Shown: in pieces, positions 1 through 64,000 of the stretch
Position numbering within the stretch: the stretch's first letter is position 1
How the letters are laid out: the number at the start of each line of letters is the position of its first letter
Assembly (NCBI GenBank): GCA_021228405.1
Contig: JAJQRF010000006.1
Location: 62,001-126,000, forward strand
Source: Pyrinomonadaceae bacterium
GTDB lineage: Bacteria; Acidobacteriota; Blastocatellia; Pyrinomonadales; Pyrinomonadaceae
Direction of reading: 5' to 3'
DNA length: 64,000 nt
Made by a program: the position numbers and the translations under genes
Notes under the pieces: generated by a model
Databases searched by the model: none
The model's input: the letters and a program-made list of their open reading frames with translations, nothing else
Told to the model about the DNA's origin: nothing

Positions 1-2
1 CA

Positions 3-911
3 CAGGTAAAACCACGAAGTCATTCGGAAGAATTCATTGTTAAAATAGCCCGTGCCGTTGAGGAAGTAATGCAGCGTGAAATGGTTCCGCTTCCGCAGGG
101 AACAACCATAATCCCGACCGAATATACGATTTTCCTCAGTAACGATGACGATAAGGAGTGGCAGGGAATTAAGCGTAAAGGACTCGAACAAGGGTTGTAT
201 CATATCCTTGCGGAACGAGCTAAAGAAATTTCAGGAAAGAAAAAACTCGAAACCAAGACTTTTGTAGTTGAACTACGCGTTGACGGCACAATTGAGAAAG
301 GTGACGTTCGCGTTCAGCACAGTTGGGAAGATTCGTCCGGCAACAAAACAGGCGTTTTGTCCCGCCCGAAAAACCTCCCGGATACACTCTCCGCACCGAA
401 GCAATCCAATCACCCGATACAGGATGTAGTTGCTCCGAATCAATTTCCTCCGAACAATTATATACCGCCAACTGCACCGAATTTTGTTCAGACCAAAGCT
501 GAACAACCTGCTCTGCCGACTGTGCCGCAGTTGAATGTGTCCCAAATACTCAATGAAGAAGCTGAAGAAATGACTCACATTCAAAAAAGACAAAACGAAC
601 TTTATAAATTAGAAATATGGCGCGGCGGCGTTCGGCAAAATGTCGTCCCGATATATTCAAATGAAATTTCCGTCGGACGCGGTTCAAAAACAAAACCCGT
701 TGATGTCCCGCTGGGAGGCGACCCGGAGATCAGCCGACGACATTTGACGATCTCCACAGATGGAAACGGAAATTATTGGCTTGTTAACGAAGGGAAAAAT
801 CCGGCAGCCATAAATAATTATGACTTGCCGCAGGGACAAAGGATAAATGTATCTCCGGGTGTGCCGATAGTGGTTTGCAGTTATCTGATTAGAATTCAGC
901 CAAAATCCTAG
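3..911 (+). CDS. DUF3662/FHA domain protein (5' end outside window)
   Basis: The reading frame is open from base 3 with no stop upstream of the first ATG at 69. The residues before that ATG (EEFIVKIARAVEEVMQREM) read as DUF3662 (FhaA N-terminal) sequence, so the true start lies left of the window. A DUF3662-like region is followed by a Pro/Asn-rich linker and a C-terminal forkhead-associated domain with the expected ISVGRG and SRRHLTIS motifs that bind phosphothreonine. FHA proteins of this kind are adaptors that recruit phosphorylated partners of Ser/Thr kinases; the partner is unknown here. Domain call is firm, the cellular role is inference. Confidence 0.85.
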   Translation, partial: QVKPRSHSEEFIVKIARAVEEVMQREMVPLPQGTTIIPTEYTIFLSNDDDKEWQGIKRKGLEQGLYHILAERAKEISGKKKLETKTFVVELRVDGTIEKGDVRVQHSWEDSSGNKTGVLSRPKNLPDTLSAPKQSNHPIQDVVAPNQFPPNNYIPPTAPNFVQTKAEQPALPTVPQLNVSQILNEEAEEMTHIQKRQNELYKLEIWRGGVRQNVVPIYSNEISVGRGSKTKPVDVPLGGDPEISRRHLTISTDGNGNYWLVNEGKNPAAINNYDLPQGQRINVSPGVPIVVCSYLIRIQPKS

Positions 912-1000
912 TGGGAATTTCACTTTCAATTTTACATAATAATTTCATAAACTACTTATTTCTCTAAATTAAGGCGAATAGTTAAATTCAGCTATGAACA

Positions 1001-1035
1001 GTCGGCTTGCTGACATCTAAAGTATTTTATAAAGT
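1001..1035 (+). repeat. Hairpin-plus-TAAAGTATTT intergenic repeat, copy A
   Basis: GTCGGCTTGCTGAC forms an imperfect hairpin and is followed by ATCTAAAGTATTTTATAAAG. The same arrangement recurs at 10069, 37578, 44739 and (reverse) 56461. This copy overlaps the 3' end of the downstream minus-strand gene. Confidence 0.5.
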
Positions 1036-1521
1036 TACGCCGAAAGGGAAACGCTTCTTTTCAATCATCTCGATTAATTCACCCAAAGTTTGTTTGGCTT
1101 TATTTATAATGGTTTCTGGATATTTATATTTAACACAATTAATCGCAAACTCATCTTCGTCCAGTATTTTTATATTCAGGTTTATATCTACAAAAATATC
1201 CAGATCAAGATCGACAAAGCATAAAGTGGAATCAAAAATATGCGGCGGTTGGGAGATATTGCAATAATGTCCTAATAACTTTCCGTCCGGGGATATAAAT
1301 TTAAAGATATTAAACCACCGATCAATCCAAAAATATTCAATTGAAACAGTTGCGCGTCTGATAACGCCAATTTGTCTGTGGTTTACTTCCTGATCGAAGG
1401 TTCCCTGCAAAATATAAAGCGAGTCCTTTCTTTCAACCAATTCGCACTTCCACGAACGGTTAAGAGTGCCGTCGTATTTCTTGGATTGAATGGTGTAAAC
1501 TTGTGGTTTTGAATTAATCAT
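1027..1521 (-). CDS. DUF402 domain protein
   Basis: A 164-residue protein resembling the DUF402 (FomD-like barrel) family, whose characterised members are nucleoside di/triphosphatases. Visible features are GHYCNISQPP in the middle and the acidic FVDLDLDIFVDINL stretch that would hold the metal ligands. The ATG start overlaps the stop of the upstream alpha/beta hydrolase by 8 bases, implying translational coupling. It is the last gene of a MarR-UspA-hydrolase-DUF402 operon. Substrate is unknown; a phosphatase activity is family-based inference. One copy of the dispersed 12-base word lies inside it (1353-1364). Confidence 0.75.
   Translation of the reverse strand: MINSKPQVYTIQSKKYDGTLNRSWKCELVERKDSLYILQGTFDQEVNHRQIGVIRRATVSIEYFWIDRWFNIFKFISPDGKLLGHYCNISQPPHIFDSTLCFVDLDLDIFVDINLNIKILDEDEFAINCVKYKYPETIINKAKQTLGELIEMIEKKRFPFGVTL
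1353..1364 (+). repeat. CGCGTCTGATAA word, copy 1
   Basis: Exact copy of the dispersed 12-mer. It lies inside the DUF402 gene, where it encodes part of VIRRA on the opposite strand. Confidence 0.6.
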
Positions 1522-2275
1522 TTATTCTAGTGACAAAATCGAGTATCGAAGCGTTAAATAACACTGGTTGCTCCAGATTTGAAAGATGCCCGGCGTTGGG
1601 GATTATTGAAAGCTCAGAGTTTTTAATATTCTGATGGAGTTTATTTGCGATCGTCAAATCGGTAATTTTGTCGTTTTCCCCGAAAATTATTTTTGTCGGT
1701 ATATTAATTTTGTTGAGCAGATAATCGTGATCTATTCTGTTTGCCATCGCTTTCAGGGCTGAAATATTATTATTTACATCTGAATCCTCAATCCATTGTT
1801 TTACCTTTTCCACGATGTCAGGACGCTTACTTAGGATTTCCTTCGAGAACAAGTTTTCAAGCATTGAATCGAGCAAAGCCTGATTTCCTTTTTCATTTAG
1901 CTGATCGATTGTTTCAAAACGGGAATTTCTTTTTTCCGTCGAATCTGCTGATGAATTTGTGTCGCACAGGATCAATGCCGCGACTAGTTCGGGGTATAGT
2001 CTGTAGAGATTAAAACTAACATAACCCCCCATCGAGAGTCCACCGACAATTACTTTCTTAAGTTTCAGTGAAATAATTATGTGAGCGATAGATTCAGCCG
2101 TATTTGCCAGCGAATCTTCGATATTGGCTTCAAACCTTAAGTCCGGAAGAATTACCTGAAATCCTTCTGCGATTAAACTTTCAGCCGTATCTGTCCACAT
2201 TTTACTGTCAAGCGGGAAGCCGTGAATTAGGACAATAGGTTTTCCGTTGCCGTGTTTTTGATATTTTAGTTTCAT
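1514..2275 (-). CDS. Alpha/beta hydrolase
   Basis: A 253-residue alpha/beta-hydrolase fold enzyme. The oxyanion HGF motif is at about residue 18, the nucleophile is Ser81 in GGLSMGG, an acid lies in FGENDKITD, and the catalytic His is in NAGHLSNLEQP near the C-terminus. The substrate cannot be told; the fold includes esterases, lactonases and peptidases. I chose the ATG at 2275, one base after the stop of the upstream universal stress gene and preceded by GAGAGAG; a TTG six codons upstream is also open but would overlap that gene. It overlaps the DUF402 gene by 8 bases, so the operon is tightly packed. Confidence 0.85.
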   Translation of the reverse strand: MKLKYQKHGNGKPIVLIHGFPLDSKMWTDTAESLIAEGFQVILPDLRFEANIEDSLANTAESIAHIIISLKLKKVIVGGLSMGGYVSFNLYRLYPELVAALILCDTNSSADSTEKRNSRFETIDQLNEKGNQALLDSMLENLFSKEILSKRPDIVEKVKQWIEDSDVNNNISALKAMANRIDHDYLLNKINIPTKIIFGENDKITDLTIANKLHQNIKNSELSIIPNAGHLSNLEQPVLFNASILDFVTRIND

Positions 2276-2276
2276 A

Positions 2277-2750
2277 TTAACTCTCTCGCTCAATATCTTT
2301 TTGATTATTGCGCACTACCAGAACTGAACAGGGCGAATGATGTATAACCGAATCAGAAACCGATCCTAAAAGTAACCGTTCCCAGCTTTTATAGCCATGT
2401 GAGCCAATGACAATCAAATCCGCTTCAAATTTCCTTGCCGCTTCAACGATCCGTTTCTCGGGAGAACCGACCAAAATTTCCGAGGTTATGATTAATTTTT
2501 CATCCGGTATGAAGTTTTCAATTTGTTTTTTAGTTTTTTCCAATATTAACTTTGCATTTTCTTTGGCAGATTTTTCTATTTCAGTTGATGACGGCAGTTG
2601 TCCTGCGTATAGATCGATTACCGCAGGAACGGCTAAATCGATGACAGTAATCAATTTTAATTCATCGTCTTCACTAAACCTAAAATTAAAAATGGCTTTA
2701 ACGGCTTCGTCACTGCATTTTGTTCCATCAATAGCTAAGATTATTCTCAT
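2277..2750 (-). CDS. Universal stress protein, UspA family
   Basis: A 157-residue single Usp domain. The N-terminal MRIILAIDGT strand and the C-terminal GSHGYKSWERLLLGS match the G-2X-G-9X-G-S ATP-binding signature, so this is an ATP-binding Usp of the UspFG type rather than UspA proper. Such proteins are cytoplasmic stress and energy-status responders. The start is the ATG at 2750; an upstream TTG two codons earlier is less likely. It follows a MarR regulator by 50 bases and is followed after one base by a hydrolase, so probably it is under MarR control. Confidence 0.9.
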   Translation of the reverse strand: MRIILAIDGTKCSDEAVKAIFNFRFSEDDELKLITVIDLAVPAVIDLYAGQLPSSTEIEKSAKENAKLILEKTKKQIENFIPDEKLIITSEILVGSPEKRIVEAARKFEADLIVIGSHGYKSWERLLLGSVSDSVIHHSPCSVLVVRNNQKDIERES

Positions 2751-2800
2751 AAACAAGTTACTCGACTAATAAAAATAAACCATAAACCTGATAGTGAAAT

Positions 2801-3235
2801 CTACGAAATTAAATTATTAAAAGTCTTCTCCATTAGTTGGTGAAGAATCATTTTTTCAGGTTCGGTGAAATTTAACAAAAATAAATCTTCCATTTCACTC
2901 CAAATCTCTTCAATTTTAGGTTCTACGTCTTTCCCTTTTCGGGTTAAAAAAATCTTGACTACCCGACCGTCAATATCACAATTGCGACATTCTATAAAAC
3001 TATTCTTTGCCAAACTTTTTACCATCTTATTAATAGTCGGAGCGGAAACCTTTAATTTTTTGGCGAGATCATTCTGGCTTTGACCATCGGTTTCCCAAAG
3101 CGAAATTAAAATGAAAATTTGTCCGCTATGCAGTTGAAAAGGCTCCAGTTTTTTTTCCAGAAAGTTTCTATAAATGACGGAAGATTGGATAAATATATTT
3201 GTTATCGTATTACTGAAATTCATTCTAATCGACAT
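2801..3235 (-). CDS. MarR-family transcriptional regulator
   Basis: A 144-residue winged-helix regulator. The recognition region LAKKLKVSAPTINKMVKSL is typical of MarR, followed by a wing with DGRVVKIFLTRKGK. It is the first gene of the operon with the Usp, hydrolase and DUF402 genes. Its upstream region carries three copies of CTAGCTAA, a near-palindromic element that could be its operator, suggesting autoregulation and control of the operon. The ligand is unknown. Confidence 0.9.
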   Translation of the reverse strand: MSIRMNFSNTITNIFIQSSVIYRNFLEKKLEPFQLHSGQIFILISLWETDGQSQNDLAKKLKVSAPTINKMVKSLAKNSFIECRNCDIDGRVVKIFLTRKGKDVEPKIEEIWSEMEDLFLLNFTEPEKMILHQLMEKTFNNLIS

Positions 3236-3283
3236 ATTACAATACCTGTATAGCGGAATAAAATCATAGCTTATAAATGTTGC

Positions 3284-3350
3284 CTAGCTAAATGAATTTT
3301 ATAAGCTATCTAATAATAAACTAGCTAAGTATAATTTATTGCCTAGCTAA
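3284..3350. promoter_or_regulatory. Three CTAGCTAA elements upstream of the MarR gene
   Basis: CTAGCTAA occurs at 3284-3291, 3321-3328 and 3343-3350, with a related AGCTATCTAA at 3304. Each contains the self-complementary TAGCTA. The last two are 22 bases apart, about two helical turns. The placement upstream of a marR gene suggests an operator cluster; this is inference. Confidence 0.5.
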
Positions 3351-3373
3351 GTATATGAAAATACACATAAATA

Positions 3374-3405
3374 AAGAAGGGTTCTGAATTTTCAGAACCC
3401 TTCTT
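3374..3405 (-). terminator. Rho-independent terminator after transaldolase
   Basis: A perfect 15-bp inverted repeat (AAGAAGGGTTCTGAA and its complement) with a minimal loop lies 23 bases past the transaldolase stop. On the minus strand it is followed by a T-rich tail; on the plus strand it ends in TTCTTTTG, so it may act both ways. Confidence 0.85.
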
Positions 3406-3427
3406 TTGTATCGTGCAACCTGTTAAA

Positions 3428-4078
3428 TTAATCTCTACCGCTTTTCTTCCAATCGTCCATGAAAGATTTAATACCTTTATCAGTAAGTGGATGATTGACT
3501 AATTGATTGATTACTTTCAAAGGAATTGTAGCAACGTGTGCGCCGATTAAAGCGGCATCCACAATGTGCATCGGATGTCTGATGGAAGCCGCCAAAACTT
3601 CAGTTTTAAAGTCGTAATTGTTATAAATTTGAACTACATCGGCTATTAACTGCATTCCGTTTTGACCAATATCATCGAGCCGACCGATAAAAGGAGAAAT
3701 ATACGTCGCCCCGGCTTTTGCCGCTAAGAGAGCTTGTGCCGCAGAAAAGCACAAAGTCACATTTACTTTGGTACCTTCTTCAGAAAAAACCTTGGTTGCC
3801 TTTAGCCCGTCCAAAGTGAGCGGACATTTTATCACGACATTACCGGCAATTTTCGCCAATTCGCGACCTTGTTTCAACATCCCTTCAGTATCCAATGCAG
3901 TTACTTCCGCTGAAACATCGCCTTTTACAATTTCACAAATTTTGGCGATATGCTCTTGAAAATCGACATTTCCTTCTTTCGCAATCAACGACGGGTTTGT
4001 TGTTACTCCGTCAATTAATCCAAGTTCGTTTGCTTCCTTTATTTCATCTAAATTTGCTGTGTCAATAAAAAATTTCAT
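3428..4078 (-). CDS. tal: Transaldolase / fructose-6-phosphate aldolase family
   Basis: A 216-residue protein of the short TalC/FSA type. It starts [13 protein letters not shown], has DGVTTNPSL and the Schiff-base Lys84 in NVVIKCPLT, and then [19 protein letters not shown]. These enzymes transfer dihydroxyacetone units in the pentose phosphate pathway (transaldolase) or cleave fructose 6-phosphate; the sequence does not separate the two and transaldolase is the commoner activity. The ATG at 4078 fits the family N-terminus; an upstream non-family extension is excluded. An AT-rich 8-bp hairpin (4096-4118) lies in the leader. Last gene of the hslV-hslU-lipoprotein-FAH-tal run, closed by a terminator. 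Confidence 0.9.
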
Positions 4079-4141
4079 GCTTTCTTTTCCCTTAATTATT
4101 TGTCTGATAAACAAATAAATTATTAAAAGTTAATAGTTTAA

Positions 4142-4891
4142 TTACGCCTTTTTAACTACTCGATTTATTAATTTTCCAACGCCCTCGATCTCGACCTCAC
4201 ATATATCGTTGTGTTCGAGTTTTGAAACACCGGACGGCGTGCCTGTGGCAATAATATCACCCGGTAATAGCGTCATTTGTTGTGATATATATCTTAACAA
4301 ATAATCGACAGGAAAGACCATTTGCGAAGTATTGCCGGATTGTCTGATGATACCGTTAACCTTTGTGGTGACTGTCGTATTACGCGGATCCAATTCCGTT
4401 TCAATAAAATGGCTTATCGGGCAAAAAGTGTCGAATGATTTAGCTCTGGTGAATTGAACGTCCTTTCTTTGCAGGTCACGTGCGGTTATATCATTCAGGC
4501 AAATATAACCTTTTACATAGTCGAAAACATTTTCATTTGCGGAAATGTCTTTACAAATTTTTCCGATGATGATTCCCAGTTCACCTTCGTGCTCAACTTT
4601 TTCCGACTGTTCAGGAATGATGATTTCTTCATTATTTAAGATGAGCGATGACGGGGCTTTCAAAAACAGGAGAGGTTCCGAAGGTATGTCGTTGCCGAGC
4701 TCGGCGGCGTGTTCGGCATAATTTCTACCGACGCAGACGATCTTAGAAGGGGTTACGGGTAAAATGAATTTAACGTCAGAAATCTGATAAACTTCTTCAG
4801 TCCTTAAGTTTTGATCTGTACAATAAATCAAATCATCTTCGATAATGCCGTTTCTAACCAGATCGTTGATAATGAATTTACAAATTTTCAT
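4142..4891 (-). CDS. Fumarylacetoacetate hydrolase family protein
   Basis: A 249-residue FAH-fold enzyme. Metal ligands are visible in EHEGELGIIIG and in the NDITARDLQ segment, and the FDTFCPIS and ATGTPSGVS motifs are typical of the family. Members cleave or decarboxylate beta-diketo acids, for example in homoprotocatechuate or oxaloacetate metabolism; the exact substrate cannot be read from sequence. The start ATG lies 7 bases after the stop of the upstream FN3 lipoprotein, so they are co-transcribed. Confidence 0.88.
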   Translation of the reverse strand: MKICKFIINDLVRNGIIEDDLIYCTDQNLRTEEVYQISDVKFILPVTPSKIVCVGRNYAEHAAELGNDIPSEPLLFLKAPSSLILNNEEIIIPEQSEKVEHEGELGIIIGKICKDISANENVFDYVKGYICLNDITARDLQRKDVQFTRAKSFDTFCPISHFIETELDPRNTTVTTKVNGIIRQSGNTSQMVFPVDYLLRYISQQMTLLPGDIIATGTPSGVSKLEHNDICEVEIEGVGKLINRVVKKA

Positions 4892-4898
4892 AATATTT

Positions 4899-6017
4899 TT
4901 ATGGTGTAGTTTCGGAAACGATCACCGATGGCTCACTAACATTTCCGGCGTTATCAATCGCTTTAAGATAATAGTAATATTTAACGCCGGACTCTACATT
5001 GAAGTCATTAAATGAATTAACTTTCAATAAACCCTCATTGATCTGCGTCCATTCGTCTTTCGGCAAGTTTGCTTCAGTCGATCTGAAAATCTTATAGCCG
5101 ATAACATCTTTTTCAAGGTTAATTGCAAAGAAAATCGAGATAGTTCCCGGAGCCGCTGCAATTGTGACCGCATCGGGCGGTGACGGAACGAAGTTATCGA
5201 CCGGAGCTATCTCGACAATGTTAGACTCATCGCTCTCAACCGGTTCGCTATTGCTTCCAAGAGAAACCGCTCTGACAAAATAGTAATAAACTTTACCGAA
5301 TTCAAAAAAAATATCTTTGAATTCATTCGCAGAAACAGGAGTCTTATTAATTAGTTTTGCCGCCGAATCTTTTTTTTCGGAACGGTAAACATTATATCCA
5401 ACGATATTCGTTGAATTTGAATTATCGATGTTTAGTTGCGGTTCTTCCCAGATAAGACTTATATTTTCCTGGGAAACAGAAACTTTCAGGTTGTTAGGAG
5501 CCGTCGGGATTGAGGCAACAGGATCAATTGTCAAAAAATTTGAAAAAGCCGCTTTTTGACCATTCTTATTAACAAATCTGACAGCATACCTGATTCGTAC
5601 CGGTTGTCCGGCAAATTCTAAAGTGTCTATAAAGGTCTTAGTATCGAAGAAATCCTGTTGATTAATTTTTACACTTGAGATAATGATGCTTCTTGCCGAA
5701 AACTCCTCTTCAGAGAGAGAATACGATCCATCAGCCTTTTCGACAAATCTATATATATCGGCTCTGTCGATATTAAGCAGATCGGAATCCGTGGCATTTC
5801 TATTGGGCATTTTCCAGCTGATTAAAATTTTGTTTCCACGCTGAAATCCGCTTATCTCGACGCGTTGCTGAACTCTTTCAACAGGCGGCAGAGGTGGCTT
5901 TCTTTTACCGCATCCGAAATTTATAAGCAAAATACTGAATATAAACGCTAATACTGCTTTGTGTTTAAAACAAAATAACTTTGATTGTTTGCTTAAATAT
6001 AGCTTTAGCAGGTGCAT
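4899..6017 (-). CDS. Fibronectin type III domain lipoprotein
   Basis: A 372-residue exported protein. A positively charged N-terminus and hydrophobic stretch end at Cys36 in NFGCGKRKPPLPP, a non-canonical lipobox, so a lipid anchor is likely but not certain. At least two FN3-like repeats follow: one in the middle with GYNVYRSEK and YYYFVRAVS, one at the C-terminus with GYKIFRSTE and YYYLKAID, plus a weaker N-terminal one. FN3 domains mediate binding at the cell surface. It begins two bases after the hslU stop, an unexpected operon partner for a protease; no catalytic function is apparent. Confidence 0.75.
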   Translation of the reverse strand: MHLLKLYLSKQSKLFCFKHKAVLAFIFSILLINFGCGKRKPPLPPVERVQQRVEISGFQRGNKILISWKMPNRNATDSDLLNIDRADIYRFVEKADGSYSLSEEEFSARSIIISSVKINQQDFFDTKTFIDTLEFAGQPVRIRYAVRFVNKNGQKAAFSNFLTIDPVASIPTAPNNLKVSVSQENISLIWEEPQLNIDNSNSTNIVGYNVYRSEKKDSAAKLINKTPVSANEFKDIFFEFGKVYYYFVRAVSLGSNSEPVESDESNIVEIAPVDNFVPSPPDAVTIAAAPGTISIFFAINLEKDVIGYKIFRSTEANLPKDEWTQINEGLLKVNSFNDFNVESGVKYYYYLKAIDNAGNVSEPSVIVSETTP

Positions 6018-6019
6018 AA

Positions 6020-7426
6020 TTATAAAATATAATGGCTGAGGTTTCTGTCTTCGACAAAGCCTCCTATTTTTTCAGCTATATAAGCCGCATCGATGATCTG
6101 ATGTTTATTTTCGAGTTCGTCGCCCAAAAAACTGATTTCCTCCAGAACTTTTTCAAGCAGTGTATGCAATCTCCTTGCGCCGATGTTTTCAGTGTTTTTA
6201 TTGATGTCCTCGGTCATTCTTGCAATTATTTCGATTGCATCTTCGGTAAATTCCAGCTTAATTCCTTCTGTATTAAGCAGTGCTTGATACTGCTTAATAA
6301 GCGAGTTCTTCGGTTGTGTAAGAATACGCTTAAGGTCATCAATTGTTAAGGATTCAAGTTCTACCCTGATGGGAAAACGTCCCTGAAGTTCAGGTATAAG
6401 ATCGGAAGGTTTTGAAACGTGAAAAGCTCCGGCGGCGATGAAAAGAATATGCTCCGTGTTGACCATCCCGTAACGAGTATTGACCGTAGTTCCTTCAACA
6501 ATCGGTAGTAAATCGCGTTGCACGCCTTCGCGGGAAACGTCAGGGTTCCCGCTTGACTCACGACCTGCAATTTTATCGATTTCGTCAAGAAATATGATTC
6601 CCGTCTGTTCGGTCTTATTGATAGCGGAACGTGTTACTTGTTCCATATCGGTCAGATTTTCCAGTTCGTCCCGGATCAAATAGTGGCGGGCTTCGCTTAT
6701 TTTCATATTACGACGCACGGTTTTTGTCGGAAACAGGTTGCCGAACATATCTTTGAAATTGACTCCCATTTCTTCGACTCCCTGACCGCCGACGAAATCT
6801 ATCATTCCCCCCGATTTATCCGTCGTTTCTATTTCAATGAAACGATCATCCAATTCGCCTTTTCGAAGCTGTTCACGCAATTTGTCGCGCGTTCGTTCAA
6901 AAGTTTTTTCTCCGGCATCCGAAAAGGTTTCATTATCGAAGTTGTAAGACGATTTTGTGGAAGAGGGAAGCAAAATATCTAAAATCTTTTGTTCGACATT
7001 CCTTTCTGCCGTAACTCTTAATTCATCGAAAGCGATTTGTTTGGTCATATCGATTGCCACATCCGTTAATTCTCTGACCATACTTTCAACATCTCTTCCC
7101 ACATATCCTACCTCGGTAAATTTTGACGCTTCGATTTTTATGAATGGGGAATTTGCCAAGCGCGCCAATCGCCGCGCAATCTCAGTTTTACCGATGCCGG
7201 TCGAGCCGATCATTAAAATATTTTTCGGCAAAACGTCGCGGGCAATTTCAGGCGGGAGTTTTTGCCGGCGAATCCGATTCCTTAATGCCACTGCGACTGC
7301 TTTTTTTGCATTTGTCTGACCAACGACATATTTGTCCAGTTCCTCGACGATCTGGCGCGGTGTTAACTCATCGAGTTTAATTTTTTCGTCGTTTTTATTA
7401 GTTTCACCACTTAAATAAATAGGCAT
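6020..7426 (-). CDS. hslU: ATP-dependent protease ATPase subunit HslU
   Basis: A 468-residue AAA+ unfoldase that feeds substrates into the HslV peptidase. The N-terminal LTPRQIVEELDKYVVGQ, Walker A GSTGIGKTEIA (Ser for the usual Pro), the GYVGRDVE pore loop, Walker B IIFLDEIDK, and the C-terminal sensor-2 region with NIGARRLHT are all present. The C-terminal tail that docks into HslV is SHYIL. Length is normal for the family. It starts 7 bases after hslV, and the SD-like GAAGAAAT overlaps the hslV end. Confidence 0.97.
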   Translation of the reverse strand: MPIYLSGETNKNDEKIKLDELTPRQIVEELDKYVVGQTNAKKAVAVALRNRIRRQKLPPEIARDVLPKNILMIGSTGIGKTEIARRLARLANSPFIKIEASKFTEVGYVGRDVESMVRELTDVAIDMTKQIAFDELRVTAERNVEQKILDILLPSSTKSSYNFDNETFSDAGEKTFERTRDKLREQLRKGELDDRFIEIETTDKSGGMIDFVGGQGVEEMGVNFKDMFGNLFPTKTVRRNMKISEARHYLIRDELENLTDMEQVTRSAINKTEQTGIIFLDEIDKIAGRESSGNPDVSREGVQRDLLPIVEGTTVNTRYGMVNTEHILFIAAGAFHVSKPSDLIPELQGRFPIRVELESLTIDDLKRILTQPKNSLIKQYQALLNTEGIKLEFTEDAIEIIARMTEDINKNTENIGARRLHTLLEKVLEEISFLGDELENKHQIIDAAYIAEKIGGFVEDRNLSHYIL

Positions 7427-7433
7427 TTTTTTG

Positions 7434-7988
7434 TTAATTTATTTCTTCGACAATGATTTCGGAATTCGTATAGATACAGATTTCACCGGCGATTTGCAAA
7501 GATTCCAGAGCAATTTCACGGGCGGATAAATTTGTATGTTTCAGTAACGCACGAGCTGATGCGAGAGCATACATACTGCCTGAACCGACAGATAATAGCC
7601 CGTCATCCGAGGAGATCACGTCACCTTTGCCGGAAATTAAAAAAGCAGTTTTTTGATCTGCAACAATTATAAGTGCTTCCAGGTGTCTTAAATATTTGTC
7701 AGTCCGCCAATCTTTGCTCAGTTCGATGGCGGCACGTTCCAATTGTCCCTGAAACTGTTCCAGTTTCGTTTCAAATTTAGTCAATAATGTAAAAGCGTCA
7801 GCTGTTGCGCCGGCAAATCCGACCAAAATTTCTCCATTGTGAATGCGTCTGACTTTTCTTGCATTGCCTTTGATGATGGTTTCGCCAAGTGTTACCTGTC
7901 CGTCACCAGCCATTGCGGTCATACCGTCTTTTTTTACCAGGAGAACGGTTGTCGAACGAATTATTCGGCTCTTATTTCTTTCTTTCAT
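7434..7988 (-). CDS. hslV: ATP-dependent protease peptidase subunit HslV
   Basis: A 184-residue N-terminal nucleophile peptidase. The catalytic Thr is the first T of STTVLLV (residue 13), preceded by a 12-residue prosequence that must be removed. AMAGDGQVTLG and VGFAGATADAFTL are family signatures, and SVGSGSMYALASARAL forms the C-terminal core. With HslU it makes the two-ring ClpYQ protease of the cytoplasm. First gene of its operon, diverging from the amidotransferase-like gene at 8069. Confidence 0.97.
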   Translation of the reverse strand: MKERNKSRIIRSTTVLLVKKDGMTAMAGDGQVTLGETIIKGNARKVRRIHNGEILVGFAGATADAFTLLTKFETKLEQFQGQLERAAIELSKDWRTDKYLRHLEALIIVADQKTAFLISGKGDVISSDDGLLSVGSGSMYALASARALLKHTNLSAREIALESLQIAGEICIYTNSEIIVEEIN

Positions 7989-8068
7989 AAAAAGATTGAT
8001 AATAAATCTTTAATTGCAAATGCTCAAATTGACAGATGCCTTCCATTTGTTTGAACATTGTAAAGTTT

Positions 8069-8803
8069 ATGAATTCTAGACCGAGAATTGGAATATCGAT
8101 GCGCCTCGAAATTGAAACCGGAAGGTTTTATTTAGGACGGGATTACAGCGAAGCTCTGGCGCACTTTGGCGCAATTCCGATACATATTCCGTTAATACCC
8201 GATAAAAAATACATTGAAAGCGTGGTTAAAAATTTAGATGGAGTTTTACTGCCCGGCAGTGATACGGACGTAGATTCGCATCTCTTTGGCGAAGACCCGC
8301 ACCCGAAAATAAAAAAGGTAATCCCGGCAAAAGATGAAACCGATTTTTTGATTTTGGAACACGCAGAAAAAATGAGTCTTCCGATTTTGGGAATATGTTT
8401 CGGGATGCAAATATTAAATGTATTTCGCGGCGGGAGTTTGATACAGGATATTGAATCGCAGATGCCGAATGCTATAAAGCACGAGCAGGGAATCCCGCTG
8501 GATAGAAACTCTCACAAAATAAATGTTGAAAGTGAAAGCAGACTATCTAAAGTGTTGGGGAGAAAGAAGAATACAGATGATATTAAAGTAAATTCTCACC
8601 ATCATCAGGCAGTTAAAGAAATAGGAAGAAATTTGTTTAAAAGTGCGTGGTCAAATGATGGCATTATTGAATGTATCGAAGATACAAGAAATGAGAGATA
8701 TGTGCTTGGAGTGCAGTGGCATCCCGAACTTTCATACAAAACGGAAGCACTTTCAGCGAATATCTTCAAAGACTTTGTAAATGAATGCAGTAAAATGGAG
8801 TAA
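8069..8803 (+). CDS. Gamma-glutamyl-gamma-aminobutyrate hydrolase family (class I GATase-like)
   Basis: A 244-residue peptidase C26 family protein similar to PuuD. The nucleophile Cys is in ILGICFGMQ, the catalytic His-Glu pair in VLGVQWHPE, and the oxyanion-side PGSDTDVD is also visible. Members hydrolyse gamma-glutamyl bonds, for example in putrescine breakdown, but no other puu gene is near, so the substrate is open. I prefer the ATG at 8069 (MNSRPRIGIS) because homologues start just before the first beta strand; an in-frame ATG at 8036 is possible. Its stop is 5 bases before the NamZ-like gene's start, with which it is probably co-transcribed. Confidence 0.85.
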   Translation: MNSRPRIGISMRLEIETGRFYLGRDYSEALAHFGAIPIHIPLIPDKKYIESVVKNLDGVLLPGSDTDVDSHLFGEDPHPKIKKVIPAKDETDFLILEHAEKMSLPILGICFGMQILNVFRGGSLIQDIESQMPNAIKHEQGIPLDRNSHKINVESESRLSKVLGRKKNTDDIKVNSHHHQAVKEIGRNLFKSAWSNDGIIECIEDTRNERYVLGVQWHPELSYKTEALSANIFKDFVNECSKME

Positions 8804-8808
8804 GATAA

Positions 8809-9996
8809 GTGAATAAAACGAAAAAACAAAAAGTTACGTTAGGGCTGGAAAAGGCTTTAACTAATTCATCTCAAATATTCGGCAAAGAAAGAGTTGGATT
8901 AATTTGCAATCAAGCTTCAGTCGATCATAACTTTGATCACGCCGCAGATTTGTTTTATAAAGACGAGCAAATAAATCTGACCACACTTTTCGGTCCGCAA
9001 CACGGAATTCGCGGCGATGTTCAGGATAACATGATCGAAACCGGGCACGCGGTCGATAAAATCACCGGATTGCCGATTTATTCTCTTTACAGTGAAACCC
9101 GCGAACCGTCTGAAGAAATGCTTCAAAATGTCGACGCTTTAGTTTTCGATCTTCAGGACGTTGGATGCCGTGTTTATACCTTTATTTATACAATGGCAAA
9201 TGCGATGCGGGTTTGCGCTAAATTAAAGAAAAAATTCTATGTTTTAGACAGACCTAATCCGATCGGCGGCATCAAAGTCGAAGGAAATATATTGGAATTA
9301 GGGCACGAGTCCTTTGTTGGTCAGTATCCGATTCCGATGTGTCACGGTTTAACGGTCGGAGAATTGGCGGAACTTTTTAATAATGAATTCGGCATCGACT
9401 GTGATTTAACGGTCATATCGATGGACGGATGGGAAAGAGAATTTTACTACGACGAAACGGATTGTCCCTGGGTTTTGCCTTCGCCTAATATGCCGACGGT
9501 GGACACGGCAGTTGTTTTTTCGGGAACCGTTTATTTTGAAGGAACGCAGGTTTCCGAGGGACGGGGAACTACTAGACCGTTTGAAATGATAGGTGCTCCC
9601 TATATAGATTCAAAACAACTTTCAGGTGCTCTGAATCAACTTAAACTAAAAGGAGTTAAATTCAGAGATATAAACTTTTTACCGACTTTTCAAAAACATT
9701 CTAACAAAAATTGCGGCGGAGTATTTGTTCACATAACGGACAGAGAAGCTTTTGAACCTGTGATTTCGGGAATTGCATTGGTGAAAACGATCCACGATTT
9801 ATATAAAGACGAATTTAGATGGAAAGAAACGCCCTATGAATATGTTTTTGACCGAAATCCTTTTGATGTAATTTCAGGAACATTAAAAACACGGGAACAA
9901 ATCGAAACGGGTGTTAGTATAGATGATATAAAACTTTCCTGGGAAAAAGGTATAGCCGCTTTCCGGGCTTTAAGAAATCAAGTTTTATTATATTAG
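8809..9996 (+). CDS. DUF1343 / NamZ-like exo-beta-N-acetylmuramidase
   Basis: A 395-residue DUF1343 protein. The family blocks are all present: LICNQASVD, LFGPQHGIRGD, DLQDVGCRVYTFIYTM, LDRPNPIGG, and a C-terminal domain with FLPTFQKH and CGGVFVH. The characterised member NamZ releases MurNAc from non-reducing ends of peptidoglycan fragments, so a role in cell-wall recycling is inferred. It starts with GTG at 8809, supported by GGAG eight bases upstream; no in-frame ATG fits the family N-terminus. No clear signal peptide is seen. Confidence 0.88.
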   Translation: MNKTKKQKVTLGLEKALTNSSQIFGKERVGLICNQASVDHNFDHAADLFYKDEQINLTTLFGPQHGIRGDVQDNMIETGHAVDKITGLPIYSLYSETREPSEEMLQNVDALVFDLQDVGCRVYTFIYTMANAMRVCAKLKKKFYVLDRPNPIGGIKVEGNILELGHESFVGQYPIPMCHGLTVGELAELFNNEFGIDCDLTVISMDGWEREFYYDETDCPWVLPSPNMPTVDTAVVFSGTVYFEGTQVSEGRGTTRPFEMIGAPYIDSKQLSGALNQLKLKGVKFRDINFLPTFQKHSNKNCGGVFVHITDREAFEPVISGIALVKTIHDLYKDEFRWKETPYEYVFDRNPFDVISGTLKTREQIETGVSIDDIKLSWEKGIAAFRALRNQVLLY

Positions 9997-10068
9997 TTAA
10001 AGTGTTATATAGGCTTATAAAGTTAAGTAAAAATACAATTAGCCTAAAAAAAACAGACACTGGTTTAG

Positions 10069-10106
10069 CTGTCTGTAATCCGACAGTTAAAGTATTTGAA
10101 TAAGTT
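10069..10106 (+). repeat. Hairpin-plus-TAAAGTATTT intergenic repeat, copy B
   Basis: CTGTC...GACAG hairpin followed by TTAAAGTATTTGAATAAGTT, nearly identical to the tail of copy C at 44739. It ends 5 bases before the DUF6677-like start codon, so it lies in that gene's leader. Confidence 0.6.
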
Positions 10107-10111
10107 ATATT

Positions 10112-10492
10112 ATGAATAATTACATTGTCACAGGGCTGTTATCGTGGTTTCTTCCCGGAGCCGGACATATCTTACAAGGAAAATTGAAACGGGGCATTAT
10201 TATTGGAGCTTCGATCTGGATATTGCTCATCATTGCAATTGTCAGCGGCGGGGCACATTATCCCGGATTCGAGTTTAAGGATGGCGCACTTCTTTATTTA
10301 TTGAATATTTTTGCAAAATTCGGAAATGGTCTGGGTGCCCTGATAGGTCTGTATTTTCAAGCTAGTCCGCAACAAGATGTCGCTGCCTGGGCAACTTTTG
10401 AATATGGCGGCAGACTGCTTGAGGTAGCGGGTTTGTTAAATTATTTAGCAGTTATCGATGCGGTTGACATTCAATTGGAGAGAAAAAAATGA
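10112..10492 (+). CDS. DUF6677-like small membrane protein
   Basis: A 126-residue membrane protein with three or four hydrophobic segments. The start LLSWFLPGAGHILQGKLKRG and the C-terminal EYGGRLLEVAGLLNYLAVIDA match the pattern of DUF6677 proteins known mainly from Acidobacteria. No function is established. Its TGA stop overlaps the ATG of the following 57-codon gene (ATGA), so the two are translationally coupled and probably act together. The leader carries repeat copy B. Confidence 0.7.
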   Translation: MNNYIVTGLLSWFLPGAGHILQGKLKRGIIIGASIWILLIIAIVSGGAHYPGFEFKDGALLYLLNIFAKFGNGLGALIGLYFQASPQQDVAAWATFEYGGRLLEVAGLLNYLAVIDAVDIQLERKK

Positions 10493-10662
10493 TTCACTTT
10501 GTTTATTTACTCATTTTCGCCTTATTCGTATCATTGGTTTTCGGGGCAATCTCAAACGGGACGAATAAAGAGCGAATCATCTACGGTGTAAAAACCTTCT
10601 TACAATTCGTCGTGATAAGTTTGATCATGGCGTGGATTTTTTATTTTATTCCCTTTAAATAA
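10489..10662 (+). CDS. Small membrane protein, 57 residues
   Basis: A 57-codon gene starting MIHFVYLLIFALFV and ending MAWIFYFIPFK, with two hydrophobic segments separated by a polar SNGTNKER stretch, hence a likely two-pass inner membrane hairpin. It is supported by GGAG eight bases before the ATG, by the ATGA overlap with the preceding gene, and by its TAA directly abutting the recO ATG. I do not recognise a family. The tight packing suggests it is translated and that recO translation depends on it. Confidence 0.75.
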   Translation: MIHFVYLLIFALFVSLVFGAISNGTNKERIIYGVKTFLQFVVISLIMAWIFYFIPFK

Positions 10663-11415
10663 ATGGCATTAATCGAAACTGAAGGCATTATTTTAAAATG
10701 CTACAGCTTGGCTGAAGCAGACAAAATCGTATTATGTTTGACTCAAGAACAAGGCTTGATTCGCGGAGTTGCGAAAGGTGCCAAGCGTCTTAAAAGTAAA
10801 TTCGGCGGAAGCCTCGAGCCGTTCACAATCGTAAATTTGAGCTATAACCAAAAGGAAGAGAAGGAGTTGGTATCGATTCGTCAGATCGAATTAGTCAAAT
10901 CTTATTTTGAGAAGGCAAAAGAACCATTATTTCTACAAAAATTTTCCTATCTGGCAGAATTATTGTTGGAATTTTCACCGCCCAATGATCCAAATCAAAG
11001 AATATATCGGATGACCAAGGTTTGTTTGGAGGCTTCGGATGATGATCTGCATATCTTGGAAAGCATTACCTTGTATTTTGAATTGTGGCTTTTACGCCTC
11101 GGCGGATTCTTGCCGGATTGGGAAGTTTGCCAGGAGTGCAGAAGGAAGCTCGATAAAAATGAGTCTGCCTCCATACAAATAAATTTTCAATTGTTATGCG
11201 GCAACTGTCGTAAAACAAAAACAAATCTGACAGTAAATCCCAGACAGAGAGAATTGTTCAATACCGCACAAAAACTTTCGCCGGAAAGATTCGTCGAATT
11301 TTCGGGTGAAGTCAGCGAGGAAATAAAAAATATTTCTGCTATTTTGAAAAAGATTATTTCCCAAATTCTGGGAAAAGATGTCGTAGGTGAAAAAGTTTTA
11401 ATGGTTACGACCTAA
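10663..11415 (+). CDS. recO: DNA repair protein RecO
   Basis: A 250-residue RecO. The N-terminal OB fold has ETEGIILKCYSLAEADKI and GLIRGVAKGAKRLKSKFGG, and a four-cysteine zinc site is formed by CQECRRK and LLCGNCRK. RecO anneals SSB-coated single strands and loads RecA with RecR in gap repair. Its ATG directly follows the stop of the 57-codon gene and there is no Shine-Dalgarno sequence of its own, so translation is likely coupled. ssb is 13 kb away. Confidence 0.95.
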   Translation: MALIETEGIILKCYSLAEADKIVLCLTQEQGLIRGVAKGAKRLKSKFGGSLEPFTIVNLSYNQKEEKELVSIRQIELVKSYFEKAKEPLFLQKFSYLAELLLEFSPPNDPNQRIYRMTKVCLEASDDDLHILESITLYFELWLLRLGGFLPDWEVCQECRRKLDKNESASIQINFQLLCGNCRKTKTNLTVNPRQRELFNTAQKLSPERFVEFSGEVSEEIKNISAILKKIISQILGKDVVGEKVLMVTT

Positions 11416-11420
11416 ATTTG

Positions 11421-13712
11421 ATGAAAGGTTTCAGCTGGAGAATTTCGAGTTATATTTTGAAGGCAGTTTTGCCTTATTTTATTTTTATATGGCTTTTGCT
11501 TAGCGTGATTTTATTTGTCCAGCAAGCGGGAAGATACTCCGACATTTTCTTCAGTTCAAACATTCCAGCAAACCTGCTGTGGCAACTCACATTTGCATTA
11601 CTTCCCAATGTCATCGCCTTTACCTGTCCGATGGCGGTACTGATCGGGACGATCATCGGAATATCGAGAATGCGTGGAGATTTTGAACTTACCGCGATAA
11701 GGTCGGCGGGCATCGGAAATCTGCAAATAACAATCCCGATAATCATTCTCGGCGTTTTACTGTCCCTTTTTGCATTTTTCATCAACCTGAAGGGAATTCC
11801 ATTTGCCGCTCAGATTGTGCGCAGGATTGCCGTCCAAGCCGCTATTTATAAATTGGAATCACCCATCGAACCCGGTGTTTTTAATACTGAAATTAACGGC
11901 TATACGATTTACGTTAAAGATGGCGATTTACAAAGCGGAACGTGGAAAAATATCTTTATTTATAATGAAGATAAAAATACCAGCCAAACGCGTCTGATAA
12001 CGTCAAAAAAAGGGCGGCTCGATTCAAATGCCGAAAAATCGGAACTCGTTCTCGATGAAGCCCTCATTTCTACGATTCCGGGAAATGAATCGCAAAATAA
12101 ATTTATTTCAGAAACACTCGGACAAGTAAGAATAGTAATTAAAACAAAGCGAAGTGAGTTAATCGAAAAATTAACCAAGGGTGAACAGTTACCTGATGAA
12201 CTAGGACTTTCGGAGTTAGCCAGATACATCGAAACCAAAGAAGGGAAAGAGCGTGTGGAGGCACAGATTTTGTGGCTCAGAAGAGTTTTTCTTTCCATTA
12301 CACCGTTAATTTTCGCGCTTTTGGGAACTTCTCTGGTCTTAAGATTTAACAGAGGCGGAAGAGGTTTTGGAATATTTTTGGCATTGGTTAGCTTGATCGG
12401 ATATTATCTGATCGCACTGTTGGGTGAACAACTCGCCAGAACACAAATTATTCCGCCCTTTATCGGCAGTATTTTGCCGATTTTGGTAAGTATGCTGCTT
12501 ATCGGGTGGTTTTACACTTCGTCCAGATTGTTTTTAAGAAAAAATATACGATCCTATAAAATCAACAAATTATTCGGTAGTGCGTATAAATTTGAACTAA
12601 GAAAAGTATTCAAAACTAAATACTCCGTAAGCCTCAACAATGCGATTCTTGATTCGGACATAATTTTGAGCTTGATAAAATATCTTTTTCTCACACTGGG
12701 TTTTCTCAGCTCGATATATATCATCTTTACGGCATTTGAACTCTGGAAATTTGCAGGAGTTATTGAGAACGGAACATATTTGCTCATAAAATATCTGTTT
12801 TTTCTGATTCCTTTTATCTATATCCAGCTAGCTCCGTCTGCGTTAATGATTGCCACCGTTGCGACTTATGTCATTAAATCGAGGCAGAATGAGATCGTGA
12901 CCTGGATTTCCGCCGGACAAAGTGTTTACAGGCTTTTGTTTCCGTGTTTCGCTTTGATGATCTTGATCGGTTTAATAAATTTTGGTTTGCAGGAAGTGAT
13001 TTTGCCAAACTCAAATGAAATACAAGACGAGCTCCGGTCGCAGATTCGTAATAAAGGAATCGCGACAAAGAAGGAAGGTTTGTTTTGGGTTTCAAATGAA
13101 AACCGCATTTTTTCGTTCGATGTCGGGCAGACCAGTTTTTCAAAGAATCAGGAGATGAAAAATCTAACTATCTACGAATTTTCTCAAAATGAAGCTAAAT
13201 TAGTAAAAATTTATAAATCGCAAAGCGCAGTTTGGGAAGCGGATAGAATAAGATTTGTCGGGGAAAGCAAACTGCTCGATCTGCAAAGCGGAAAAACAAA
13301 CTTTGAAATAAATCGGAGCGGGGAACTGTCTGAAAATTCCAACCCGTTCAATGCTTTATATAAAAAACCTACGCATTTGAATATTTCCGAAACAAGAGAA
13401 CAGATCGACAATACCGAATCAAATCTTGAAAAAAGAAATTATCAGGTCGCGCTCGAAAAGAAATATACGACTGTAATTTTACCTTTCATCATAACTCTTT
13501 TTACAGCCCCTTTCGCACTTTCCTTAAACCGTAAAGGAAAAGTGATTACAATCGGCTATGCGGTCGCTCTCTGGCTTTTATTTATGGGAGTTACGAACAC
13601 CTTTGAGCAACTGGGTCTGGCGGGTTTTATCACGCCTCCGATCGCAGTTTGGGCTCCGCTTTTGTTGTTTTCGATGCTCGGAGTGTTTTTAATTTCTAAA
13701 ATTAAGACATAA
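11421..13712 (+). CDS. Fused LptF-LptG lipopolysaccharide export permease
   Basis: A 763-residue tandem fusion of two YjgP/YjgQ permeases. The first unit (about 1-375) has ISSYILKAVLPYF, PNVIAFTCPMAVLIG and a periplasmic jellyroll (YTIYVKDGD) before its last helices. The second (about 410-763) repeats the plan with LAPSALMIATVATYVI, EIVTWISAGQS and a C-terminal four-helix end. In Proteobacteria LptF and LptG are separate and, with LptB2 and LptC, extract LPS from the inner membrane. The fusion fixes a 1:1 ratio. ATG at 11421 is preceded by an in-frame TTG that is less likely. The gene closes with a terminator. Confidence 0.88.
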   Translation: MKGFSWRISSYILKAVLPYFIFIWLLLSVILFVQQAGRYSDIFFSSNIPANLLWQLTFALLPNVIAFTCPMAVLIGTIIGISRMRGDFELTAIRSAGIGNLQITIPIIILGVLLSLFAFFINLKGIPFAAQIVRRIAVQAAIYKLESPIEPGVFNTEINGYTIYVKDGDLQSGTWKNIFIYNEDKNTSQTRLITSKKGRLDSNAEKSELVLDEALISTIPGNESQNKFISETLGQVRIVIKTKRSELIEKLTKGEQLPDELGLSELARYIETKEGKERVEAQILWLRRVFLSITPLIFALLGTSLVLRFNRGGRGFGIFLALVSLIGYYLIALLGEQLARTQIIPPFIGSILPILVSMLLIGWFYTSSRLFLRKNIRSYKINKLFGSAYKFELRKVFKTKYSVSLNNAILDSDIILSLIKYLFLTLGFLSSIYIIFTAFELWKFAGVIENGTYLLIKYLFFLIPFIYIQLAPSALMIATVATYVIKSRQNEIVTWISAGQSVYRLLFPCFALMILIGLINFGLQEVILPNSNEIQDELRSQIRNKGIATKKEGLFWVSNENRIFSFDVGQTSFSKNQEMKNLTIYEFSQNEAKLVKIYKSQSAVWEADRIRFVGESKLLDLQSGKTNFEINRSGELSENSNPFNALYKKPTHLNISETREQIDNTESNLEKRNYQVALEKKYTTVILPFIITLFTAPFALSLNRKGKVITIGYAVALWLLFMGVTNTFEQLGLAGFITPPIAVWAPLLLFSMLGVFLISKIKT
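11989..12000 (+). repeat. CGCGTCTGATAA word, copy 2
   Basis: Exact 12-mer inside lptFG, read there in the frame Arg-Leu-Ile. Confidence 0.6.
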
Positions 13713-13740
13713 AAAGCCGGAACTTTGGTTCCGGCTTTTT
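13711..13740. terminator. Bidirectional terminator between lptFG and ahcY
   Basis: AAAAAGCCGGAAC, loop TTTG, and a perfect complement ending in T5 form a 13-bp stem directly after the lptFG stop. A-runs and T-runs on both flanks allow termination of both the plus-strand lptFG and minus-strand ahcY transcripts. Confidence 0.92.
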
Positions 13741-13761
13741 TGTGCAAATCTGATGTCGAAA

Positions 13762-15114
<1,353 letters not shown>

Positions 15115-16269
15115 CTAAACGCCTGTAGCATTGTTGAGCGAACTTAGAAGTGCATCGGCTTTATCGGTTTTTTCCCACGAAAATCCATCACGTCCGAAAT
15201 GACCGAATTTAGCAGTTTCCTTAAAGATCGGGCGGCGCAGATCGAGCGTTTCGATAATTCCTTTCGGGGTTAATTGGAAGTTGGTGCGAACTGCTTCCGA
15301 AAGTTTACTTTCGTCGAATTTACCTGTGCCGTGCGTGTCAACAAGGACTGAAACAGGTTCCGCAACGCCGATCGCGTATGCAAGCTGAACCGTACATTTT
15401 TCTGCAAGTCCTGCGGCGACAATGTTTTTAGCGATATAGCGAGCCATATAAGCCGCTGAACGGTCAACTTTCGTCGGGTCTTTTCCTGAAAAAGCCCCGC
15501 CGCCGTGCGGAGCATAACCGCCGTATGTATCGACAATGATCTTGCGTCCGGTTAAACCTGCGTCACCCATCGGTCCGCCGATTACGAATCTTCCGGTCGG
15601 GTTAATGTGGAATTTGGTGTTTTCATCAAGTAAATCAGCCGAAACAGTTGATTTAATGACCTTTTCCAAAATATCCGCGCGTAATTGCTCGGTCGTGACC
15701 TCATCCGAATGCTGTGAAGAAATAACGATAGCTTCACAACGGAAAGGTTTGCCGTCGCGATATTCGATAGAAACCTGCGATTTGCCGTCCGGTCGTAAAT
15801 AGGGAAGTTCACCGTTTCTGCGAACATCCGACAATTTTTTCGTTAAATTATGTGCAAGCTGGATCGGCAGCGGCATCAACTCCGGGGTTTCGTTACAGGC
15901 AAAACCGAACATCAGCCCTTGATCGCCCGCACCTCCCGTATCGACTCCTTGAGCAATATCAGGTGATTGTGTTCCGACCGCGTCCATCACACTTAAAGTA
16001 TTGCAATCATATCCATAGCTGGCATCGTTATAGCCGATGTCATCGATGGTCTCGCGAACTATTTGTTTGTAGTTAACTCTTGCGTTTGTAGTAATTTCAC
16101 CTGCAATTACAGCCAATCCGGTTGTGACTAACGTTTCACATGCTACCCGTCCTGTGGGGTCTTGTGCGAGAATTGCGTCAAGAACCGCATCTGAAATTTG
16201 GTCAGCGATTTTATCGGGATGACCTTCGGTGACCGATTCCGAAGTAAATAAAAAATTTCCGTTACTCAA
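15115..16269 (-). CDS. metK: S-adenosylmethionine synthetase
   Basis: A 384-residue MetK that makes SAM from methionine and ATP. Signatures: [17 protein letters not shown] at the N-terminus, [10 protein letters not shown], the hexapeptide-like [10 protein letters not shown], and the P-loop [16 protein letters not shown]. The only start compatible with the family N-terminus is TTG at 16269, with AAAAGGAG 11 bases upstream. Gene order metK-ahcY places SAM synthesis and SAH disposal in one unit. No recognisable SAM riboswitch fold was seen upstream. Confidence 0.96.
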
Positions 16270-16308
16270 TTGATTTGTAACTCCTTTTGTCTTAAAGATT
16301 TTAATTTT

Positions 16309-16443
16309 ATGAAAGATAACAAAAGGGAAATTTTAACTTTATTTTACAGAAGTGTCAAAGTAGTCGTGCCGGATAAATATATTGTGAGCAGGATGACTTC
16401 GTCAGCGTTTTATTATGATTTAATTAAATTCTCAGCCGTTTAA
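16309..16443 (+). pseudogene. Possible remnant of a glycerate 2-kinase N-terminus
   Basis: A 44-codon frame diverging from metK. Its residues [20 protein letters not shown] and then FYYDLIKFSAV resemble, in order and spacing, the start of GckA/MOFRL-type glycerate kinases (IFRAALxAVDPxxAV, then YDLSxFxxV). The frame stops exactly where the family's VGAGKA motif should begin, and I see no continuation in the next 350 bases. It may be a decayed 5' fragment or a chance frame; no Shine-Dalgarno site is visible. Confidence 0.25.
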
Positions 16444-16752
16444 CTGCTAGTGATTACATCGACCGGAGCTTGGTTTATCATCAAGAGCGGCAATTCTCAA
16501 GTGAATCTGTCCGGAATATTGTGAGCCAAACTTCGTCAATAGAACAAAGAAAAAGTAAAAGCTGAGAAAGAGTTGTAAAACAATCACCGAATCTTCATAT
16601 TTAGCACACATAGTAAATATTTCGGAAATTGTTTGTTCTTACGCTATTTGGATCGAGTTTTACTTACGATGGATACAACCGGGAAATGATAGTCTTAAGT
16701 CATTGAATACGCCAGCTTTAGCGTCTTTCAGAAATAGTTGCTAAACACACGT

Positions 16753-16764
16753 CGCGTCTGATAA
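16753..16764 (+). repeat. CGCGTCTGATAA word, copy 3
   Basis: Exact 12-mer in the gap downstream of parB. Confidence 0.6.
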
Positions 16765-16798
16765 TAAAGATTATGTAATTTATCTGAATAGTATCTTC

Positions 16799-17680
16799 TT
16801 ATTCACTCTGTTTCTTAACTTTTTCAAATGTTTCTTTTAATGCTTTTAAGACAGTATTTTTATTAAAATTATTGTCGGAAAATTCTATATACAACTTAAA
16901 ATTATCATCGTGCGATACAAACTCAAACGTTTTATTTGAAAGATTTTCGTTAAAATTTCCGTAGGAGCCAACTTTTTGTTCGCCAGATTTTTTATTTGAT
17001 TTAACAGCCGTAGCTGGACGAGCTGTCACGCGAATTTCTTCACGATTCATTTTTCTTGAATTTATTTTATCGATAAATTTGTGCATTTCAGTGTCATCAA
17101 ATTGTCTGGCGATTTCAAGAAGAATGGATTTGGCATTAATGTCTGCTTCACGGCATCGTTGCCGGATGTCCTCCGGGATGCGAGCAATGGCGAACGATTC
17201 AGTAACCGTCGAACGGCTTTTACTTATTTTTTTGGCGATTTCGTCATGAGTATAACCGAAAGTTCTATTTAAAGCGGCTAAACCATCCGCTTCTTCCCAG
17301 ATCGTAAGGTCTTTTCTCTGAAGATTTTCGATCAGCGCAATTTCAGCAATTGCTTTGTCATCCAGATCAAACTCGATACATGGAACTTCCGTGAGTCCGG
17401 CTAAATTAGCGGCACGCCAACGTCTTTCACCGGCGATAATCATCCAATTTCCGGTCTTGGAATTCGGTTTTACAAGAATGGGCTCCAAGATACCATTCTG
17501 TTTTATTGAGCTTGTAAGTTCGCTCAAGTCGCCGATTTCCGTTCGCGGCTGGTCAGGATTCGGTTCGATTTGAGTAATCGGCAGAATTTTGCCGATCGAT
17601 TTATGAGTTCGGGAAAACTCTTCGACGTAATGCGAATCATGACGCATTGAAATTCCTGCGGGTAATCCTCTCTTAGACAC
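16799..17680 (-). CDS. parB: Chromosome partitioning protein ParB
   Basis: A 293-residue ParB/Noc-type CTP-dependent clamp that loads at parS. It has ILPITQIEPNPDQPR, the GERRWRAANLAG box, and a helix-turn-helix with YTHDEIAKKISKSRSTV. The N-terminal SKRGLPAGISMRHD before the core is unlike the usual ParA-stimulating peptide but seems typical of this lineage. Start is GTG at 17680, overlapping the parA stop by 8 bases and preceded by a strong AGGGAGGT; the later in-frame ATG would cut off the conserved N-terminus. No parS palindrome was noticed in the window. Confidence 0.93.
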   Translation of the reverse strand: MSKRGLPAGISMRHDSHYVEEFSRTHKSIGKILPITQIEPNPDQPRTEIGDLSELTSSIKQNGILEPILVKPNSKTGNWMIIAGERRWRAANLAGLTEVPCIEFDLDDKAIAEIALIENLQRKDLTIWEEADGLAALNRTFGYTHDEIAKKISKSRSTVTESFAIARIPEDIRQRCREADINAKSILLEIARQFDDTEMHKFIDKINSRKMNREEIRVTARPATAVKSNKKSGEQKVGSYGNFNENLSNKTFEFVSHDDNFKLYIEFSDNNFNKNTVLKALKETFEKVKKQSE

Positions 17681-18428
17681 GAGTTAAAACCTCCCTGGAA
17701 AGCCTTTTATATTCGATTGCGCCGGATGAATTCGGCGCGTATGAAAAGATCGCTTCCTTATGCGCCGGAGATTCTTCAAGACGCACACTTCTTGTAATAA
17801 TGGTCTTAAATGCTTTGCTTCCAAACACTTTCCTGATATGTGCTTCGACATCTTTACTGAGTGCGGTTCTTTTATCGAAAAGCGTCACTAATACGCCTAA
17901 TAAATCCAATTCGGGATTAGGACGGGCACGCACTTTTTCGATGGTTTCCAATAAATCATCAGTTCCCTCTAACGCAAAATACGAGGATTGTATCGGAATC
18001 AAGACATGACTGGCTGCGACAAGTGCATTGACCGTAATTAAACCCAACGTCGGCGGGGTATCAATAAAAACGAGATCATAGGAAGGTTTGATTTGTTCAA
18101 TCCTGTCACGTAAACGGAAAATTGCATCAAAATCTCCAACGAGTTTCGACTCCAGTTTCGCTAAATTGATTCTTGCCGGGATTATTTGAAGATTTTGAAT
18201 TTTGGTTTCGTAAATAAAATCTTTCCACGTTTGTTGTGTTTCGGTGAAAAATTCGTAAGCACTTCCGTTGATTTCCTCAGAAGAAATAAATGAAAGCGAG
18301 CTATTTCCCTGCGGGTCTAAATCTATCAGCAAAACTCTTTTACCTTCCATCGCACAAGCCGCTGAAAGGTTAATTGCCGTAGTGGTTTTGCCCACGCCGC
18401 CTTTTTGGTTTGCAATAACAATAATCAT
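17673..18428 (-). CDS. parA: Chromosome partitioning ATPase ParA/Soj
   Basis: A 251-residue deviant Walker ATPase. IVIANQKGGVGKTTTAINL is the deviant Walker A at the very N-terminus, VLLIDLDPQGNSS the A' motif, and LVFIDTPPTLG the Walker B. With ParB it positions replicated origins by gradients on the nucleoid. It lacks the N-terminal HTH of plasmid ParA, which fits a chromosomal Soj. First gene of the parAB pair; DUF151 lies 18 bases upstream and may be in the same transcript. Confidence 0.95.
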   Translation of the reverse strand: MIIVIANQKGGVGKTTTAINLSAACAMEGKRVLLIDLDPQGNSSLSFISSEEINGSAYEFFTETQQTWKDFIYETKIQNLQIIPARINLAKLESKLVGDFDAIFRLRDRIEQIKPSYDLVFIDTPPTLGLITVNALVAASHVLIPIQSSYFALEGTDDLLETIEKVRARPNPELDLLGVLVTLFDKRTALSKDVEAHIRKVFGSKAFKTIITRSVRLEESPAHKEAIFSYAPNSSGAIEYKRLSREVLTRV

Positions 18429-18446
18429 TATAAAATAAAGGAAATT

Positions 18447-18923
18447 TTAAGTAATTAAATCAGGCCACTCTTCGTTGGGCTTAAGATTTTCATCCAGTTC
18501 GTATTCCGATTCGTTTTGTTTCGTATTGGATGATGATAAGTCCAGCACCTTTTGATCTACGAAGATCGGACAGTCGATGCGCAAAGCGATTGCAATCGCA
18601 TCGGAGGGTCTGGAATCGATCGAAACAGTGTTTCCGTTAAGATCGACAAGCTCGATGAGTGCATAAAAAGTATTATCGACCAAATCGTTTATGATAACTT
18701 TGGATGCCTTTAGGTTAGTTTGTGTAATAATGTTTCTGATTAAATCATGTGTCATCGGTCTTTGCGGGACAATTTTTTCGATTTCCAATGCGATTGCATT
18801 AGCCTCGAAAGCACCTACCCAAATCGGGAGAATACTTTCTGATTCGATCCCTTTTAATACTACAATTGGAGTATTTGTGTTTGGATCCATAATTAAAGCA
18901 CCAATTTTTACTTCAACCAACAT
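18447..18923 (-). CDS. Bifunctional nuclease family protein (DUF151)
   Basis: A 158-residue DUF151 protein. LPIWVGAFEANAIALEIE and SRPSDAIAIALRIDCPIFV are the family hallmarks, and the C-terminus is an acidic tail. A plant member has nuclease activity on RNA and DNA; the bacterial function is not established. It starts 3 bases after the miaB stop and is followed closely by parA, forming a miaB-DUF151-parA-parB run. Confidence 0.9.
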   Translation of the reverse strand: MLVEVKIGALIMDPNTNTPIVVLKGIESESILPIWVGAFEANAIALEIEKIVPQRPMTHDLIRNIITQTNLKASKVIINDLVDNTFYALIELVDLNGNTVSIDSRPSDAIAIALRIDCPIFVDQKVLDLSSSNTKQNESEYELDENLKPNEEWPDLIT

Positions 18924-18926
18924 AAT

Positions 18927-20252
18927 TTAAACGATTTCCCCAAATAAAGTATTAGATTTGCTCTCCGTAATCTTAACATTGACTATCTTACCGAGTAACT
19001 CCTTGTCACCGGAAAAGTTGACAACTTTATGACAGGTAGAGTGACCGCTCAATTCGGAAGATATTTTAACCGACTCCTTTTCCACTAAAACTTCAAGAAT
19101 CTTTCCGACGCATTTATTCAAACTATCCCTTAAAAGGGGTTTTTGCACTTTTTCCAACTCCAGAAACCTGCGTGTTTTTTCACCCGGTGACACGTCGTCG
19201 GACATTTCAAAAGCCGGTGTTCCCGGTCGCGGTGAATATTTAAAGATATAAGCAGTGTCATACTTACAATATTCATATAATTTGACAGTGTCTTCAAAAT
19301 CTTCGACAGTTTCTCCCGGAAAACCGATGATGATGTCGGTCGTCAGCGAAATATCCCGCGCCGAAGATTTGATCTTGTCAATTTTTCGCAGATAGCTGTC
19401 GATAGTGTGCCCGCGACGCATCAATTTCAAAATCCTGTTACTGCCTGACTGCACCGGCAGATGAACCCAATTGCATAAATTTTCAAACTCATTTATTGCA
19501 TCTACAATATCTTCGTGAAAATCTCGCGGGAAGGAAGTAGTAAATTTTATTCTATCAATGCCTGTCGCCGCAACTGCCCGAAGTAATCTCGAAAAAGGAG
19601 TTGCGCCGTTAAATTTTTCCATTCCCTGATCGCTTTTCGGACGATAACTGTTTACATTTTGTCCGATTAGATGAACTTCCCTGATTCCCGAATCTTTGAG
19701 CCTCTGAACTTCAGCGATAATTAAATCTGCGGGAAGACTTTTCTCCCTGCCTCTCGAAAATGGAACGATACAATAGGTGCAGAATTTATTACAGCCTTCA
19801 ATGATCGGAACAAAGGAAACAAAGGGCGAGTGTTGCTGAGTCGGTGAAACTGACCAATTATAGAACTCTTCGCGTTCACCCAGATCGGAAATATTTTCTT
19901 CACCCTCGAATACTTTATTGACTATTTTTGAGATTCGACCGACGGCTTTTGTTCCCAGTACGAAATCGATGCCCTTGCTTTTGGAGAAAAGGGTTTCGCC
20001 TTCAAGCTGGGCAACACAGCCGAGAACGCCGATGACAGGTTTTTCTCGTTCAGAGTTGCGAATCTGTCCGACTCTCGTATAAAGTTTGTGTTCGGCACGT
20101 TCCCTTACTGAACAGGTATTAAATAAAATAACGTCAGCAGTTGCTTCATTTTGAGTAATTTCAAAACCGTCGGACTCTAATACCGAGGCGACTCTTTCAG
20201 AATCGGAAACATTCATTTGACAGCCGAAGGTTTCTAAATAAACTTTTTTCAT
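18927..20252 (-). CDS. miaB: tRNA-2-methylthio-N6-dimethylallyladenosine synthase MiaB
   Basis: A 441-residue radical-SAM methylthiotransferase that adds a methylthio group to i6A37 of tRNA. The N-terminal cluster cysteines are in ETFGCQMN, FNTCSVRE and LGCVAQ, the radical SAM CxxxCxxC in CNKFCTYCIVPFSRGRE, and a C-terminal TRAM domain follows. The ATG at 20252 gives the family N-terminus MKKVYLETFGCQMN. It starts only 10 bases from the divergent dnaE start, so its promoter must lie inside dnaE. Confidence 0.95.
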   Translation of the reverse strand: MKKVYLETFGCQMNVSDSERVASVLESDGFEITQNEATADVILFNTCSVRERAEHKLYTRVGQIRNSEREKPVIGVLGCVAQLEGETLFSKSKGIDFVLGTKAVGRISKIVNKVFEGEENISDLGEREEFYNWSVSPTQQHSPFVSFVPIIEGCNKFCTYCIVPFSRGREKSLPADLIIAEVQRLKDSGIREVHLIGQNVNSYRPKSDQGMEKFNGATPFSRLLRAVAATGIDRIKFTTSFPRDFHEDIVDAINEFENLCNWVHLPVQSGSNRILKLMRRGHTIDSYLRKIDKIKSSARDISLTTDIIIGFPGETVEDFEDTVKLYEYCKYDTAYIFKYSPRPGTPAFEMSDDVSPGEKTRRFLELEKVQKPLLRDSLNKCVGKILEVLVEKESVKISSELSGHSTCHKVVNFSGDKELLGKIVNVKITESKSNTLFGEIV

Positions 20253-20262
20253 AGGATAAAAA

Positions 20263-23200
20263 ATGGCAAATATAGAGTTCAAACCGAAAGATTTCGTACA
20301 TTTGCATTTGCATACAGATTATAGCCTTTTACAGAGTGCAATCCAACTCAAAGCACTCGCAAAAAGACTCAATGAACTGGATATGAAGGCTTGCGCGATG
20401 ACCGATTACGGGAATATGTATGGCGCAATCTCGTTTTACAACACAATGAAGGCGAATAATATCCGCCCGATCATCGGTTACGAAGCGATCGTTACTTTCG
20501 GCAGTCGATTTGATAAAACCGCTACGCTGGCTGCCGGAGAAAGACCTTACTACCATCTCGTTTTATTGGCAAAAAATCTCGAAGGTTATCAAAATCTTGT
20601 TTATTTATCATCTAAAGCGTTTACTGAAGGGTTCCATTATAAACCACGGATAGATTTAGATTTACTGGCAGAAAAAAGTAGCGGATTGATTGCTCTTTCG
20701 AGCGGCTTTGAAGGTTTTGTCTGGCATTACCTGAAGCACGGCGAGTTAAACAAAGCCGTCGAGAAAACAAAACATATCCAGGACATCTTCGGGGAAGATA
20801 ATTTTTTCATAGAAATTCAAGATCATGGAAAAGAAGAAGAAAAACAAATTCTTGAAAAGATAAACGATCTTTCAAAACAATATGGGATACCGTTGGTGAC
20901 CACGAACGATCCGCATTACCTGACGAATGAAGACGCGAAAGCTCACGAGATACTCTTATGTATCGGCGAAGGAAAAACCATCAATGAGAATAGTCGCACG
21001 ACCTTCGGCAGTCATAGTTATTACGTTAAATCGGCGGAAGAAATGTGGGAAATCTTCGGCGATAAATATTCGGATGCTTTATTGAACACGCTCAAAATTG
21101 CCGAAATGTGTAATGTCGAATTCCCGAAGGACGAAAATCTGACACTTCCCGAATATCCGATCCCCGTCGAATCCAATTGTAAAACGACCGATGAATATTT
21201 CACGAAAGTTGTCATGGACGGATTTGATGAGCGAAAAAAGTCGGTTTGGTATGTGTTGCAAGAGCGGGGACAACTTAAATATGAGCTTGAAAACTATGAA
21301 ACCAGGATTAAAAACGAGATCGAAACGATCAGAAATATGGGATTTCCCGGCTATTTCCTGATCGTCTGGGATTTCATAAACTATGCCAAGAATAAAGGGA
21401 TTCCGGTCGGACCGGGGCGCGGCTCGGCGGCAGGTTCACTGGTCGCATATTGCCTGGGCATCACGGATGTTGACCCGATCGAATATGAATTGCTTTTTGA
21501 AAGATTTTTGAACCCGGAAAGAGTTTCAATGCCCGACATCGACATTGATTTTTGTGTTAAAGGCAGAGCCGACGTGATAAATCACGTGACGGAATTCTAC
21601 GGGCGAGATTCGGTTTGTCAGATCATTACATTCGGAACGATGGCATCAAAAGCGGCAATCAAAGATGTTGGGCGCGCTCTTAATATGCCTTACGGCGATG
21701 TCGAAAAGATCGCAAAGTTGATTCCGCCGCCGGTGCGCGGAAGAAATATAAGTATCTCGCAAGCCCTCGAACAGGTTCCCGAGCTTAAAAAATCAATGGA
21801 CAGCGACCCTAACATTCAGCAACTTGTAGATTTAGCAAGGCGTTTGGAAGGATGTTCAAGACATACTTCGGTTCACGCGGCAGGTGTGGTCATTTCTCCG
21901 AAACCTTTGCATGAAATCGTGCCGATTGCCATTTCCTCAAAGAGTGAATTAACGAGCCAATACACGATGACCGATCTCGAAAAGGTCGGGATGCTTAAGA
22001 TGGATTTTCTGGCATTAACCACTTTAACTATTATAAGCGACTGCTTAAATAGTCTTAAGCAAAAGACTGGGATCGAGATCGAATGGAGTAAGGTTTCTTT
22101 GCGCGATGAGAAATCTATGATGCTTTTCGGGGACGGGAAAACAGAAGCTATCTTCCAGTTCGAGTCTTCAGGGATGCAGGAAATTTGCCGTCGTTTGAAG
22201 CCGAAGGAATTGGAAGATTTGGCAGCCCTGAACGCACTGTATCGCCCCGGACCGCTCGACGGCGGAATGGTGGATGACTTCATCGCCAGACATCGCGGAG
22301 AAAAGAAGGTTCAGTATATTGTTCCCGAGATGAAGGATATTTTGAATAATACTTACGGCATTCTCGTCTATCAGGAACAAATTATGCAACTCGCACAAAA
22401 GCTTGCCGGATATAGCCTCGGTGAAGCTGATATGATGCGCCGCGCAATGGGCAAGAAGAAACGCGAAGAAATGGCGGTGCACGAAGAAAAGTTTGTAACC
22501 GGCGCGGTCAGCCGGGGCATCAAGCAGGAAAAGGCTGAAGAAATATTCAAATTGATGGCGCAGTTTGCCGATTACGGTTTTAACCGCAGCCACAGTGTTG
22601 CCTATGCTTATGTTGCTTTTCAGACTGCTTATCTTAAAGCGCATTACCCCGCTTATTTTTATGCAGCTGTATTGTCCCACGAATCCGATGACAGCGCGAA
22701 GGTTTATAAATATTCCAAGGAATTGAGGTCACTCGGACTTAAATTGCTTCCGCCCGATATTAACGAAAGCGATATGGGGTTCACGCCGCTTGAAAATGCG
22801 GTCAGATTTGGGTTAAGCGCGATCAAAGGGATCGGTGAGGCAAGTATTTCCGCTATCATCGAGGCACGATCGAAGGGAAAATTTGAGTCATTGTTCGATT
22901 TTACGACCAGACTCGGACCCGGAGCGATAAATCGGCGCGGGCTTGAAACTTTGATAACTGCAGGAGCATTTGATTCGTTAAAGTCGGAATCGATTGCAAC
23001 CAACAATTGGCGGGCTAAGTTATATGCGGCGATAGATATGTCGCTTTCCGTCGCGCAAAGGAGTTGGGGCGATCGTTTGAAAGGACAAACCGACCTGTTC
23101 GGCGCGCTCGAAGGAGTTGGTGAAATAGGAAATAGTGAACTGCCGGATGTAAAAGCCTGGACGCAGGCGGAAACATCAAGACAGGAAAAAAATTCCATCG

Positions 23201-23793
23201 GATTTTATTTATCTGCGCACCCTCTGAATGAGTTTGAAAAAGTTCTCAAAGACCTGTCGATAAACAATCTAGCCGATTATGAAGAAATAAAGCCCGGAGA
23301 TATAATAACCCTAGCCGGCATTGTTTCGAGTTTTCAGGTTAAATACAGTAAAAAAGGTAATAAGTTTTGTATTTTCAGGTTAGAAGATCAATCCGGTGGG
23401 GTAAAATGTCTGGCTTGGGCAGATACCTTTGCCAAGTTTTCCGAAGTATTGAGAGATGATGAACTGGTCATTGTCGAAGGAAAGGTTGAAGCAAATGACG
23501 GACAGGATATTACCTTGATCCTGAATGATGTTAAAAGAATTGTTGATGCAATTCCGTTGAAGGCACGTCAGCTTTGGGTCGATTTGTCAGGCAAAGCACT
23601 GAATGAAAATGAAATTGATAGTATTTTTTCGGCTCTCGGCTCCAGTCAGGGAAAGTGTGAAGTGTTTTTGAATCTGGTCTTGGATGAAAAAATTTCGATT
23701 AAGATTCAATCACAGCCCTTGCGGATACAGGGATCGGGAAAGATCGAGGAAATACTAGTAGAGAGAAATTGCCGGGTTAAATGGGTATTATAA
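20263..23793 (+). CDS. dnaE: DNA polymerase III subunit alpha
   Basis: A 1176-residue replicative polymerase. An N-terminal PHP domain (HLHLHTDYSLL, TTNDPHYLTNEDA) precedes the polymerase core with GPGRGSAAGSLVAY and the catalytic aspartates in MPDIDIDF, then FEYGFNRSH-type FADYGFNRSHSVAYAY, helix-hairpin-helix GLSAIKGIGEASI, and a C-terminal OB fold (ITLAGIVSSFQVKY). This is DnaE1 architecture. ATG at 20263 has AGGA six bases upstream. It is followed after 6 bases by accA. Confidence 0.97.
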   Translation: MANIEFKPKDFVHLHLHTDYSLLQSAIQLKALAKRLNELDMKACAMTDYGNMYGAISFYNTMKANNIRPIIGYEAIVTFGSRFDKTATLAAGERPYYHLVLLAKNLEGYQNLVYLSSKAFTEGFHYKPRIDLDLLAEKSSGLIALSSGFEGFVWHYLKHGELNKAVEKTKHIQDIFGEDNFFIEIQDHGKEEEKQILEKINDLSKQYGIPLVTTNDPHYLTNEDAKAHEILLCIGEGKTINENSRTTFGSHSYYVKSAEEMWEIFGDKYSDALLNTLKIAEMCNVEFPKDENLTLPEYPIPVESNCKTTDEYFTKVVMDGFDERKKSVWYVLQERGQLKYELENYETRIKNEIETIRNMGFPGYFLIVWDFINYAKNKGIPVGPGRGSAAGSLVAYCLGITDVDPIEYELLFERFLNPERVSMPDIDIDFCVKGRADVINHVTEFYGRDSVCQIITFGTMASKAAIKDVGRALNMPYGDVEKIAKLIPPPVRGRNISISQALEQVPELKKSMDSDPNIQQLVDLARRLEGCSRHTSVHAAGVVISPKPLHEIVPIAISSKSELTSQYTMTDLEKVGMLKMDFLALTTLTIISDCLNSLKQKTGIEIEWSKVSLRDEKSMMLFGDGKTEAIFQFESSGMQEICRRLKPKELEDLAALNALYRPGPLDGGMVDDFIARHRGEKKVQYIVPEMKDILNNTYGILVYQEQIMQLAQKLAGYSLGEADMMRRAMGKKKREEMAVHEEKFVTGAVSRGIKQEKAEEIFKLMAQFADYGFNRSHSVAYAYVAFQTAYLKAHYPAYFYAAVLSHESDDSAKVYKYSKELRSLGLKLLPPDINESDMGFTPLENAVRFGLSAIKGIGEASISAIIEARSKGKFESLFDFTTRLGPGAINRRGLETLITAGAFDSLKSESIATNNWRAKLYAAIDMSLSVAQRSWGDRLKGQTDLFGALEGVGEIGNSELPDVKAWTQAETSRQEKNSIGFYLSAHPLNEFEKVLKDLSINNLADYEEIKPGDIITLAGIVSSFQVKYSKKGNKFCIFRLEDQSGGVKCLAWADTFAKFSEVLRDDELVIVEGKVEANDGQDITLILNDVKRIVDAIPLKARQLWVDLSGKALNENEIDSIFSALGSSQGKCEVFLNLVLDEKISIKIQSQPLRIQGSGKIEEILVERNCRVKWVL

Positions 23794-23799
23794 AATAAT

Positions 23800-24636
23800 A
23801 TGGAAGTAGAAAACGAAATAGCTCCTTATAAAAGAGTTCAAATCGCGCGTAATCAGGATAGACCGTATTCCCTTGATCTCTTTAATACGATGTTTGAAGA
23901 CTTCGTTGAGATACACGGAGATCGACGTTATTCAGACGATTCTGCGGTTATTTGCGGCTTTGGAAAGCTGGACGGCATTGAAGTTGCGCTGATCGGTCAA
24001 CAGAAAGGCAGGGATATGAATCAGAGAAGGTTCAGAAATTTTGCTATGTCAAAGCCCGAGGGTTATCGAAAAGCCTTGAGAGTTATGAAAATAGCCGAGA
24101 AGTTTCGGAGGGCGATCATTTGTTTTATAGATACGCCCGGAGCTTATCCCGGGATCGATGCCGAGGAACGCGGTCAGGCTGAAGCGATTGCTTACAATTT
24201 GAGAGAGATGGCTCTTCTTACCGTTCCGGTAATCGTCGTTGTTTTAGGCGAGGGAGGCTCCGGTGGGGCTTTGGCGATCGGTATCGGGGACCGGGTTCTG
24301 ATGCTTGAAAATGCGGTTTATTCCGTGATAACGCCCGAAGGTTGCGCGGCGATTCTTTGGAAGGATGCCGGAAAGGCGGAGCTTGCGGCAAATTCTTTAA
24401 GACTGACGGCGAAAGAGTTATATAATTTCGGCTTGGTCGATGAGATCATTCCCGAATCCGTCGAGTGGTCAATCGATAAAGAGCCATCCGAAGAGGAAAG
24501 CAGTTTTGATGAAGTTTCTGACAAACTTAAGAAGAGCATCTTAAAACATCTCCGGGAACTGGTTAAATTTAAAGAAGACGATCTTATCACGACGCGCTAC
24601 GAGAAGTTTCGGAAAATGGGCGAATGGTCAAATTGA
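23800..24636 (+). CDS. accA: Acetyl-CoA carboxylase carboxyltransferase subunit alpha
   Basis: A 278-residue AccA, shorter at the N-terminus than the 319-residue E. coli enzyme. FVEIHGDRRYSDDSAVI, IGQQKGRD, the CoA/oxyanion region FIDTPGAYPGIDAEERGQ and VLGEGGSGGALAIG are all there. With AccD it transfers CO2 from carboxybiotin to acetyl-CoA, starting fatty-acid synthesis; accD, accB and accC are not in the window. dnaE-accA is a common pair. The gene ends at a strong terminator. Confidence 0.96.
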   Translation: MEVENEIAPYKRVQIARNQDRPYSLDLFNTMFEDFVEIHGDRRYSDDSAVICGFGKLDGIEVALIGQQKGRDMNQRRFRNFAMSKPEGYRKALRVMKIAEKFRRAIICFIDTPGAYPGIDAEERGQAEAIAYNLREMALLTVPVIVVVLGEGGSGGALAIGIGDRVLMLENAVYSVITPEGCAAILWKDAGKAELAANSLRLTAKELYNFGLVDEIIPESVEWSIDKEPSEEESSFDEVSDKLKKSILKHLRELVKFKEDDLITTRYEKFRKMGEWSN

Positions 24637-24670
24637 AAAAAAGAGGCTTTTACGTAAAAGCCTCTTTTTT
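24637..24670. terminator. Bidirectional terminator between accA and ssb
   Basis: A 16-bp palindromic stem centred on TACGTA, with GAGGC/GCCTC flanked by A and T runs, begins just past the accA stop. It can end both accA (plus) and ssb (minus) transcripts. Confidence 0.92.
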
Positions 24671-24691
24671 CTTTTTTCTATTGACGAATAA

Positions 24692-25129
24692 TTAGAAAGG
24701 AATATCGTCGTCGCTCGGACCTGATTGTGAGAAATCATTCGAGCCTGCCGATTCCTGATTAAAATCATTTCCGGCATTTGATGTATTCATATCGTCGCCT
24801 CTTCCGGCATTTATAAACTGCATATCCGTGGCGTGGACTTCGAGAGTGTATCGATTATGACCGTCTTTATCCTGCCATTCTTCGACTCTGAGCCGACCTT
24901 CGACATAGATCGGGCTTCCCTTGGTTAAATATTTGGAAGCGGTTTCCGCTTGTTTATTCCAGAGTGTCACACGAAACCAGGTAGTCATATCCTGTAGATC
25001 GCCGGCTTTATCTCTTTTTTTTTCGTTCGTGGCAACCGAGAAGTTGCAGACTGCGGTTCCTTGCGGTGTATAACGAAGTTCAGGGTCTCTACCGAGATTA
25101 CCGACAATGATAATTTTATTGAAAGACAT
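24692..25129 (-). CDS. ssb: Single-stranded DNA-binding protein
   Basis: A 145-residue SSB with one OB fold: MSFNKIIIVGNLGRDPELRY at the N-terminus, TWFRVTLWNKQAE in the core, and PIYVEGRLRVEEWQDKDG. The disordered linker rich in Asn, Ser and Gly ends in the acidic tip DDDIPF that recruits repair and replication partners such as RecO. Monocistronic, with a plausible sigma-70 promoter upstream. Confidence 0.96.
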   Translation of the reverse strand: MSFNKIIIVGNLGRDPELRYTPQGTAVCNFSVATNEKKRDKAGDLQDMTTWFRVTLWNKQAETASKYLTKGSPIYVEGRLRVEEWQDKDGHNRYTLEVHATDMQFINAGRGDDMNTSNAGNDFNQESAGSNDFSQSGPSDDDIPF

Positions 25130-25177
25130 TTGTTAATATTTCTCCATTTATTAAGATAATTTGGCAAACTTTATTGG

Positions 25178-25206
25178 TTAATAAAGCCATCAATATAATT
25201 CGTCAA
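25178..25206 (-). promoter_or_regulatory. Possible ssb promoter
   Basis: On the minus strand TTGACG (25206-25201), a 17-base spacer, then TATTAA (25183-25178), about 50 bases before the ssb ATG. It fits sigma-70 spacing but the region is AT-rich, so chance is possible. Confidence 0.4.
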
Positions 25207-25284
25207 ATTGAATTTAAGTATAATTCTAAGTTGATTTGCAATAATTTTCAATGATACAACAATAAACGGTTAATATATAAAATA

Positions 25285-26271
25285 ATGATTTTTCCCCGCC
25301 TGAAAAAAGGCATAAATTCTATTTACAAGAAATCAATCATTCATACTCAAATTCTGATTATAGTGTTTCTTATCCTCTTTTCAGGACCCAAAGTTAAAGC
25401 CCAAAACCCGAAAATATACGGTTTTTGCAAAGAACTGAAACTAAACTCTCCCCAGATGATCGCGTCTGATAATGCAACAATCTTTTTATACTCGGATAGT
25501 AAAGTTATTGCGGTAGATTCAGACTCGCTGACAAAAAATTGGGATTACGAATTAAATGGTCAATTACTTACGAAAACCATCTTAAATGACGAAAAACTGA
25601 TACTGAAAACAATTTCGGAGGATAAAAACGAACGTTCTACGACACTGCTCGAACCTCTTCAATTTAATAACATAATCATAAACTCAAATACGGGAATACC
25701 CATTGAAATTAGTGAAATAAGTGTCGAAAACAATCCTTCCAGTGAGGAAGGTCACAGGGAAAATATAAACTTCGCCGACTCAAAATTAGACGACAAGATC
25801 GTAATTAAAAGAAAAATTGATTCAAAATATATCCTCGGATACATTGACGGCACGATTGTTCTCATAGATAGCGATCTAAAAACTCTTTTCTGGAAAACAA
25901 AGGTCGGCGGTGAAGTAACAGGTATAATGCCTCTGAAAAGCGGAATACTGGTTAGTTCAAAAGATAATTTTTTGTATTTTTTGAATTCGGTAAATGCTAA
26001 CAAAATTTGGAAAAAACGAATGTCAGGGCGTATTTTGAATATTTTAAATATCGACGGCGATTTAGTCGCCCCGATTGTCCCAGATTCAAAAGAAATATCC
26101 TTGATCGATGTAGTGAAAGGTGTCGAGGTCGGAAAAATATTGGAGGAAAACAAAGACAAAATAATCGACGTTAAAAAGTTTTCGCATAATATTCTAATTC
26201 TTTTAACAGAGTCCGGGTTAGCAAAATATTCGGTTAACAGATGTAAAGATAAAGAAGCGGAACTTTTATAA
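25285..26271 (+). CDS. Exported beta-propeller (PQQ-like repeat) protein
   Basis: A 328-residue protein with a signal peptide (hydrophobic residues about 20-36, ending VKAQ). The mature part has repeated blade-like units such as VIAVDSDSLTKNWDYEL, VLIDSDLKTLFWKTKVGG and LYFLNSVNANKIWKKRM, which resemble PQQ/BamB-like propeller repeats; about four can be seen. No catalytic residues are apparent. Function unknown; BamB-like scaffolding or another periplasmic binding role is possible. Its 3' end forms half of a hairpin (26254-26283). Confidence 0.65.
   Translation: MIFPRLKKGINSIYKKSIIHTQILIIVFLILFSGPKVKAQNPKIYGFCKELKLNSPQMIASDNATIFLYSDSKVIAVDSDSLTKNWDYELNGQLLTKTILNDEKLILKTISEDKNERSTTLLEPLQFNNIIINSNTGIPIEISEISVENNPSSEEGHRENINFADSKLDDKIVIKRKIDSKYILGYIDGTIVLIDSDLKTLFWKTKVGGEVTGIMPLKSGILVSSKDNFLYFLNSVNANKIWKKRMSGRILNILNIDGDLVAPIVPDSKEISLIDVVKGVEVGKILEENKDKIIDVKKFSHNILILLTESGLAKYSVNRCKDKEAELL
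25461..25472 (+). repeat. CGCGTCTGATAA word, copy 4
   Basis: Exact 12-mer inside the propeller-like gene, read as Ala-Ser-Asp-Asn, a different frame from copy 2. Confidence 0.6.
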
Positions 26272-26283
26272 AAGTTCCGCTTC
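26254..26283 (-). terminator. Terminator overlapping the 3' end of the propeller-like gene
   Basis: GAAGCGGAACTTTT and its complement make a 14-bp stem that contains the plus-strand stop codon. A T-rich run (TTTATCTTT) follows on the minus strand, so it best fits as the end of the DUF465-rimI transcript; on the plus strand no T-tract follows. Confidence 0.7.
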
Positions 26284-26312
26284 GATTCGAGAAAGTCCTT
26301 GTTGAATATTTC

Positions 26313-26543
26313 CTAATGCGTTCTCTGATGTTTCTCCATCATCGCATAAATTTCATCTTTTAATAATAACTTCTTTTTCTTCAAAGTAGTTTCTTCTAAC
26401 ATTTCTTCTTCGCTCGGATAAGATAGATGTTGTAATTCATGCAATCTTTCTTCATAGTTTTGATGTTTTTGAACTAACTCTCTGAAAACCGAATTACTTT
26501 TTAATAACTCGTCTCTTACTACATTAGGAGTTGACATGTCCAT
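26313..26543 (-). CDS. DUF465 (YdcH-like) coiled-coil protein
   Basis: A 76-residue helical protein: VVRDELLKSNSVFRELVQKH, then YEERLHELQHLSYPSEEE and ETTLKKKKLLLKDEIYAMM. The H...L-P-S-E-E and LKKKKLxLKD pattern is the DUF465 signature. Family members are small cytoplasmic coiled-coil proteins of unknown role. The ATG at 26543 or the one two codons later (AAGG eight bases before it) is the start; a TTG at 26579 is open but unlikely. A terminator lies 29 bases downstream. Confidence 0.8.
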   Translation of the reverse strand: MDMSTPNVVRDELLKSNSVFRELVQKHQNYEERLHELQHLSYPSEEEMLEETTLKKKKLLLKDEIYAMMEKHQRTH

Positions 26544-26663
26544 AGCCTTATTCTTCCTCTCTTTATTAGAATTAAGCAAAAATCCGAAATGATGAACTCT
26601 TGCTTAAACCAAATATTAGCCAAAACCATAGCGAGAATCAAGTAAAAAATAGAGATATATTAT

Positions 26664-27107
26664 TTAGTCTGATAGAGTTTTCACCATTATTAAGGCATTT
26701 TCAACCGGGTTTGAATAATATTTTTTTCTTGTTCCGTAATTATAAAATCCGGATTTTTGGTAGAATTTGATCGCTCCGAAATTCGATTCCCTTACTTCGA
26801 GCCAGATTTTCTTTTTTTTTTGCCGAAGCGAGAAATCGATACAATAATTAATCAGAATTGAGGCTGTTCCTTTACGTCTGTGAATATTCTCGACACAAAT
26901 ATTTAGCAGTTCAACCTCATCCTGAACTACTCTGAAAATTATAAAACCGATGATGCAATCAGAATCTTTTGCCGTCACGGTTACATAGTCGGAATCGACG
27001 TATGCTTTCTGGTAATCGGTTTTATTCCAGCTCCCTAACTCATTTGATTTGCTTAGACCGGCAATAATCTCAAATTCACTCTCACCAATTTCGGAACTAA
27101 TTATCAT
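26664..27107 (-). CDS. rimI: GNAT acetyltransferase, RimI-like
   Basis: A 147-residue GNAT protein. The acetyl-CoA binding motif is in ICVENIHRRKGTASILI, and EVRESNFGAIKFYQKSGF and YYSNPVENALIMVK match RimI, which acetylates the N-terminus of ribosomal protein bS18. The next gene upstream is TsaB-like, and tsaB-rimI is a common pair, which supports the call. A broader GNAT role cannot be excluded. Confidence 0.8.
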   Translation of the reverse strand: MIISSEIGESEFEIIAGLSKSNELGSWNKTDYQKAYVDSDYVTVTAKDSDCIIGFIIFRVVQDEVELLNICVENIHRRKGTASILINYCIDFSLRQKKKKIWLEVRESNFGAIKFYQKSGFYNYGTRKKYYSNPVENALIMVKTLSD

Positions 27108-27159
27108 TTTGATGTCTAATTTTTTACCTTTTAGTTTAAGACGGAGGTATTTCTCTACA

Positions 27160-27171
27160 TTATCAGACGCG
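27160..27171 (-). repeat. CGCGTCTGATAA word, copy 5 (minus)
   Basis: Exact 12-mer on the minus strand, in the short gap between the TsaB-like gene and rimI. Confidence 0.6.
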
Positions 27172-27175
27172 ATTG

Positions 27176-27535
27176 TTAGATGCCTTGAGATAAAGTTTTG
27201 ATAGTTGAGATTCCTGAAATCGAGAGTAATTCCTCTTGCGACAAGGTTTTTGCATTAATATTAAGCGAATTCTGAAGCCCGAGGCAAACCGCTCCCAGTA
27301 TTCTGTTTTGCGTTAAACTCCCGGCTCGCGTTAGAAAAACCCCGGATATGTTTTTACGCTCGATATTGTTTTTCGCCAAAAGATTTTCTATCTGGATCAA
27401 AATATCTTTATCCATTCTTCCCGATCTTTCATCTTTTCCAGCAAAAGGCAGAAAATCGACCACTGTGTTATCACAAACAATTACGATATTCCCATTTTTC
27501 ATCGTCGCGTCTAACAAAATGACGTAATTCTTCAT
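27176..27535 (-). CDS. Short TsaB-like protein
   Basis: A 119-residue protein that aligns by eye to only the N-terminal half of TsaB: ILLDATMKNGNIVIV for the first strand, a helix with IQIENLLAKN, then GVFLTRAGSLTQNRI where TsaB has TxGPGSFTGLRIG, and LGLQNSLNI. The usual 200-230 residue protein has a second actin-like lobe that is missing here. TsaB is the scaffold for TsaD in t6A tRNA modification. Position beside rimI supports homology; it may be a degenerate paralogue or a truncated gene. Confidence in the family is moderate. Confidence 0.5.
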   Translation of the reverse strand: MKNYVILLDATMKNGNIVIVCDNTVVDFLPFAGKDERSGRMDKDILIQIENLLAKNNIERKNISGVFLTRAGSLTQNRILGAVCLGLQNSLNINAKTLSQEELLSISGISTIKTLSQGI

Positions 27536-27584
27536 AACAATCCTATTATTTATGAAATTCTATCCAATCCCGTTTGATACCGAA

Positions 27585-28454
27585 TCAATATTTTTCTCCG
27601 GTTAACATCGTCCTGACAATTCTTTTCAATGAAGGCTGAATTCTGTAAAATATGTTCAAAATTTGAATTTTAAGACGGCTTCCATCATTAAACTCACCAT
27701 CCAATTCTACCGTTGCCTGAATCATATTCGGAGGAATCCTTTTTTTTAATTGTTCAAAAAACAATTGCCTGTCATTCAAACAAGTGTGCAAGGGTCTAAG
27801 TGGAACAGGCTGTTTCCATTCCCTTTCAACCGTTTTAATTATCCACCTCGGAATGTCCCTCAATTTATCATTAAAAGGCAATCTATCGACGTTTAATCCG
27901 AAATATTTATATACCAGTGCAATCGTTACAATTATCCAGTTTCGCCGTTTTGAATCAACCACATTCAGGCATTTATCCCAATCGAAGTCTTCAGCGTTTT
28001 TTTCGATCAGGTAAAATATATCTCTTAACTTTTCTTTATAAATCCCGCCGTCAAACAGCCAGTGCACACATAAAACTCGCAAGTGATCTTCAGGGCATAA
28101 AACCCTGATATTATAACCGTCGATATTTGCAACGACGGAATTCTCGAAAACTCGCTCCCACGGCAAAGAATCAAGTTTTCTAAACCCTTCGTGCAAATCG
28201 ACCGTTAGCTTTAAATCTCTGGCAAGGTTTGTTGCCTTTTCAAAATCCTTCGGCGGAACAGCCAAATCTATATCGCTGAATACCCTTTCATATTGAGCCG
28301 GATAATATAACCCGGCTGCCCAACCCTTTAACAGGATCGGTTCAATATCGTTCTCTCTAAAAATCTCAAACAATTCGACGATCTGCTTTTCCAAAACCTT
28401 AAATTTAAGCAGTTTCCAGCGTGTTTCATTATTGTTTTCGGAAATATTGTCCAC
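27585..28454 (-). CDS. Nucleotidyltransferase family protein (NTP_transf_5-like)
   Basis: A 289-residue nucleotidyltransferase-fold protein. LLKGWAAGLYYP followed by RVFSDIDLAVPP supplies the GW/S...DxD metal-binding pattern of the Pol-beta-like fold, and CVHWLFDGGIYKEKLRDIFYL is typical of the NTP_transf_5 group. Relatives occur with PqqD and HprK-like kinases in peptide-modification and exopolysaccharide loci, where they may nucleotidylate a peptide or sugar. It lies downstream of the PqqD-Cys gene, separated by a terminator-like hairpin. Target unknown. Confidence 0.75.
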   Translation of the reverse strand: MDNISENNNETRWKLLKFKVLEKQIVELFEIFRENDIEPILLKGWAAGLYYPAQYERVFSDIDLAVPPKDFEKATNLARDLKLTVDLHEGFRKLDSLPWERVFENSVVANIDGYNIRVLCPEDHLRVLCVHWLFDGGIYKEKLRDIFYLIEKNAEDFDWDKCLNVVDSKRRNWIIVTIALVYKYFGLNVDRLPFNDKLRDIPRWIIKTVEREWKQPVPLRPLHTCLNDRQLFFEQLKKRIPPNMIQATVELDGEFNDGSRLKIQILNIFYRIQPSLKRIVRTMLTGEKY

Positions 28455-28459
28455 AAAAT

Positions 28460-28490
28460 AAAAAAGCCGAGTTCAAACCCGGCTTTAGCG
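28460..28490 (-). terminator. Terminator between PqqD-Cys and nucleotidyltransferase genes
   Basis: On the minus strand AAAGCCGG, an inner GTT/AAC pairing and CGGCTTT followed by a T6 run. It lies right after the PqqD-Cys stop and just before the nucleotidyltransferase start, so it may limit readthrough and raise the level of the upstream product. Confidence 0.75.
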
Positions 28491-28507
28491 TAAAAAATTA
28501 AATCCGA

Positions 28508-29011
28508 TTAGTCACCACTGCAAGCACCTGCCGCGCAAACGCCTGTCGGACCGCCCGGTCCATTCTCGTCGCAGGGAGTACCATCCGGGCAACCTAAGCA
28601 ACTCGCAACGATACCGGAGCAGGATACTGCCAAAGCCGCAGTCGGAGCGGTTAATGAAGCTATCAATGGAAGCGCGATCACGCTTGCCAAACCGATTTTT
28701 TTCAAAACCGCACGTCTGCTTTGACCTGCAAATTTCGTTTCAACTTCATTTTCGAGCAAATTCCGCTCATTAAGCTGATCAATCGCAAGCCATATCAAAT
28801 CGTCCGTAACCTTACCGCCAGACATTTTCTCAAAATTGGCGGCAATGTCGGTAACTGAATTCAAACCGTCACAGTTTTTCCAAACGAATGCTGCTGTTTG
28901 GTTTAAACAGTGAGCCTTATTTGAATCTAAATCATAAACCAAAACTTCGTCCGGCATTTCCTGAACGACCAATCTTTCTCTCCGAGCGATTGGATTTTGC
29001 GAGTTATACAT
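28508..29011 (-). CDS. PqqD domain fused to twin-arginine-like segment and Cys-rich tail
   Basis: A 167-residue three-part protein. Residues 1-90 are PqqD-like (EVLVYDLDSNKAHCLN, AAFVWKNCDG, DQLNERNLLE), a fold that binds leader peptides of modified peptides. Residues 97-128 read as a Tat-type signal (SRRAVLKK, a hydrophobic core, and TAALA before a possible cleavage). Residues 129-167 are Gly/Pro-rich with six cysteines (131, 138, 141, 147, 159, 164). The ATG at 29011 has GGAGGAG just upstream. A signal after a cytoplasmic domain is odd. I infer a peptide precursor carrying its own recognition domain; no experimental function is known to me. Confidence 0.8.
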   Translation of the reverse strand: MYNSQNPIARRERLVVQEMPDEVLVYDLDSNKAHCLNQTAAFVWKNCDGLNSVTDIAANFEKMSGGKVTDDLIWLAIDQLNERNLLENEVETKFAGQSRRAVLKKIGLASVIALPLIASLTAPTAALAVSCSGIVASCLGCPDGTPCDENGPGGPTGVCAAGACSGD

Positions 29012-29057
29012 ATATTCTCCTCCGAAAAATTTTAACTTCAATTCAATGAAAATAACA

Positions 29058-29897
29058 CTAAAAAGCTTGTGTTTCAAAAAAATTTAATATAATTTCAGCA
29101 AAAATTCCTGCTTCACCTCTTTGGGTCTTTGAGATTATGGCACGATTTACCAATTTATTCAAGACATTTAACGAAAATTCGGGGTTATTTCTTATCGGGA
29201 TCGTATGCGGCAAAAGTTCCATAATTCCTTCTCCCATAGTTAATTGAATCGGTTTCCAAACAGCTTCAGCGTTATATTCCGTCAATAGCACCATCCCGAC
29301 CGGCAGTTCTTTTTTAGAAGCCTTTCCGCCGATGGTTTCGACCGCCATATCGATTTGTCTAAAATCATCAACTACCCCTCGTAAAGATAACATTTTCGGG
29401 AATGGATGCACAAACCCTTTTTTATCCAAAACTGCATATTCATCCGAGAAATATAATGCGCCCTTCTCAACCAACGCCGATACGAGCGTCGATTTGCCCT
29501 GAAAACTCTTTCCGGGAATGATGATCGCTTTCCCCTTCCAGGCAACCACTCCCGCGTGCAGAAATACTCTCTCGACCGCATATTCCGCGATAGTTACTCT
29601 AATCTTCGTGTCAAGATGTGCAAGTATCAGTTCGAGTGTTTCCGAACTGTGAAAAGGCTTCCCGTTTTTAATTATTGAAAAATAATCGTTATCGTCTAAC
29701 TTCAATTGAAAAAGATATTCTACATCCTCTTTATAAATCTTACGGTAACTGTGCTTCAAAGATAATTTCAATTTATAAATAAAGTCGGAAATTTCCTTCG
29801 ATATTTCAATATATTCTATTATTTCAAGTCCGATTTTTACACCGAACGACTCGAAATATATCTTTCTGCTCAATAAATTATTTCTCTTTTCAGCCAT
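29058..29897 (-). CDS. HprK-like P-loop kinase
   Basis: A 279-residue protein with an HPr-kinase-type P-loop: FLHAGVVAWKGKAIII leads to PGKSFQGKSTL (Walker A), then GALYFSDEYAVLD for the catalytic acidic residues. The N-terminal 110 residues are family-specific. Unlike true HprK it lacks the regulatory N-domain. Related kinases sit with PqqD proteins: some phosphorylate lasso peptides, others form the so-called HPr-rel-A set beside polysaccharide loci. Here it is upstream of the PqqD-Cys gene by 46 bases, which is its likely substrate or partner. Confidence 0.8.
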   Translation of the reverse strand: MAEKRNNLLSRKIYFESFGVKIGLEIIEYIEISKEISDFIYKLKLSLKHSYRKIYKEDVEYLFQLKLDDNDYFSIIKNGKPFHSSETLELILAHLDTKIRVTIAEYAVERVFLHAGVVAWKGKAIIIPGKSFQGKSTLVSALVEKGALYFSDEYAVLDKKGFVHPFPKMLSLRGVVDDFRQIDMAVETIGGKASKKELPVGMVLLTEYNAEAVWKPIQLTMGEGIMELLPHTIPIRNNPEFSLNVLNKLVNRAIISKTQRGEAGIFAEIILNFFETQAF

Positions 29898-29931
29898 TAG
29901 GTATTCAGGCAGTTACAAAAGTCCCTGATCT

Positions 29932-30975
29932 TTATTTGCCTGCTCCTTTGGATTCTAAAACTTTATTCATATTCATCACGAACAGATAGATCGCAACGGA
30001 TTGCAGAGAGAGCGAGATCAGGATATAAACCGCATCGAATTTTTCAAACAGAACGAGCAGATATACGACGAGCAAATTAAGTAAAGCGAAAATACCATAC
30101 AAAGTCGCGACAAAACGGTGTGAAAATCGCTGTATTATCAATTGCTGGTAAAAATGTTCCCGGTGAGCCACCCAGACCTTCTGTTTTTTTATCAGCCTTT
30201 TCGTAAACGTAAACACCGTGTCGAAATAGAAAAGCCAGACCAAGGACACGGCGATGAAAGGTAAAGCCGCTTTTATACCCGGATTCGCGTTATTTTGCAA
30301 AAAAGGTGCGGCGGCAAAGCAAAATCCCAAAAAAGCACTCCCGACATCCCCCATAAATATTTTGGCGGGTTGCCAGTTGTGAACCAAAAACCCCAGACAA
30401 GCCGCAGAAACGATCAAAAAAAATGTCGAGGTATTCGCCATTCCAAGCAAATTACCGACAAAATACCAGCCGATTCCGGCAATCGTCGCCTGAATCCCTG
30501 CAATCCCGTCGATCCCGTCCATAAAATTGTAAGCGTTCGTCATCCAGACTATCCACAAGAAAGTCAGCACTCCCCCGAAAAAATTACCGCTTATCGCTCC
30601 AATGTAGGGGATTTCGATATTCTGGAAATACCCGACATTAAGCACGATCAGAAGTGCCGAAATCGAATGAACGATAAATCTCCAGACGAAGGATATTGTA
30701 AACAGATCATCGAGCCAGCTTATCGAGGAGATCAGCAAACTTGCGATAAAAAACCATCTATTGAATTCAACCATCTCAAGTAAGCTAAGGATAGTATATC
30801 CGCTTAAAACGGTTAGAACGATGATTACCCCGCCGCCGCGCGGTGTCGGGATTCGATGCGAACTTCGCTCGTTCGGAATATCGAAAATCTCTCGCTGAAG
30901 ACTCCAACGGCGAAAGATTTCAACTCCGATCAACGAAGTAATAAATACAACTATAAAAATAATTAATCCGATCAC
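29932..30975 (-). CDS. WecA/WbpL-like polyprenyl-phosphate sugar-1-phosphate transferase
   Basis: A 347-residue multi-spanning MraY-superfamily enzyme with about ten hydrophobic segments. IPNERSSHRIPTPRGGG, WLDDLFTIS, NAYNFMDGIDGIAG and GDVGSAFLGF are the conserved metal- and nucleotide-binding loops. It loads the first sugar phosphate onto undecaprenyl phosphate and so starts the repeat unit. Start GTG at 30975 overlaps the stop of the upstream reductase (GTGA), as in wbpV-wbpL pairs. That pairing suggests a 6-deoxy-amino sugar as initiating residue, but this is inference. Confidence 0.88.
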   Translation of the reverse strand: MIGLIIFIVVFITSLIGVEIFRRWSLQREIFDIPNERSSHRIPTPRGGGVIIVLTVLSGYTILSLLEMVEFNRWFFIASLLISSISWLDDLFTISFVWRFIVHSISALLIVLNVGYFQNIEIPYIGAISGNFFGGVLTFLWIVWMTNAYNFMDGIDGIAGIQATIAGIGWYFVGNLLGMANTSTFFLIVSAACLGFLVHNWQPAKIFMGDVGSAFLGFCFAAAPFLQNNANPGIKAALPFIAVSLVWLFYFDTVFTFTKRLIKKQKVWVAHREHFYQQLIIQRFSHRFVATLYGIFALLNLLVVYLLVLFEKFDAVYILISLSLQSVAIYLFVMNMNKVLESKGAGK

Positions 30976-31961
30976 TTCTGTCTAAGATACGCTTCGGTTT
31001 CCAGCCTGATTGCCTCTCTGATCGAAACTTGAGGTTCAAAGCCATATTGCTCTTTTATAAGATTCGCCGAAAATAAATCGTCGGAAACCCATTTGCGGAA
31101 CGTTTCCTCCAATTTCAGAATTTTTCCGATCCTGAGGGTTTTCCGGTTCAAATTAAATAATAATCGAGGAATCGCTTCAGGAAAAGAAATATGACTGTCT
31201 TTTTTATTCAAAGAGTTTGAAATTTCACTGACAATTTCTTTCATCGTAAACGGTTCGGCGGACAGATTATATATTTCAAAATTTCGATCACTCTTGTGCA
31301 AGATTTCCAGACACGCTTGTGCTACGTCTTTTTTATATATCAAACTTTTATAATTTAGTCCTTGTCCGAACCAGAAGAAATACCCGCGGTCGATCAATTT
31401 TATGAGTCTGGAAACATTTCCACGGTCGCCTTCCCCGATAATTGTCGAAGGTCTCAAAATACTCAGACTCATTCCGTGTTTCCGACAAATCTCTCGACAG
31501 ATCAACTCACTTTCCAACTTACTTTCCGCATAGAAATCTTTCGGATGACATTCTGAATCCTCCGTAACCATATTTGCAATGCCGGAGTTTTGATTGCCGT
31601 AAACGGAAACCGAGCTTATCAGGATAAATCTTTTACAGCCGAGTTTAACCGCCAGTTCACAAATATTTTTCGTTCCGGTTACATTTACCCGCCGAAAGCT
31701 TTCTTTGCCCGTCCGCCCGAACTGATGAGCTAATCCGGCACAATGGATAATCACATCGACTTTTTCATCAAGATCGATTTTTTTGATCTGATCTTTATCG
31801 CTGACATCTGCCTGATATATTTTTACCTTTTGATTGTCCGTAACAGACTTTTCCGGCTTTTTTTTATTGTAAACACAAATAACTTCGAGGTCTTGCTCCA
31901 AAACCGATCCGACGATCTCTTTTCCCAAAAATCCCGAAGCCCCTGTTACCAAAATTTTCAT
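30972..31961 (-). CDS. NAD-dependent epimerase/dehydratase, WbpV-like
   Basis: A 329-residue extended SDR. The Rossmann GASGFLGKE is at residue 8 and the catalytic YAESK at about 145, with SSVSVYG carrying the active-site Ser. It resembles reductases that convert UDP-4-keto-6-deoxy-GlcNAc to UDP-QuiNAc and that sit next to WbpL-type transferases, as here. An epimerase role is also possible. ATG at 31961 gives the canonical Rossmann start; an upstream TTG is disregarded. Its TGA overlaps the next start by four bases. Confidence 0.8.
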   Translation of the reverse strand: MKILVTGASGFLGKEIVGSVLEQDLEVICVYNKKKPEKSVTDNQKVKIYQADVSDKDQIKKIDLDEKVDVIIHCAGLAHQFGRTGKESFRRVNVTGTKNICELAVKLGCKRFILISSVSVYGNQNSGIANMVTEDSECHPKDFYAESKLESELICREICRKHGMSLSILRPSTIIGEGDRGNVSRLIKLIDRGYFFWFGQGLNYKSLIYKKDVAQACLEILHKSDRNFEIYNLSAEPFTMKEIVSEISNSLNKKDSHISFPEAIPRLLFNLNRKTLRIGKILKLEETFRKWVSDDLFSANLIKEQYGFEPQVSIREAIRLETEAYLRQK

Positions 31962-32051
31962 CTGTGATAAATATCTATCCAAGGAAATCTAAGCCATCGT
32001 GCATAAAATCATATAAACATTTGATAATTTCCAGACAGGCTCGCCAATACG

Positions 32052-32063
32052 TTATCAGACGCG
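32052..32063 (-). repeat. CGCGTCTGATAA word, copy 6 (minus)
   Basis: Exact 12-mer on the minus strand, directly abutting the stop codon of the glycosyltransferase gene at 32064. Confidence 0.6.
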
Positions 32064-33290
32064 TTAAAGTAATGCTTTTTTATATCTTTTGATCGCTTGC
32101 GGCAAAGAATATTCCGCAAGCGCAGTGATTCTGGCATTATTTCCCATCAATTTAAGTAAATCTTTCTTTTCAGAAATTTCCAAAATACATTCTCTCAAAA
32201 CAATCGGCTCGTGCGGCGGAACAACCCATCCCAAATTATCTTCTAAGACGACTTTAGATATTTCCGAATCCTTTTCCGACAATGCCAGAATAGGTTTTCC
32301 GGCTGCCAGAATATTATAAGTCCGGCTGGGCATTGAAACTCCCCACATTTTCGGAACCAGCGACACAAAAGCAACATCACAGGCATTTAGAAAAATGTTC
32401 TGTTCGCTTCGCGGTTTAGGATCGAGAACTGTCACATTTATTAATTTTTTCTCTCCGATCTCTTTTTCAAGCCATTTTCTTTTAACGCCCGTTCCTAAAA
32501 ATATAAAATGTATCTCTTTATTTTCAACCAGGCTTTCGGCACATTGCACAATACTTTCCATATCGTTGGGATGCCCCATATTTCCGGCGTATAAAAAGAC
32601 CAGTTTATCCAGCAGTCTTAATTCGGAAAGGAGTTCGTTTTGCTCTCTTTCGCGTGGTTCAACGGTTTCGAGTTCTGCCCAGTTAGGAATGATTTCTATC
32701 GGAATATCCAGACCTTCGGTTTTCTTTTCGACCAGTATTTTCATATCACGACCGACCACAATGATCTTTGCCGCATATTTATAAAGCCAGCGATTGCAGA
32801 AGTTTAAGAACCTTACGAAAATCGAATCTTCCTTTGCTTTTTTGACCGCGACGAGAATTTCAGGATAATTGTCGTGAATCAGCAAGATATACTGCGAACC
32901 TTTTAATAGCGAAGCCAGCGCGGTGATAAACGGAAGTGACGGCGGAGTTGTGACGACCAGAACCTGTTCGCCTTTTTTAAATTTACGTAAAGCCTTCCAG
33001 AATATGGAAAAACTTAACGTGAGCATATTGATTAGACGAAAAAATATTACATTCTTATCGAGCGTCGTGCCGAAGGCTCGGAAGATTTCGACGTTTTTGT
33101 GAACTTCGTGTTTAGGAGCGCGTGTGCCTCTCGCCGAGTAATTCGGCTGTCCGCAAAGAACCTTGACCTCAAATTCATCCGCCAACCCCTCGGCGGTTCG
33201 GGTCAGATAATACCCTGTCGAGGTTTCCTCCGGGTAATATAATTCGGTCACGACCCAGAGCGTCTTTTTTTTCCCGGAGCTGTCTTTCAC
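32064..33290 (-). CDS. Glycosyltransferase family 4, WcaI/WbuB-like
   Basis: A 408-residue GT-B glycosyltransferase. WVVTELYYPEETSTGYYL at the N-terminus is the WcaI/WbuB pattern, LYAGNMGHPNDM marks the nucleotide-sugar domain, and the C-terminal SMPSRTYNILAAGKPILAL replaces the usual E-x7-E. WbuB relatives transfer N-acetyl-L-fucosamine, which would match the UDP-L-amino sugar genes nearby. Start GTG at 33290 overlaps the preceding stop (GTGA). Confidence 0.85.
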   Translation of the reverse strand: MKDSSGKKKTLWVVTELYYPEETSTGYYLTRTAEGLADEFEVKVLCGQPNYSARGTRAPKHEVHKNVEIFRAFGTTLDKNVIFFRLINMLTLSFSIFWKALRKFKKGEQVLVVTTPPSLPFITALASLLKGSQYILLIHDNYPEILVAVKKAKEDSIFVRFLNFCNRWLYKYAAKIIVVGRDMKILVEKKTEGLDIPIEIIPNWAELETVEPREREQNELLSELRLLDKLVFLYAGNMGHPNDMESIVQCAESLVENKEIHFIFLGTGVKRKWLEKEIGEKKLINVTVLDPKPRSEQNIFLNACDVAFVSLVPKMWGVSMPSRTYNILAAGKPILALSEKDSEISKVVLEDNLGWVVPPHEPIVLRECILEISEKKDLLKLMGNNARITALAEYSLPQAIKRYKKALL

Positions 33291-34486
33291 TGTTTCCCGT
33301 TCGCACTCTGCACTTTACCGTTCAGTGCCCTCTCCAAAACCCTTGCCGTGTCTTCGTCGAATTTCGGATTATCGAGCCACTTGATCGAATATTCACGTGC
33401 CGAATCAGACATTTCGAGAAATTCTTTCTCATCCATCTCGATACATTTATTGATTCGCTCGATCCATCCGTCTTCGTCTTCCAGCGGAATCCGCCAACCG
33501 CAATTGTTTTCTTCAACATCGTCCCAAACCGTTCGGTCGCTTGAAATAATCGGACATCCGGCAGCCAGCCCTTCGATAAATACGTATCCGAAATTCTCGT
33601 TCAAGGTCGGAAGCACGAAAAAATGGCTTTCCGCTACTTTTTTCAAAGCATCGATCTGATGCGGAAACGCTCCCGTAGCATTGACCGTAACGTTTTCAGG
33701 CAATCTTTTGATAATGTCCTGGCATTTTTGCCAGTAATCCTGATCTTCAAGCGGACCGACCAAATCGAAATGCACATTTCCCTTTTTAATATCGACCAGT
33801 CTTTCGAGAAAATAATGTATGTTCTTCTTCGGAACGAGGCGCGAAATAAAAACGAACCGCACCGATCCTTTTTCCTTTTTGGCTTTCCAGTCGATGGAAT
33901 ACTCGGGAAGTATCTTCTTCGGCACCAGATCAGCGGCGACAAATACTTCGGAATCTTTGCCCATTACTTCTTTGATCTCTTCCATCTCGGATTCAAAGGA
34001 TGCTTTCCAAATAACGTCCTTGTAGAGATTCACCGTCTTTGCATAACCGAAGAAAAGCTTTTTCTTCAATGGCTTCACCGATAATGCGCCTTTCGACATT
34101 TCACCGCACGGTGCGAGCACGACCGGAATATCGGGAATAAGTTTTTTACGTCTTGCCGAGAGAAGCTTTATCACCGGCATACTGATCGAACTGTTCAGAA
34201 AAAACGCGTCCGGTTTTACTTCGTCAACCAATTTGGCGAAATATTTCTGGGTATGAGTTTTCTTTGAAATATAATAAACCTTTGCATTTCCGACCTGATT
34301 CCAATCATCGGTTTTAACCGTCGTGTAAGGCTGTGTGTCGCTTTTGCTGTCATAGTTTCTGGTTACGATGAAGAAATCGTATTTATGACAAAACCTGTCA
34401 ACCAGATTTACGACCGTCCACATCCCGCCGCCGCTCTTAAAGCTCGGGAGATAGAAATCGCAAAAAATCATTATTCTTTTTTTCAT
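33287..34486 (-). CDS. Glycosyltransferase family 4
   Basis: A 399-residue GT-B enzyme. The N-terminal MKKRIMIFCDFYLPSFKSGGG binds acceptor, RFVFISRLVPKKN begins the donor domain, and ENFGYVFIEGLAAGCPII holds the E-x7-E motif that contacts the nucleotide sugar. Acts on the cytoplasmic face of the membrane on a lipid-linked repeat unit. Donor sugar unknown. It is coupled to the downstream WbuB-like gene by a GTGA overlap. Confidence 0.88.
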   Translation of the reverse strand: MKKRIMIFCDFYLPSFKSGGGMWTVVNLVDRFCHKYDFFIVTRNYDSKSDTQPYTTVKTDDWNQVGNAKVYYISKKTHTQKYFAKLVDEVKPDAFFLNSSISMPVIKLLSARRKKLIPDIPVVLAPCGEMSKGALSVKPLKKKLFFGYAKTVNLYKDVIWKASFESEMEEIKEVMGKDSEVFVAADLVPKKILPEYSIDWKAKKEKGSVRFVFISRLVPKKNIHYFLERLVDIKKGNVHFDLVGPLEDQDYWQKCQDIIKRLPENVTVNATGAFPHQIDALKKVAESHFFVLPTLNENFGYVFIEGLAAGCPIISSDRTVWDDVEENNCGWRIPLEDEDGWIERINKCIEMDEKEFLEMSDSAREYSIKWLDNPKFDEDTARVLERALNGKVQSANGKQ

Positions 34487-34506
34487 ATTCGTTGTTTCAA
34501 AAGTGT

Positions 34507-35607
34507 TTAGGAGATGTGTCTGCGCAAACTGTTATATCCGAGAATTATTTTGCTGACGGTTTGGGCGACGTTCTCGGTCAGATATTCCTTCGGGGCGATC
34601 CAATTTGCAGGCTGTGCAAGGGCAAGTTCGACCGCCCTGACAATCGAATCCGTTTCGGCTCCGCTCAGGATATTACTTCCGCATTCCAACGTTTCGGGTC
34701 TTTCCGTAACATCGCGCAAAGTAACGTTCGGAATGCCGAAAATCGCACATTCTTCCTGCACCGTCCCGCTATCGGTCATTACTGCCAATGAATTTTTCTC
34801 CAGTTTCACGAAATCGAAAAATCCGAGCGGTTTCATTAATTTAATTTTATCGGAAGCGACTTTGATGTTAAATTTTTGGAGTTTTTCAGCCGTTCGCGGG
34901 TGGACGCTCACAAGAATCTTTTTATCGAATTTTTCGGCGATTTTACCGAACGCCGCAAAGATTTTTTCGAGCCGCTCCAAAATATCGACATTTTCGGCGC
35001 GGTGAAGCGTTACTAGAAAATAATCGAAAGGTTTCACCTCAAACTTATCAAGCGCATCGCTTTCTTCGATCTTCGGGGCGAAACTGTCAAGAACTTCCCT
35101 GATCGGATTTCCGGTCACGTAAATTCGTTCTCTTTCGATGCCTTCGCTGACCAGATTTTCCTTGCTCCGCTCGGTATAAGGCATTAGGATCGCGCTCGAA
35201 TGATCGATAATGCGGCGATTAACTTCTTCGGGCACGCGATTATCAAAACAACGGTTTCCCGCTTCCATATGAAAAACGGGAATTCCCTTGCGCGCCGCGA
35301 TTATCGCGGAGATCGCACTGTTCGTGTCGCCTAAAATCAAAACCTTATCAGGCTTGAATTGTTCCAGAACCTCGTCCGTCTTTGCCAGAATTTGTCCGAG
35401 CTGTTCGCCGACGGTGTTTGATTTTATTCCGAAATGCACGTCAGGCGTGCGAACTTCCAAATCTCTGATAAAAATATCGCTCAAACTTTCGTGATAATTC
35501 TGCCCGGTATGAACCGTTATATGTTCACAATGCTGGTCTAAGATTTTCATAACCAGACTCAATCTGATTATCTCGGGTCGCGTCCCGAAAATCGTCATTA
35601 TTTTCAT
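34507..35607 (-). CDS. UDP-GlcNAc 2-epimerase family (WecB/CapG-like)
   Basis: A 366-residue non-hydrolysing 2-epimerase. FGTRPEIIRLS is the N-terminal signature, HMEAGNRCFDNRVPEEVNRR the active-site stretch, and MTDSGTVQEECAIFGIP the UDP-binding loop. In this neighbourhood, after a CapE-like dehydratase and an RmlD-like reductase, it more likely epimerises a UDP-6-deoxy-L-amino sugar (as CapG/FnlC/WbvD do) than UDP-GlcNAc. It starts 14 bases downstream of the dehydratase gene. Confidence 0.88.
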   Translation of the reverse strand: MKIMTIFGTRPEIIRLSLVMKILDQHCEHITVHTGQNYHESLSDIFIRDLEVRTPDVHFGIKSNTVGEQLGQILAKTDEVLEQFKPDKVLILGDTNSAISAIIAARKGIPVFHMEAGNRCFDNRVPEEVNRRIIDHSSAILMPYTERSKENLVSEGIERERIYVTGNPIREVLDSFAPKIEESDALDKFEVKPFDYFLVTLHRAENVDILERLEKIFAAFGKIAEKFDKKILVSVHPRTAEKLQKFNIKVASDKIKLMKPLGFFDFVKLEKNSLAVMTDSGTVQEECAIFGIPNVTLRDVTERPETLECGSNILSGAETDSIVRAVELALAQPANWIAPKEYLTENVAQTVSKIILGYNSLRRHIS

Positions 35608-35621
35608 AAATAATTGTTAAT

Positions 35622-36674
35622 TTAGTTGGCTGAAGTTAGAAATTGGGAGATTTCTTCGCTTGCTTGTCCGAGTAAAACTCTTAAATCTTCGGTCGAAATA
35701 TTATCGTCTTTCGATGAATATTCGCCCTGTAAAGCCTGATCGAATTCTTTTTCCACTCGCAGTTCGGGCAATACGGGCAAGATCACGTAATAACCGCCGC
35801 GCTCGACCGTTCGGAAACATTCTTCTTCGGAAACCATTATTTCGTGAACTTTTTCACCCGGACGAATTCCCGTAAATGTTATCGGCAAATCCTTAGTTCC
35901 CATCAGAGCTTTCGCGACATCGACAATTTTTGCCGCCGGAACTTTTGGAACGTATGTTTCGCCACGAAACCCCGTATCGATCGCCGCAAAAACCGTGTCA
36001 ACGGCACGGTCAAGACTTAACAGAAATCGGGTCATTTCAGGCAAAGTTACCGTCAAAGGCTGATTATTTTTGACCATTTCCACAAATAAGGGAACTATCG
36101 AACCGCGCGAAGCGATCACATTTCCGTAACGCACGCAAAGAAAATCGGTTTTTGAACAATCGCGATTAGCTTCGATTAAAACTCTCTCCTGGAGTGCTTT
36201 CGTCATTCCCATCACATTGATCGGCTTACAGGCTTTATCGGTAGAAATACCGATAACTTTTTCGGTCGGCAGATCATTTTCCCTGATTGCCTTGGCAACG
36301 TTTTCTGCCCCGACGATGTTTGTTAAGACCGCCTCGAACGGAAAATATTCACAAGATGGAACCTGTTTCAAAGCCGCTGCGTGAAAGACGACATCGGCTT
36401 CACGCATCGCCGCCAGCAAAGCTGAATAATCCCTGACATCTCCGATACGAAAATTTAATAAATTCTGCGAGTTTTGATAGATAATGTCGTCCGTGGCAGT
36501 TTTTCGATGCAAATAATCCAGACGCATATAATGCTGTTTGGCTTCATCACGCGAAAAGACGGTGATTTTGGCAGGTTTACCCATTTCCCCCGTGAGTAAA
36601 CGTTTTACCAGCGTTTGTCCGAGCGAACCCGTTCCGCCTGTTACTAAAATTCTTTTTCCTTCGAGTTTTTTCAT
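35622..36674 (-). CDS. UDP-GlcNAc 4,6-dehydratase/5-epimerase, CapE/WbjB-like
   Basis: A 350-residue extended SDR. GGTGSLGQ binds NAD, and the catalytic motif is NVMGMTKA, with Met in place of the usual Tyr, a hallmark of inverting 4,6-dehydratases. RGSIVPLF and PEMTRFLLSLD are typical. It converts UDP-GlcNAc to UDP-4-keto-6-deoxy-L-hexosamines. The ATG at 36674 shares one base with the upstream stop (TAATG), so the two are coupled; a TTG three codons earlier is unlikely. Confidence 0.88.
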   Translation of the reverse strand: MKKLEGKRILVTGGTGSLGQTLVKRLLTGEMGKPAKITVFSRDEAKQHYMRLDYLHRKTATDDIIYQNSQNLLNFRIGDVRDYSALLAAMREADVVFHAAALKQVPSCEYFPFEAVLTNIVGAENVAKAIRENDLPTEKVIGISTDKACKPINVMGMTKALQERVLIEANRDCSKTDFLCVRYGNVIASRGSIVPLFVEMVKNNQPLTVTLPEMTRFLLSLDRAVDTVFAAIDTGFRGETYVPKVPAAKIVDVAKALMGTKDLPITFTGIRPGEKVHEIMVSEEECFRTVERGGYYVILPVLPELRVEKEFDQALQGEYSSKDDNISTEDLRVLLGQASEEISQFLTSAN

Positions 36675-37549
36675 TACTTCCAATTATTATATGGTGTCGG
36701 ATCAGCCGCCATTTTATCGATCATTTCGTGCCAACTCAGCGGCTCAAATCCAGTTTCCTTCCGAAATTTATCCGAATTTAAACTCCTGTCGATTTTAAAG
36801 TCTTCAAACGGTTCGATCTCAATATCCGCCCGATATGCCTCTTTTATTAATTTCAACAAATCGAACTTGTTTATCGGCTCGCTTGAAATATGATACAAAC
36901 CATTCAGATTTTTCTGATTTACGATCAAATCAGTCATTATATCGGCAAAGATTATGGTTGGAAAGCCCGAGTAGATCGCATTTACAAAGCCTTTAACTTT
37001 CCCGCCTTCATTGCTCAAAAACCAATCAACCAAACTGTTAGCCGTTTCAAGCTCGCGTCCGATTATCGAAGTTCTGACGGTCAAACAGTTTTCCTGTAAG
37101 ACTTCACCTAAATTTTTACTTCTTCCATAAAGATCGCTGGCATCGGCTTCGTCAGCTTCCGTGTATTTACCCTTTGTTCCTTTGAAGACACAGTCCGTGC
37201 TTATATTTATCAGTCGAAAAGAGTTCTGCTTTGCAAGTCCTGCCAATTGATGCGGAAAAATCGAATTGATCGTCAAAGTATTAATTACATCTTTGGAAAT
37301 CGGAAGCTGTTTGATGACACCGACACAATTTATAACGACTTCGGGTTTCACCGCTTCAATGCTCTGCCTGACCTGCTCAAAATCCAAAATATTAACGGAA
37401 TCAAGAACATTCACAGTTTTATAAAAATTAAATTTATCCAGATCGGCAGCCTTGCCGCGAATGGTTGTCCAGACTTCAAATTTATTATTCAAAACCTGGA
37501 TCAATTTATGACCAAGCATTCCTTTCCCGCCGAAGATCAATATTCTCAT
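36674..37549 (-). CDS. RmlD-like 4-reductase (SDR)
   Basis: A 291-residue SDR similar to dTDP-4-dehydrorhamnose reductase: GGKGMLGHK at the N-terminus, ISTDCVFKGTKGKYTE, and catalytic YGRSK. It lacks the C-terminal cupin of CapF. In the WbvB-WbvR-WbvD set an RmlD-like reductase makes UDP-L-RhaNAc, which the 2-epimerase turns into UDP-L-QuiNAc; the same three gene types are adjacent here in that order. This is inference from gene content. Confidence 0.82.
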   Translation of the reverse strand: MRILIFGGKGMLGHKLIQVLNNKFEVWTTIRGKAADLDKFNFYKTVNVLDSVNILDFEQVRQSIEAVKPEVVINCVGVIKQLPISKDVINTLTINSIFPHQLAGLAKQNSFRLINISTDCVFKGTKGKYTEADEADASDLYGRSKNLGEVLQENCLTVRTSIIGRELETANSLVDWFLSNEGGKVKGFVNAIYSGFPTIIFADIMTDLIVNQKNLNGLYHISSEPINKFDLLKLIKEAYRADIEIEPFEDFKIDRSLNSDKFRKETGFEPLSWHEMIDKMAADPTPYNNWK

Positions 37550-37577
37550 TATTCTGAATTAAAGTAATTTGTAAAGA

Positions 37578-37610
37578 GTCTGCAAATAGACCTCTAAAGT
37601 ATTTTCTTCT
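37578..37610 (+). repeat. Hairpin-plus-TAAAGTATTT intergenic repeat, copy E
   Basis: GTCTGCAAATAGAC, a 4-bp hairpin, then CTCTAAAGTATTTTCTTC. More diverged than copies B and C. Confidence 0.4.
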
Positions 37611-37688
37611 TTCTTAAATCGTTTTATTGCAGATTTTAAGTTCTGCCGACTAACAATTAACTTCATTTATTAATTAAATCGGCGAAAG

Positions 37689-38663
37689 TTAAATTAAATG
37701 AGTCTGTTTTTCTATATAACTTAACAAATCATTATATTTAATAGTTGTAGTACCGACTTGCTCGACAACCAGCCCTGCAGCAATATTTGCAATCTCGGAG
37801 GCTTTTTCCAAACTTTCTCCCGCTCCTAACGAAACTGCCAAAGTTGCGATCACGGTATCGCCTGCACCGGTAACATCATAGATTTCTCTTGCCGAAGCGG
37901 GAAAATGCTGAAACTCACCGTTATTTAAAAACAGCGACATTCCTTCTTCTCCCTGTGTTATTAAAACTGCCTTCAGATCGATCTTAGATATTAATTCCTC
38001 CGCCGCTTTATTGATCCAATCAGGACTATTTTCATCGATGTTACAAGCCTCAAATGCCTCTTTTTTATTGGGCGTAAGAAGGGTTGCACCTTTATATTTT
38101 CGATAATCCTTCCCTTTCGGATCGACCAATACTAACTTCTCTTTCTCAATTGCCAGCTTGATAATTTTGGAAATTAAATCCATTGCTAGAAAGCCTTTCG
38201 CATAATCCGACAAAATAATTACCTGAACTTCATCAATAACATTAAGTAATTTGTTATAGACCGATTCCTGATTGGCTTCATCCAATTCTTTAACTTCTTC
38301 CTGATCTATCCTCACCATCTGTTGGCTATGAGCGATAACTCTTGTTTTTACAATAGTTGGGCGATCTTCGGAATATATCAGATGCTCATCCGATACATTA
38401 GCTTTTCGCAAACTCTCGCAAAAGTATTTTGCATCTTCATCTTTGCCTAACAGTCCTATCAAGATTGTTTCAGCCCCCAAACCTGCAATATTTGCCGCTA
38501 CATTTGCGGCACCGCCCACAGTATAAGTGCTTTTATGTAAGTGAACTATTGGAACCGGTGCCTCGGGAGAAATTCTGGTTACTTTTCCCCACCAATATCT
38601 ATCCAGCATTAAATCTCCGATCACCAAAATTTTCACATCGGAGAATTTTTCTAAACTTTTCAT
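37689..38663 (-). CDS. rfaE1: D-glycero-beta-D-manno-heptose-7-phosphate kinase
   Basis: A 324-residue PfkB-family kinase. DLMLDRYWWGKVTRISPEA at the N-terminus is the HldE kinase-domain pattern, VGGAANVAANIAGLGA follows, and the catalytic GAGD is in VTGAGDTVIATLA. It phosphorylates heptose 7-phosphate to the 1,7-bisphosphate. In E. coli this domain is fused to the adenylyltransferase; here it is free-standing, 18 bases downstream of the rfaE2-gmhA fusion. Confidence 0.93.
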   Translation of the reverse strand: MKSLEKFSDVKILVIGDLMLDRYWWGKVTRISPEAPVPIVHLHKSTYTVGGAANVAANIAGLGAETILIGLLGKDEDAKYFCESLRKANVSDEHLIYSEDRPTIVKTRVIAHSQQMVRIDQEEVKELDEANQESVYNKLLNVIDEVQVIILSDYAKGFLAMDLISKIIKLAIEKEKLVLVDPKGKDYRKYKGATLLTPNKKEAFEACNIDENSPDWINKAAEELISKIDLKAVLITQGEEGMSLFLNNGEFQHFPASAREIYDVTGAGDTVIATLAVSLGAGESLEKASEIANIAAGLVVEQVGTTTIKYNDLLSYIEKQTHLI

Positions 38664-38681
38664 TCTTATAAACCCGACAAA

Positions 38682-39689
38682 TTATGTTTCTTTAAACCTA
38701 AAGTCAATAATTTCACAAATTATATGAGCTATTGTGATATGTGCTTCCTGGATTCTGGCAGTTCTTCCTGAGGGTATCATCAGACAATTATCAGAGAGTG
38801 ACGCGAGTTTTTTTCCCTTTTCGCCAGTAAAACCGATAATTTTACAGTTTTTCTTGCGGGCTGTCATAACCGCCGAAATAACGTTAGGCGAGTTTCCGCT
38901 CGTGCTGATGGCGATCAAACAATCCCCTTCGTTTGCCAGTGCTTCTACTTGTCTTGAAAATATTCTTTCAAAATCATAGTCGTTTGCCAGCGCAGTTAAC
39001 GCGGAAGTGTCTGTCGTCAAAGCTATTGCAGGAAATGCGCGTCTTTCGGTTTCGTATCTTCCGACAAATTCTGCGGCAATATGTTGGGCATCAGCCGCAC
39101 TGCCGCCGTTACCGCAAAGCAAAATCTTATTGCCTTTTTGTAAGGTTTCAGTAATTATGTCGGCACAATTTTCGATTGTCGGAATCAAATCCCGCAATAT
39201 TTTATCGAAGACATTGAGATGCTGGTTTAGCGAAGTTTCAGAGATTCCCTTTATTTCCGTTCGGGTCGAAGAATTTTCTCCGTCGGAATTTTTTATTTTC
39301 TCGACTATGCGGGTTGAAGAAAATCCCTCCTTTAACGGAAGTGAAAAAACTTTTCCGCCATTTGCCAAAACAAAATCGGCTCCGATTATCTCTCCAACCT
39401 TCCAATCTCCGCCTTTTACCAAAACATCCGGCTTAATCTCTTCGATTAGGTTTTGAGGTGTCAATTCATCAAAAATGTAGACTTCGTCGACTGACTTTAG
39501 CCCCATTAAAAGCTCTTTCCGATCATTTTGATTAATAAATGGTCTTTCAAATCCTTTGATCTTTTTTATCGAATCGTCGCTGTTAATCCCGACAATTAGT
39601 TTGTCACCTAACTCTTTTGCTCTTTTTAACAGGTCTAAATGTCCGGGATGTAAAATATCGAAACACCCGTTTGTAAAAACAATTTTCAT
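38682..39689 (-). CDS. Fused heptose-1-phosphate adenylyltransferase and sedoheptulose-7-phosphate isomerase
   Basis: A 335-residue two-enzyme fusion. Residues 1-135 are RfaE2: FTNGCFDILHPGHLDLL with the HxGH nucleotide motif, and DVLVKGGDW. After a short polar linker, residues 155-335 are GmhA: LLCGNGGSAADAQHIAAEF, SALTALANDYDFERIF, and ISTSGNSPNV of a SIS domain. It combines the first and last steps of ADP-heptose synthesis; the RfaE1 kinase is next door, but the GmhB phosphatase is not in the window. The pairing is unusual. Confidence 0.9.
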   Translation of the reverse strand: MKIVFTNGCFDILHPGHLDLLKRAKELGDKLIVGINSDDSIKKIKGFERPFINQNDRKELLMGLKSVDEVYIFDELTPQNLIEEIKPDVLVKGGDWKVGEIIGADFVLANGGKVFSLPLKEGFSSTRIVEKIKNSDGENSSTRTEIKGISETSLNQHLNVFDKILRDLIPTIENCADIITETLQKGNKILLCGNGGSAADAQHIAAEFVGRYETERRAFPAIALTTDTSALTALANDYDFERIFSRQVEALANEGDCLIAISTSGNSPNVISAVMTARKKNCKIIGFTGEKGKKLASLSDNCLMIPSGRTARIQEAHITIAHIICEIIDFRFKET

Positions 39690-39695
39690 TTAATG

Positions 39696-41213
39696 TCAGT
39701 TACGTCCTTTCAAAACAAATTTAATAATTAGCAGGCTAAATGCAATGAGAATTGCAGTTCTCATCATTTCCGGGAGAATGGTTCCGTAAAATCCTTCGTG
39801 TGAAACCCTCGTCATTAACATAAAATATGTCGTTGTTCGCCATACTGAAAAGGCTTGGTTTTCAATGAGTCCGGCATATAGAATACGTAAACAAAACCCT
39901 AAAAAACACATTCCGAGCGGAATCCCGAGCGGACCGAAATTTCTCAGCAAATCACCGACAGTCGTCATCGGGAATGAATTTTCGCCAAAGTTAAAATACA
40001 ATTCACTGTAAGCTCTTGCGTCCGATACGATCGGTTTATCGTTCCAGATAAAGCGTGGAATAAATGCCGTCCAGGTGTATGTCCAGATATTATTTTCCAT
40101 TCCGTAAGCCGCTTCATACGGAGCAAGCTTTTCATAATTGGATACGACGACCGCCAGAGCACTGACATTTTCCAGTCTTTCCCCAAGGTTGCCAAGGGCT
40201 TCAGAAAGAACGATTGTCGGGTTCGTACTGGTAATCACATCTATCGTTCTAAACGCACTGTCAACATACTCCTCAGTAGAAACTTTACTTTCAGTCCCTT
40301 TCACATTTCTAAAAGTAGTTCCGTAGATCATCCCGATAAAGATAACGGAAACCAAAATAATTCCAAAGACAACGCTATTTTTTGCATTTAATTTTCTGCC
40401 TGAAAAAACGTATGCCATGGCAATCATTAAAAAATTCAAGAACAGACTGCCGCGGCTTCCGGCAATCATAGTTCTTAAGGGGATAATAATTATTAAGATC
40501 GACAGGACTGCGTAAAAATTAAAGTTTCTTTGCTTTGTTCTGAAAATAAACAGCCATAATAGCAACGATCCCTCAACGACAAGTAATGAAAGCACGTATT
40601 GAATATTGTCGAAGGCATCATACTGATCGACACGCTGAAATCCCAAAACACCTGAAATCCAGGCGGATAAATTAAACCAGATTCCGATCCCGAGTAATAT
40701 TAAAGCCGGTAAAACGATTCGGTCTGCATCCCAATTCAATACCGGCAGTTTCTTACTGATCGCCGCCCCTATATTTTTGGCAAATTTTATCTGGAAGCCA
40801 AGAAATAAGCCGATCATCCCCATTAAAAAATAGAAGTAGGTCAGCGGAAGATTAACCTGCGGATCATCTATAAAGGCAGTAAAATAAGGTAAATTAAGAC
40901 CGCTTGCAAAAATAATCCCGCCAAGCACATAAACCGGGATGAAGTATGTCCAAATTGAAAATACGATCGGATCAAATAAATTAAAAGTCCCTTTATAATA
41001 ACGAATTACGAGCGGTGTCAGCAGGACAAAGGCAGTCAGAAATATCCATGGGAAAAGATACGGAAACGTATACCCGCTCTCAATACCGGATTCCGACAGG
41101 ATAACCGCAAAGACACTTGCAATCACTACAAACATCAATAATATTGCAGTAAATAAAAGCTTAATTTGTGAATCAGTGCCTATTGCCGTGTTCTCTTTTG
41201 CTAACTTCCGCAT
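39696..41213 (-). CDS. O-antigen polymerase-like (Wzy) membrane protein
   Basis: A 505-residue protein with about ten or more hydrophobic segments and a long loop between later helices (VKGTESKVSTEEYVDSAF onward), as in O-antigen polymerases. IAGSRGSLFLNF and FIPRFIWNDKP are typical of Wzy relatives. It would join repeat units in the periplasm. Sequence conservation in this class is low, so the call rests on topology and the neighbouring wzx. Start ATG 41213 avoids overlap with the methyltransferase. Confidence 0.75.
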   Translation of the reverse strand: MRKLAKENTAIGTDSQIKLLFTAILLMFVVIASVFAVILSESGIESGYTFPYLFPWIFLTAFVLLTPLVIRYYKGTFNLFDPIVFSIWTYFIPVYVLGGIIFASGLNLPYFTAFIDDPQVNLPLTYFYFLMGMIGLFLGFQIKFAKNIGAAISKKLPVLNWDADRIVLPALILLGIGIWFNLSAWISGVLGFQRVDQYDAFDNIQYVLSLLVVEGSLLLWLFIFRTKQRNFNFYAVLSILIIIIPLRTMIAGSRGSLFLNFLMIAMAYVFSGRKLNAKNSVVFGIILVSVIFIGMIYGTTFRNVKGTESKVSTEEYVDSAFRTIDVITSTNPTIVLSEALGNLGERLENVSALAVVVSNYEKLAPYEAAYGMENNIWTYTWTAFIPRFIWNDKPIVSDARAYSELYFNFGENSFPMTTVGDLLRNFGPLGIPLGMCFLGFCLRILYAGLIENQAFSVWRTTTYFMLMTRVSHEGFYGTILPEMMRTAILIAFSLLIIKFVLKGRN

Positions 41214-41218
41214 AAAAA

Positions 41219-41902
41219 TTAAAGCCCTGAATTTGTTTCTACCCGGCAAACCGCTATTACTCCATCGCTTGCCTGTGGCGCAAACCAGACCGACATATCA
41301 TTTAACAGATTATAATACCATTTTGAATAAGGACGATGCTCTTTGCCAAGATCATAAAAAAGAAAATCACTGACTTTTAGCCCTTCTCTTTCGATTATCA
41401 GACGCAAAGTCGAATAAGAATAGTAAGCCACGTGATCCGGGTGAACAGGTTCGTTTACTCCGCCCTTACCTCTCAGAAAATAGATGCCGAACCGCATTCC
41501 CGAGTAAGCATTGATCGTGGTGATGACCAAAACAGTATCGGGGTTCATAAACCGCTTTATTCCGCGTAAAAATAACCCGGGATTGCTGAGATGTTCGATC
41601 ATTTCCCCCGCAATGATAACATCGAATTTTTTATCCAGTTCAACTTCGTCAAGTTTTTCAAGGTCTGCACGAAAGAGGTTTTTAACTCCGTTTTCCCTTA
41701 AAATATCGATTCCTGCCTGATCGAAATCGAATCCGTAAAGCTCGGATGCAATTTTATCCAATTCAAAGTGCAGCAAACTGTTGTCTTTAATGGTTTCTCG
41801 CGTATAAGGGTAGTTTGTACACCCTAAATGCAATACTTTCTTTCCTTTACAAATATTTCGGATAAACTCTACCCGTTGAACAATTTCGATTTTATTTTTC
41901 AT
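41219..41902 (-). CDS. Class I SAM-dependent methyltransferase
   Basis: A 227-residue methyltransferase. KVLHLGCTNYPY is motif I with a slightly unusual glycine loop, FDVIIAGEMIEHLSNP is the motif II/post-I region, and VLVITTINAYSGM follows. It lies in the polysaccharide operon, so it may methylate a sugar or modify chain ends. The acceptor is unknown. Confidence 0.8.
   Translation of the reverse strand: MKNKIEIVQRVEFIRNICKGKKVLHLGCTNYPYTRETIKDNSLLHFELDKIASELYGFDFDQAGIDILRENGVKNLFRADLEKLDEVELDKKFDVIIAGEMIEHLSNPGLFLRGIKRFMNPDTVLVITTINAYSGMRFGIYFLRGKGGVNEPVHPDHVAYYSYSTLRLIIEREGLKVSDFLFYDLGKEHRPYSKWYYNLLNDMSVWFAPQASDGVIAVCRVETNSGL
41395..41405 (-). repeat. GCGTCTGATAA, 11-base copy (minus)
   Basis: Shares 11 of 12 bases with the dispersed 12-mer on the minus strand; the first C is replaced by T. 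Inside the methyltransferase gene. Confidence 0.5.
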
Positions 41903-41984
41903 TCCAAGTTTAATTCATATTTCCGACACGAATTCAAAATACGAATTTATATATTTTAGCTCCACAAATTTTCGTTCCAACGAT

Positions 41985-43505
41985 TTATGCACGCCGAAGG
42001 AAATTTTTCATAAATAATTTCTCTTCGTTTGAAAAAAAGTTCAATGCCCATATGACTGCTACAAAAATCACTCCGCCTGCCAAACTGCCGAATATCAATG
42101 TTTCCCATTTTTGGGGCAAAAAATTATAGATTCCAAACTCAGCAACGAAGGTAAAAAAGGAAGCTGTTGTGAGTATGAATATGGTTTTTAACCAAAAGTC
42201 CCAGTGAATTTTACCTAGAAACTGACTTTCTCCGATCAGGATAAACGGAAGGGTTAACAAATTCGCCACAGTTCTGCCCGTTGCAACCCCGACGATCTTG
42301 AAATCGTCGATCAAAACTACCATTAAAGGAACTGAGATCAACAGCCATATAAAAGCGATCATCGAATTAAAACGCGGATGCCCGAAACCTTCGGACAATT
42401 GCCACACCACGACCAATAAACCGAAAACACTGAACGAGATCGTCTGCAAGCTTAGAACTAAAGCAGATTTTTCCGCAAAGTCCTGACCGAGCCATAACGA
42501 TAAAAACAATTTCCCCGAACAAATCATCGTTAAGGCACAGAAAGCAATTATCATAAATATAACTTTTGTTGCCCTTTGATACAATTTCAAAAGTTTTTCC
42601 GGCTCGAACCGGAGTTCACTGATAGCCGGAAAAATAACTATAATCAAACTGCTGATAAACGCGTGTAGATACAAAGCCAATGTCATCGGCACCACATAAT
42701 ACGTTAAATTTTCGGCTCCCAGCTTGCGCGTGATCCAGCTTCTTTCAAAGATCAGAAGAATATTTGAAAAGATTTGATAACCGATAATGCCAAGACTGAA
42801 ATTGAATATTAATTTTACAATTTCCCGGCTGAAGACAAATTTTATTCTGAATTCAGGCAAATTTTTGCGGGCGAAATAGTAATATAAAAATGAATTAAGT
42901 CCGCCTGTAAACAAACTCCAAATAAGAAGCGAATTGAACCCGAATCCCATTAAAACCAGCGCAACGTTTCCGGCTGTCTGGATAAAACCGTTTAGCGTTA
43001 TCAAGATCGAAACCTGGTCAAACCTGTGGATTGCCTGCAAAACTCCTTGAAAAACTTGTCCTACCAACATCAGACAGATGCTTCCGCTCGCCAGATAAAG
43101 ACCGTAAATTGCCGGGTCGTGAAAATCCTTATTGATCTGCAAAACATCTCTGACGATATATTCCGAGGTGGCGATCAATAAAATTCCGCCTATCAAACAT
43201 AACAGGATCGAAAACCAGAATGTCGTCGAGATAACTTCCGATATTTTCTGTTTTTGATCTGAACTGTTATATTCGGACACGTATTTTGTCACCGCCCGAC
43301 CGATCCCGAATGTAAACGAATAGCTGATAAAACCGAGTATCAGCGCGTATAATCCATATTGCTCGTATCCTAATCCTTTAACTATTACCGGTGTCCCGAA
43401 AACTGTCAAAATGATCGGCAAAAACCAGGACAGCGCGCTGAATATGGCGTTTTTAACCAAACGTTTGTTGGGGTTTATGATATTTTTTTCTAGGGCAACA
43501 GACAT
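41985..43505 (-). CDS. Polysaccharide flippase (Wzx-like)
   Basis: A 506-residue MOP-superfamily transporter with about 12-14 hydrophobic segments. IFSALSWFLPIILTVFGTPV and GYEQYGLYALILGFISY are the conserved N-terminal helices, with TKYVSEY and SLWLGQDF further on. It flips the lipid-linked repeat unit to the periplasm. The start ATG at 43505 overlaps the end of the upstream glycosyltransferase by 16 bases. Confidence 0.88.
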   Translation of the reverse strand: MSVALEKNIINPNKRLVKNAIFSALSWFLPIILTVFGTPVIVKGLGYEQYGLYALILGFISYSFTFGIGRAVTKYVSEYNSSDQKQKISEVISTTFWFSILLCLIGGILLIATSEYIVRDVLQINKDFHDPAIYGLYLASGSICLMLVGQVFQGVLQAIHRFDQVSILITLNGFIQTAGNVALVLMGFGFNSLLIWSLFTGGLNSFLYYYFARKNLPEFRIKFVFSREIVKLIFNFSLGIIGYQIFSNILLIFERSWITRKLGAENLTYYVVPMTLALYLHAFISSLIIVIFPAISELRFEPEKLLKLYQRATKVIFMIIAFCALTMICSGKLFLSLWLGQDFAEKSALVLSLQTISFSVFGLLVVVWQLSEGFGHPRFNSMIAFIWLLISVPLMVVLIDDFKIVGVATGRTVANLLTLPFILIGESQFLGKIHWDFWLKTIFILTTASFFTFVAEFGIYNFLPQKWETLIFGSLAGGVIFVAVIWALNFFSNEEKLFMKNFLRRA

Positions 43506-44725
43506 TTTTCGTAATTTTCCAGCACTATCTCCGCCATTTTGCGCTCGTCAAACTTGTCAAGGACAAACGATTTCCCTGTTTCCGCCAATTTTTTTCTTAA
43601 TGCCTCGTTTTCATACAATCTTAAAATTGCCGTTTTCAACTGTTCGGCGTTTCCGGTTTCTACCAGAATTCCTGTTTCTCCATCGATCACGGCTTCGGGA
43701 ATCGCATTCAGATTTGTCGAAACTGTCGGCAATCCCAAAGCCATTGCCTCTAAAATCGCAATCGGAAGTCCTTCCCACAAGCTTGGCAACGTAAAAACAT
43801 CGGCAACTTTAAAGAAACTAAGAATTTCATCACGAGTTTTTCCGACATTTTCAGATTTGATCAAACGGAAGGAATCTCCCAACTCAAACGATTCTATTTT
43901 TTTCAAATCATTTTGGTCAGGCAGTTGCGGGGTCAGCCAGACAAAAAACAATTCTTTGTTAGTTCTCAAAATCTGTTTTGCCGTTTCGAGATAAATCCAA
44001 CGTCCTTTCCTGTCGATAAATTGTCCGACGCAGAGAACTATAAATTTATCAACCGGAATACTGTGCTTCTTTTTAATTTCGCAAATATCGATCTTTTTAT
44101 TGTTAACACCTTCGATCTCGGCAGGATTTATTGTCGCTCTGGTTAAAATCAGTTTATTTTGAAACACTTCTGAAACATAATCTTTCAAGCTGTCGATCGC
44201 ATTTTGGTTAGCCGCAAAGAAATGAAATTTTTTACGGCTGAGTAACAGATTCAAACGCTTACTCCATATTTTTTTTCTCCATTTCGGAACTTCCGGCGGC
44301 AAGGCATTGTGCATCGTGACGAAAACGTTCCCCATTTTTGACAGGAAAAAAAGTAATATCCACGATTGCCACGGAGCACTTTCAATATGCAATACTTTTT
44401 TTTCCAAACTCATATTTTTCAGTTTGCCGTAAACTTCATATTCAGAAAAAGTTCTTTGCATTTGCCGCTTTACCTTTTCACGAATTCCTTGTTTCGGCTC
44501 GTTCTGAAAATTTATGTCGAGAAACACGAAATTTACACCGTAAGGCTCAAAAAAATCGAGAATGTCTTGTTTGGTCTGAATTGGGAGGACTATTGTATAA
44601 CGAAAATTGGCAGGCGAATTTTTTATGATCGAAAGAAAATATATTTGCGCTCCGCCCCAGGAAGTATAGTTCCAGCAGAGAATTACATCAATGACCGCGT
44701 CTTTTTTTAATTCCTGAAAGTTCAA
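43490..44725 (-). CDS. Glycosyltransferase family 4
   Basis: A 411-residue GT-B enzyme. VILCWNYTSWGGAQIYF at the N-terminus, FIVLCVGQFIDRKGRW at the donor domain, and LPSLWEGLPIAILEAMALG with the E-x7-E motif. Start is TTG at 44725; no other start fits the N-terminal strand and no Shine-Dalgarno is visible. Repeat copy C, with its hairpin, lies 14 bases upstream in the leader. Donor sugar unknown. Confidence 0.85.
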   Translation of the reverse strand: MNFQELKKDAVIDVILCWNYTSWGGAQIYFLSIIKNSPANFRYTIVLPIQTKQDILDFFEPYGVNFVFLDINFQNEPKQGIREKVKRQMQRTFSEYEVYGKLKNMSLEKKVLHIESAPWQSWILLFFLSKMGNVFVTMHNALPPEVPKWRKKIWSKRLNLLLSRKKFHFFAANQNAIDSLKDYVSEVFQNKLILTRATINPAEIEGVNNKKIDICEIKKKHSIPVDKFIVLCVGQFIDRKGRWIYLETAKQILRTNKELFFVWLTPQLPDQNDLKKIESFELGDSFRLIKSENVGKTRDEILSFFKVADVFTLPSLWEGLPIAILEAMALGLPTVSTNLNAIPEAVIDGETGILVETGNAEQLKTAILRLYENEALRKKLAETGKSFVLDKFDERKMAEIVLENYEKCLLP

Positions 44726-44738
44726 CCGTTTTATAAAG

Positions 44739-44775
44739 TGTCGGCACGGCGACAGTTAAAGTATTTGATTAAGTT
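44739..44775 (+). repeat. Hairpin-plus-TAAAGTATTT intergenic repeat, copy C
   Basis: TGTCG...CGACA hairpin then GTTAAAGTATTTGATTAAGTT. Over the 26 bases from CGACAG onward it differs from copy B at one position. Confidence 0.6.
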
Positions 44776-44805
44776 TTGTGAGAGCGACAAAGTTAACAAT
44801 TTGCT

Positions 44806-45729
44806 TTAAGTTATCTCCGATTCTGCGTAAATCTCGCTCAAGGGCGGTTCGGATTTGTGCAAAGCCCAGTCGCCTTCGGCGTTTTTGCCTATAAAATACC
44901 GCACAAAAAAGATAAAGAAAGCCGATAACCCGATTATTTTCGACGGTGCTCCCAGTAAGTTCGAGTAAAACCTTCGATGCAGACTCTGAACGCCGTATTT
45001 ATTGAAAAAAAGAGTTTTGATTAATTTTTTCAACGACATTTCAGCCATTTTCGGCGGTATGTCATTCGGCTTGCAAAAAATTCTCGCTTTCGGCTCGATC
45101 AGCAATTGCCAGCCTTTTTTTCTCATCCGCGGCGTATATTCGGCATCGCCGTATTGCACCAATCTTTTTTCATCCATAAATCCGACTTCCCTGACTGCCT
45201 GAGCCGGATAAAGCACACAATTTCCCACGATCAATTCAACTTTCCAGGGATTCTTCGGTAGTGTCCAGATCGTTTGATTTCTCCAATGCCGCCACCCGCC
45301 CGAAAGAGTTTCCCATTTTGGCGCAACCTGAAAAACCTTGTGCGGCGTGTCCCACAAAAGCAAGACCGCACCGACGACCGAACGCCGATGTTTTTCGGCA
45401 CAATCGACAAGGTTTCTGATACATTTTTCATCAAATATCGAATCGTTATTAACGCATAAAATGTAATCGGGATCGTGTTTCAGGGCGGCTTCCAAGCCCC
45501 GGTTAGTTCCGCCCGTATACCAGAGATTTCCGTTTCCCTTAACGATTTCGACATCGGGGAAATTTACTTTTACTGCTTCTTCGGTTCCGTCCGTCGAAGC
45601 ATCGTCAACGATTATTGTATGTAGTTCGAGTCCTTCACGATCGACCCGCGAAAGACTTCTCAAAAATTGCAAAGTCAATTCACGCCGATTGTAAACGGGA
45701 GTAACTATTTCAACTCTCAATTTTTTCAT
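44806..45729 (-). CDS. Glycosyltransferase family 2
   Basis: A 307-residue GT-A enzyme. VEIVTPVYNRRELTLQF at the N-terminus, HTIIVDDASTDGTEE, and the catalytic metal site in ILCVNNDSIFDE (NND for DxD). LWYTGGTNRGLEAAL is typical of rhamnosyltransferase-like members. A hydrophobic segment near the C-terminus (SAFFIFFVRYF) may anchor it. The gene overlaps no neighbour. Confidence 0.87.
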   Translation of the reverse strand: MKKLRVEIVTPVYNRRELTLQFLRSLSRVDREGLELHTIIVDDASTDGTEEAVKVNFPDVEIVKGNGNLWYTGGTNRGLEAALKHDPDYILCVNNDSIFDEKCIRNLVDCAEKHRRSVVGAVLLLWDTPHKVFQVAPKWETLSGGWRHWRNQTIWTLPKNPWKVELIVGNCVLYPAQAVREVGFMDEKRLVQYGDAEYTPRMRKKGWQLLIEPKARIFCKPNDIPPKMAEMSLKKLIKTLFFNKYGVQSLHRRFYSNLLGAPSKIIGLSAFFIFFVRYFIGKNAEGDWALHKSEPPLSEIYAESEIT

Positions 45730-45735
45730 TCCGGA

Positions 45736-46839
45736 TCAATAATCCAAATGCGGATTTTTAACAAGTTCGATGTCGGCTTCGATCATTATCTTCACTAACT
45801 CCCGAAACCCGGTTTTTGCTTTCCAATCTAATTCTTTATTTGCTTTTGACGGGTCGCCGATCAACAGATCGACTTCGGTCGGGCGCAGATAATTCGGGCT
45901 CAAAGCAACGACGGCTTCATTTTCCCTGACAAAGATTTCGCTTGATTTCGTCTGCTCCTTTAATAATTCCCTGTCGATACTGCTGATAATTCCTTTTTCA
46001 TCTCCGCCTTCGCCTTTCCACGAGATTTCTATCCCGACATTTCTGAAAGTTTCTTCGACAAATTCACGGACGGAATGTGTTTCGTTAGTTGCCAATACAA
46101 AATCGTCCGCTTTGTGATGCTGTAAAATTTGCCACATTCCAAGACAATATTCAGGCGCGTAACCCCAATCGCGTTTTGCATCCAAATTTCCAAGAATTAA
46201 TTTGTCGGATTTGCCGAGAATGATTCGCGCAACTTCTCTCGTAATTTTTTTTGTGACGAAGGTTTTTCCGCGGCGCGGCGATTCGTGATTGAACAAAATC
46301 CCGTTGCAGGCAAATATGTCGTAGGCTTCGCGGTAATTTACAATGATCCAGTAAGCATAAAGTTTCGCGACGGCATATGGCGAACGCGGATAAAACGGCG
46401 TTTTCTCGCTCTGCGGGATTTCCTGAACTTTTCCGAAAAGTTCGGACGTTGAAGCCTGATAAAATTTTGTCTGGCGCAAACCCGTTTCACGGATCGCGTC
46501 TAAAAACCGCAGAGTTCCGAGCGCATCGACCTGCGCCGTGTAATCAGGCACGTCGAAGGAAACCTTTACGTGACTTTGCGCCGCTAAATTATAAATCTCA
46601 TCCGGCTCAACTTTTTCCAACAAACGATTCAGACTGCTCGGGTCGATCAGATCGCCGTAATGAAGAAAAAGCTTTTTGTTCAAAATTTCATTGTCTTCAT
46701 ACAAATGATTAATTCTGCCTGTATTGAATGAACTGGATTTACGGATAATCCCGTGAACCTCGTAGCCTTTTTCCAACAGGATTTCAGCCAGATAGCTTCC
46801 GTCCTGCCCGGTCACGCCTGTAATAATTGCTTTTTTCAT
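45736..46839 (-). CDS. gmd: GDP-mannose 4,6-dehydratase
   Basis: A 367-residue Gmd. [12 protein letters not shown] binds NADP, catalytic YAVAK and ASTSELFG are present, and the [13 protein letters not shown] loop is characteristic. It makes GDP-4-keto-6-deoxymannose, the substrate for Fcl encoded immediately downstream (3 bases). Together they make GDP-L-fucose. GDP-mannose synthesis genes are not in the window. Confidence 0.96.
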
Positions 46840-46842
46840 AAT

Positions 46843-47808
46843 TTATTGTTTTATTGCAGACGGATTTTCTAAATACCATTCGTAGGTTTTTCGCAAACCT
46901 TCTTCCAAACTCGTCTTATATTTCCAACCCAAAGCCGAAAGCCTCGTTACGTCCATCAATTTTCGCGGTGTGCCGTCGGGTTTACTTAAATCTTTTTCAA
47001 TTTCACCCTCAAAACCGACAATTTTTTTTATAATTTCGGCGACTTCCAAAATCTCGATGTCTTCACCGGTTCCGACGTTCAGATGCGAAATGCTTTTATC
47101 GTAAAGATCGGCGGCGTTTATTTTTTCCGTGATAAAAACGACTGCCTCGGCAAGATCGTCGACATAGAGAAATTCGCGGCGCGGTTTTCCCGTGCCCCAC
47201 AAAATGACCTTCTCCGAATTGTTTAATTTAGCATTATGAATTTTGTGTATCAATGCGGGAATGACGTGCGAATTTTGCAGATTGAAATTGTCGTTGATGC
47301 CGAAAAGATTGGTCGGCATCGCCGAAATAAAATTACAGCCGTATTGCCTGAAATAGTTTTCGCAAAGTTTTATCCCGGCAATTTTCGCAATCGCGTAAGG
47401 TTCGTTCGTAAACTCCAGATAACCCGAAAGCAAATCTTCTTCTTTCATCGGCTGATCTGCAAATTTCGGATAAATGCACGAGCTACCGAGAAAAACCAAT
47501 TTTTCAACTTTATTTTCGAATGCCGCTTGAATGACATTCGCCTCGATCATCAAGTTGTTGTAGATAAACTCGGCGCGCAGGGTATTGTTCGCCATAATTC
47601 CGCCGACTTTTGCCGCCGCAATTATCACGATCTCAGGCTTTTCGGATAAAAAGAATTCTTCTACATCGCTTTGCCGAATCAGGTTCAGCTCGGACGATGA
47701 ACGGGTGATGAGATTTTTACAGTTTCTGTTTCTTAATTCCTTAACGATTGCACTGCCGACCATTCCGCCTGATCCGGCAACATAAATTTTCTTTTTTTGC
47801 AAATCCAT
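46843..47808 (-). CDS. fcl: GDP-L-fucose synthase
   Basis: A 321-residue Fcl. [10 protein letters not shown] binds [13 protein letters not shown] and YAIAKIAG hold the catalytic Ser and Tyr-Lys, and [11 protein letters not shown] and [15 protein letters not shown] are diagnostic. A 3,5-epimerase/4-reductase that completes GDP-L-fucose. Operon partner of gmd. Confidence 0.95.
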
Positions 47809-47826
47809 TCAACATTGAAAGATGCT

Positions 47827-48843
47827 TTAATTACTTGCCGTTAAACTTTCCGACTTTGCTTCCGCTTTGATGTTTTTCGACTCACGCACCTGCGATTCGA
47901 TCCAATCGTATGTGATTTTCAAACCATCTTCCAGCGAGATCGAAGGTTCCCAACCCAAAACTTCGCGCAGTTTGCTGTTGTCGGAGTTTCTGCCGCGAAC
48001 GCCTTGCGGTCCGTCGATATGTTTCTTTGAAATTTTGATTCCCGCGATCTCCGCGATAATGCCGGCAAGCTGATTGATCGAAACCATTCGGTCTTGTCCG
48101 AGATTGAGCGGTTCCGAATAATCGGAACGCATCAGCCGGTAAATTCCCTCAAGACAATCGTTTATATAACAAAATGAGCGTGTCTGTTCGCCATCGCCCC
48201 AAATTTCTACCTCGGGATTTCCGCTCAGTTTCGCTTCGGCAATCTTACGGCACATCGCCGCCGGAACTTTTTCGCGTCCGCCTTCCCAAGTTCCTTTTTC
48301 ACCGAAAATATTGTGGAAACGCACGGTTTTAGTTTCGATTCCGTAATCATTCTGATAATGATGACAAAGAATTTCGGAGATCAGCTTTTCCCAACCGTAA
48401 GCATCCTGCGGCTGTGCCGGATAAGCATCTTCTTCTTTGAGCGGCGTTACGTTTGCGTTTTCCTGTAAATATTCGGGATAAACGCAAGCCGAACTCGTGT
48501 ATAAATAACGCTTGACACCGTTGGTTTTGGCGGCTTCGAGCGTGTGCAGATTAATCAGCGAATTATTGTAAAGAATTTGTGCGTGATGCGCCGAGATAAA
48601 ACCCATTCCGCCCATATCTGCGGCAAGCGCGTATACTTCCGAAACATTTCTCGTTGCTTGCAGGCAGTTGTCCCAGCGTCTGAGATCGAGAATTTCAAAT
48701 TCGTCGGCATCGCTATCCGAAAACTCGGGATATTTGATGTCCACACCGCGCACCCAATATCCTTTTTCTTTCAGGTATGTAACCAGATGACTTCCGATAA
48801 ATCCGCCCGCACCCGTTACCAAAACCTTCGTTTTGTCTGTCAT
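47827..48843 (-). CDS. GDP-mannose 3,5-epimerase-like
   Basis: A 338-residue extended SDR. GAGGFIGSHL and YGWEK give the Rossmann and catalytic motifs. ALAADMGGMGFI, SSACVYPE, RFHNIFGEKGTWEGGREK and GVRGRNSDN closely match plant GDP-mannose 3,5-epimerase, including the acid/base Cys and Lys in CVYPE and GGREK. That enzyme makes GDP-L-galactose (and GDP-L-gulose). In bacteria it is less common; here it would supply L-galactose to the polymer. A polar C-terminal extension is extra. Confidence 0.85.
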   Translation of the reverse strand: MTDKTKVLVTGAGGFIGSHLVTYLKEKGYWVRGVDIKYPEFSDSDADEFEILDLRRWDNCLQATRNVSEVYALAADMGGMGFISAHHAQILYNNSLINLHTLEAAKTNGVKRYLYTSSACVYPEYLQENANVTPLKEEDAYPAQPQDAYGWEKLISEILCHHYQNDYGIETKTVRFHNIFGEKGTWEGGREKVPAAMCRKIAEAKLSGNPEVEIWGDGEQTRSFCYINDCLEGIYRLMRSDYSEPLNLGQDRMVSINQLAGIIAEIAGIKISKKHIDGPQGVRGRNSDNSKLREVLGWEPSISLEDGLKITYDWIESQVRESKNIKAEAKSESLTASN

Positions 48844-48878
48844 AGATAAAATAAAAACTCTTTGAAATCAACTAAATC

Positions 48879-51368
48879 TTACTCGTCATCGTGACGGTAA
48901 TTATTCGAGTGATAATAACTTTGATAATAATAATAATTGTCCTGCGAGCGCAGATTGACGTTGTTCAAAACAACCCCGAAAATCTTTGCGCCGATCTCGT
49001 TCAAAAGCTGTTTCGAGCGGCGAATGACTTGCCGCGAACTCTTTCCGGCGTGAACGACCAGAATCACACCGTCAACCATCGAAGCGATCAGAACACCGTC
49101 CGTAAAGGAAGCGATCGGCGGCGAATCGACGACGACGTGCGTGAAATTATTGGACATTTTCTTCAGGAAATTCGACATCTGCTCGGAACCGATCAACTCA
49201 GCCGGATTCGGCGGAACAGGTCCCGAAGGAAGCAAATGCAATTTTGAAGCATCGTCGTATTGAACGACATCGATCATTTCCTGCTCGGTCAGTTCACTCG
49301 AAAGAATCGTACTTAAACCTGCCGAATTGCTGATGTCGAAAACCGTATGCAGACGCGGACGACGCATATCGGCATCGATAATTAAAACTTTCGCGCCCGT
49401 CTGCGCCAGACTTATGGCAGTATTTGTTGCCGTCGTGGTTTTGCCTTCCGATGGCAAGCTCGAAGTAATCAAAAGCGATTTCGGCGCGTGACCGGCGGTT
49501 GAAAGCAAAATCGAAGTTCGCAGTTGCCGATAGGCTTCCGCCAATGCCGAGCGCGAATCCGAATGAATCAGCAATTCGGATTTGGCGGCTTTGTTCGATT
49601 CCTCTTCACTCGCAGTATTTCCAACAAGGAGAAGTTTACGTTTCGGCATCGAATCGATGGTTGGAATTGCCGCCAGCGCAGGTAATTGCAGGTAATTTTC
49701 GATTTCCTCGGTCGAACGGATCGTGTCGTCGAGATATTCTAAAAATAATGCCAATCCCATCCCGAACAGGGTCGAAAGAAAAAGTGCCGCCATAACCGTT
49801 GTCAAACGGCGCGGCGAAACCGGCGTATCGGGCGGAATCGAGATTTCGGCAACCGAAATATTATTGTCCGTTCCCTTTGCGATCACGTCGTTTTCACTGA
49901 CTTGTTTTTGCAGATTTTCAAGAAAACCGCGGTTTGTCGCAATATTCTGTTCCAAAAGTTTGATGTTTACGGCACCCTGCGATTGTCCCTGTGCAGTGTT
50001 ATATTGTTCGTTAAAGGCACTGCGGATTTTGTCTTCCTGCTGTTGGGCTTGAATATATTTGGTTTTTAGATTTTCAAGCTGAACTTTGGTCGTGCGTTTG
50101 CGAAAGTCTTCAAGGTCTTCGTTGTTTTTCTGCGTGATCTTGTTGATCGAATTTTCCAAACTTTTGATCTGCGTTTCGACTTCCTGAACTTCAAAAGTCC
50201 CGGGTTGATACTCTTCCAAAAGCTTATTTCTTTGCGCCGTCAGTTCGGCAATTTTCTTTTGTATATCATTGATATTGGAACGAATATCGTTTTCCCTCTC
50301 AGTGATATAACGCGCCATTTGTTCCTCGGTCAGGGCTTTTTGACGTTCGGGCGAATTGGCTACCGCTTTATACTGCGCTTCGGCGGTTTTACGTAGATTT
50401 TCAGCTTTTAGCAAATCTTCGTTCAAACCCATTAATCTTTGGGTAACAACGGTTTGTTCACCTTCGGTATTAATGATTCCGACGCTTCCCTTCAGTGCGA
50501 CGAGTTTGTTTTCATCCGCTTTGATCTGTCCCTGCAAATCGGCGATTCGATCTGAAAGAAAATCATTTGTCTTGCGTTGTGTTCCCGAACGCTTTTCCTG
50601 GTTCGTTTTAGAAAACGTTTCAATGATCGCATTGACGATAAATGAAGCAAGCTCGGGGCTTGTGTGTTTATAAGAAACAACTATCAAACGCGTATCTTTA
50701 AAGGTTGCCCGCGCCTCACGGACAGGATCGATACCGAGATTTTTTTTGATGATTTCAACGTATGGTGCAAGTCGAACTGCTTCCGCAATCTCTTCCGACG
50801 AAGCCAAAGCCGAATTCGGTGCCGTCGAAACTTCACCGACGGGCTTTTCCTCTTTTTTCTTATCTTCGCTTGCCAGTCCGATCGCCTTTAGCATTGCGCG
50901 GAAGGCAGAATTTGAGGCTTCATTTTTAGCGGCTTGAAACTCTTTATTTGAATCGAGGCTGTATTCTTTAACTACTTTACGCAAAAGACTTTCGCTATTT
51001 AATAACTGCAATTGCGTGTTGAAATAAGAAGGATCGGGCGGAGCCGCCAAACGGCGGTCACTGCTCGTGACAAGATCGGGATTGGCTTGTTCGAGATCGA
51101 CCTGAACCGTGCCGACAGCCATAAAAACATCCGGTTTTCGCGCCATATAGATCGCCGCTAAGGTCGTTATCAAAACCGTGATACCGATCACCAACCAGAG
51201 CCGCTTCCGGATTGCCCGCCAATAATCGAGAAGTTGGAAACCGTCCTGCGAATAAATCTCGCGATAAGCCGGATAACGTCCCGTGTTCGGCACTATCTGA
51301 GGCTCAAATGGACGTTCAAGTTCAACTGTTTCAGTTGTTTGCTTAATTATCTCACGACTGTCTTTCAT
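48879..51368 (-). CDS. Wzc-like polysaccharide tyrosine autokinase
   Basis: An 829-residue polysaccharide co-polymerase with kinase. A Wzz domain begins after LWLVIGITVLITTLAAIYMA (TM1), followed by long coiled coils, then TM2 (MAALFLSTLFGMGLALFLEY). The cytoplasmic BY-kinase has Walker A SEGKTTTATNTA, A' VLIIDADMRRP and B VVVDSPPIA, ending in a tyrosine cluster NYYYYQSYYHSNNY for autophosphorylation. It controls chain length and export with Wza, encoded just upstream (10 bases). Confidence 0.95.
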   Translation of the reverse strand: MKDSREIIKQTTETVELERPFEPQIVPNTGRYPAYREIYSQDGFQLLDYWRAIRKRLWLVIGITVLITTLAAIYMARKPDVFMAVGTVQVDLEQANPDLVTSSDRRLAAPPDPSYFNTQLQLLNSESLLRKVVKEYSLDSNKEFQAAKNEASNSAFRAMLKAIGLASEDKKKEEKPVGEVSTAPNSALASSEEIAEAVRLAPYVEIIKKNLGIDPVREARATFKDTRLIVVSYKHTSPELASFIVNAIIETFSKTNQEKRSGTQRKTNDFLSDRIADLQGQIKADENKLVALKGSVGIINTEGEQTVVTQRLMGLNEDLLKAENLRKTAEAQYKAVANSPERQKALTEEQMARYITERENDIRSNINDIQKKIAELTAQRNKLLEEYQPGTFEVQEVETQIKSLENSINKITQKNNEDLEDFRKRTTKVQLENLKTKYIQAQQQEDKIRSAFNEQYNTAQGQSQGAVNIKLLEQNIATNRGFLENLQKQVSENDVIAKGTDNNISVAEISIPPDTPVSPRRLTTVMAALFLSTLFGMGLALFLEYLDDTIRSTEEIENYLQLPALAAIPTIDSMPKRKLLLVGNTASEEESNKAAKSELLIHSDSRSALAEAYRQLRTSILLSTAGHAPKSLLITSSLPSEGKTTTATNTAISLAQTGAKVLIIDADMRRPRLHTVFDISNSAGLSTILSSELTEQEMIDVVQYDDASKLHLLPSGPVPPNPAELIGSEQMSNFLKKMSNNFTHVVVDSPPIASFTDGVLIASMVDGVILVVHAGKSSRQVIRRSKQLLNEIGAKIFGVVLNNVNLRSQDNYYYYQSYYHSNNYRHDDE

Positions 51369-51378
51369 AAATTACTAA

Positions 51379-52410
51379 CTAAAATAAAAGAAAAGGAAAA
51401 CTCGTTTTTACCAACTCCATAAATCCTTTACTGACGCTCTTCAAATTATCGTTCCCCACAACGACAATATCGTTACCCTGTAATTGGGGATCGGCGATCT
51501 TTTGACTGCGAATCTCTTTCAAGTTAAAACTCAGCTCTTTTTTAACCGTGCTTCCCGGTTCTTGTCTTTGAATAATAATATTGTCGGTTTTTGCCGTTTT
51601 ATTGAGTCCGCCCGCTTCGGCGATTGCCTGCGTCAGCGTTCTCGAATCTCTTAAAACGATCTTTGTCGGCTTCATCACATTTCCGACTACATATACTTCT
51701 TCGGCAACCAACACCGAAACAATATCGCCCGGCTGCATAAACGGGTTTTCTTTCCCTTCAAGCACATTGTTCAGATTGAATCTTAGAAACTCGACTTCCG
51801 TATCTTCGTCGCTTGCAACTTTGGAATCCTTGCATCCCGTGACATTTCCGATTCGCGCAATCTGAACTTTAGAGCCGGCATTTTCCACGTCGGGACCGCC
51901 CGCGAAAGCAAGCAGTTCGAGCAGTCTGATCTTTCTGTTCAGATTAAAACTGCCCGGTTTTTCAACCGCACCGACGATTGCAACGGGTTGCGAACGTTGT
52001 TCGATGGTTCTGACATTAACGTTCGGGTTCTTAAATATGATTTTGTATTGTTCGGCGATGATATTCGCTAATTCGCGTTCGGTCTTGCAAACCGCCACCA
52101 CAGGACGCTCGATCCGGTGCAGATTTATCGTTCCGTCAGCATTTACATTAACTTGTTGGGTCAATTCGGGATGACGATAAACCTGAATTTCGAGGCTGTC
52201 CTGAAATCCGATACGATATTTTTCGTCCGAGCTGTTTTTGTTGGGATTTGCGTCAGTTGCGAGAGATTCCGGCTTTAGATCGGCGGTGTTTTGTTTCGTT
52301 TCCGTCGTGCTTGTCGGCGCAGGCGTTTTAGATTCCTGGGCTTTAATGAAAGTCGTTCCAAAAATAAAAGTTAAAAAACCGAAAAATAAAAAAATCTTCT
52401 TTGCTTTCAT
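51379..52410 (-). CDS. Polysaccharide export outer membrane protein (Wza-like)
   Basis: A 343-residue exported protein with a signal peptide (MKAKKIFLFFGFL... ending KAQ). A Poly_export domain (IGFQDSLEIQVYRHPELTQ, VNADGTINL) is followed by SLBB-type regions (PVAIVGAVEKPGSFNL, EVYVVGNVMKPTKIV). It forms the outer-membrane export channel. No lipobox Cys follows the signal, unlike E. coli Wza. First gene of the polysaccharide operon; GGAG lies 9 bases before the ATG. It diverges from mutS across a 223-bp AT-rich gap with no clear promoter. Confidence 0.9.
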   Translation of the reverse strand: MKAKKIFLFFGFLTFIFGTTFIKAQESKTPAPTSTTETKQNTADLKPESLATDANPNKNSSDEKYRIGFQDSLEIQVYRHPELTQQVNVNADGTINLHRIERPVVAVCKTERELANIIAEQYKIIFKNPNVNVRTIEQRSQPVAIVGAVEKPGSFNLNRKIRLLELLAFAGGPDVENAGSKVQIARIGNVTGCKDSKVASDEDTEVEFLRFNLNNVLEGKENPFMQPGDIVSVLVAEEVYVVGNVMKPTKIVLRDSRTLTQAIAEAGGLNKTAKTDNIIIQRQEPGSTVKKELSFNLKEIRSQKIADPQLQGNDIVVVGNDNLKSVSKGFMELVKTSFPFLLF

Positions 52411-52633
52411 AGTTCATTGCTCCAATAATTATTTATTTAGGAAGGATTCTTAAAGCCCTTTGATTACTTTAAAATTAGAAAAGTTTTCTACTAAATAATA
52501 AGCTACTTAAATATATAAAGTTACTTGAAAATAGCGATTTTAGCAAATATTTATTGCTTTGGAAAATTCGATTTTTAAAGTTGTCCGATTTTAGGTTAAA
52601 CTTTCTTTCTCTAAATTCATTCACACAAAGATT

Positions 52634-55324
52634 ATGGAAAATGCTACGCCGATGTTTCGGCAATATCTGGAAATCAAGAAAAACTATCCCGGAACCTTGC
52701 TTTTTTTCCGGCTCGGCGATTTTTACGAGCTGTTTAATGAAGATGCCGTGATCGGTTCGCGCGAACTTGAAATCACTTTAACCGCCAGACAGAAAGACTC
52801 AAAAAATCCGATTCCGATGTGCGGAGTGCCGCACCACGCCGCTTCAAATTATATTGCCCGTTTGGTAAAAAAAGGCTACCGTGTCGCGATCTGCGAACAA
52901 TCAGAACCCGGCGGGAAAGACGTAAAACTTGTAAAGCGCGAAGTTGTCAGAGTAATTACGCCCGGCACGGCAATCGACCCGCAACTCGTCGAAGCGAAGG
53001 AAGCAGTCTATCTTGCCGCTATCTGCGGTTCCGGCGAAACTTTCGGTGCTTCGTTTCTGGAACTTTCAACCGGCGAGTTTTTTACGACTCAGCTTTCAGG
53101 CTCGAAAGCGTGGGACGAGATTTGCGCCGACATTGAAAGCTTTTCACCGCGCGAGCTTTTGTTTCCGGTTTCACTGCAAAAATTGGTCGAGCAGACATTT
53201 CTCAATTCATCAAACAAACTGTTTAATAATTCATCAAACGTCGTTTCGATCTCGCCGCGAAACGCGAATAAATTTTCGACGACCTTAACTAATCTCGACG
53301 ATTGGCTTTTTCATTTGGAAGATTGCGAAAACTCATTGAAAAATCAGTTTAAGGTCAACCAATTGACCGGCTTCGGAATAGAAGGAAAAACCGAAGCGAT
53401 TCGCGCCGCCGGAGCTTGTCTGAATTATGCGAAGGAAACACAGCGTGCCGCCGCCGAACATATCGCTGAACTTAACTATCTTGAAACAAACGATTTTATG
53501 ATTCTCGACGCGATCACGCTCAGAAATCTGGAAATCGTCGAATCACGAAGCGAACAAAACAAAAAAACTCTTTTTTCCGTCATTGACGAAACCATTACCG
53601 GGATGGGTTCCCGACTTTTGCGTTCGTGGCTTCTGCGTCCTTCGATCAAAAGAAGCGAAATTCAAACAAGACTTTCTGCCATAACGGAACTGACCGATCT
53701 GATGTTACGCGACAAGATCAGATTTCTGTTAAAGGAAGTTTCCGATCTTGAGCGGCTTGTCGGCAGATTAAATCTCGGAACGGCAACCCCACGCGATCTG
53801 ATCGCACTCAACCGTTCTCTTTCACAAACCCCAAAAATAAATTTTGCTTTATCAGACGCGCAAAGCTTATTGTTGCAGGTTTTGTCTGAAAATATTTTTG
53901 AATTGCCCAGAATCCGCGATTTGATCGCAAATTCCATTGCCGATGAACCGCCTTTGAACGTAAATGAGGGCGGAATCATCCGTGCCGGATTTAATGAAGA
54001 ACTTGACGAGGTGCGGAATATTTCAAATTTTGCCAAGCAAACCATTGCAACTTTTGAGGAGCAGGAAAAACGGCGTACCGGCATTTCTAACTTAAAGGTC
54101 AGATTCAATAATGTTTTCGGTTATTTCATCGAAATTTCAAAAGGTAATATCTCACGTGTTCCGGCTGATTATGAACGCCGCCAAACTTTGACCAATGCCG
54201 AAAGATATACGACTCCGCAATTGAAGGAATGGGAAGAAAAAGTGCTCGGTGCAGAAGGCAGAATTATTGAATTGGAAACTGAGCTTTTCCACCAGATACG
54301 TTCGCAGGTTCGTGCCGAAACGTCAAAACTGCAATCGACCGCCCGCGCGCTCGCAACGCTCGATGCGTTGTCGGCTCTGGCAGAAACCGCTTCCAGACAT
54401 AATTTTGTCCAGCCCGTTCTGCACGACGGCGATGAGATCAGGATAAAAAACGGTCGTCATCCGATCGTTGAAAATTATTCGAGAGAAACTTTCATTCCGA
54501 ACGATCTCTATATGAATAATTCGACCGACCGTTTACTCATCATAACAGGAGCAAATATGGGCGGAAAATCGACCATTTTAAGACAGGTCGCAATTATCCA
54601 GATATTGGCGCAGATCGGCTCGTTCGTTCCTGCTTCTTCTGCACAACTTCCGATTTTGGACAGAATTTGGACTCGCGTCGGGGCTTCGGACGATCTTGCA
54701 TCGGGACGTTCGACGTTTATGGTCGAAATGACGGAAACGGCTTCTATTTTGCATAACGCAACTCCGCGAAGCCTGATCCTTTTAGACGAAATCGGACGCG
54801 GAACTTCAACGTTTGACGGTCTTTCCATCGCCTGGGCGGTTGCCGAATATCTTCACAATTCCCCGGCACATTCGGCGAAAACGCTTTTTGCCACGCATTA
54901 TCACGAACTGACCGAGCTTGCGGAAAATCTTCCCGGAGCCAAAAATTATCAGATCACGGCGACCGAAAAAGACGGTGAAGTCGTGTTTCTGCACAAATTG
55001 GAAAAAGGAAAGGCTTCAAAATCCTACGGTATTGCGGTCGCCAAACTTGCCGGACTTCCCCAGAAAGTCATCGAACGTGCTAAGGATGTCTTGGCAAAAC
55101 TGGAAAAATACGAACTCGCGGTTTTTCACGATGCGAGCAGTAAAAACGAAGGTCTGGATAAAGCCGTAAATCGCCAGGGAAAAAGCAAAATGGCGGCTCA
55201 ATTTTCACTTTTTGCGATCTCAAACGAAAACGCCATCGACGAATTGAGAGAAACCGACGTTTCAACTTTATCACCTGATGAGGCAAAACAACTGCTCGAA
55301 AAAGTGAAACAAAAAATCATCTGA
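52634..55324 (+). CDS. mutS: DNA mismatch repair protein MutS
   Basis: An 896-residue MutS. The N-terminal mismatch-binding GTLLFFRLGDFYELFNEDA has the Phe-x-Glu motif, and the ATPase carries GANMGGKST, LLDEIGRGTSTFDG and FATHYHELTEL. A C-terminal extension for tetramerisation follows. It recognises mismatches and recruits MutL. ATG at 52634; no Shine-Dalgarno visible. One copy of the 12-mer lies inside. Confidence 0.97.
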   Translation: MENATPMFRQYLEIKKNYPGTLLFFRLGDFYELFNEDAVIGSRELEITLTARQKDSKNPIPMCGVPHHAASNYIARLVKKGYRVAICEQSEPGGKDVKLVKREVVRVITPGTAIDPQLVEAKEAVYLAAICGSGETFGASFLELSTGEFFTTQLSGSKAWDEICADIESFSPRELLFPVSLQKLVEQTFLNSSNKLFNNSSNVVSISPRNANKFSTTLTNLDDWLFHLEDCENSLKNQFKVNQLTGFGIEGKTEAIRAAGACLNYAKETQRAAAEHIAELNYLETNDFMILDAITLRNLEIVESRSEQNKKTLFSVIDETITGMGSRLLRSWLLRPSIKRSEIQTRLSAITELTDLMLRDKIRFLLKEVSDLERLVGRLNLGTATPRDLIALNRSLSQTPKINFALSDAQSLLLQVLSENIFELPRIRDLIANSIADEPPLNVNEGGIIRAGFNEELDEVRNISNFAKQTIATFEEQEKRRTGISNLKVRFNNVFGYFIEISKGNISRVPADYERRQTLTNAERYTTPQLKEWEEKVLGAEGRIIELETELFHQIRSQVRAETSKLQSTARALATLDALSALAETASRHNFVQPVLHDGDEIRIKNGRHPIVENYSRETFIPNDLYMNNSTDRLLIITGANMGGKSTILRQVAIIQILAQIGSFVPASSAQLPILDRIWTRVGASDDLASGRSTFMVEMTETASILHNATPRSLILLDEIGRGTSTFDGLSIAWAVAEYLHNSPAHSAKTLFATHYHELTELAENLPGAKNYQITATEKDGEVVFLHKLEKGKASKSYGIAVAKLAGLPQKVIERAKDVLAKLEKYELAVFHDASSKNEGLDKAVNRQGKSKMAAQFSLFAISNENAIDELRETDVSTLSPDEAKQLLEKVKQKII
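53849..53860 (-). repeat. CGCGTCTGATAA word, copy 7 (minus)
   Basis: Exact 12-mer on the minus strand inside mutS, whose reading there is Leu-Ser-Asp-Ala on the plus strand. Confidence 0.6.
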
Positions 55325-55336
55325 CGTTTGTGACGG

Positions 55337-56371
55337 TCATTTAATTTCGATTGCCTTGTTTTCCGGTTTTCGGAAGGGCTTAGCATTGAGAATCAGGTAA
55401 TTATTCCGATCGATCCTGAGTTCCATTACTTTATTGTTCTTTATAAAATTTTGAGTCAAATTCTTATTTTGCAGAATTTTGGCAAAATTTGCGTCAAACC
55501 ATTTTTCAGCTTCTTCGGTCGAAGAAAAAATGTTATTCAGGTAAACCAAAACTAAATTTTTATTTCGTGCGGTCAATTGGTTCTGCGTATCCAACTTTAT
55601 CTTTAATGAAAGATTTGCCTCGGAAATGTCTTTGATCTCACCGTAAAGCTCCAAAATAACAGACTTATCCTTTGATGTTCCGACCCATTTATCATTCTCG
55701 ACGACAGACGCGGTTTTCTGTATGGAAACTACATTCGAGAGATTTTTGACGACATCCTGAAACGATAAACCCATTCCTTTCGGTGATTTAAATTCGGCAA
55801 TTCCCTTGTTCGAGTTGCTCGTTCCAACCCAAATCGCGGCGAATTGCCCGCGAATGCTGACACCGATGGCTTCCCAGTTTTGCGAACTCCACGTTCCTAA
55901 ATTCAAAAGTAAAGAATTATGTAGGGGACTTTTTTTCCAGCCTTCGAGCGCAAGGCTCGGGGTCGCATTGGCATTCAGATTTCGGTAGAGATTTTCAAAA
56001 CCGTTCCCGTTAAAATCAACATTCAAACGCTTTGGAGCATCCATCACACAATTCCAGGTTTCTTTATTTTTAATATCATACGGACAATTGCTCCAACCGT
56101 GCGTGAGAAATTTGACATTGATCTGTAAATCCAGCAAATGACGATTTGCCAATATGCTCAGAGGCTTTGAGATCGGAATTTCAGAAAGATTGTTTTCCTT
56201 GCGATATTGATTTATTAGAGTGACAAGCTGATTTTCTTCGGTTGAAACTTCATCTCCGGCGCAGTTTTTTTGGGTAAATAATTGTTCACCCGAGCATTGA
56301 TTTTGGGCGAAACCCGAAAATGCGAACAGCAAAATAAACATCAAACCAATCATCGCAAAACTGCTTCTCAT
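55337..56371 (-). CDS. CAP-domain secreted protein
   Basis: A 344-residue exported protein with a signal peptide (MRSSFAMIGLMFILLFAFSGFAQ). An SCP/CAP domain (about 45-195) shows LVTLINQYRKENNLSEIPI, NRHLLDLQ, THGWSNC, WKKSPLHNSLLLN and GQFAAIWVGTS. The canonical second His is present in the KKSPLHNSLL segment. The C-terminal 140 residues match no family I recognise. Convergent with mutS, 12 bases apart. Function of bacterial CAP proteins is mostly unknown. Confidence 0.82.
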   Translation of the reverse strand: MRSSFAMIGLMFILLFAFSGFAQNQCSGEQLFTQKNCAGDEVSTEENQLVTLINQYRKENNLSEIPISKPLSILANRHLLDLQINVKFLTHGWSNCPYDIKNKETWNCVMDAPKRLNVDFNGNGFENLYRNLNANATPSLALEGWKKSPLHNSLLLNLGTWSSQNWEAIGVSIRGQFAAIWVGTSNSNKGIAEFKSPKGMGLSFQDVVKNLSNVVSIQKTASVVENDKWVGTSKDKSVILELYGEIKDISEANLSLKIKLDTQNQLTARNKNLVLVYLNNIFSSTEEAEKWFDANFAKILQNKNLTQNFIKNNKVMELRIDRNNYLILNAKPFRKPENKAIEIK

Positions 56372-56460
56372 AAATTATATTGAATTTTAGATTTCTGAAT
56401 TTCTTGGAATTATTAACAGATTCCGAATCGAAAAGCAATTCTTTCTCAATATTTACAGCA

Positions 56461-56498
56461 AATTAAAAGAATAACTTTAACTGTCGGCAAGCCGACGC
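56461..56498 (-). repeat. Hairpin-plus-TTAAAGT intergenic repeat, copy D
   Basis: On the minus strand a perfect GTCGGCTTGCCGAC hairpin followed by AGTTAAAGTTATTCTTTTAA. In the divergent gap between the CAP gene and nagZ. Confidence 0.5.
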
Positions 56499-56538
56499 TT
56501 TATAATTAACTTTAACTTTGATAAAATCCACAAGTTTT

Positions 56539-57660
56539 ATGGATTCAAAACTTATCTTTTCTCTTCCAATCGAAAAAAAAATCGGTCAACTATTTTTTGT
56601 GGGCATTGCTGGTTCGCAATACGACGACGAAACGCGCAAACTTCTTGACGAAATTTCGCCGGGCGGCGTTTGTCTTTTTACCAGAAACATTCGCGAAGCG
56701 GAGCAAACCCGAAACCTGCTCGATCAGATTTCCGACAGTTTAGAGGTTCTTCCATTTTTGAGTATCGATCAGGAAGGCGGTCTGGTTGACCGTTTGCGCC
56801 GCGTCATCACTCCGATGCCTTCCGCCAATTCACTTAAAGATGTTCAGGACGTTCGGAATCTTGCCGAAATTTCCGCGGAGGTTTTGCAAATTCTCGGATT
56901 CAATATGAATTTCGCACCTGTCGTTGACGTGATCGACGAAAATCGCGGGAAAGAATCAAACGGAATTTTTTCGAGGAACTTCGGTAATTCCAAAGAAGAA
57001 GTAACTGAATTTGCCGAAGAATATTTAAATGTTCTGCAAAACGGCGGAATAATCGGATGCTTGAAACATTTTCCCGGTTTAGGTGCGAGTCAAGTGGATT
57101 CGCACGAAGAATTGCCGTCTGTAAATATTGCAGAAAATGAATTAAACGAAGTCGATCTGTTTCCTTACCGGGAAATTCTCAAAGGCGGAAACGTTCACGC
57201 GGTAATGGTCGCACACGCCGCTTTTCCCGGTGCGGACTTGCAGGAAACCGATCAAAATGGCAAACTTCTACCGTCTTCATTGAGTTTTAAATTCATAAAC
57301 AAATTACTCCGCGGAAATTTGGGTTTCAATGGTTTGGTTTTAACCGACGATTTGGAAATGGGTGCGATTTTGAAAAATTACGGTATCGGCGAAGCCTGCA
57401 AAATGGCGATTCTCGCCGGAGAGGATATGCTCTCGGTCTGTGCCGACCAAAATCGTATCTATGAAGGCTATAATGCAGTTTTGAAAGCAGTTGAGAGCGG
57501 CGAGATAACGGAAGCAAGAATTGACGAATCAATCAACCGTATCGCGCTCTTAAAAGAAAAGATTTCAAACAAAATTGCCTTTGATTCCGCGCGTTTGCAG
57601 TTTCTCTCCGACGAAATTGACAAACTAAATAAAAAAATCAGTTACAGTTACGGAGGATAA
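56539..57660 (+). CDS. nagZ: Glycoside hydrolase family 3, NagZ-like
   Basis: A 373-residue single-domain GH3 beta-N-acetylglucosaminidase. SIDQEGGLVDRLR, the NagZ-type KHFPGLG with a following SHEELPSV, and the nucleophile Asp in LTDDLEMGAI are present. It removes GlcNAc from anhydro-muropeptides in cell-wall recycling. ATG at 56539 is taken over an upstream TTG. No signal peptide, so cytoplasmic. A peptide-binding lipoprotein follows after 5 bases. Confidence 0.9.
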   Translation: MDSKLIFSLPIEKKIGQLFFVGIAGSQYDDETRKLLDEISPGGVCLFTRNIREAEQTRNLLDQISDSLEVLPFLSIDQEGGLVDRLRRVITPMPSANSLKDVQDVRNLAEISAEVLQILGFNMNFAPVVDVIDENRGKESNGIFSRNFGNSKEEVTEFAEEYLNVLQNGGIIGCLKHFPGLGASQVDSHEELPSVNIAENELNEVDLFPYREILKGGNVHAVMVAHAAFPGADLQETDQNGKLLPSSLSFKFINKLLRGNLGFNGLVLTDDLEMGAILKNYGIGEACKMAILAGEDMLSVCADQNRIYEGYNAVLKAVESGEITEARIDESINRIALLKEKISNKIAFDSARLQFLSDEIDKLNKKISYSYGG

Positions 57661-57665
57661 TCATT

Positions 57666-59213
57666 TTGCGCCAAGCACTTTTATTTTTATCGATTTTCAG
57701 TTTTATTTTCACCGCATCCTGCCGGGAGAAAAATAACGAATTTGTCACGATCGCACTTTCCGAAAAATTTTCGACTTTGAATACTTTAACCTCGACTGCT
57801 TCCGATGCCGTCGCCGAACGCGTTCGCAATCTTATTTTTAATACTTTGGTTAAAAAGAACGAAAACTTCGATTATGTCGGCGAGCTTGCCAAGGAAATTA
57901 AGGTTTCCGGGGACGGCAAAGTTGTGACTTTCATTTTGCAGGACAACGTGAAATTTCATAACGGCAAAGATTTTACGTCAGCGGATGTGAAATATACTTT
58001 TGACGAGCTTTTCAAAAGTAACGGCTACAAAGCAAACGCTTTTTATGATACGGTTGACGGGCAAAAGGTTAAACATATCACATCTCTGGAAACGCCCGAC
58101 CCGAAAACCGTCGTCATCACTGTTTCGCGTCCGGCTTTGAAAAATCAGCTTTTGTCGAACCTCGTCGCGATTCCGATAATTCCCGCAGGAACAGTAGAAA
58201 ATCAGGAAAATCAACCGATCGGTTCAGGCGCATTCAAATTTACCAGCTTTGACAAAGCACAAAATATCGTCGAACTCGAAGCCAATCCTAATTATTGGGA
58301 AGGCGCGCCGAAAGTTCAAAAAATCCGTGTCAAAACCGTTCCCGATGCCAATTCTCTCCAAGCCGAATTGCAGAGCGGCGGCGTTGACATTGCGCCGCTT
58401 CCGACCAATCTTTCGCCTGACACTTTAAAATCGTTGGAGCAAAATCCGAAATTAAAGGTCGAACAGTTCAAAGGTTCTAATATTCAGTATCTCGGGTTCA
58501 ATACTCAATCGCCGCCGTTGAACAATCCGAAGATTCGTCAGGCAATCGCTTATGCGATCAACCGCGACGAGATCGTCAGCAAGTTGTTTTTCGGACAAGC
58601 GACGATCGCTTATTCGATTCTTCCCGAAGGTTCGTGGGCATACAGCACCGGAACGAAATATAATTATGACCCGGCAAAGGCAAAGCAGTTATTGCAGGAA
58701 GCCGGCTATAAAAATGAGCCGATTGTCTTTAAATTTACCGCCGGACAAGCCGCGATCAGCCAATATGCGCAGGTTATCCAAAGCGCGTTGACCGCCGTCG
58801 GCTTGAACGTTCAGATCGAAACCGTGGAAGGAAACGTGATGCGCTCACAGCTTATGCAGGGACAGTTTCAGATGAATACGGGAATCTGGATCGGCGGAAA
58901 TCAAGACCCGATCTTTTACAAAGACTTATTTACGACCGCAAAGATTCCGAGCGATAAAGTTGCCTGCTGTAATCGAAGCCGTTACAGCAATCCTGAATTG
59001 GATAAGATTCTCGATCAGGCGATCAGCGAGATCGACAAAAATAAAGCTAAAGACCTCTATGTCAAGGCACAGGAGATCGTCAGCAATGAACTCCCGCTTT
59101 TCCCTCTGTGGTATCCGGCAAATATGGTCGTTTACAACAGCCGCGTCGGAAATATCAAGATCAGCCCGAGCGGTGATTGGAGTTTTGTGAAAGATATAAC
59201 GGTCAGTAAGTAG
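57666..59213 (+). CDS. Peptide ABC transporter substrate-binding lipoprotein (SBP_bac_5)
   Basis: A 515-residue extracytoplasmic solute-binding protein. A signal peptide ends at the lipobox TASC (Cys about 18). TALSEKF-like LSEKFSTLNTLTSTASDAV, VKFHNGKDFTSADVKYTFD, PNYWEGAPKVQKIR and NNPKIRQAIAYAINRDEI are typical of DppA/OppA. Start is TTG at 57666 with GGAGG nine bases before it. No permease genes follow, so partners are elsewhere. With NagZ it may capture cell-wall peptides; that is inference. Confidence 0.92.
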   Translation: MRQALLFLSIFSFIFTASCREKNNEFVTIALSEKFSTLNTLTSTASDAVAERVRNLIFNTLVKKNENFDYVGELAKEIKVSGDGKVVTFILQDNVKFHNGKDFTSADVKYTFDELFKSNGYKANAFYDTVDGQKVKHITSLETPDPKTVVITVSRPALKNQLLSNLVAIPIIPAGTVENQENQPIGSGAFKFTSFDKAQNIVELEANPNYWEGAPKVQKIRVKTVPDANSLQAELQSGGVDIAPLPTNLSPDTLKSLEQNPKLKVEQFKGSNIQYLGFNTQSPPLNNPKIRQAIAYAINRDEIVSKLFFGQATIAYSILPEGSWAYSTGTKYNYDPAKAKQLLQEAGYKNEPIVFKFTAGQAAISQYAQVIQSALTAVGLNVQIETVEGNVMRSQLMQGQFQMNTGIWIGGNQDPIFYKDLFTTAKIPSDKVACCNRSRYSNPELDKILDQAISEIDKNKAKDLYVKAQEIVSNELPLFPLWYPANMVVYNSRVGNIKISPSGDWSFVKDITVSK

Positions 59214-59249
59214 TTTCGGATTTTTTTTGCAAATTCTATTTTCTGCCAC

Positions 59250-59277
59250 TTGACATTTTTTTTTCAGCTTGTAGAAT
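59250..59277 (+). promoter_or_regulatory. Sigma-70 promoter of the tRNA-Gly/tRNA-Cys pair
   Basis: TTGACA (59250-59255), a 16-base T-rich spacer, and TAGAAT (59272-59277), 13 bases before the tRNA-Gly 5' end. Consensus -35 and near-consensus -10 fit a strong stable-RNA promoter. Confidence 0.7.
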
Positions 59278-59290
59278 AACAATTTGCGAT

Positions 59291-59365
59291 GCGGGAGTAG
59301 CTCAGTGGTAGAGCGCGACCTTGCCAAGGTCGAAGTCGCGAGTTCAAGTCTCGTCTCCCGCTCCA
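59291..59365 (+). tRNA. tRNA-Gly (GCC)
   Basis: Acceptor stem GCGGGAG/CTCCCGC, D-arm GCTC/GAGC, anticodon stem CGACC/GGTCG with loop TTGCCAA (anticodon GCC), T-arm GCGAG/CTCGT and an encoded CCA end at 59363-59365. 75 bases with a short variable loop. All four stems form with only one G-U pair. Confidence 0.96.
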
Positions 59366-59443
59366 AGAGCTTTAGAAGCGACGTGAAAAAAATCGCGTCG
59401 CTTCATTTGCTTCAAGTCGAAAATGTTATTTTCATTAAAGAGC

Positions 59444-59518
59444 GGCGGCATAGCCAAGTGGTAAGGCAGAGCTCTGCAAAAGCTTTATTCATCGGTTCGA
59501 TTCCGATTGCCGCCTCCA
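59444..59518 (+). tRNA. tRNA-Cys (GCA)
   Basis: Acceptor stem GGCGGCA/TGCCGCC, short D-stem GCC/GGC, anticodon stem GAGCT/AGCTT with loop CTGCAAA (anticodon GCA), T-arm ATCGG/CCGAT, encoded CCA at 59516-59518. 75 bases. It follows tRNA-Gly by 78 bases and shares its upstream promoter and downstream terminator. Confidence 0.95.
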
Positions 59519-59525
59519 AAATTAG

Positions 59526-59557
59526 AAAAAGTCTGCGGTAAACACCGCAGACTTTTT
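59526..59557. terminator. Bidirectional terminator after the tRNA genes
   Basis: AAAAAGTCTGCGGT, loop AAAC, and a perfect 14-bp complement ending in T5. It ends the tRNA transcript on the plus strand and the L,D-transpeptidase transcript on the minus strand. Confidence 0.92.
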
Positions 59558-59561
59558 CTAT

Positions 59562-60929
59562 TTACTTCTGACCCGAATTGTAATTAGCCGGAGCAGGATA
59601 ACCTTTGCCTTCTAATTGAGCGATCGATATTTCAATCTCTTTACGCCCTTTTATATTGCTCGTAATTTCGCTGTTTTTCGTTTTATCCGAATTTGAATCA
59701 GTCGATTTGTTTGAATTTGCCGCGTTTTCGTCGACGGTTTTACCTTCCGCGTCGGTGTTCATCGCCGCTAACGAATTTAAGATATTTTGTCGATCAGCTT
59801 CACTCAAACTTTCAAACTTCACACCATAGTTTTCCAACACTTTTTTCAAATTGTCCTCAGTATTCGTCCCGTGTTCGTAAACATCGCGGTAGATTCTTAG
59901 TTTTCCGTTCTCGACAACAATCGTTTCATACCGCAACTCGACCGGAATTGTTTTCGCTAATTCCAGATTTTTCGTTTCCTCCCGATTTTTCTGATAACCG
60001 GCTATTTCATCTTCAGTTAATGTCGTTCCTGAAATTTGAGAAAGAATCAGGGAAAAATCCTGAACCTGTTCATTCGTCAGTCCGACACAACCGTGAGATG
60101 CAAAATTGCCGAGCCTTGCCGCTTGTTTACCGCCGTGAATCAGCGAAGGCAAACCGATCGGGATTTTAATAAATCCGAGCGGGTTCGACTTACTTCCGGC
60201 GGCAACTTTTCGATACGGCTTATATTTCCCTTTTACCCACGGCTCATCTGGCGGAGTCCACGTCGGATTAAAAATAATGGTATCAGCCTTGCGCAAACCT
60301 TCGGGTAAGGGAAACTCAGGATAACCGATACCGATCTTGTAGGTTTTGATAAGTTTACCGTCCTGGAAAGCGTCCATTCGATATGCCGGAGCGTTTACCA
60401 CGATTCTAGTGTCGGACGGAATCGCATTCGGTTTTGAACTCAAAGCGGTTTGCGGATCGAGTTCGCCGGAATATTTTTTGTTTATCAATTGAAACAATTT
60501 TTCAGCTTTTTCATTGCCGACCGTTTCAATAATTTTGCTTTCTGCTCTTTTAACGGCGGCGCGGGTCGAACCTGAGCCTTTTTCATCTTCACCGAGTTGG
60601 GCGACAGCTTCACCCGAAGCGTTTCTCAATTTTTCAATTTCTGCATCATTCAAACCGGCTTCCGTTTTAAGTGAATTCACAAATTCGTCATCAAACAACA
60701 TCGCATCCAATACCGGCAAGGTTACGGACAAACGAACGGAATTTATCTTTGGTTGTGAGTTCGAGTTTGTTTGTTTTGTCGAATTGCTGTCTGTATTTCC
60801 ATTGTTTGACGGATTTATGTTTGAGTTTACTTCGGAAGAGTTTTGGGGTGCACAGCCGACCATCGATAAAATACCGATCGACAGCAATAAACATTTAAGC
60901 TTTGATTTTATAAATTTCCTTTTAAGCAT
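59562..60929 (-). CDS. L,D-transpeptidase (YkuD domain) lipoprotein
   Basis: A 455-residue exported protein. The signal peptide ends with a lipobox SMVGC. A Ser/Asn/Gln-rich linker leads to the YkuD domain with HGGKQAARLGNFASHGC, giving the His...SHGC catalytic Cys. It makes 3-3 crosslinks or anchors proteins to peptidoglycan in the periplasm. The N-terminal residues about 60-160 contain a helical region (LNDAEIEKLRNASGEAVAQ) that is not part of the known catalytic fold. Confidence 0.9.
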   Translation of the reverse strand: MLKRKFIKSKLKCLLLSIGILSMVGCAPQNSSEVNSNINPSNNGNTDSNSTKQTNSNSQPKINSVRLSVTLPVLDAMLFDDEFVNSLKTEAGLNDAEIEKLRNASGEAVAQLGEDEKGSGSTRAAVKRAESKIIETVGNEKAEKLFQLINKKYSGELDPQTALSSKPNAIPSDTRIVVNAPAYRMDAFQDGKLIKTYKIGIGYPEFPLPEGLRKADTIIFNPTWTPPDEPWVKGKYKPYRKVAAGSKSNPLGFIKIPIGLPSLIHGGKQAARLGNFASHGCVGLTNEQVQDFSLILSQISGTTLTEDEIAGYQKNREETKNLELAKTIPVELRYETIVVENGKLRIYRDVYEHGTNTEDNLKKVLENYGVKFESLSEADRQNILNSLAAMNTDAEGKTVDENAANSNKSTDSNSDKTKNSEITSNIKGRKEIEISIAQLEGKGYPAPANYNSGQK

Positions 60930-60988
60930 AATTTTGTCTTGTTTTAATACAACCTTCGTCGGATTATAAATTTTGCAAAAGTTATGCC

Positions 60989-61714
60989 TTATCGCTTTTG
61001 TCCTTCGATTCCGTTCATAAGCAGAAGAAAAGGATTTACATTTTCGCCTTCCCAGTATCTTTTTTCATCGGCGGGAATTATCACCGAAAAATGCAAATGA
61101 AAATTTCCCGCTCCGGCGTTTCCGGTGTCGCCGACATATCCGATCACGTTTCCCTGCCTGACCTCGGCTTTTTCCGACAGGTTTTCCGCGATTTTCATCA
61201 GATGAGCGTAGTAATAGACGGTTTTTCTATCTTTTGAAAACTGGTAAATCGTGATTCCGCCAAGCTTGCTGTCAAAAAATCTGGCGATCTGACCGTCGGC
61301 AACTGCCAGCACTTCCGTCCCTTGCGCCGCCGGAATATCAATGGCATTATGCACCCGATTTTCCGAACGTGCATCGTTAAATGTATCCGTTAATTGTTCT
61401 TTTTTAACGCCCGGAACAGGGATCATCAGTTGATCCGAAGCGACCGGTTCGACCGTTTTCGCAGGTAAAACAACTGTCGGAGATGGAGTTGGAATTATTT
61501 TATTATCGGCTTCCCTGTTATCTGGAATTTTATTTGCACTAATTTCAGGCTCATTTTGAATCGGAGAAGCAATCGGCAACACCGGGTTCATCCCGGTTTC
61601 TTTATTTGCGTCAAATTTCGTCATCACTTTTTGATATATGAGAAAGATCAATAGTAAATGAACAAAAACTATATATATGACAAATAAAACCTTCCCTTTG
61701 CTTGTTTCCCGCAT
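60989..61714 (-). CDS. M23 family metallopeptidase
   Basis: A 241-residue membrane-anchored LytM-type endopeptidase. An N-terminal hydrophobic segment (VLFVIYIVFVHLLLIFLIY) is followed by a Pro/Ser-rich linker and the M23 domain with HNAIDI (HxxxD zinc ligands), VLAVADGQIARFF and HLHFSV (HxH). Both catalytic motifs are intact, so it is probably an active peptidoglycan hydrolase rather than a degenerate activator. It sits 59 bases upstream of the L,D-transpeptidase. Confidence 0.9.
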   Translation of the reverse strand: MRETSKGKVLFVIYIVFVHLLLIFLIYQKVMTKFDANKETGMNPVLPIASPIQNEPEISANKIPDNREADNKIIPTPSPTVVLPAKTVEPVASDQLMIPVPGVKKEQLTDTFNDARSENRVHNAIDIPAAQGTEVLAVADGQIARFFDSKLGGITIYQFSKDRKTVYYYAHLMKIAENLSEKAEVRQGNVIGYVGDTGNAGAGNFHLHFSVIIPADEKRYWEGENVNPFLLLMNGIEGQKR

Positions 61715-61898
61715 AGTTATATTTTACTTTTTTCATTCAATTCAAATCAATAATTTGTCAAGATAACCGTTCTGGCTGACATAAATTTATTCCTTCCAAA
61801 TTTTTCTTTAAGTTTTTGCATTAAAAAGTGTATTATTAAATCTGCGGATATTTGATTTATCCATCCCGTCAAAATTCTTTATAATTCCCGACCTGAAT

Positions 61899-62792
61899 AT
61901 GCCTTTTCTTTTTGCTTCCTTTGAAACAATTACAGGATTTCCCGAAATTGTCGCATTTATTTTTATTTTTGTTCTCGGCTGTTTGATTGGCAGTTTTCTC
62001 AACGTCGTTATTCATCGGATACCGAATGAGGAATCGGTCGTTTTTCCGAATTCGGCTTGCCCGAAATGTAAAAATCCGATCAAGCCTTACGATAATATAC
62101 CGATTCTGAGCTGGCTGATACTCGGCGGAAAATGCCGCAACTGTAAAGAAAAAATCTCGGCGCGTTACCCCGCGGTCGAATTATTAAATGGAATTTTGTG
62201 GCTGATCGTTTACTGGCAGATCGGCTTTAATCCGTTCTTGCCAGTTTGTCTGATCTTTGTGACAACAGTGGTCGCGTTGATATTTATCGATGCCGAAAAT
62301 ATGATTCTGCCGGATGTTATCACCTATCCGCTGCTATTTTTCGCACTCGCCGTCCGCATCGCCTTTCCTCTGTTTTTAACGGCTGAATATTTTTCCGACA
62401 TCAGATTTTACCCGCTGACTTTATTGAAAGGTTATCCGATATGGCTAATCTCGCTGATCGGAGCGGCTTTCGGCGGATTGATCGGCGGCGGCTTTCTCTG
62501 GATTATGGGAAAGGCTTGGAAACTTTACCGAGGGATCGATGCAATGGGTTTCGGCGACGTAAAAATGATGTTCGCGGTCGGCGCGTTACTGGGTTGGAGA
62601 TTGACTCTTTTATCGATTTTCCTCGGAGCTTTGAGCGGTTCGGTGATCGGAATTTTCGTCCTTTCGCGTCAAAAAGAACTCGATATGCAAGCCAAATTGC
62701 CGTTCGGAATATTTCTCGGAATCGGTTCGATTCTTTCGCTTCTCGTCGGTGAAAAAATGATCGGCTGGTATGTGCAGAGTTTCTTTCCTTAA
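61899..62792 (+). CDS. pilD: Type IV prepilin peptidase PilD
   Basis: A 297-residue membrane aspartyl protease (A24). The N-terminal SFLNVVIHRIP methyltransferase region holds four cysteines (CPKCKNP and CRNCKEK) for zinc, and the two catalytic aspartates are in FIDAENMILPD and GFGDVKMMF. It cleaves and N-methylates type IV pilins and pseudopilins. No other pil gene is in the window. Its stop overlaps the convergent downstream gene's stop in the sequence TTAA. Confidence 0.93.
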   Translation: MPFLFASFETITGFPEIVAFIFIFVLGCLIGSFLNVVIHRIPNEESVVFPNSACPKCKNPIKPYDNIPILSWLILGGKCRNCKEKISARYPAVELLNGILWLIVYWQIGFNPFLPVCLIFVTTVVALIFIDAENMILPDVITYPLLFFALAVRIAFPLFLTAEYFSDIRFYPLTLLKGYPIWLISLIGAAFGGLIGGGFLWIMGKAWKLYRGIDAMGFGDVKMMFAVGALLGWRLTLLSIFLGALSGSVIGIFVLSRQKELDMQAKLPFGIFLGIGSILSLLVGEKMIGWYVQSFFP

Positions 62793-63088
62793 GTTTTAGA
62801 GAGATTTACGGCTTTTTCCATACAAACGGAAGAACAATAATAGGTGTTGGAACGTAATTTAAAGGCGGTAGTTTGAATCACCCAGGTTCCGCAATTTGAA
62901 CATTTTACCAATGGTGCGTTTGCCGAAACTTCCTTTGTTTCGATCTGTTTTTCATCACTTTTACCAACCTGGCGCATTTTTCTGAACATCCGCCACATAT
63001 AAATTCCCATCTGGATTTGACGGCGGTAACGAACCGCGATGATGGCAGTTACAAATAAAAGTAAAAGTAAAATAATTAAAAACTTCAT
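62789..63088 (-). CDS. Small membrane-anchored zinc-ribbon-like protein
   Basis: A 99-residue protein with an N-terminal hydrophobic anchor (about 1-20) and a basic stretch (RYRRQIQMGIYMWRMFRK). The C-terminal half has CSNCGTWV and later YYCSSVC, four cysteines spaced like a zinc ribbon (as in PP0621-type proteins). No function is established; metal binding is inferred. Its stop shares TTAA with pilD, so transcription of the two convergent genes overlaps. Confidence 0.7.
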   Translation of the reverse strand: MKFLIILLLLLFVTAIIAVRYRRQIQMGIYMWRMFRKMRQVGKSDEKQIETKEVSANAPLVKCSNCGTWVIQTTAFKLRSNTYYCSSVCMEKAVNLSKT

Positions 63089-63099
63089 AATGCAAAAGG

Positions 63100-63864
63100 C
63101 TATTTGTTGCCCTGTTTCAATTGATTTCTGATTTCTTCGAGTTGCGGAGCCTGAGGGTTTATTTCCTTTAGTTTCCCGAGAGTTTTTTCCGCTTCCGTTT
63201 CATTGCCTTCCTTCAAAAATGCCTGTGTTAAAAAATACAGGCTCTTTTCGTGTTGCGGGTCTTTTTCCAAAGACTTTTGAAGCTCGCTGATCGCTTTTTT
63301 GGCATCGGAAGGATTTTGTAGAAGATATGTCATTCCGATCTCGGTTCTGACTTCGACATCATCGGGTTTTCGAGTCAAAGCCGATTCATAATATTTGCGG
63401 GCTTTCTCAAATCTGTCATACTGATCGTTGAAAAATCCCAGATCGAAATTAAGATTGCCCAACGCCACAATCACTTCATAATCGTCTGCAGTTAACTGAT
63501 TTGCCCTGTTCAATATTCTTTCCGCTTCAGTTAATAAAGCATTATCTCTTTTCATCGCGGCATATTTATATAGACTTACCCCAAGTTTTTTCTGAAACTC
63601 GAAATCCTTTGGCGAGCGGTCGGCTTCGGCAATTTTTTCCTTGATCTCCTGATCGGATAGCGAAATGTCATCGGAATTATTTTGATTTGAATCAGCCGTT
63701 TCCCGGTTTGTTTTCGGAGATTTTTGCAAACTTGCGATCTCGGCGCGCAATTTGTCCATTTCCGAACGATTTAGCCCGTTGGCGAGTATAAAACCGCCGA
63801 TAAAACTTATGATAACTGCAATGATTGAAAGCACTAATACTTTATTATTCATTGCCGCAATCAT
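63100..63864 (-). CDS. TPR-repeat protein, membrane-anchored
   Basis: A 254-residue protein. Residues about 8-30 form an N-terminal membrane anchor (VLSIIAVIISFIGGFILANG). After a coiled-coil and Ser/Asn linker come about three to four tetratricopeptide repeats, e.g. ALGNLNFDLGFFND, RKYYESALTRKPDD and AISELQKSLEKDPQH. TPRs bind partner proteins; this resembles cytochrome c maturation CcmH-like or general scaffolds. Start ATG 63864 has GGTGA upstream. Co-transcribed with the zinc-ribbon gene, 11 bases away. Confidence 0.75.
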   Translation of the reverse strand: MIAAMNNKVLVLSIIAVIISFIGGFILANGLNRSEMDKLRAEIASLQKSPKTNRETADSNQNNSDDISLSDQEIKEKIAEADRSPKDFEFQKKLGVSLYKYAAMKRDNALLTEAERILNRANQLTADDYEVIVALGNLNFDLGFFNDQYDRFEKARKYYESALTRKPDDVEVRTEIGMTYLLQNPSDAKKAISELQKSLEKDPQHEKSLYFLTQAFLKEGNETEAEKTLGKLKEINPQAPQLEEIRNQLKQGNK

Positions 63865-63879
63865 AACAAATTCACCATA

Positions 63880-63918
63880 AAAAAAAAATCGGCGTTGTTC
63901 CAGGAGCTGAACAACGCC
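63880..63918 (-). terminator. Terminator of a minus-strand gene entering from the right
   Basis: GGCGTTGTTC and GAACAACGCC form a 10-bp stem with an 8-base loop, followed on the minus strand by a T9 run. It ends the partial gene at 63945. Confidence 0.88.
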
Positions 63919-63944
63919 AAACGAATCATCAAGAAAAAGGGCTG

Positions 63945-64000
63945 CTATTTCTTTTTCTTTTCATCTTCAGGTGCAATAAATGGTAAATCTTCCACACGTC
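63945..64000 (-). CDS. C-terminal end of an unidentified protein (partial)
   Basis: The last 17 codons of a frame entering from the right edge: RVEDLPFIAPEDEKKKK then TAG. The Lys-rich tail and the terminator just downstream support a real gene end. The family cannot be identified from so few residues. Confidence 0.55.
   Translation of the reverse strand, partial: RVEDLPFIAPEDEKKKK

Follow-up and report, generated by a model that had tools for sequence, protein, structure and literature searches.

A Candidate Three-Gene Cassette for the Maturation and Export of Cysteine-Rich Mini-Proteins in a Pyrinomonadaceae Bacterium and Its Relatives

Organization of the Locus

Three adjacent minus-strand genes, here termed K, P, and N, lie in the 64,000-nucleotide stretch of Pyrinomonadaceae DNA analyzed in this work (the window), at the coordinates that the first-pass annotation had assigned them. 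K (29058–29897) encodes a 279-residue HprK-related P-loop kinase with conserved H114, Walker A K135, D152, and E153. N (27585–28454), which begins with a GTG codon, encodes a 289-residue enzyme of the NTP_transf_5 type with a nucleotidyltransferase fold and an intact D61xD63 motif. Between them, the frame that holds P (28508–29077) could be read as 189 residues from a TTG codon; the start is, however, most likely the ATG at 29011, because a ribosome-binding-site-like GGAGGAG, read from the sequence (29017–29023), stands five bases upstream. The gene would then span 28508–29011, stop codon included, and encode a precursor-like protein of 167 residues.

P is a composite of three parts: a PqqD domain that is a predicted RiPP recognition element (RRE) of βββ-ααα fold (residues 1–90; 28742–29011), an internal twin-arginine signal, SRRAVLKK...ALA (residues 98–128; 28628–28720), and a cysteine-rich tail (residues 129–167; 28511–28627) that is predicted to be the exported part, the putative cleavage point being placed before residue 129. 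As had been claimed, the tail that follows ...TAALA comprises exactly 39 residues and six cysteines. A terminator-like hairpin with a T run separates P from N (28463–28486, minus strand). Such P–N hairpins were computed for 28 of 54 cases and for 0 of 53 and 0 of 54 controls; a simple terminator scan alone returned one site against 2.7 expected.

As context, a polysaccharide gene cluster occupies 29932–52410 on the same strand, with WecA-like, glycosyltransferase, flippase, Wzz/AAA, and SLBB export genes. A Pfam scan of 27 window open reading frames between 25.3 and 56.4 kb agrees with the earlier remark on lasso cyclase, radical SAM, and YcaO enzymes, none of which was found among those frames, and it detected neither an asparagine-synthase-like cyclase nor a transglutaminase-like peptidase.

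The Precursor-Like Protein

P belongs to a large family. Our curated set retains 87 of 90 open reading frames (the L094 fragment, L110, whose start is unclear, and one L042 fragment were dropped), and a second set retains 86 of 90, leaving out L160 twice, L191, and L194. Alignments were built from 46 of the 87 curated sequences (A1), from 12 sequences (A2), and from the window sequence with 64 of the 86 (A3).

The window protein matches the Pfam PqqD model over 39 of its 67 positions at 30.2 bits, above the cut-off of 23.4, and a PqqD match is present in 65 of 65 family members. The AlphaFold2 model reaches block means of pLDDT above 90 over residues 11–90, placing strands at 14–18, 23–27, and 32–36 ahead of helices at 38–46, 53–64, and 70–82. 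The leading matches in the PDB are RRE proteins, one of these at E < 0.001, and the foremost is the lasso RRE TbiB1 with its leader peptide (E 3.8e-4). Fold and matches together predict that the first domain of P is an RRE; it may bind a peptide. The leader (residues 1–97) also contains a conserved P-x-A-R segment near its N-terminus.

Tat signals carry the motif S/T-RR-x-hydrophobic-hydrophobic-K/R ahead of a hydrophobic stretch, and the P family displays both elements. The twin arginines are invariant in 157 of 157 rows, Lys or Arg stands at RR+4 in 144 of them, and an Ala occupies position −3 in 70 of the 87 curated signals, a count obtained with a cutting rule that favors AxA and requires A or S at −1. 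The 'Tat-like segment' of the first-pass annotation is a Tat-type signal with invariant arginines that lies internally, following a folded domain. Such a domain ahead of a Tat motif is unusual and counts against our best reading. General TAT models miss the window signal, the window P being matched by formate_TAT alone (E 0.051); in the family, TIGR01409 exceeds its cut-off in L197 (19.6 against 16.7) and PF10518 matches 1 of 65 P proteins. TatC is encoded in 33 of 33 P-bearing genomes and 24 of 27 others (57 of 60 overall; p 0.09) and is too widespread to discriminate between them. The motif suggests that P would be exported by the Tat route.

The tail is the most variable part of P and diverges far faster than the leader. 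Leader identity reaches 60% or more in 422 pairs, and in 2 of these the tail is more alike than the leader. Over 36 close pairs, tails exceed leaders 3.7 times (median) in nonsynonymous proportion and 1.25 times in the synonymous one; L127 and L133 form a pair in which the tail is the slower part. We claim fast divergence and not positive selection, because many pairs have a dS that is saturated or undefined. The number of tail cysteines is even in 87 of 87 curated tails and in 152 of 153 distinct tails over both sets. For L199, a fragment, and the second L132 copy, the twin arginines were picked wrongly and two cysteines were counted; with both excluded the figure is 150 of 151. The sole odd tail, L174, looks frameshifted, its reading continuing with further cysteines in another frame. 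Such parity points to disulfides over cysteine-based modification. Ser or Thr directly precedes the first tail cysteine in 97 of 153 tails and later cysteines in 17.6%.

The variable cysteine tail on which the earlier proposal turned is retained in homologous loci of the window's class: no part of P varies more there, and cysteine counts are even in almost every tail. Tail-less or cysteine-free forms were found in other classes of the phylum. Two P-like proteins of genome G072 have cysteine-free, Gly/Thr-rich tails, the form in G196 has hardly any tail, and tail-less PqqD genes adjoin K and N at loci L247 and L248.

The Partner Enzymes

N has a nucleotidyltransferase fold. It passes the cut-off of Pfam PF14907 (NTP_transf_5; 78.7 bits against 31.2), its DxD motif is intact, and its structure matches MenT1 (Z 13.1, rmsd 2.9 over 157) and ANT(2'')-Ia (Z 10.9). 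D61, D63, and six more residues are present in 80 of 80 N rows, as counted over the rows covering each column. The N alignment A5 comprises the window protein and 46 of 55 N sequences.

The best NCBIfam match of K is TIGR04352 (HprK_rel_A; 57.8 bits, E 9e-16), below the cut-off of 200; its Pfam matches are weak (Hpr_kinase_C, E 0.049), and its profile had no match at E 0.1 among the sequences of solved structures. H114, K135, and D152 are present in 79 of 79 K rows, again over the rows covering each column. The K alignment A4 comprises the window kinase and 40 of 47 K sequences. Distant TIGR04352-like kinases are frequent without this P: at least 86 of 149 phylum genomes have a match at E 0.001, and the model's cut-off is passed in 1 of the 149 among the matches listed. 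An origin in defense or phage was considered and rejected, P and N having no match in PHROGs or PADLOC and K one weak match in each (E 0.002 and E 0.006, respectively).

Distribution Across Genomes

In a sample of 60 genomes, comprising the window's own and 59 relatives, P occurs in 33, of which 32 encode K and 32 encode N (Fisher 1.9e-12 each). In the 37 genomes of the window's own family, P and K occur together in 21, P alone in 1, K alone in none, and neither in 15. The trio is more than a chance neighborhood; the same three families are found together in many genomes, and K and N accompany P also where the genes are unlinked. Exceptions are P without K in G030 (71% complete), and P without N in G049 (96% complete); G002 and G041, in turn, contain strong N matches and no P. 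A plasmid of Gemmatirosa kalamazoonensis strain KBS708 carries a P relative that overlaps a K-like frame.

Genome G026 contains 44 matches to P, of which a few are partial or interrupted by stops, alongside a single K and a single full-length N; no P lies within the 20 kb fetched around the K–N pair. The neighbors of its P genes include no consistent partner, the largest groups being other P genes (9), followed by groups of 7 and 4. By their starts, the latter two are serine/threonine kinase-like and response regulator-like.

Two further associations were weighed and set aside. At 8 loci, the cassette has a member of one recurrent protein group for a neighbor; its L084 representative is a Peptidase_C25. 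Positions of C25 peptidases fall within or border on L062, L064, L065, L079, L083, L084, and L088, with none in the genome of L069, and they occur in 25 of 33 P-bearing against 9 of 27 other genomes (Fisher 0.0015). As a required part of the cassette the peptidase was rejected, since G026, with its 44 matches, has no C25. A link to fulvocin was likewise dropped as support: the fulvocin C-related model NF033852 is matched by 1 of 65 P proteins (E 0.002), and the matching protein was not among 10 of the 65 that were scanned individually. In 29 genomes (30 of 77 loci), the model has matches in 5 and exceeds its cut-off in 2, and a literature search on fulvocin found nothing tying the name to this family.

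Interpretation and Alternatives

We lean, with modest confidence, towards reading K-P-N as a peptide-maturation and export cassette, in which P is a precursor that bears its own RRE, a Tat signal, and a hypervariable tail, is modified by K and N, and is released as a disulfide-rich mini-protein. That P is a precursor is well supported. The features on which the first-pass annotation drew, a leader-type domain, an export-type signal, and a variable cysteine-rich tail, all stand; the phosphate or nucleotide that it envisaged on an exported product is a candidate modification, and the even parity favors disulfides over modification of the cysteines.

Mechanistically, K and N would be recruited in the cytoplasm by docking to the RRE domain of P, where K would phosphorylate a Ser or Thr and N would then add a nucleotidyl or sugar-phosphate group, in the manner of PsmK and PsmN with a lasso peptide. 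After modification, P would pass out through the Tat translocase, signal peptidase would cleave after the AxA-like motif, and the freed tail would fold outside the membrane into a fully disulfide-bonded mini-protein. One K–N pair could serve many P genes in trans.

In one unlikely alternative, P is exported as a disulfide-rich protein, and its PqqD domain does no more than recruit or serve as a membrane-side anchor. The tail would be displayed by an uncleaved segment oriented N-in/C-out, and K and N would act on the RRE, controlling export or turnover. The signal and PqqD parts are indeed conserved together while the tail varies, Ser directly precedes the twin arginines in 114 of 157 rows, and the tails have no invariant acceptor residue apart from cysteine (a C-terminal Ser or Thr is found in 13 of 153). 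However, most signals end in an AxA-like motif, as far as the rule-biased count tells, and the segment contains Pro115 and Pro123, both invariant and presumably poor choices for a stable anchor.

Improbable, in our view, is that K and N serve polysaccharide biosynthesis, with P a bystander traveling with the locus. The cassette adjoins a polysaccharide cluster in the window and many relatives, so K and N may act on sugars. Yet P tracks K and N over the 60 genomes, even unlinked in G026, and, among the clustered genes, the recurrent groups identified as polysaccharide genes were not seen beside the cassette in L083, L084, and L085.

We give very little credence to a cytoplasmic, metallothionein-like tail with twin arginines that are no export signal. 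Cysteine makes up 16% of residues over the 87 tails, and CC pairs are found in many frameworks, but the arginines are never replaced, the hydrophobic segment has an AxA-like end, and metal sites need no even parity. Nor do we see more than a slim chance that K-P-N represents an HPr-rel-A cassette in which a functionless C-terminal extension was added to the PqqD protein: K is nearest to TIGR04352, 18 of 65 P proteins match TIGR04353 weakly, and tail-less PqqD genes do stand beside K and N, but a functionless extension would not keep even cysteines and an invariant signal throughout the family.

On the maturation and export reading, certain bacteria of soil and sludge would seem to produce families of cysteine-rich proteins that are small and change fast, each attached to a recognition domain and export tag of its own and linked to one shared pair of partner enzymes. 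This looks like a hitherto undescribed route to secreted mini-proteins. More tentatively, the system could constitute a new class of ribosomal peptide system: self-guided precursors, with one K–N pair for a genome-wide unlinked repertoire (the 44 matches above), yielding phosphorylated or nucleotidyl/glycosyl-phosphorylated, disulfide-rich mini-proteins, either venom-like or surface-attached, with Tat export serving as a checkpoint for complete modification.

If correct, this would open up a large and so far untouched reservoir of disulfide-rich mini-proteins from bacteria, knottin-spaced ones among them. It would also provide a modular tag, leader and export signal in one, that accommodates widely differing cysteine-rich tails, and a substrate for a set of HprK-like kinases and NTP_transf_5 enzymes beside polysaccharide loci. 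The system is directly testable, being a cassette of three small genes with a relative in G. kalamazoonensis KBS708.

Comparison with Known Systems

A literature search, mostly outside subscription papers, found no description of the K-P-N system. The portions of the RRE literature considered here place RREs on enzymes or as standalone proteins beside a separate precursor, and contain no RRE fused to a precursor. In K-P-N the RRE lies within the presumed product gene, so that P would escape a search aimed at small precursors encoded on their own.

HPr-rel-A cassettes, with the TIGR04352 kinase and the TIGR04353 PqqD protein, likewise unite an HprK-like kinase, a PqqD-domain protein, and a nucleotidyltransferase-type gene. 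Membership of K-P-N in that group is not borne out, as K (57.8 bits against 200) and P both fall below the HPr-rel-A cut-offs. The window P has no match to TIGR04353 at E 1 or better; the 18 family members match at E 0.01, the best being L198 (E 4.2e-7, 30.8 bits against a cut-off of 35). That model is 74 positions long and, unlike P, lacks signal and tail. SynChlorMet cassettes also pair HprK-like and PqqD-like proteins (ScmC and ScmD), and ScmD is the best NCBIfam match of P, but its score of 23.5 bits lies below the cut-off of 100. They contain radical SAM genes, which are absent among the window frames scanned.

The C-C-CC-C-C pattern of knottin and conotoxin ICK folds recurs in 17 of 87 curated tails against 1.9 in shuffles, and weak Pfam matches in the 65 members include UPF0506 (3), Omega-toxin (2), and Toxin_12, Conotoxin, and Conotoxin_I2 (1 each). 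The window tail itself is C-C-C-C-C-C, has no CC, and departs from the ICK framework. None of this implies a relationship to animal toxins.

Among lasso systems, those of the phosphorylated/glycosylated peptides paeninodin and pseudomycoidin are comparable: PadeK of paeninodin acts on the precursor, and PsmK/PsmN of pseudomycoidin are a kinase and a nucleotidyltransferase acting on a lasso peptide (PMC9266682). The likeness extends to an HprK-type kinase with His-Lys-Asp, a nucleotidyltransferase-type partner, and an RRE fold in P that resembles lasso B1 proteins. In contrast to those systems, K has Glu where the His-Lys-Asp-Asp motif ends in Asp, no lasso cyclase is present among the 27 frames scanned, the RRE is fused to the presumed substrate, and the tail is a cysteine-rich protein and not a lasso core; lasso kinase substrates end in Ser, whereas P tails have no such shared acceptor. 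Precursors with a signal peptide also occur in the DUF2063-type RRE systems, whose DUF2282 precursors are described as bearing a Sec-dependent signal and are separate from the RRE (PMC12710340); in P the signal is of the Tat type and joined to the RRE in a single protein.

Organization and distribution of the cassette

The minus strand of the window carries three adjacent genes in the order K, P, N, just as the first-pass annotation had placed them: an HprK-like kinase (K, 29058-29897), a PqqD protein (P, 28508-29011) and an NTP_transf_5 enzyme (N, 27585-28454), with a polysaccharide gene cluster upstream and TsaB-like and RimI genes downstream. The ATG at 29011, with a GGAGGAG five bases ahead of it, is the likely start of P, which comprises a PqqD domain (residues about 1-90), a twin-arginine segment, SRRAVLKKIGLASVIALPLIASLTAPTAALA (residues 98-128), and a tail whose annotated 39 residues and six cysteines (residues 129-167) proved correct. 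Genome searches returned a single match each for P, K and N in the window's genome.

Of 60 genomes, comprising the window's own and 59 relatives, 33 contain the P family, each with between 1 and 44 matches. A scan of named genomes yielded 77 loci, mostly from Acidobacteriota MAGs; the other labels, possibly wrong where MAGs are concerned, were Gemmatimonadetes (6), Myxococcales (2), Abditibacteriaceae (1) and Chloroflexi (1). In Gemmatirosa kalamazoonensis KBS708, a plasmid-borne P with a six-cysteine tail overlaps a K-like frame, and an N-like frame lies on the opposite strand. Across the phylum, the family profile matches 111 of 297 genomes; outside the window's class, most of the matches listed cover the PqqD domain only, and the long ones among them fall in genomes G133, G196, G219, G235 and G291, that of G196 being nearly tail-less on inspection.

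A search for the three-gene neighborhood, proposed along with the original annotation, showed that K-P-N recurs and that P tracks both enzymes, each found in 32 of 33 P-bearing genomes. For P and K, the 60 genomes divide into 32 with both, 1 with P only (G030, 71% complete), 3 with K only (G046, G050 and G054, each at E 3e-5 or weaker) and 24 with neither; for P and N, the counts are again 32, 1 (G049), 3 (G002 and G041, strong matches, and G010, weak) and 24. The Fisher value of 1.9e-12 in both cases is indicative, since relatives are non-independent samples, and the matches counted as present include a few contig-end fragments (K in G008, P in G012). Inside the window's own family, the P/K counts are 21, 1, 0 and 15. 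More distant kinases, with a weak TIGR04352 match, are common across the phylum and lack this P as a companion (a match is seen in 86 of 149 genomes), so the link is limited to the close K family rather than extending to all HprK-like kinases.

Gene order is mainly K-P-N; two loci (L074 and L115) show P-K-N, and numerous P genes stand apart from both K and N. The extreme case is genome G026, a strong lineage-specific expansion with 44 P matches, of which some are incomplete or contain stops, versus one K and one full-length N. These two adjoin each other with no P in the 20 kb fetched around them; K and N therefore probably serve many P proteins in trans, judging from this gene arrangement. 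The G026 matches are scattered over many contigs (L042-L061, L102-L112), some in tandem, with no common neighbor.

Several further genes lie near the cassette. A gingipain-family Peptidase_C25 protein (L084:1466-4792; also beside the cassette in L062, L064, L065, L079, L083 and L088) is commoner in P-bearing genomes and missing from G026. A 207-aa secreted-looking family with no Pfam match (L065:11852-12472) recurs in L062, L064, L067, L076 and L099. In the window, a secreted-looking BamB/PQQ-propeller-like protein (25285-26271, plus strand) probably belongs to a family present in 13 related loci, as judged by position. The TsaB-like gene (27176-27535, minus strand), immediately preceding RimI, encodes just 119 aa that weakly match residues 7-104 of a 212-position model; neighbors of this family in relatives include forms of 213-225 aa. 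The TsaB model finds one place at E 0.001 in the window's genome, inside a frame of 359 aa, possibly TsaD.

Leader, signal and tail of P

AlphaFold2 modeling from 65 family sequences, all 65 of which match Pfam PqqD, gave pLDDT block means >90 over residues 11-90, a region of three strands and three helices, and a tail at low confidence. The leading PDB matches are RiPP recognition element (RRE) proteins: TbiB1 with leader peptide (TM 0.76 on target) passes E 0.001, and TruD, TigE, the lasso B1 protein 6jx3 and PqqD 5sxy follow without reaching it.

In an alignment of 161 distinct P sequences, collected by whole-protein similarity and not by motif, RR occupies 157 of 157 rows covering the position, preceded by S, N or T in 146 and followed by K/R at RR+4 in 144; Pro115 (156/156) and Pro123 (157/157) are invariant. 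This pattern matches the Tat consensus. The motif sits internally, an unusual position, and general TAT models detect the signal in a few members only. TatC is encoded by all 33 P-bearing genomes and also by 24 of 27 others, and its presence thus permits but does not prove Tat export. The signal ends AxA-like, with Ala at -3 in 70 of 87 proteins under a cutting rule that is biased, preferring AxA and demanding A or S at -1.

Tail cysteines number from 4 to 22 and are even in all 87 curated proteins (binomial 1.3e-26, although related tails are not independent), in which signal segments have none and leader counts are both odd and even. A second set is even in 85 of 86, and the two together in 152 of 153 distinct tails, or 150 of 151 without two mis-picked rows; the sole odd tail appears frameshifted. 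Such parity over 46 different cysteine frameworks is the pattern expected of a fully disulfide-bonded protein. Knottin spacing occurs in 17 of 87 tails, versus a mean of 1.9 (maximum 7) in 500 shuffles; the window's own tail lacks it, and knottin-type toxin families give weak Pfam matches in one to three members each.

The variable tail anticipated at the outset is borne out by these frameworks and by divergence: tails diverge much faster than leaders, the tail being more alike in only 2 of 422 pairs with leader identity >=60%, and averaging 61% identity where leaders exceed 90% (8 pairs). Tails can be swapped altogether, as in genome G072, where two P-like proteins (L256:7109-7804 and L257:2593-3423) join the PqqD domain and a similar RR signal to Cys-free Gly/Thr-rich tails, a second tail class. 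One of these bears long repeats, and a K relative lies near.

Between P and N (28486-28463) lies a hairpin that leads into a T run. It was the one site in 2.6 kb in a simple terminator scan that is uninformative by itself (2.7 in shuffles). Among 54 P genes that are followed by N (one in the window, 53 in named-genome loci), 28 have a hairpin of this type at the 3′ end, versus 0/53 for the final stretch of P coding sequence and 0/54 for shuffled copies, modest controls given otherwise constrained coding sequence and a mononucleotide shuffle. Its position is constant and its sequence varies among most loci, a few being near-identical (L152, L153). An arrangement of this kind, in which more precursor is produced than N, is more in keeping with a product gene than with a chaperone gene.

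A candidate modified peptide

Computation supports a common architecture, an RRE fold, a Tat-type motif and an oxidised-type tail, together with a precursor-type gene layout and linkage to a K and an N that look active by their conserved residues. P would be a precursor bringing its own docking domain, and we infer docking, chemistry, Tat dependence, cleavage and final role. Of the phospho- or nucleotidyl-modified exported peptide first proposed, a disulfide-rich exported product with an RRE leader is quite likely, and the chances of modification by K and N preceding export are about even. Antagonism, adhesion to or decoration of exopolysaccharide, and signaling are candidate roles; rapid tail change and a repertoire of 44 matches would be consistent with interactions involving other organisms, and the polysaccharide neighborhood with a cell-surface role.

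Both enzymes retain conserved residues. All 79 K rows share His114, Lys135 (Walker A) and Asp152, and 90% or more of 41 rows have Glu153. N retains Gly44, Arg57, Asp61, Asp63, Asp86, Glu122, His131 and Asp145 throughout 80 rows, and Lys43 in 98%. Its model (pLDDT 95) has a nucleotidyltransferase fold, resembling MenT1 (Z 13.1, rmsd 2.9 over 157), ANT(2'')-Ia (Z 10.9) and the CDP-ribitol transferase FKRP (Z 7.7, a level that may reflect common arrangement only).

Comparison with known systems

The consulted portions of the literature searched held no published description of a K-P-N system. A described precedent for the enzyme pair is pseudomycoidin, whose C-terminal Ser is phosphorylated by PsmK and whose phosphate receives a hexose from PsmN, direct hexose addition being left undecided in the sections consulted (PMC9266682). 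For the lasso kinase group that includes ThcoK and PadeK, the same sections describe a His-Lys-Asp-Asp set as essential (PMC9266682); the K residues are close to it, in our own reading of the correspondence. Unlike the pseudomycoidin target as described there, a C-terminal Ser/Thr is not conserved in P tails (13/153). Ser/Thr stands right before the first tail Cys in 97 of 153, versus 17.6% before later Cys, and is the best candidate acceptor, although it may merely reflect the cleavage site.

We assign K-P-N to neither the HPr-rel-A nor the lasso group, because K and P both score under the HPr-rel-A cut-offs and the window ORFs scanned yielded no lasso cyclase. Two loci (L247, L248) carry tail-less PqqD genes adjoining K and N relatives, which suggests that K-P-N descends from a cassette of the HPr-rel-A kind whose PqqD acquired a signal and a product.
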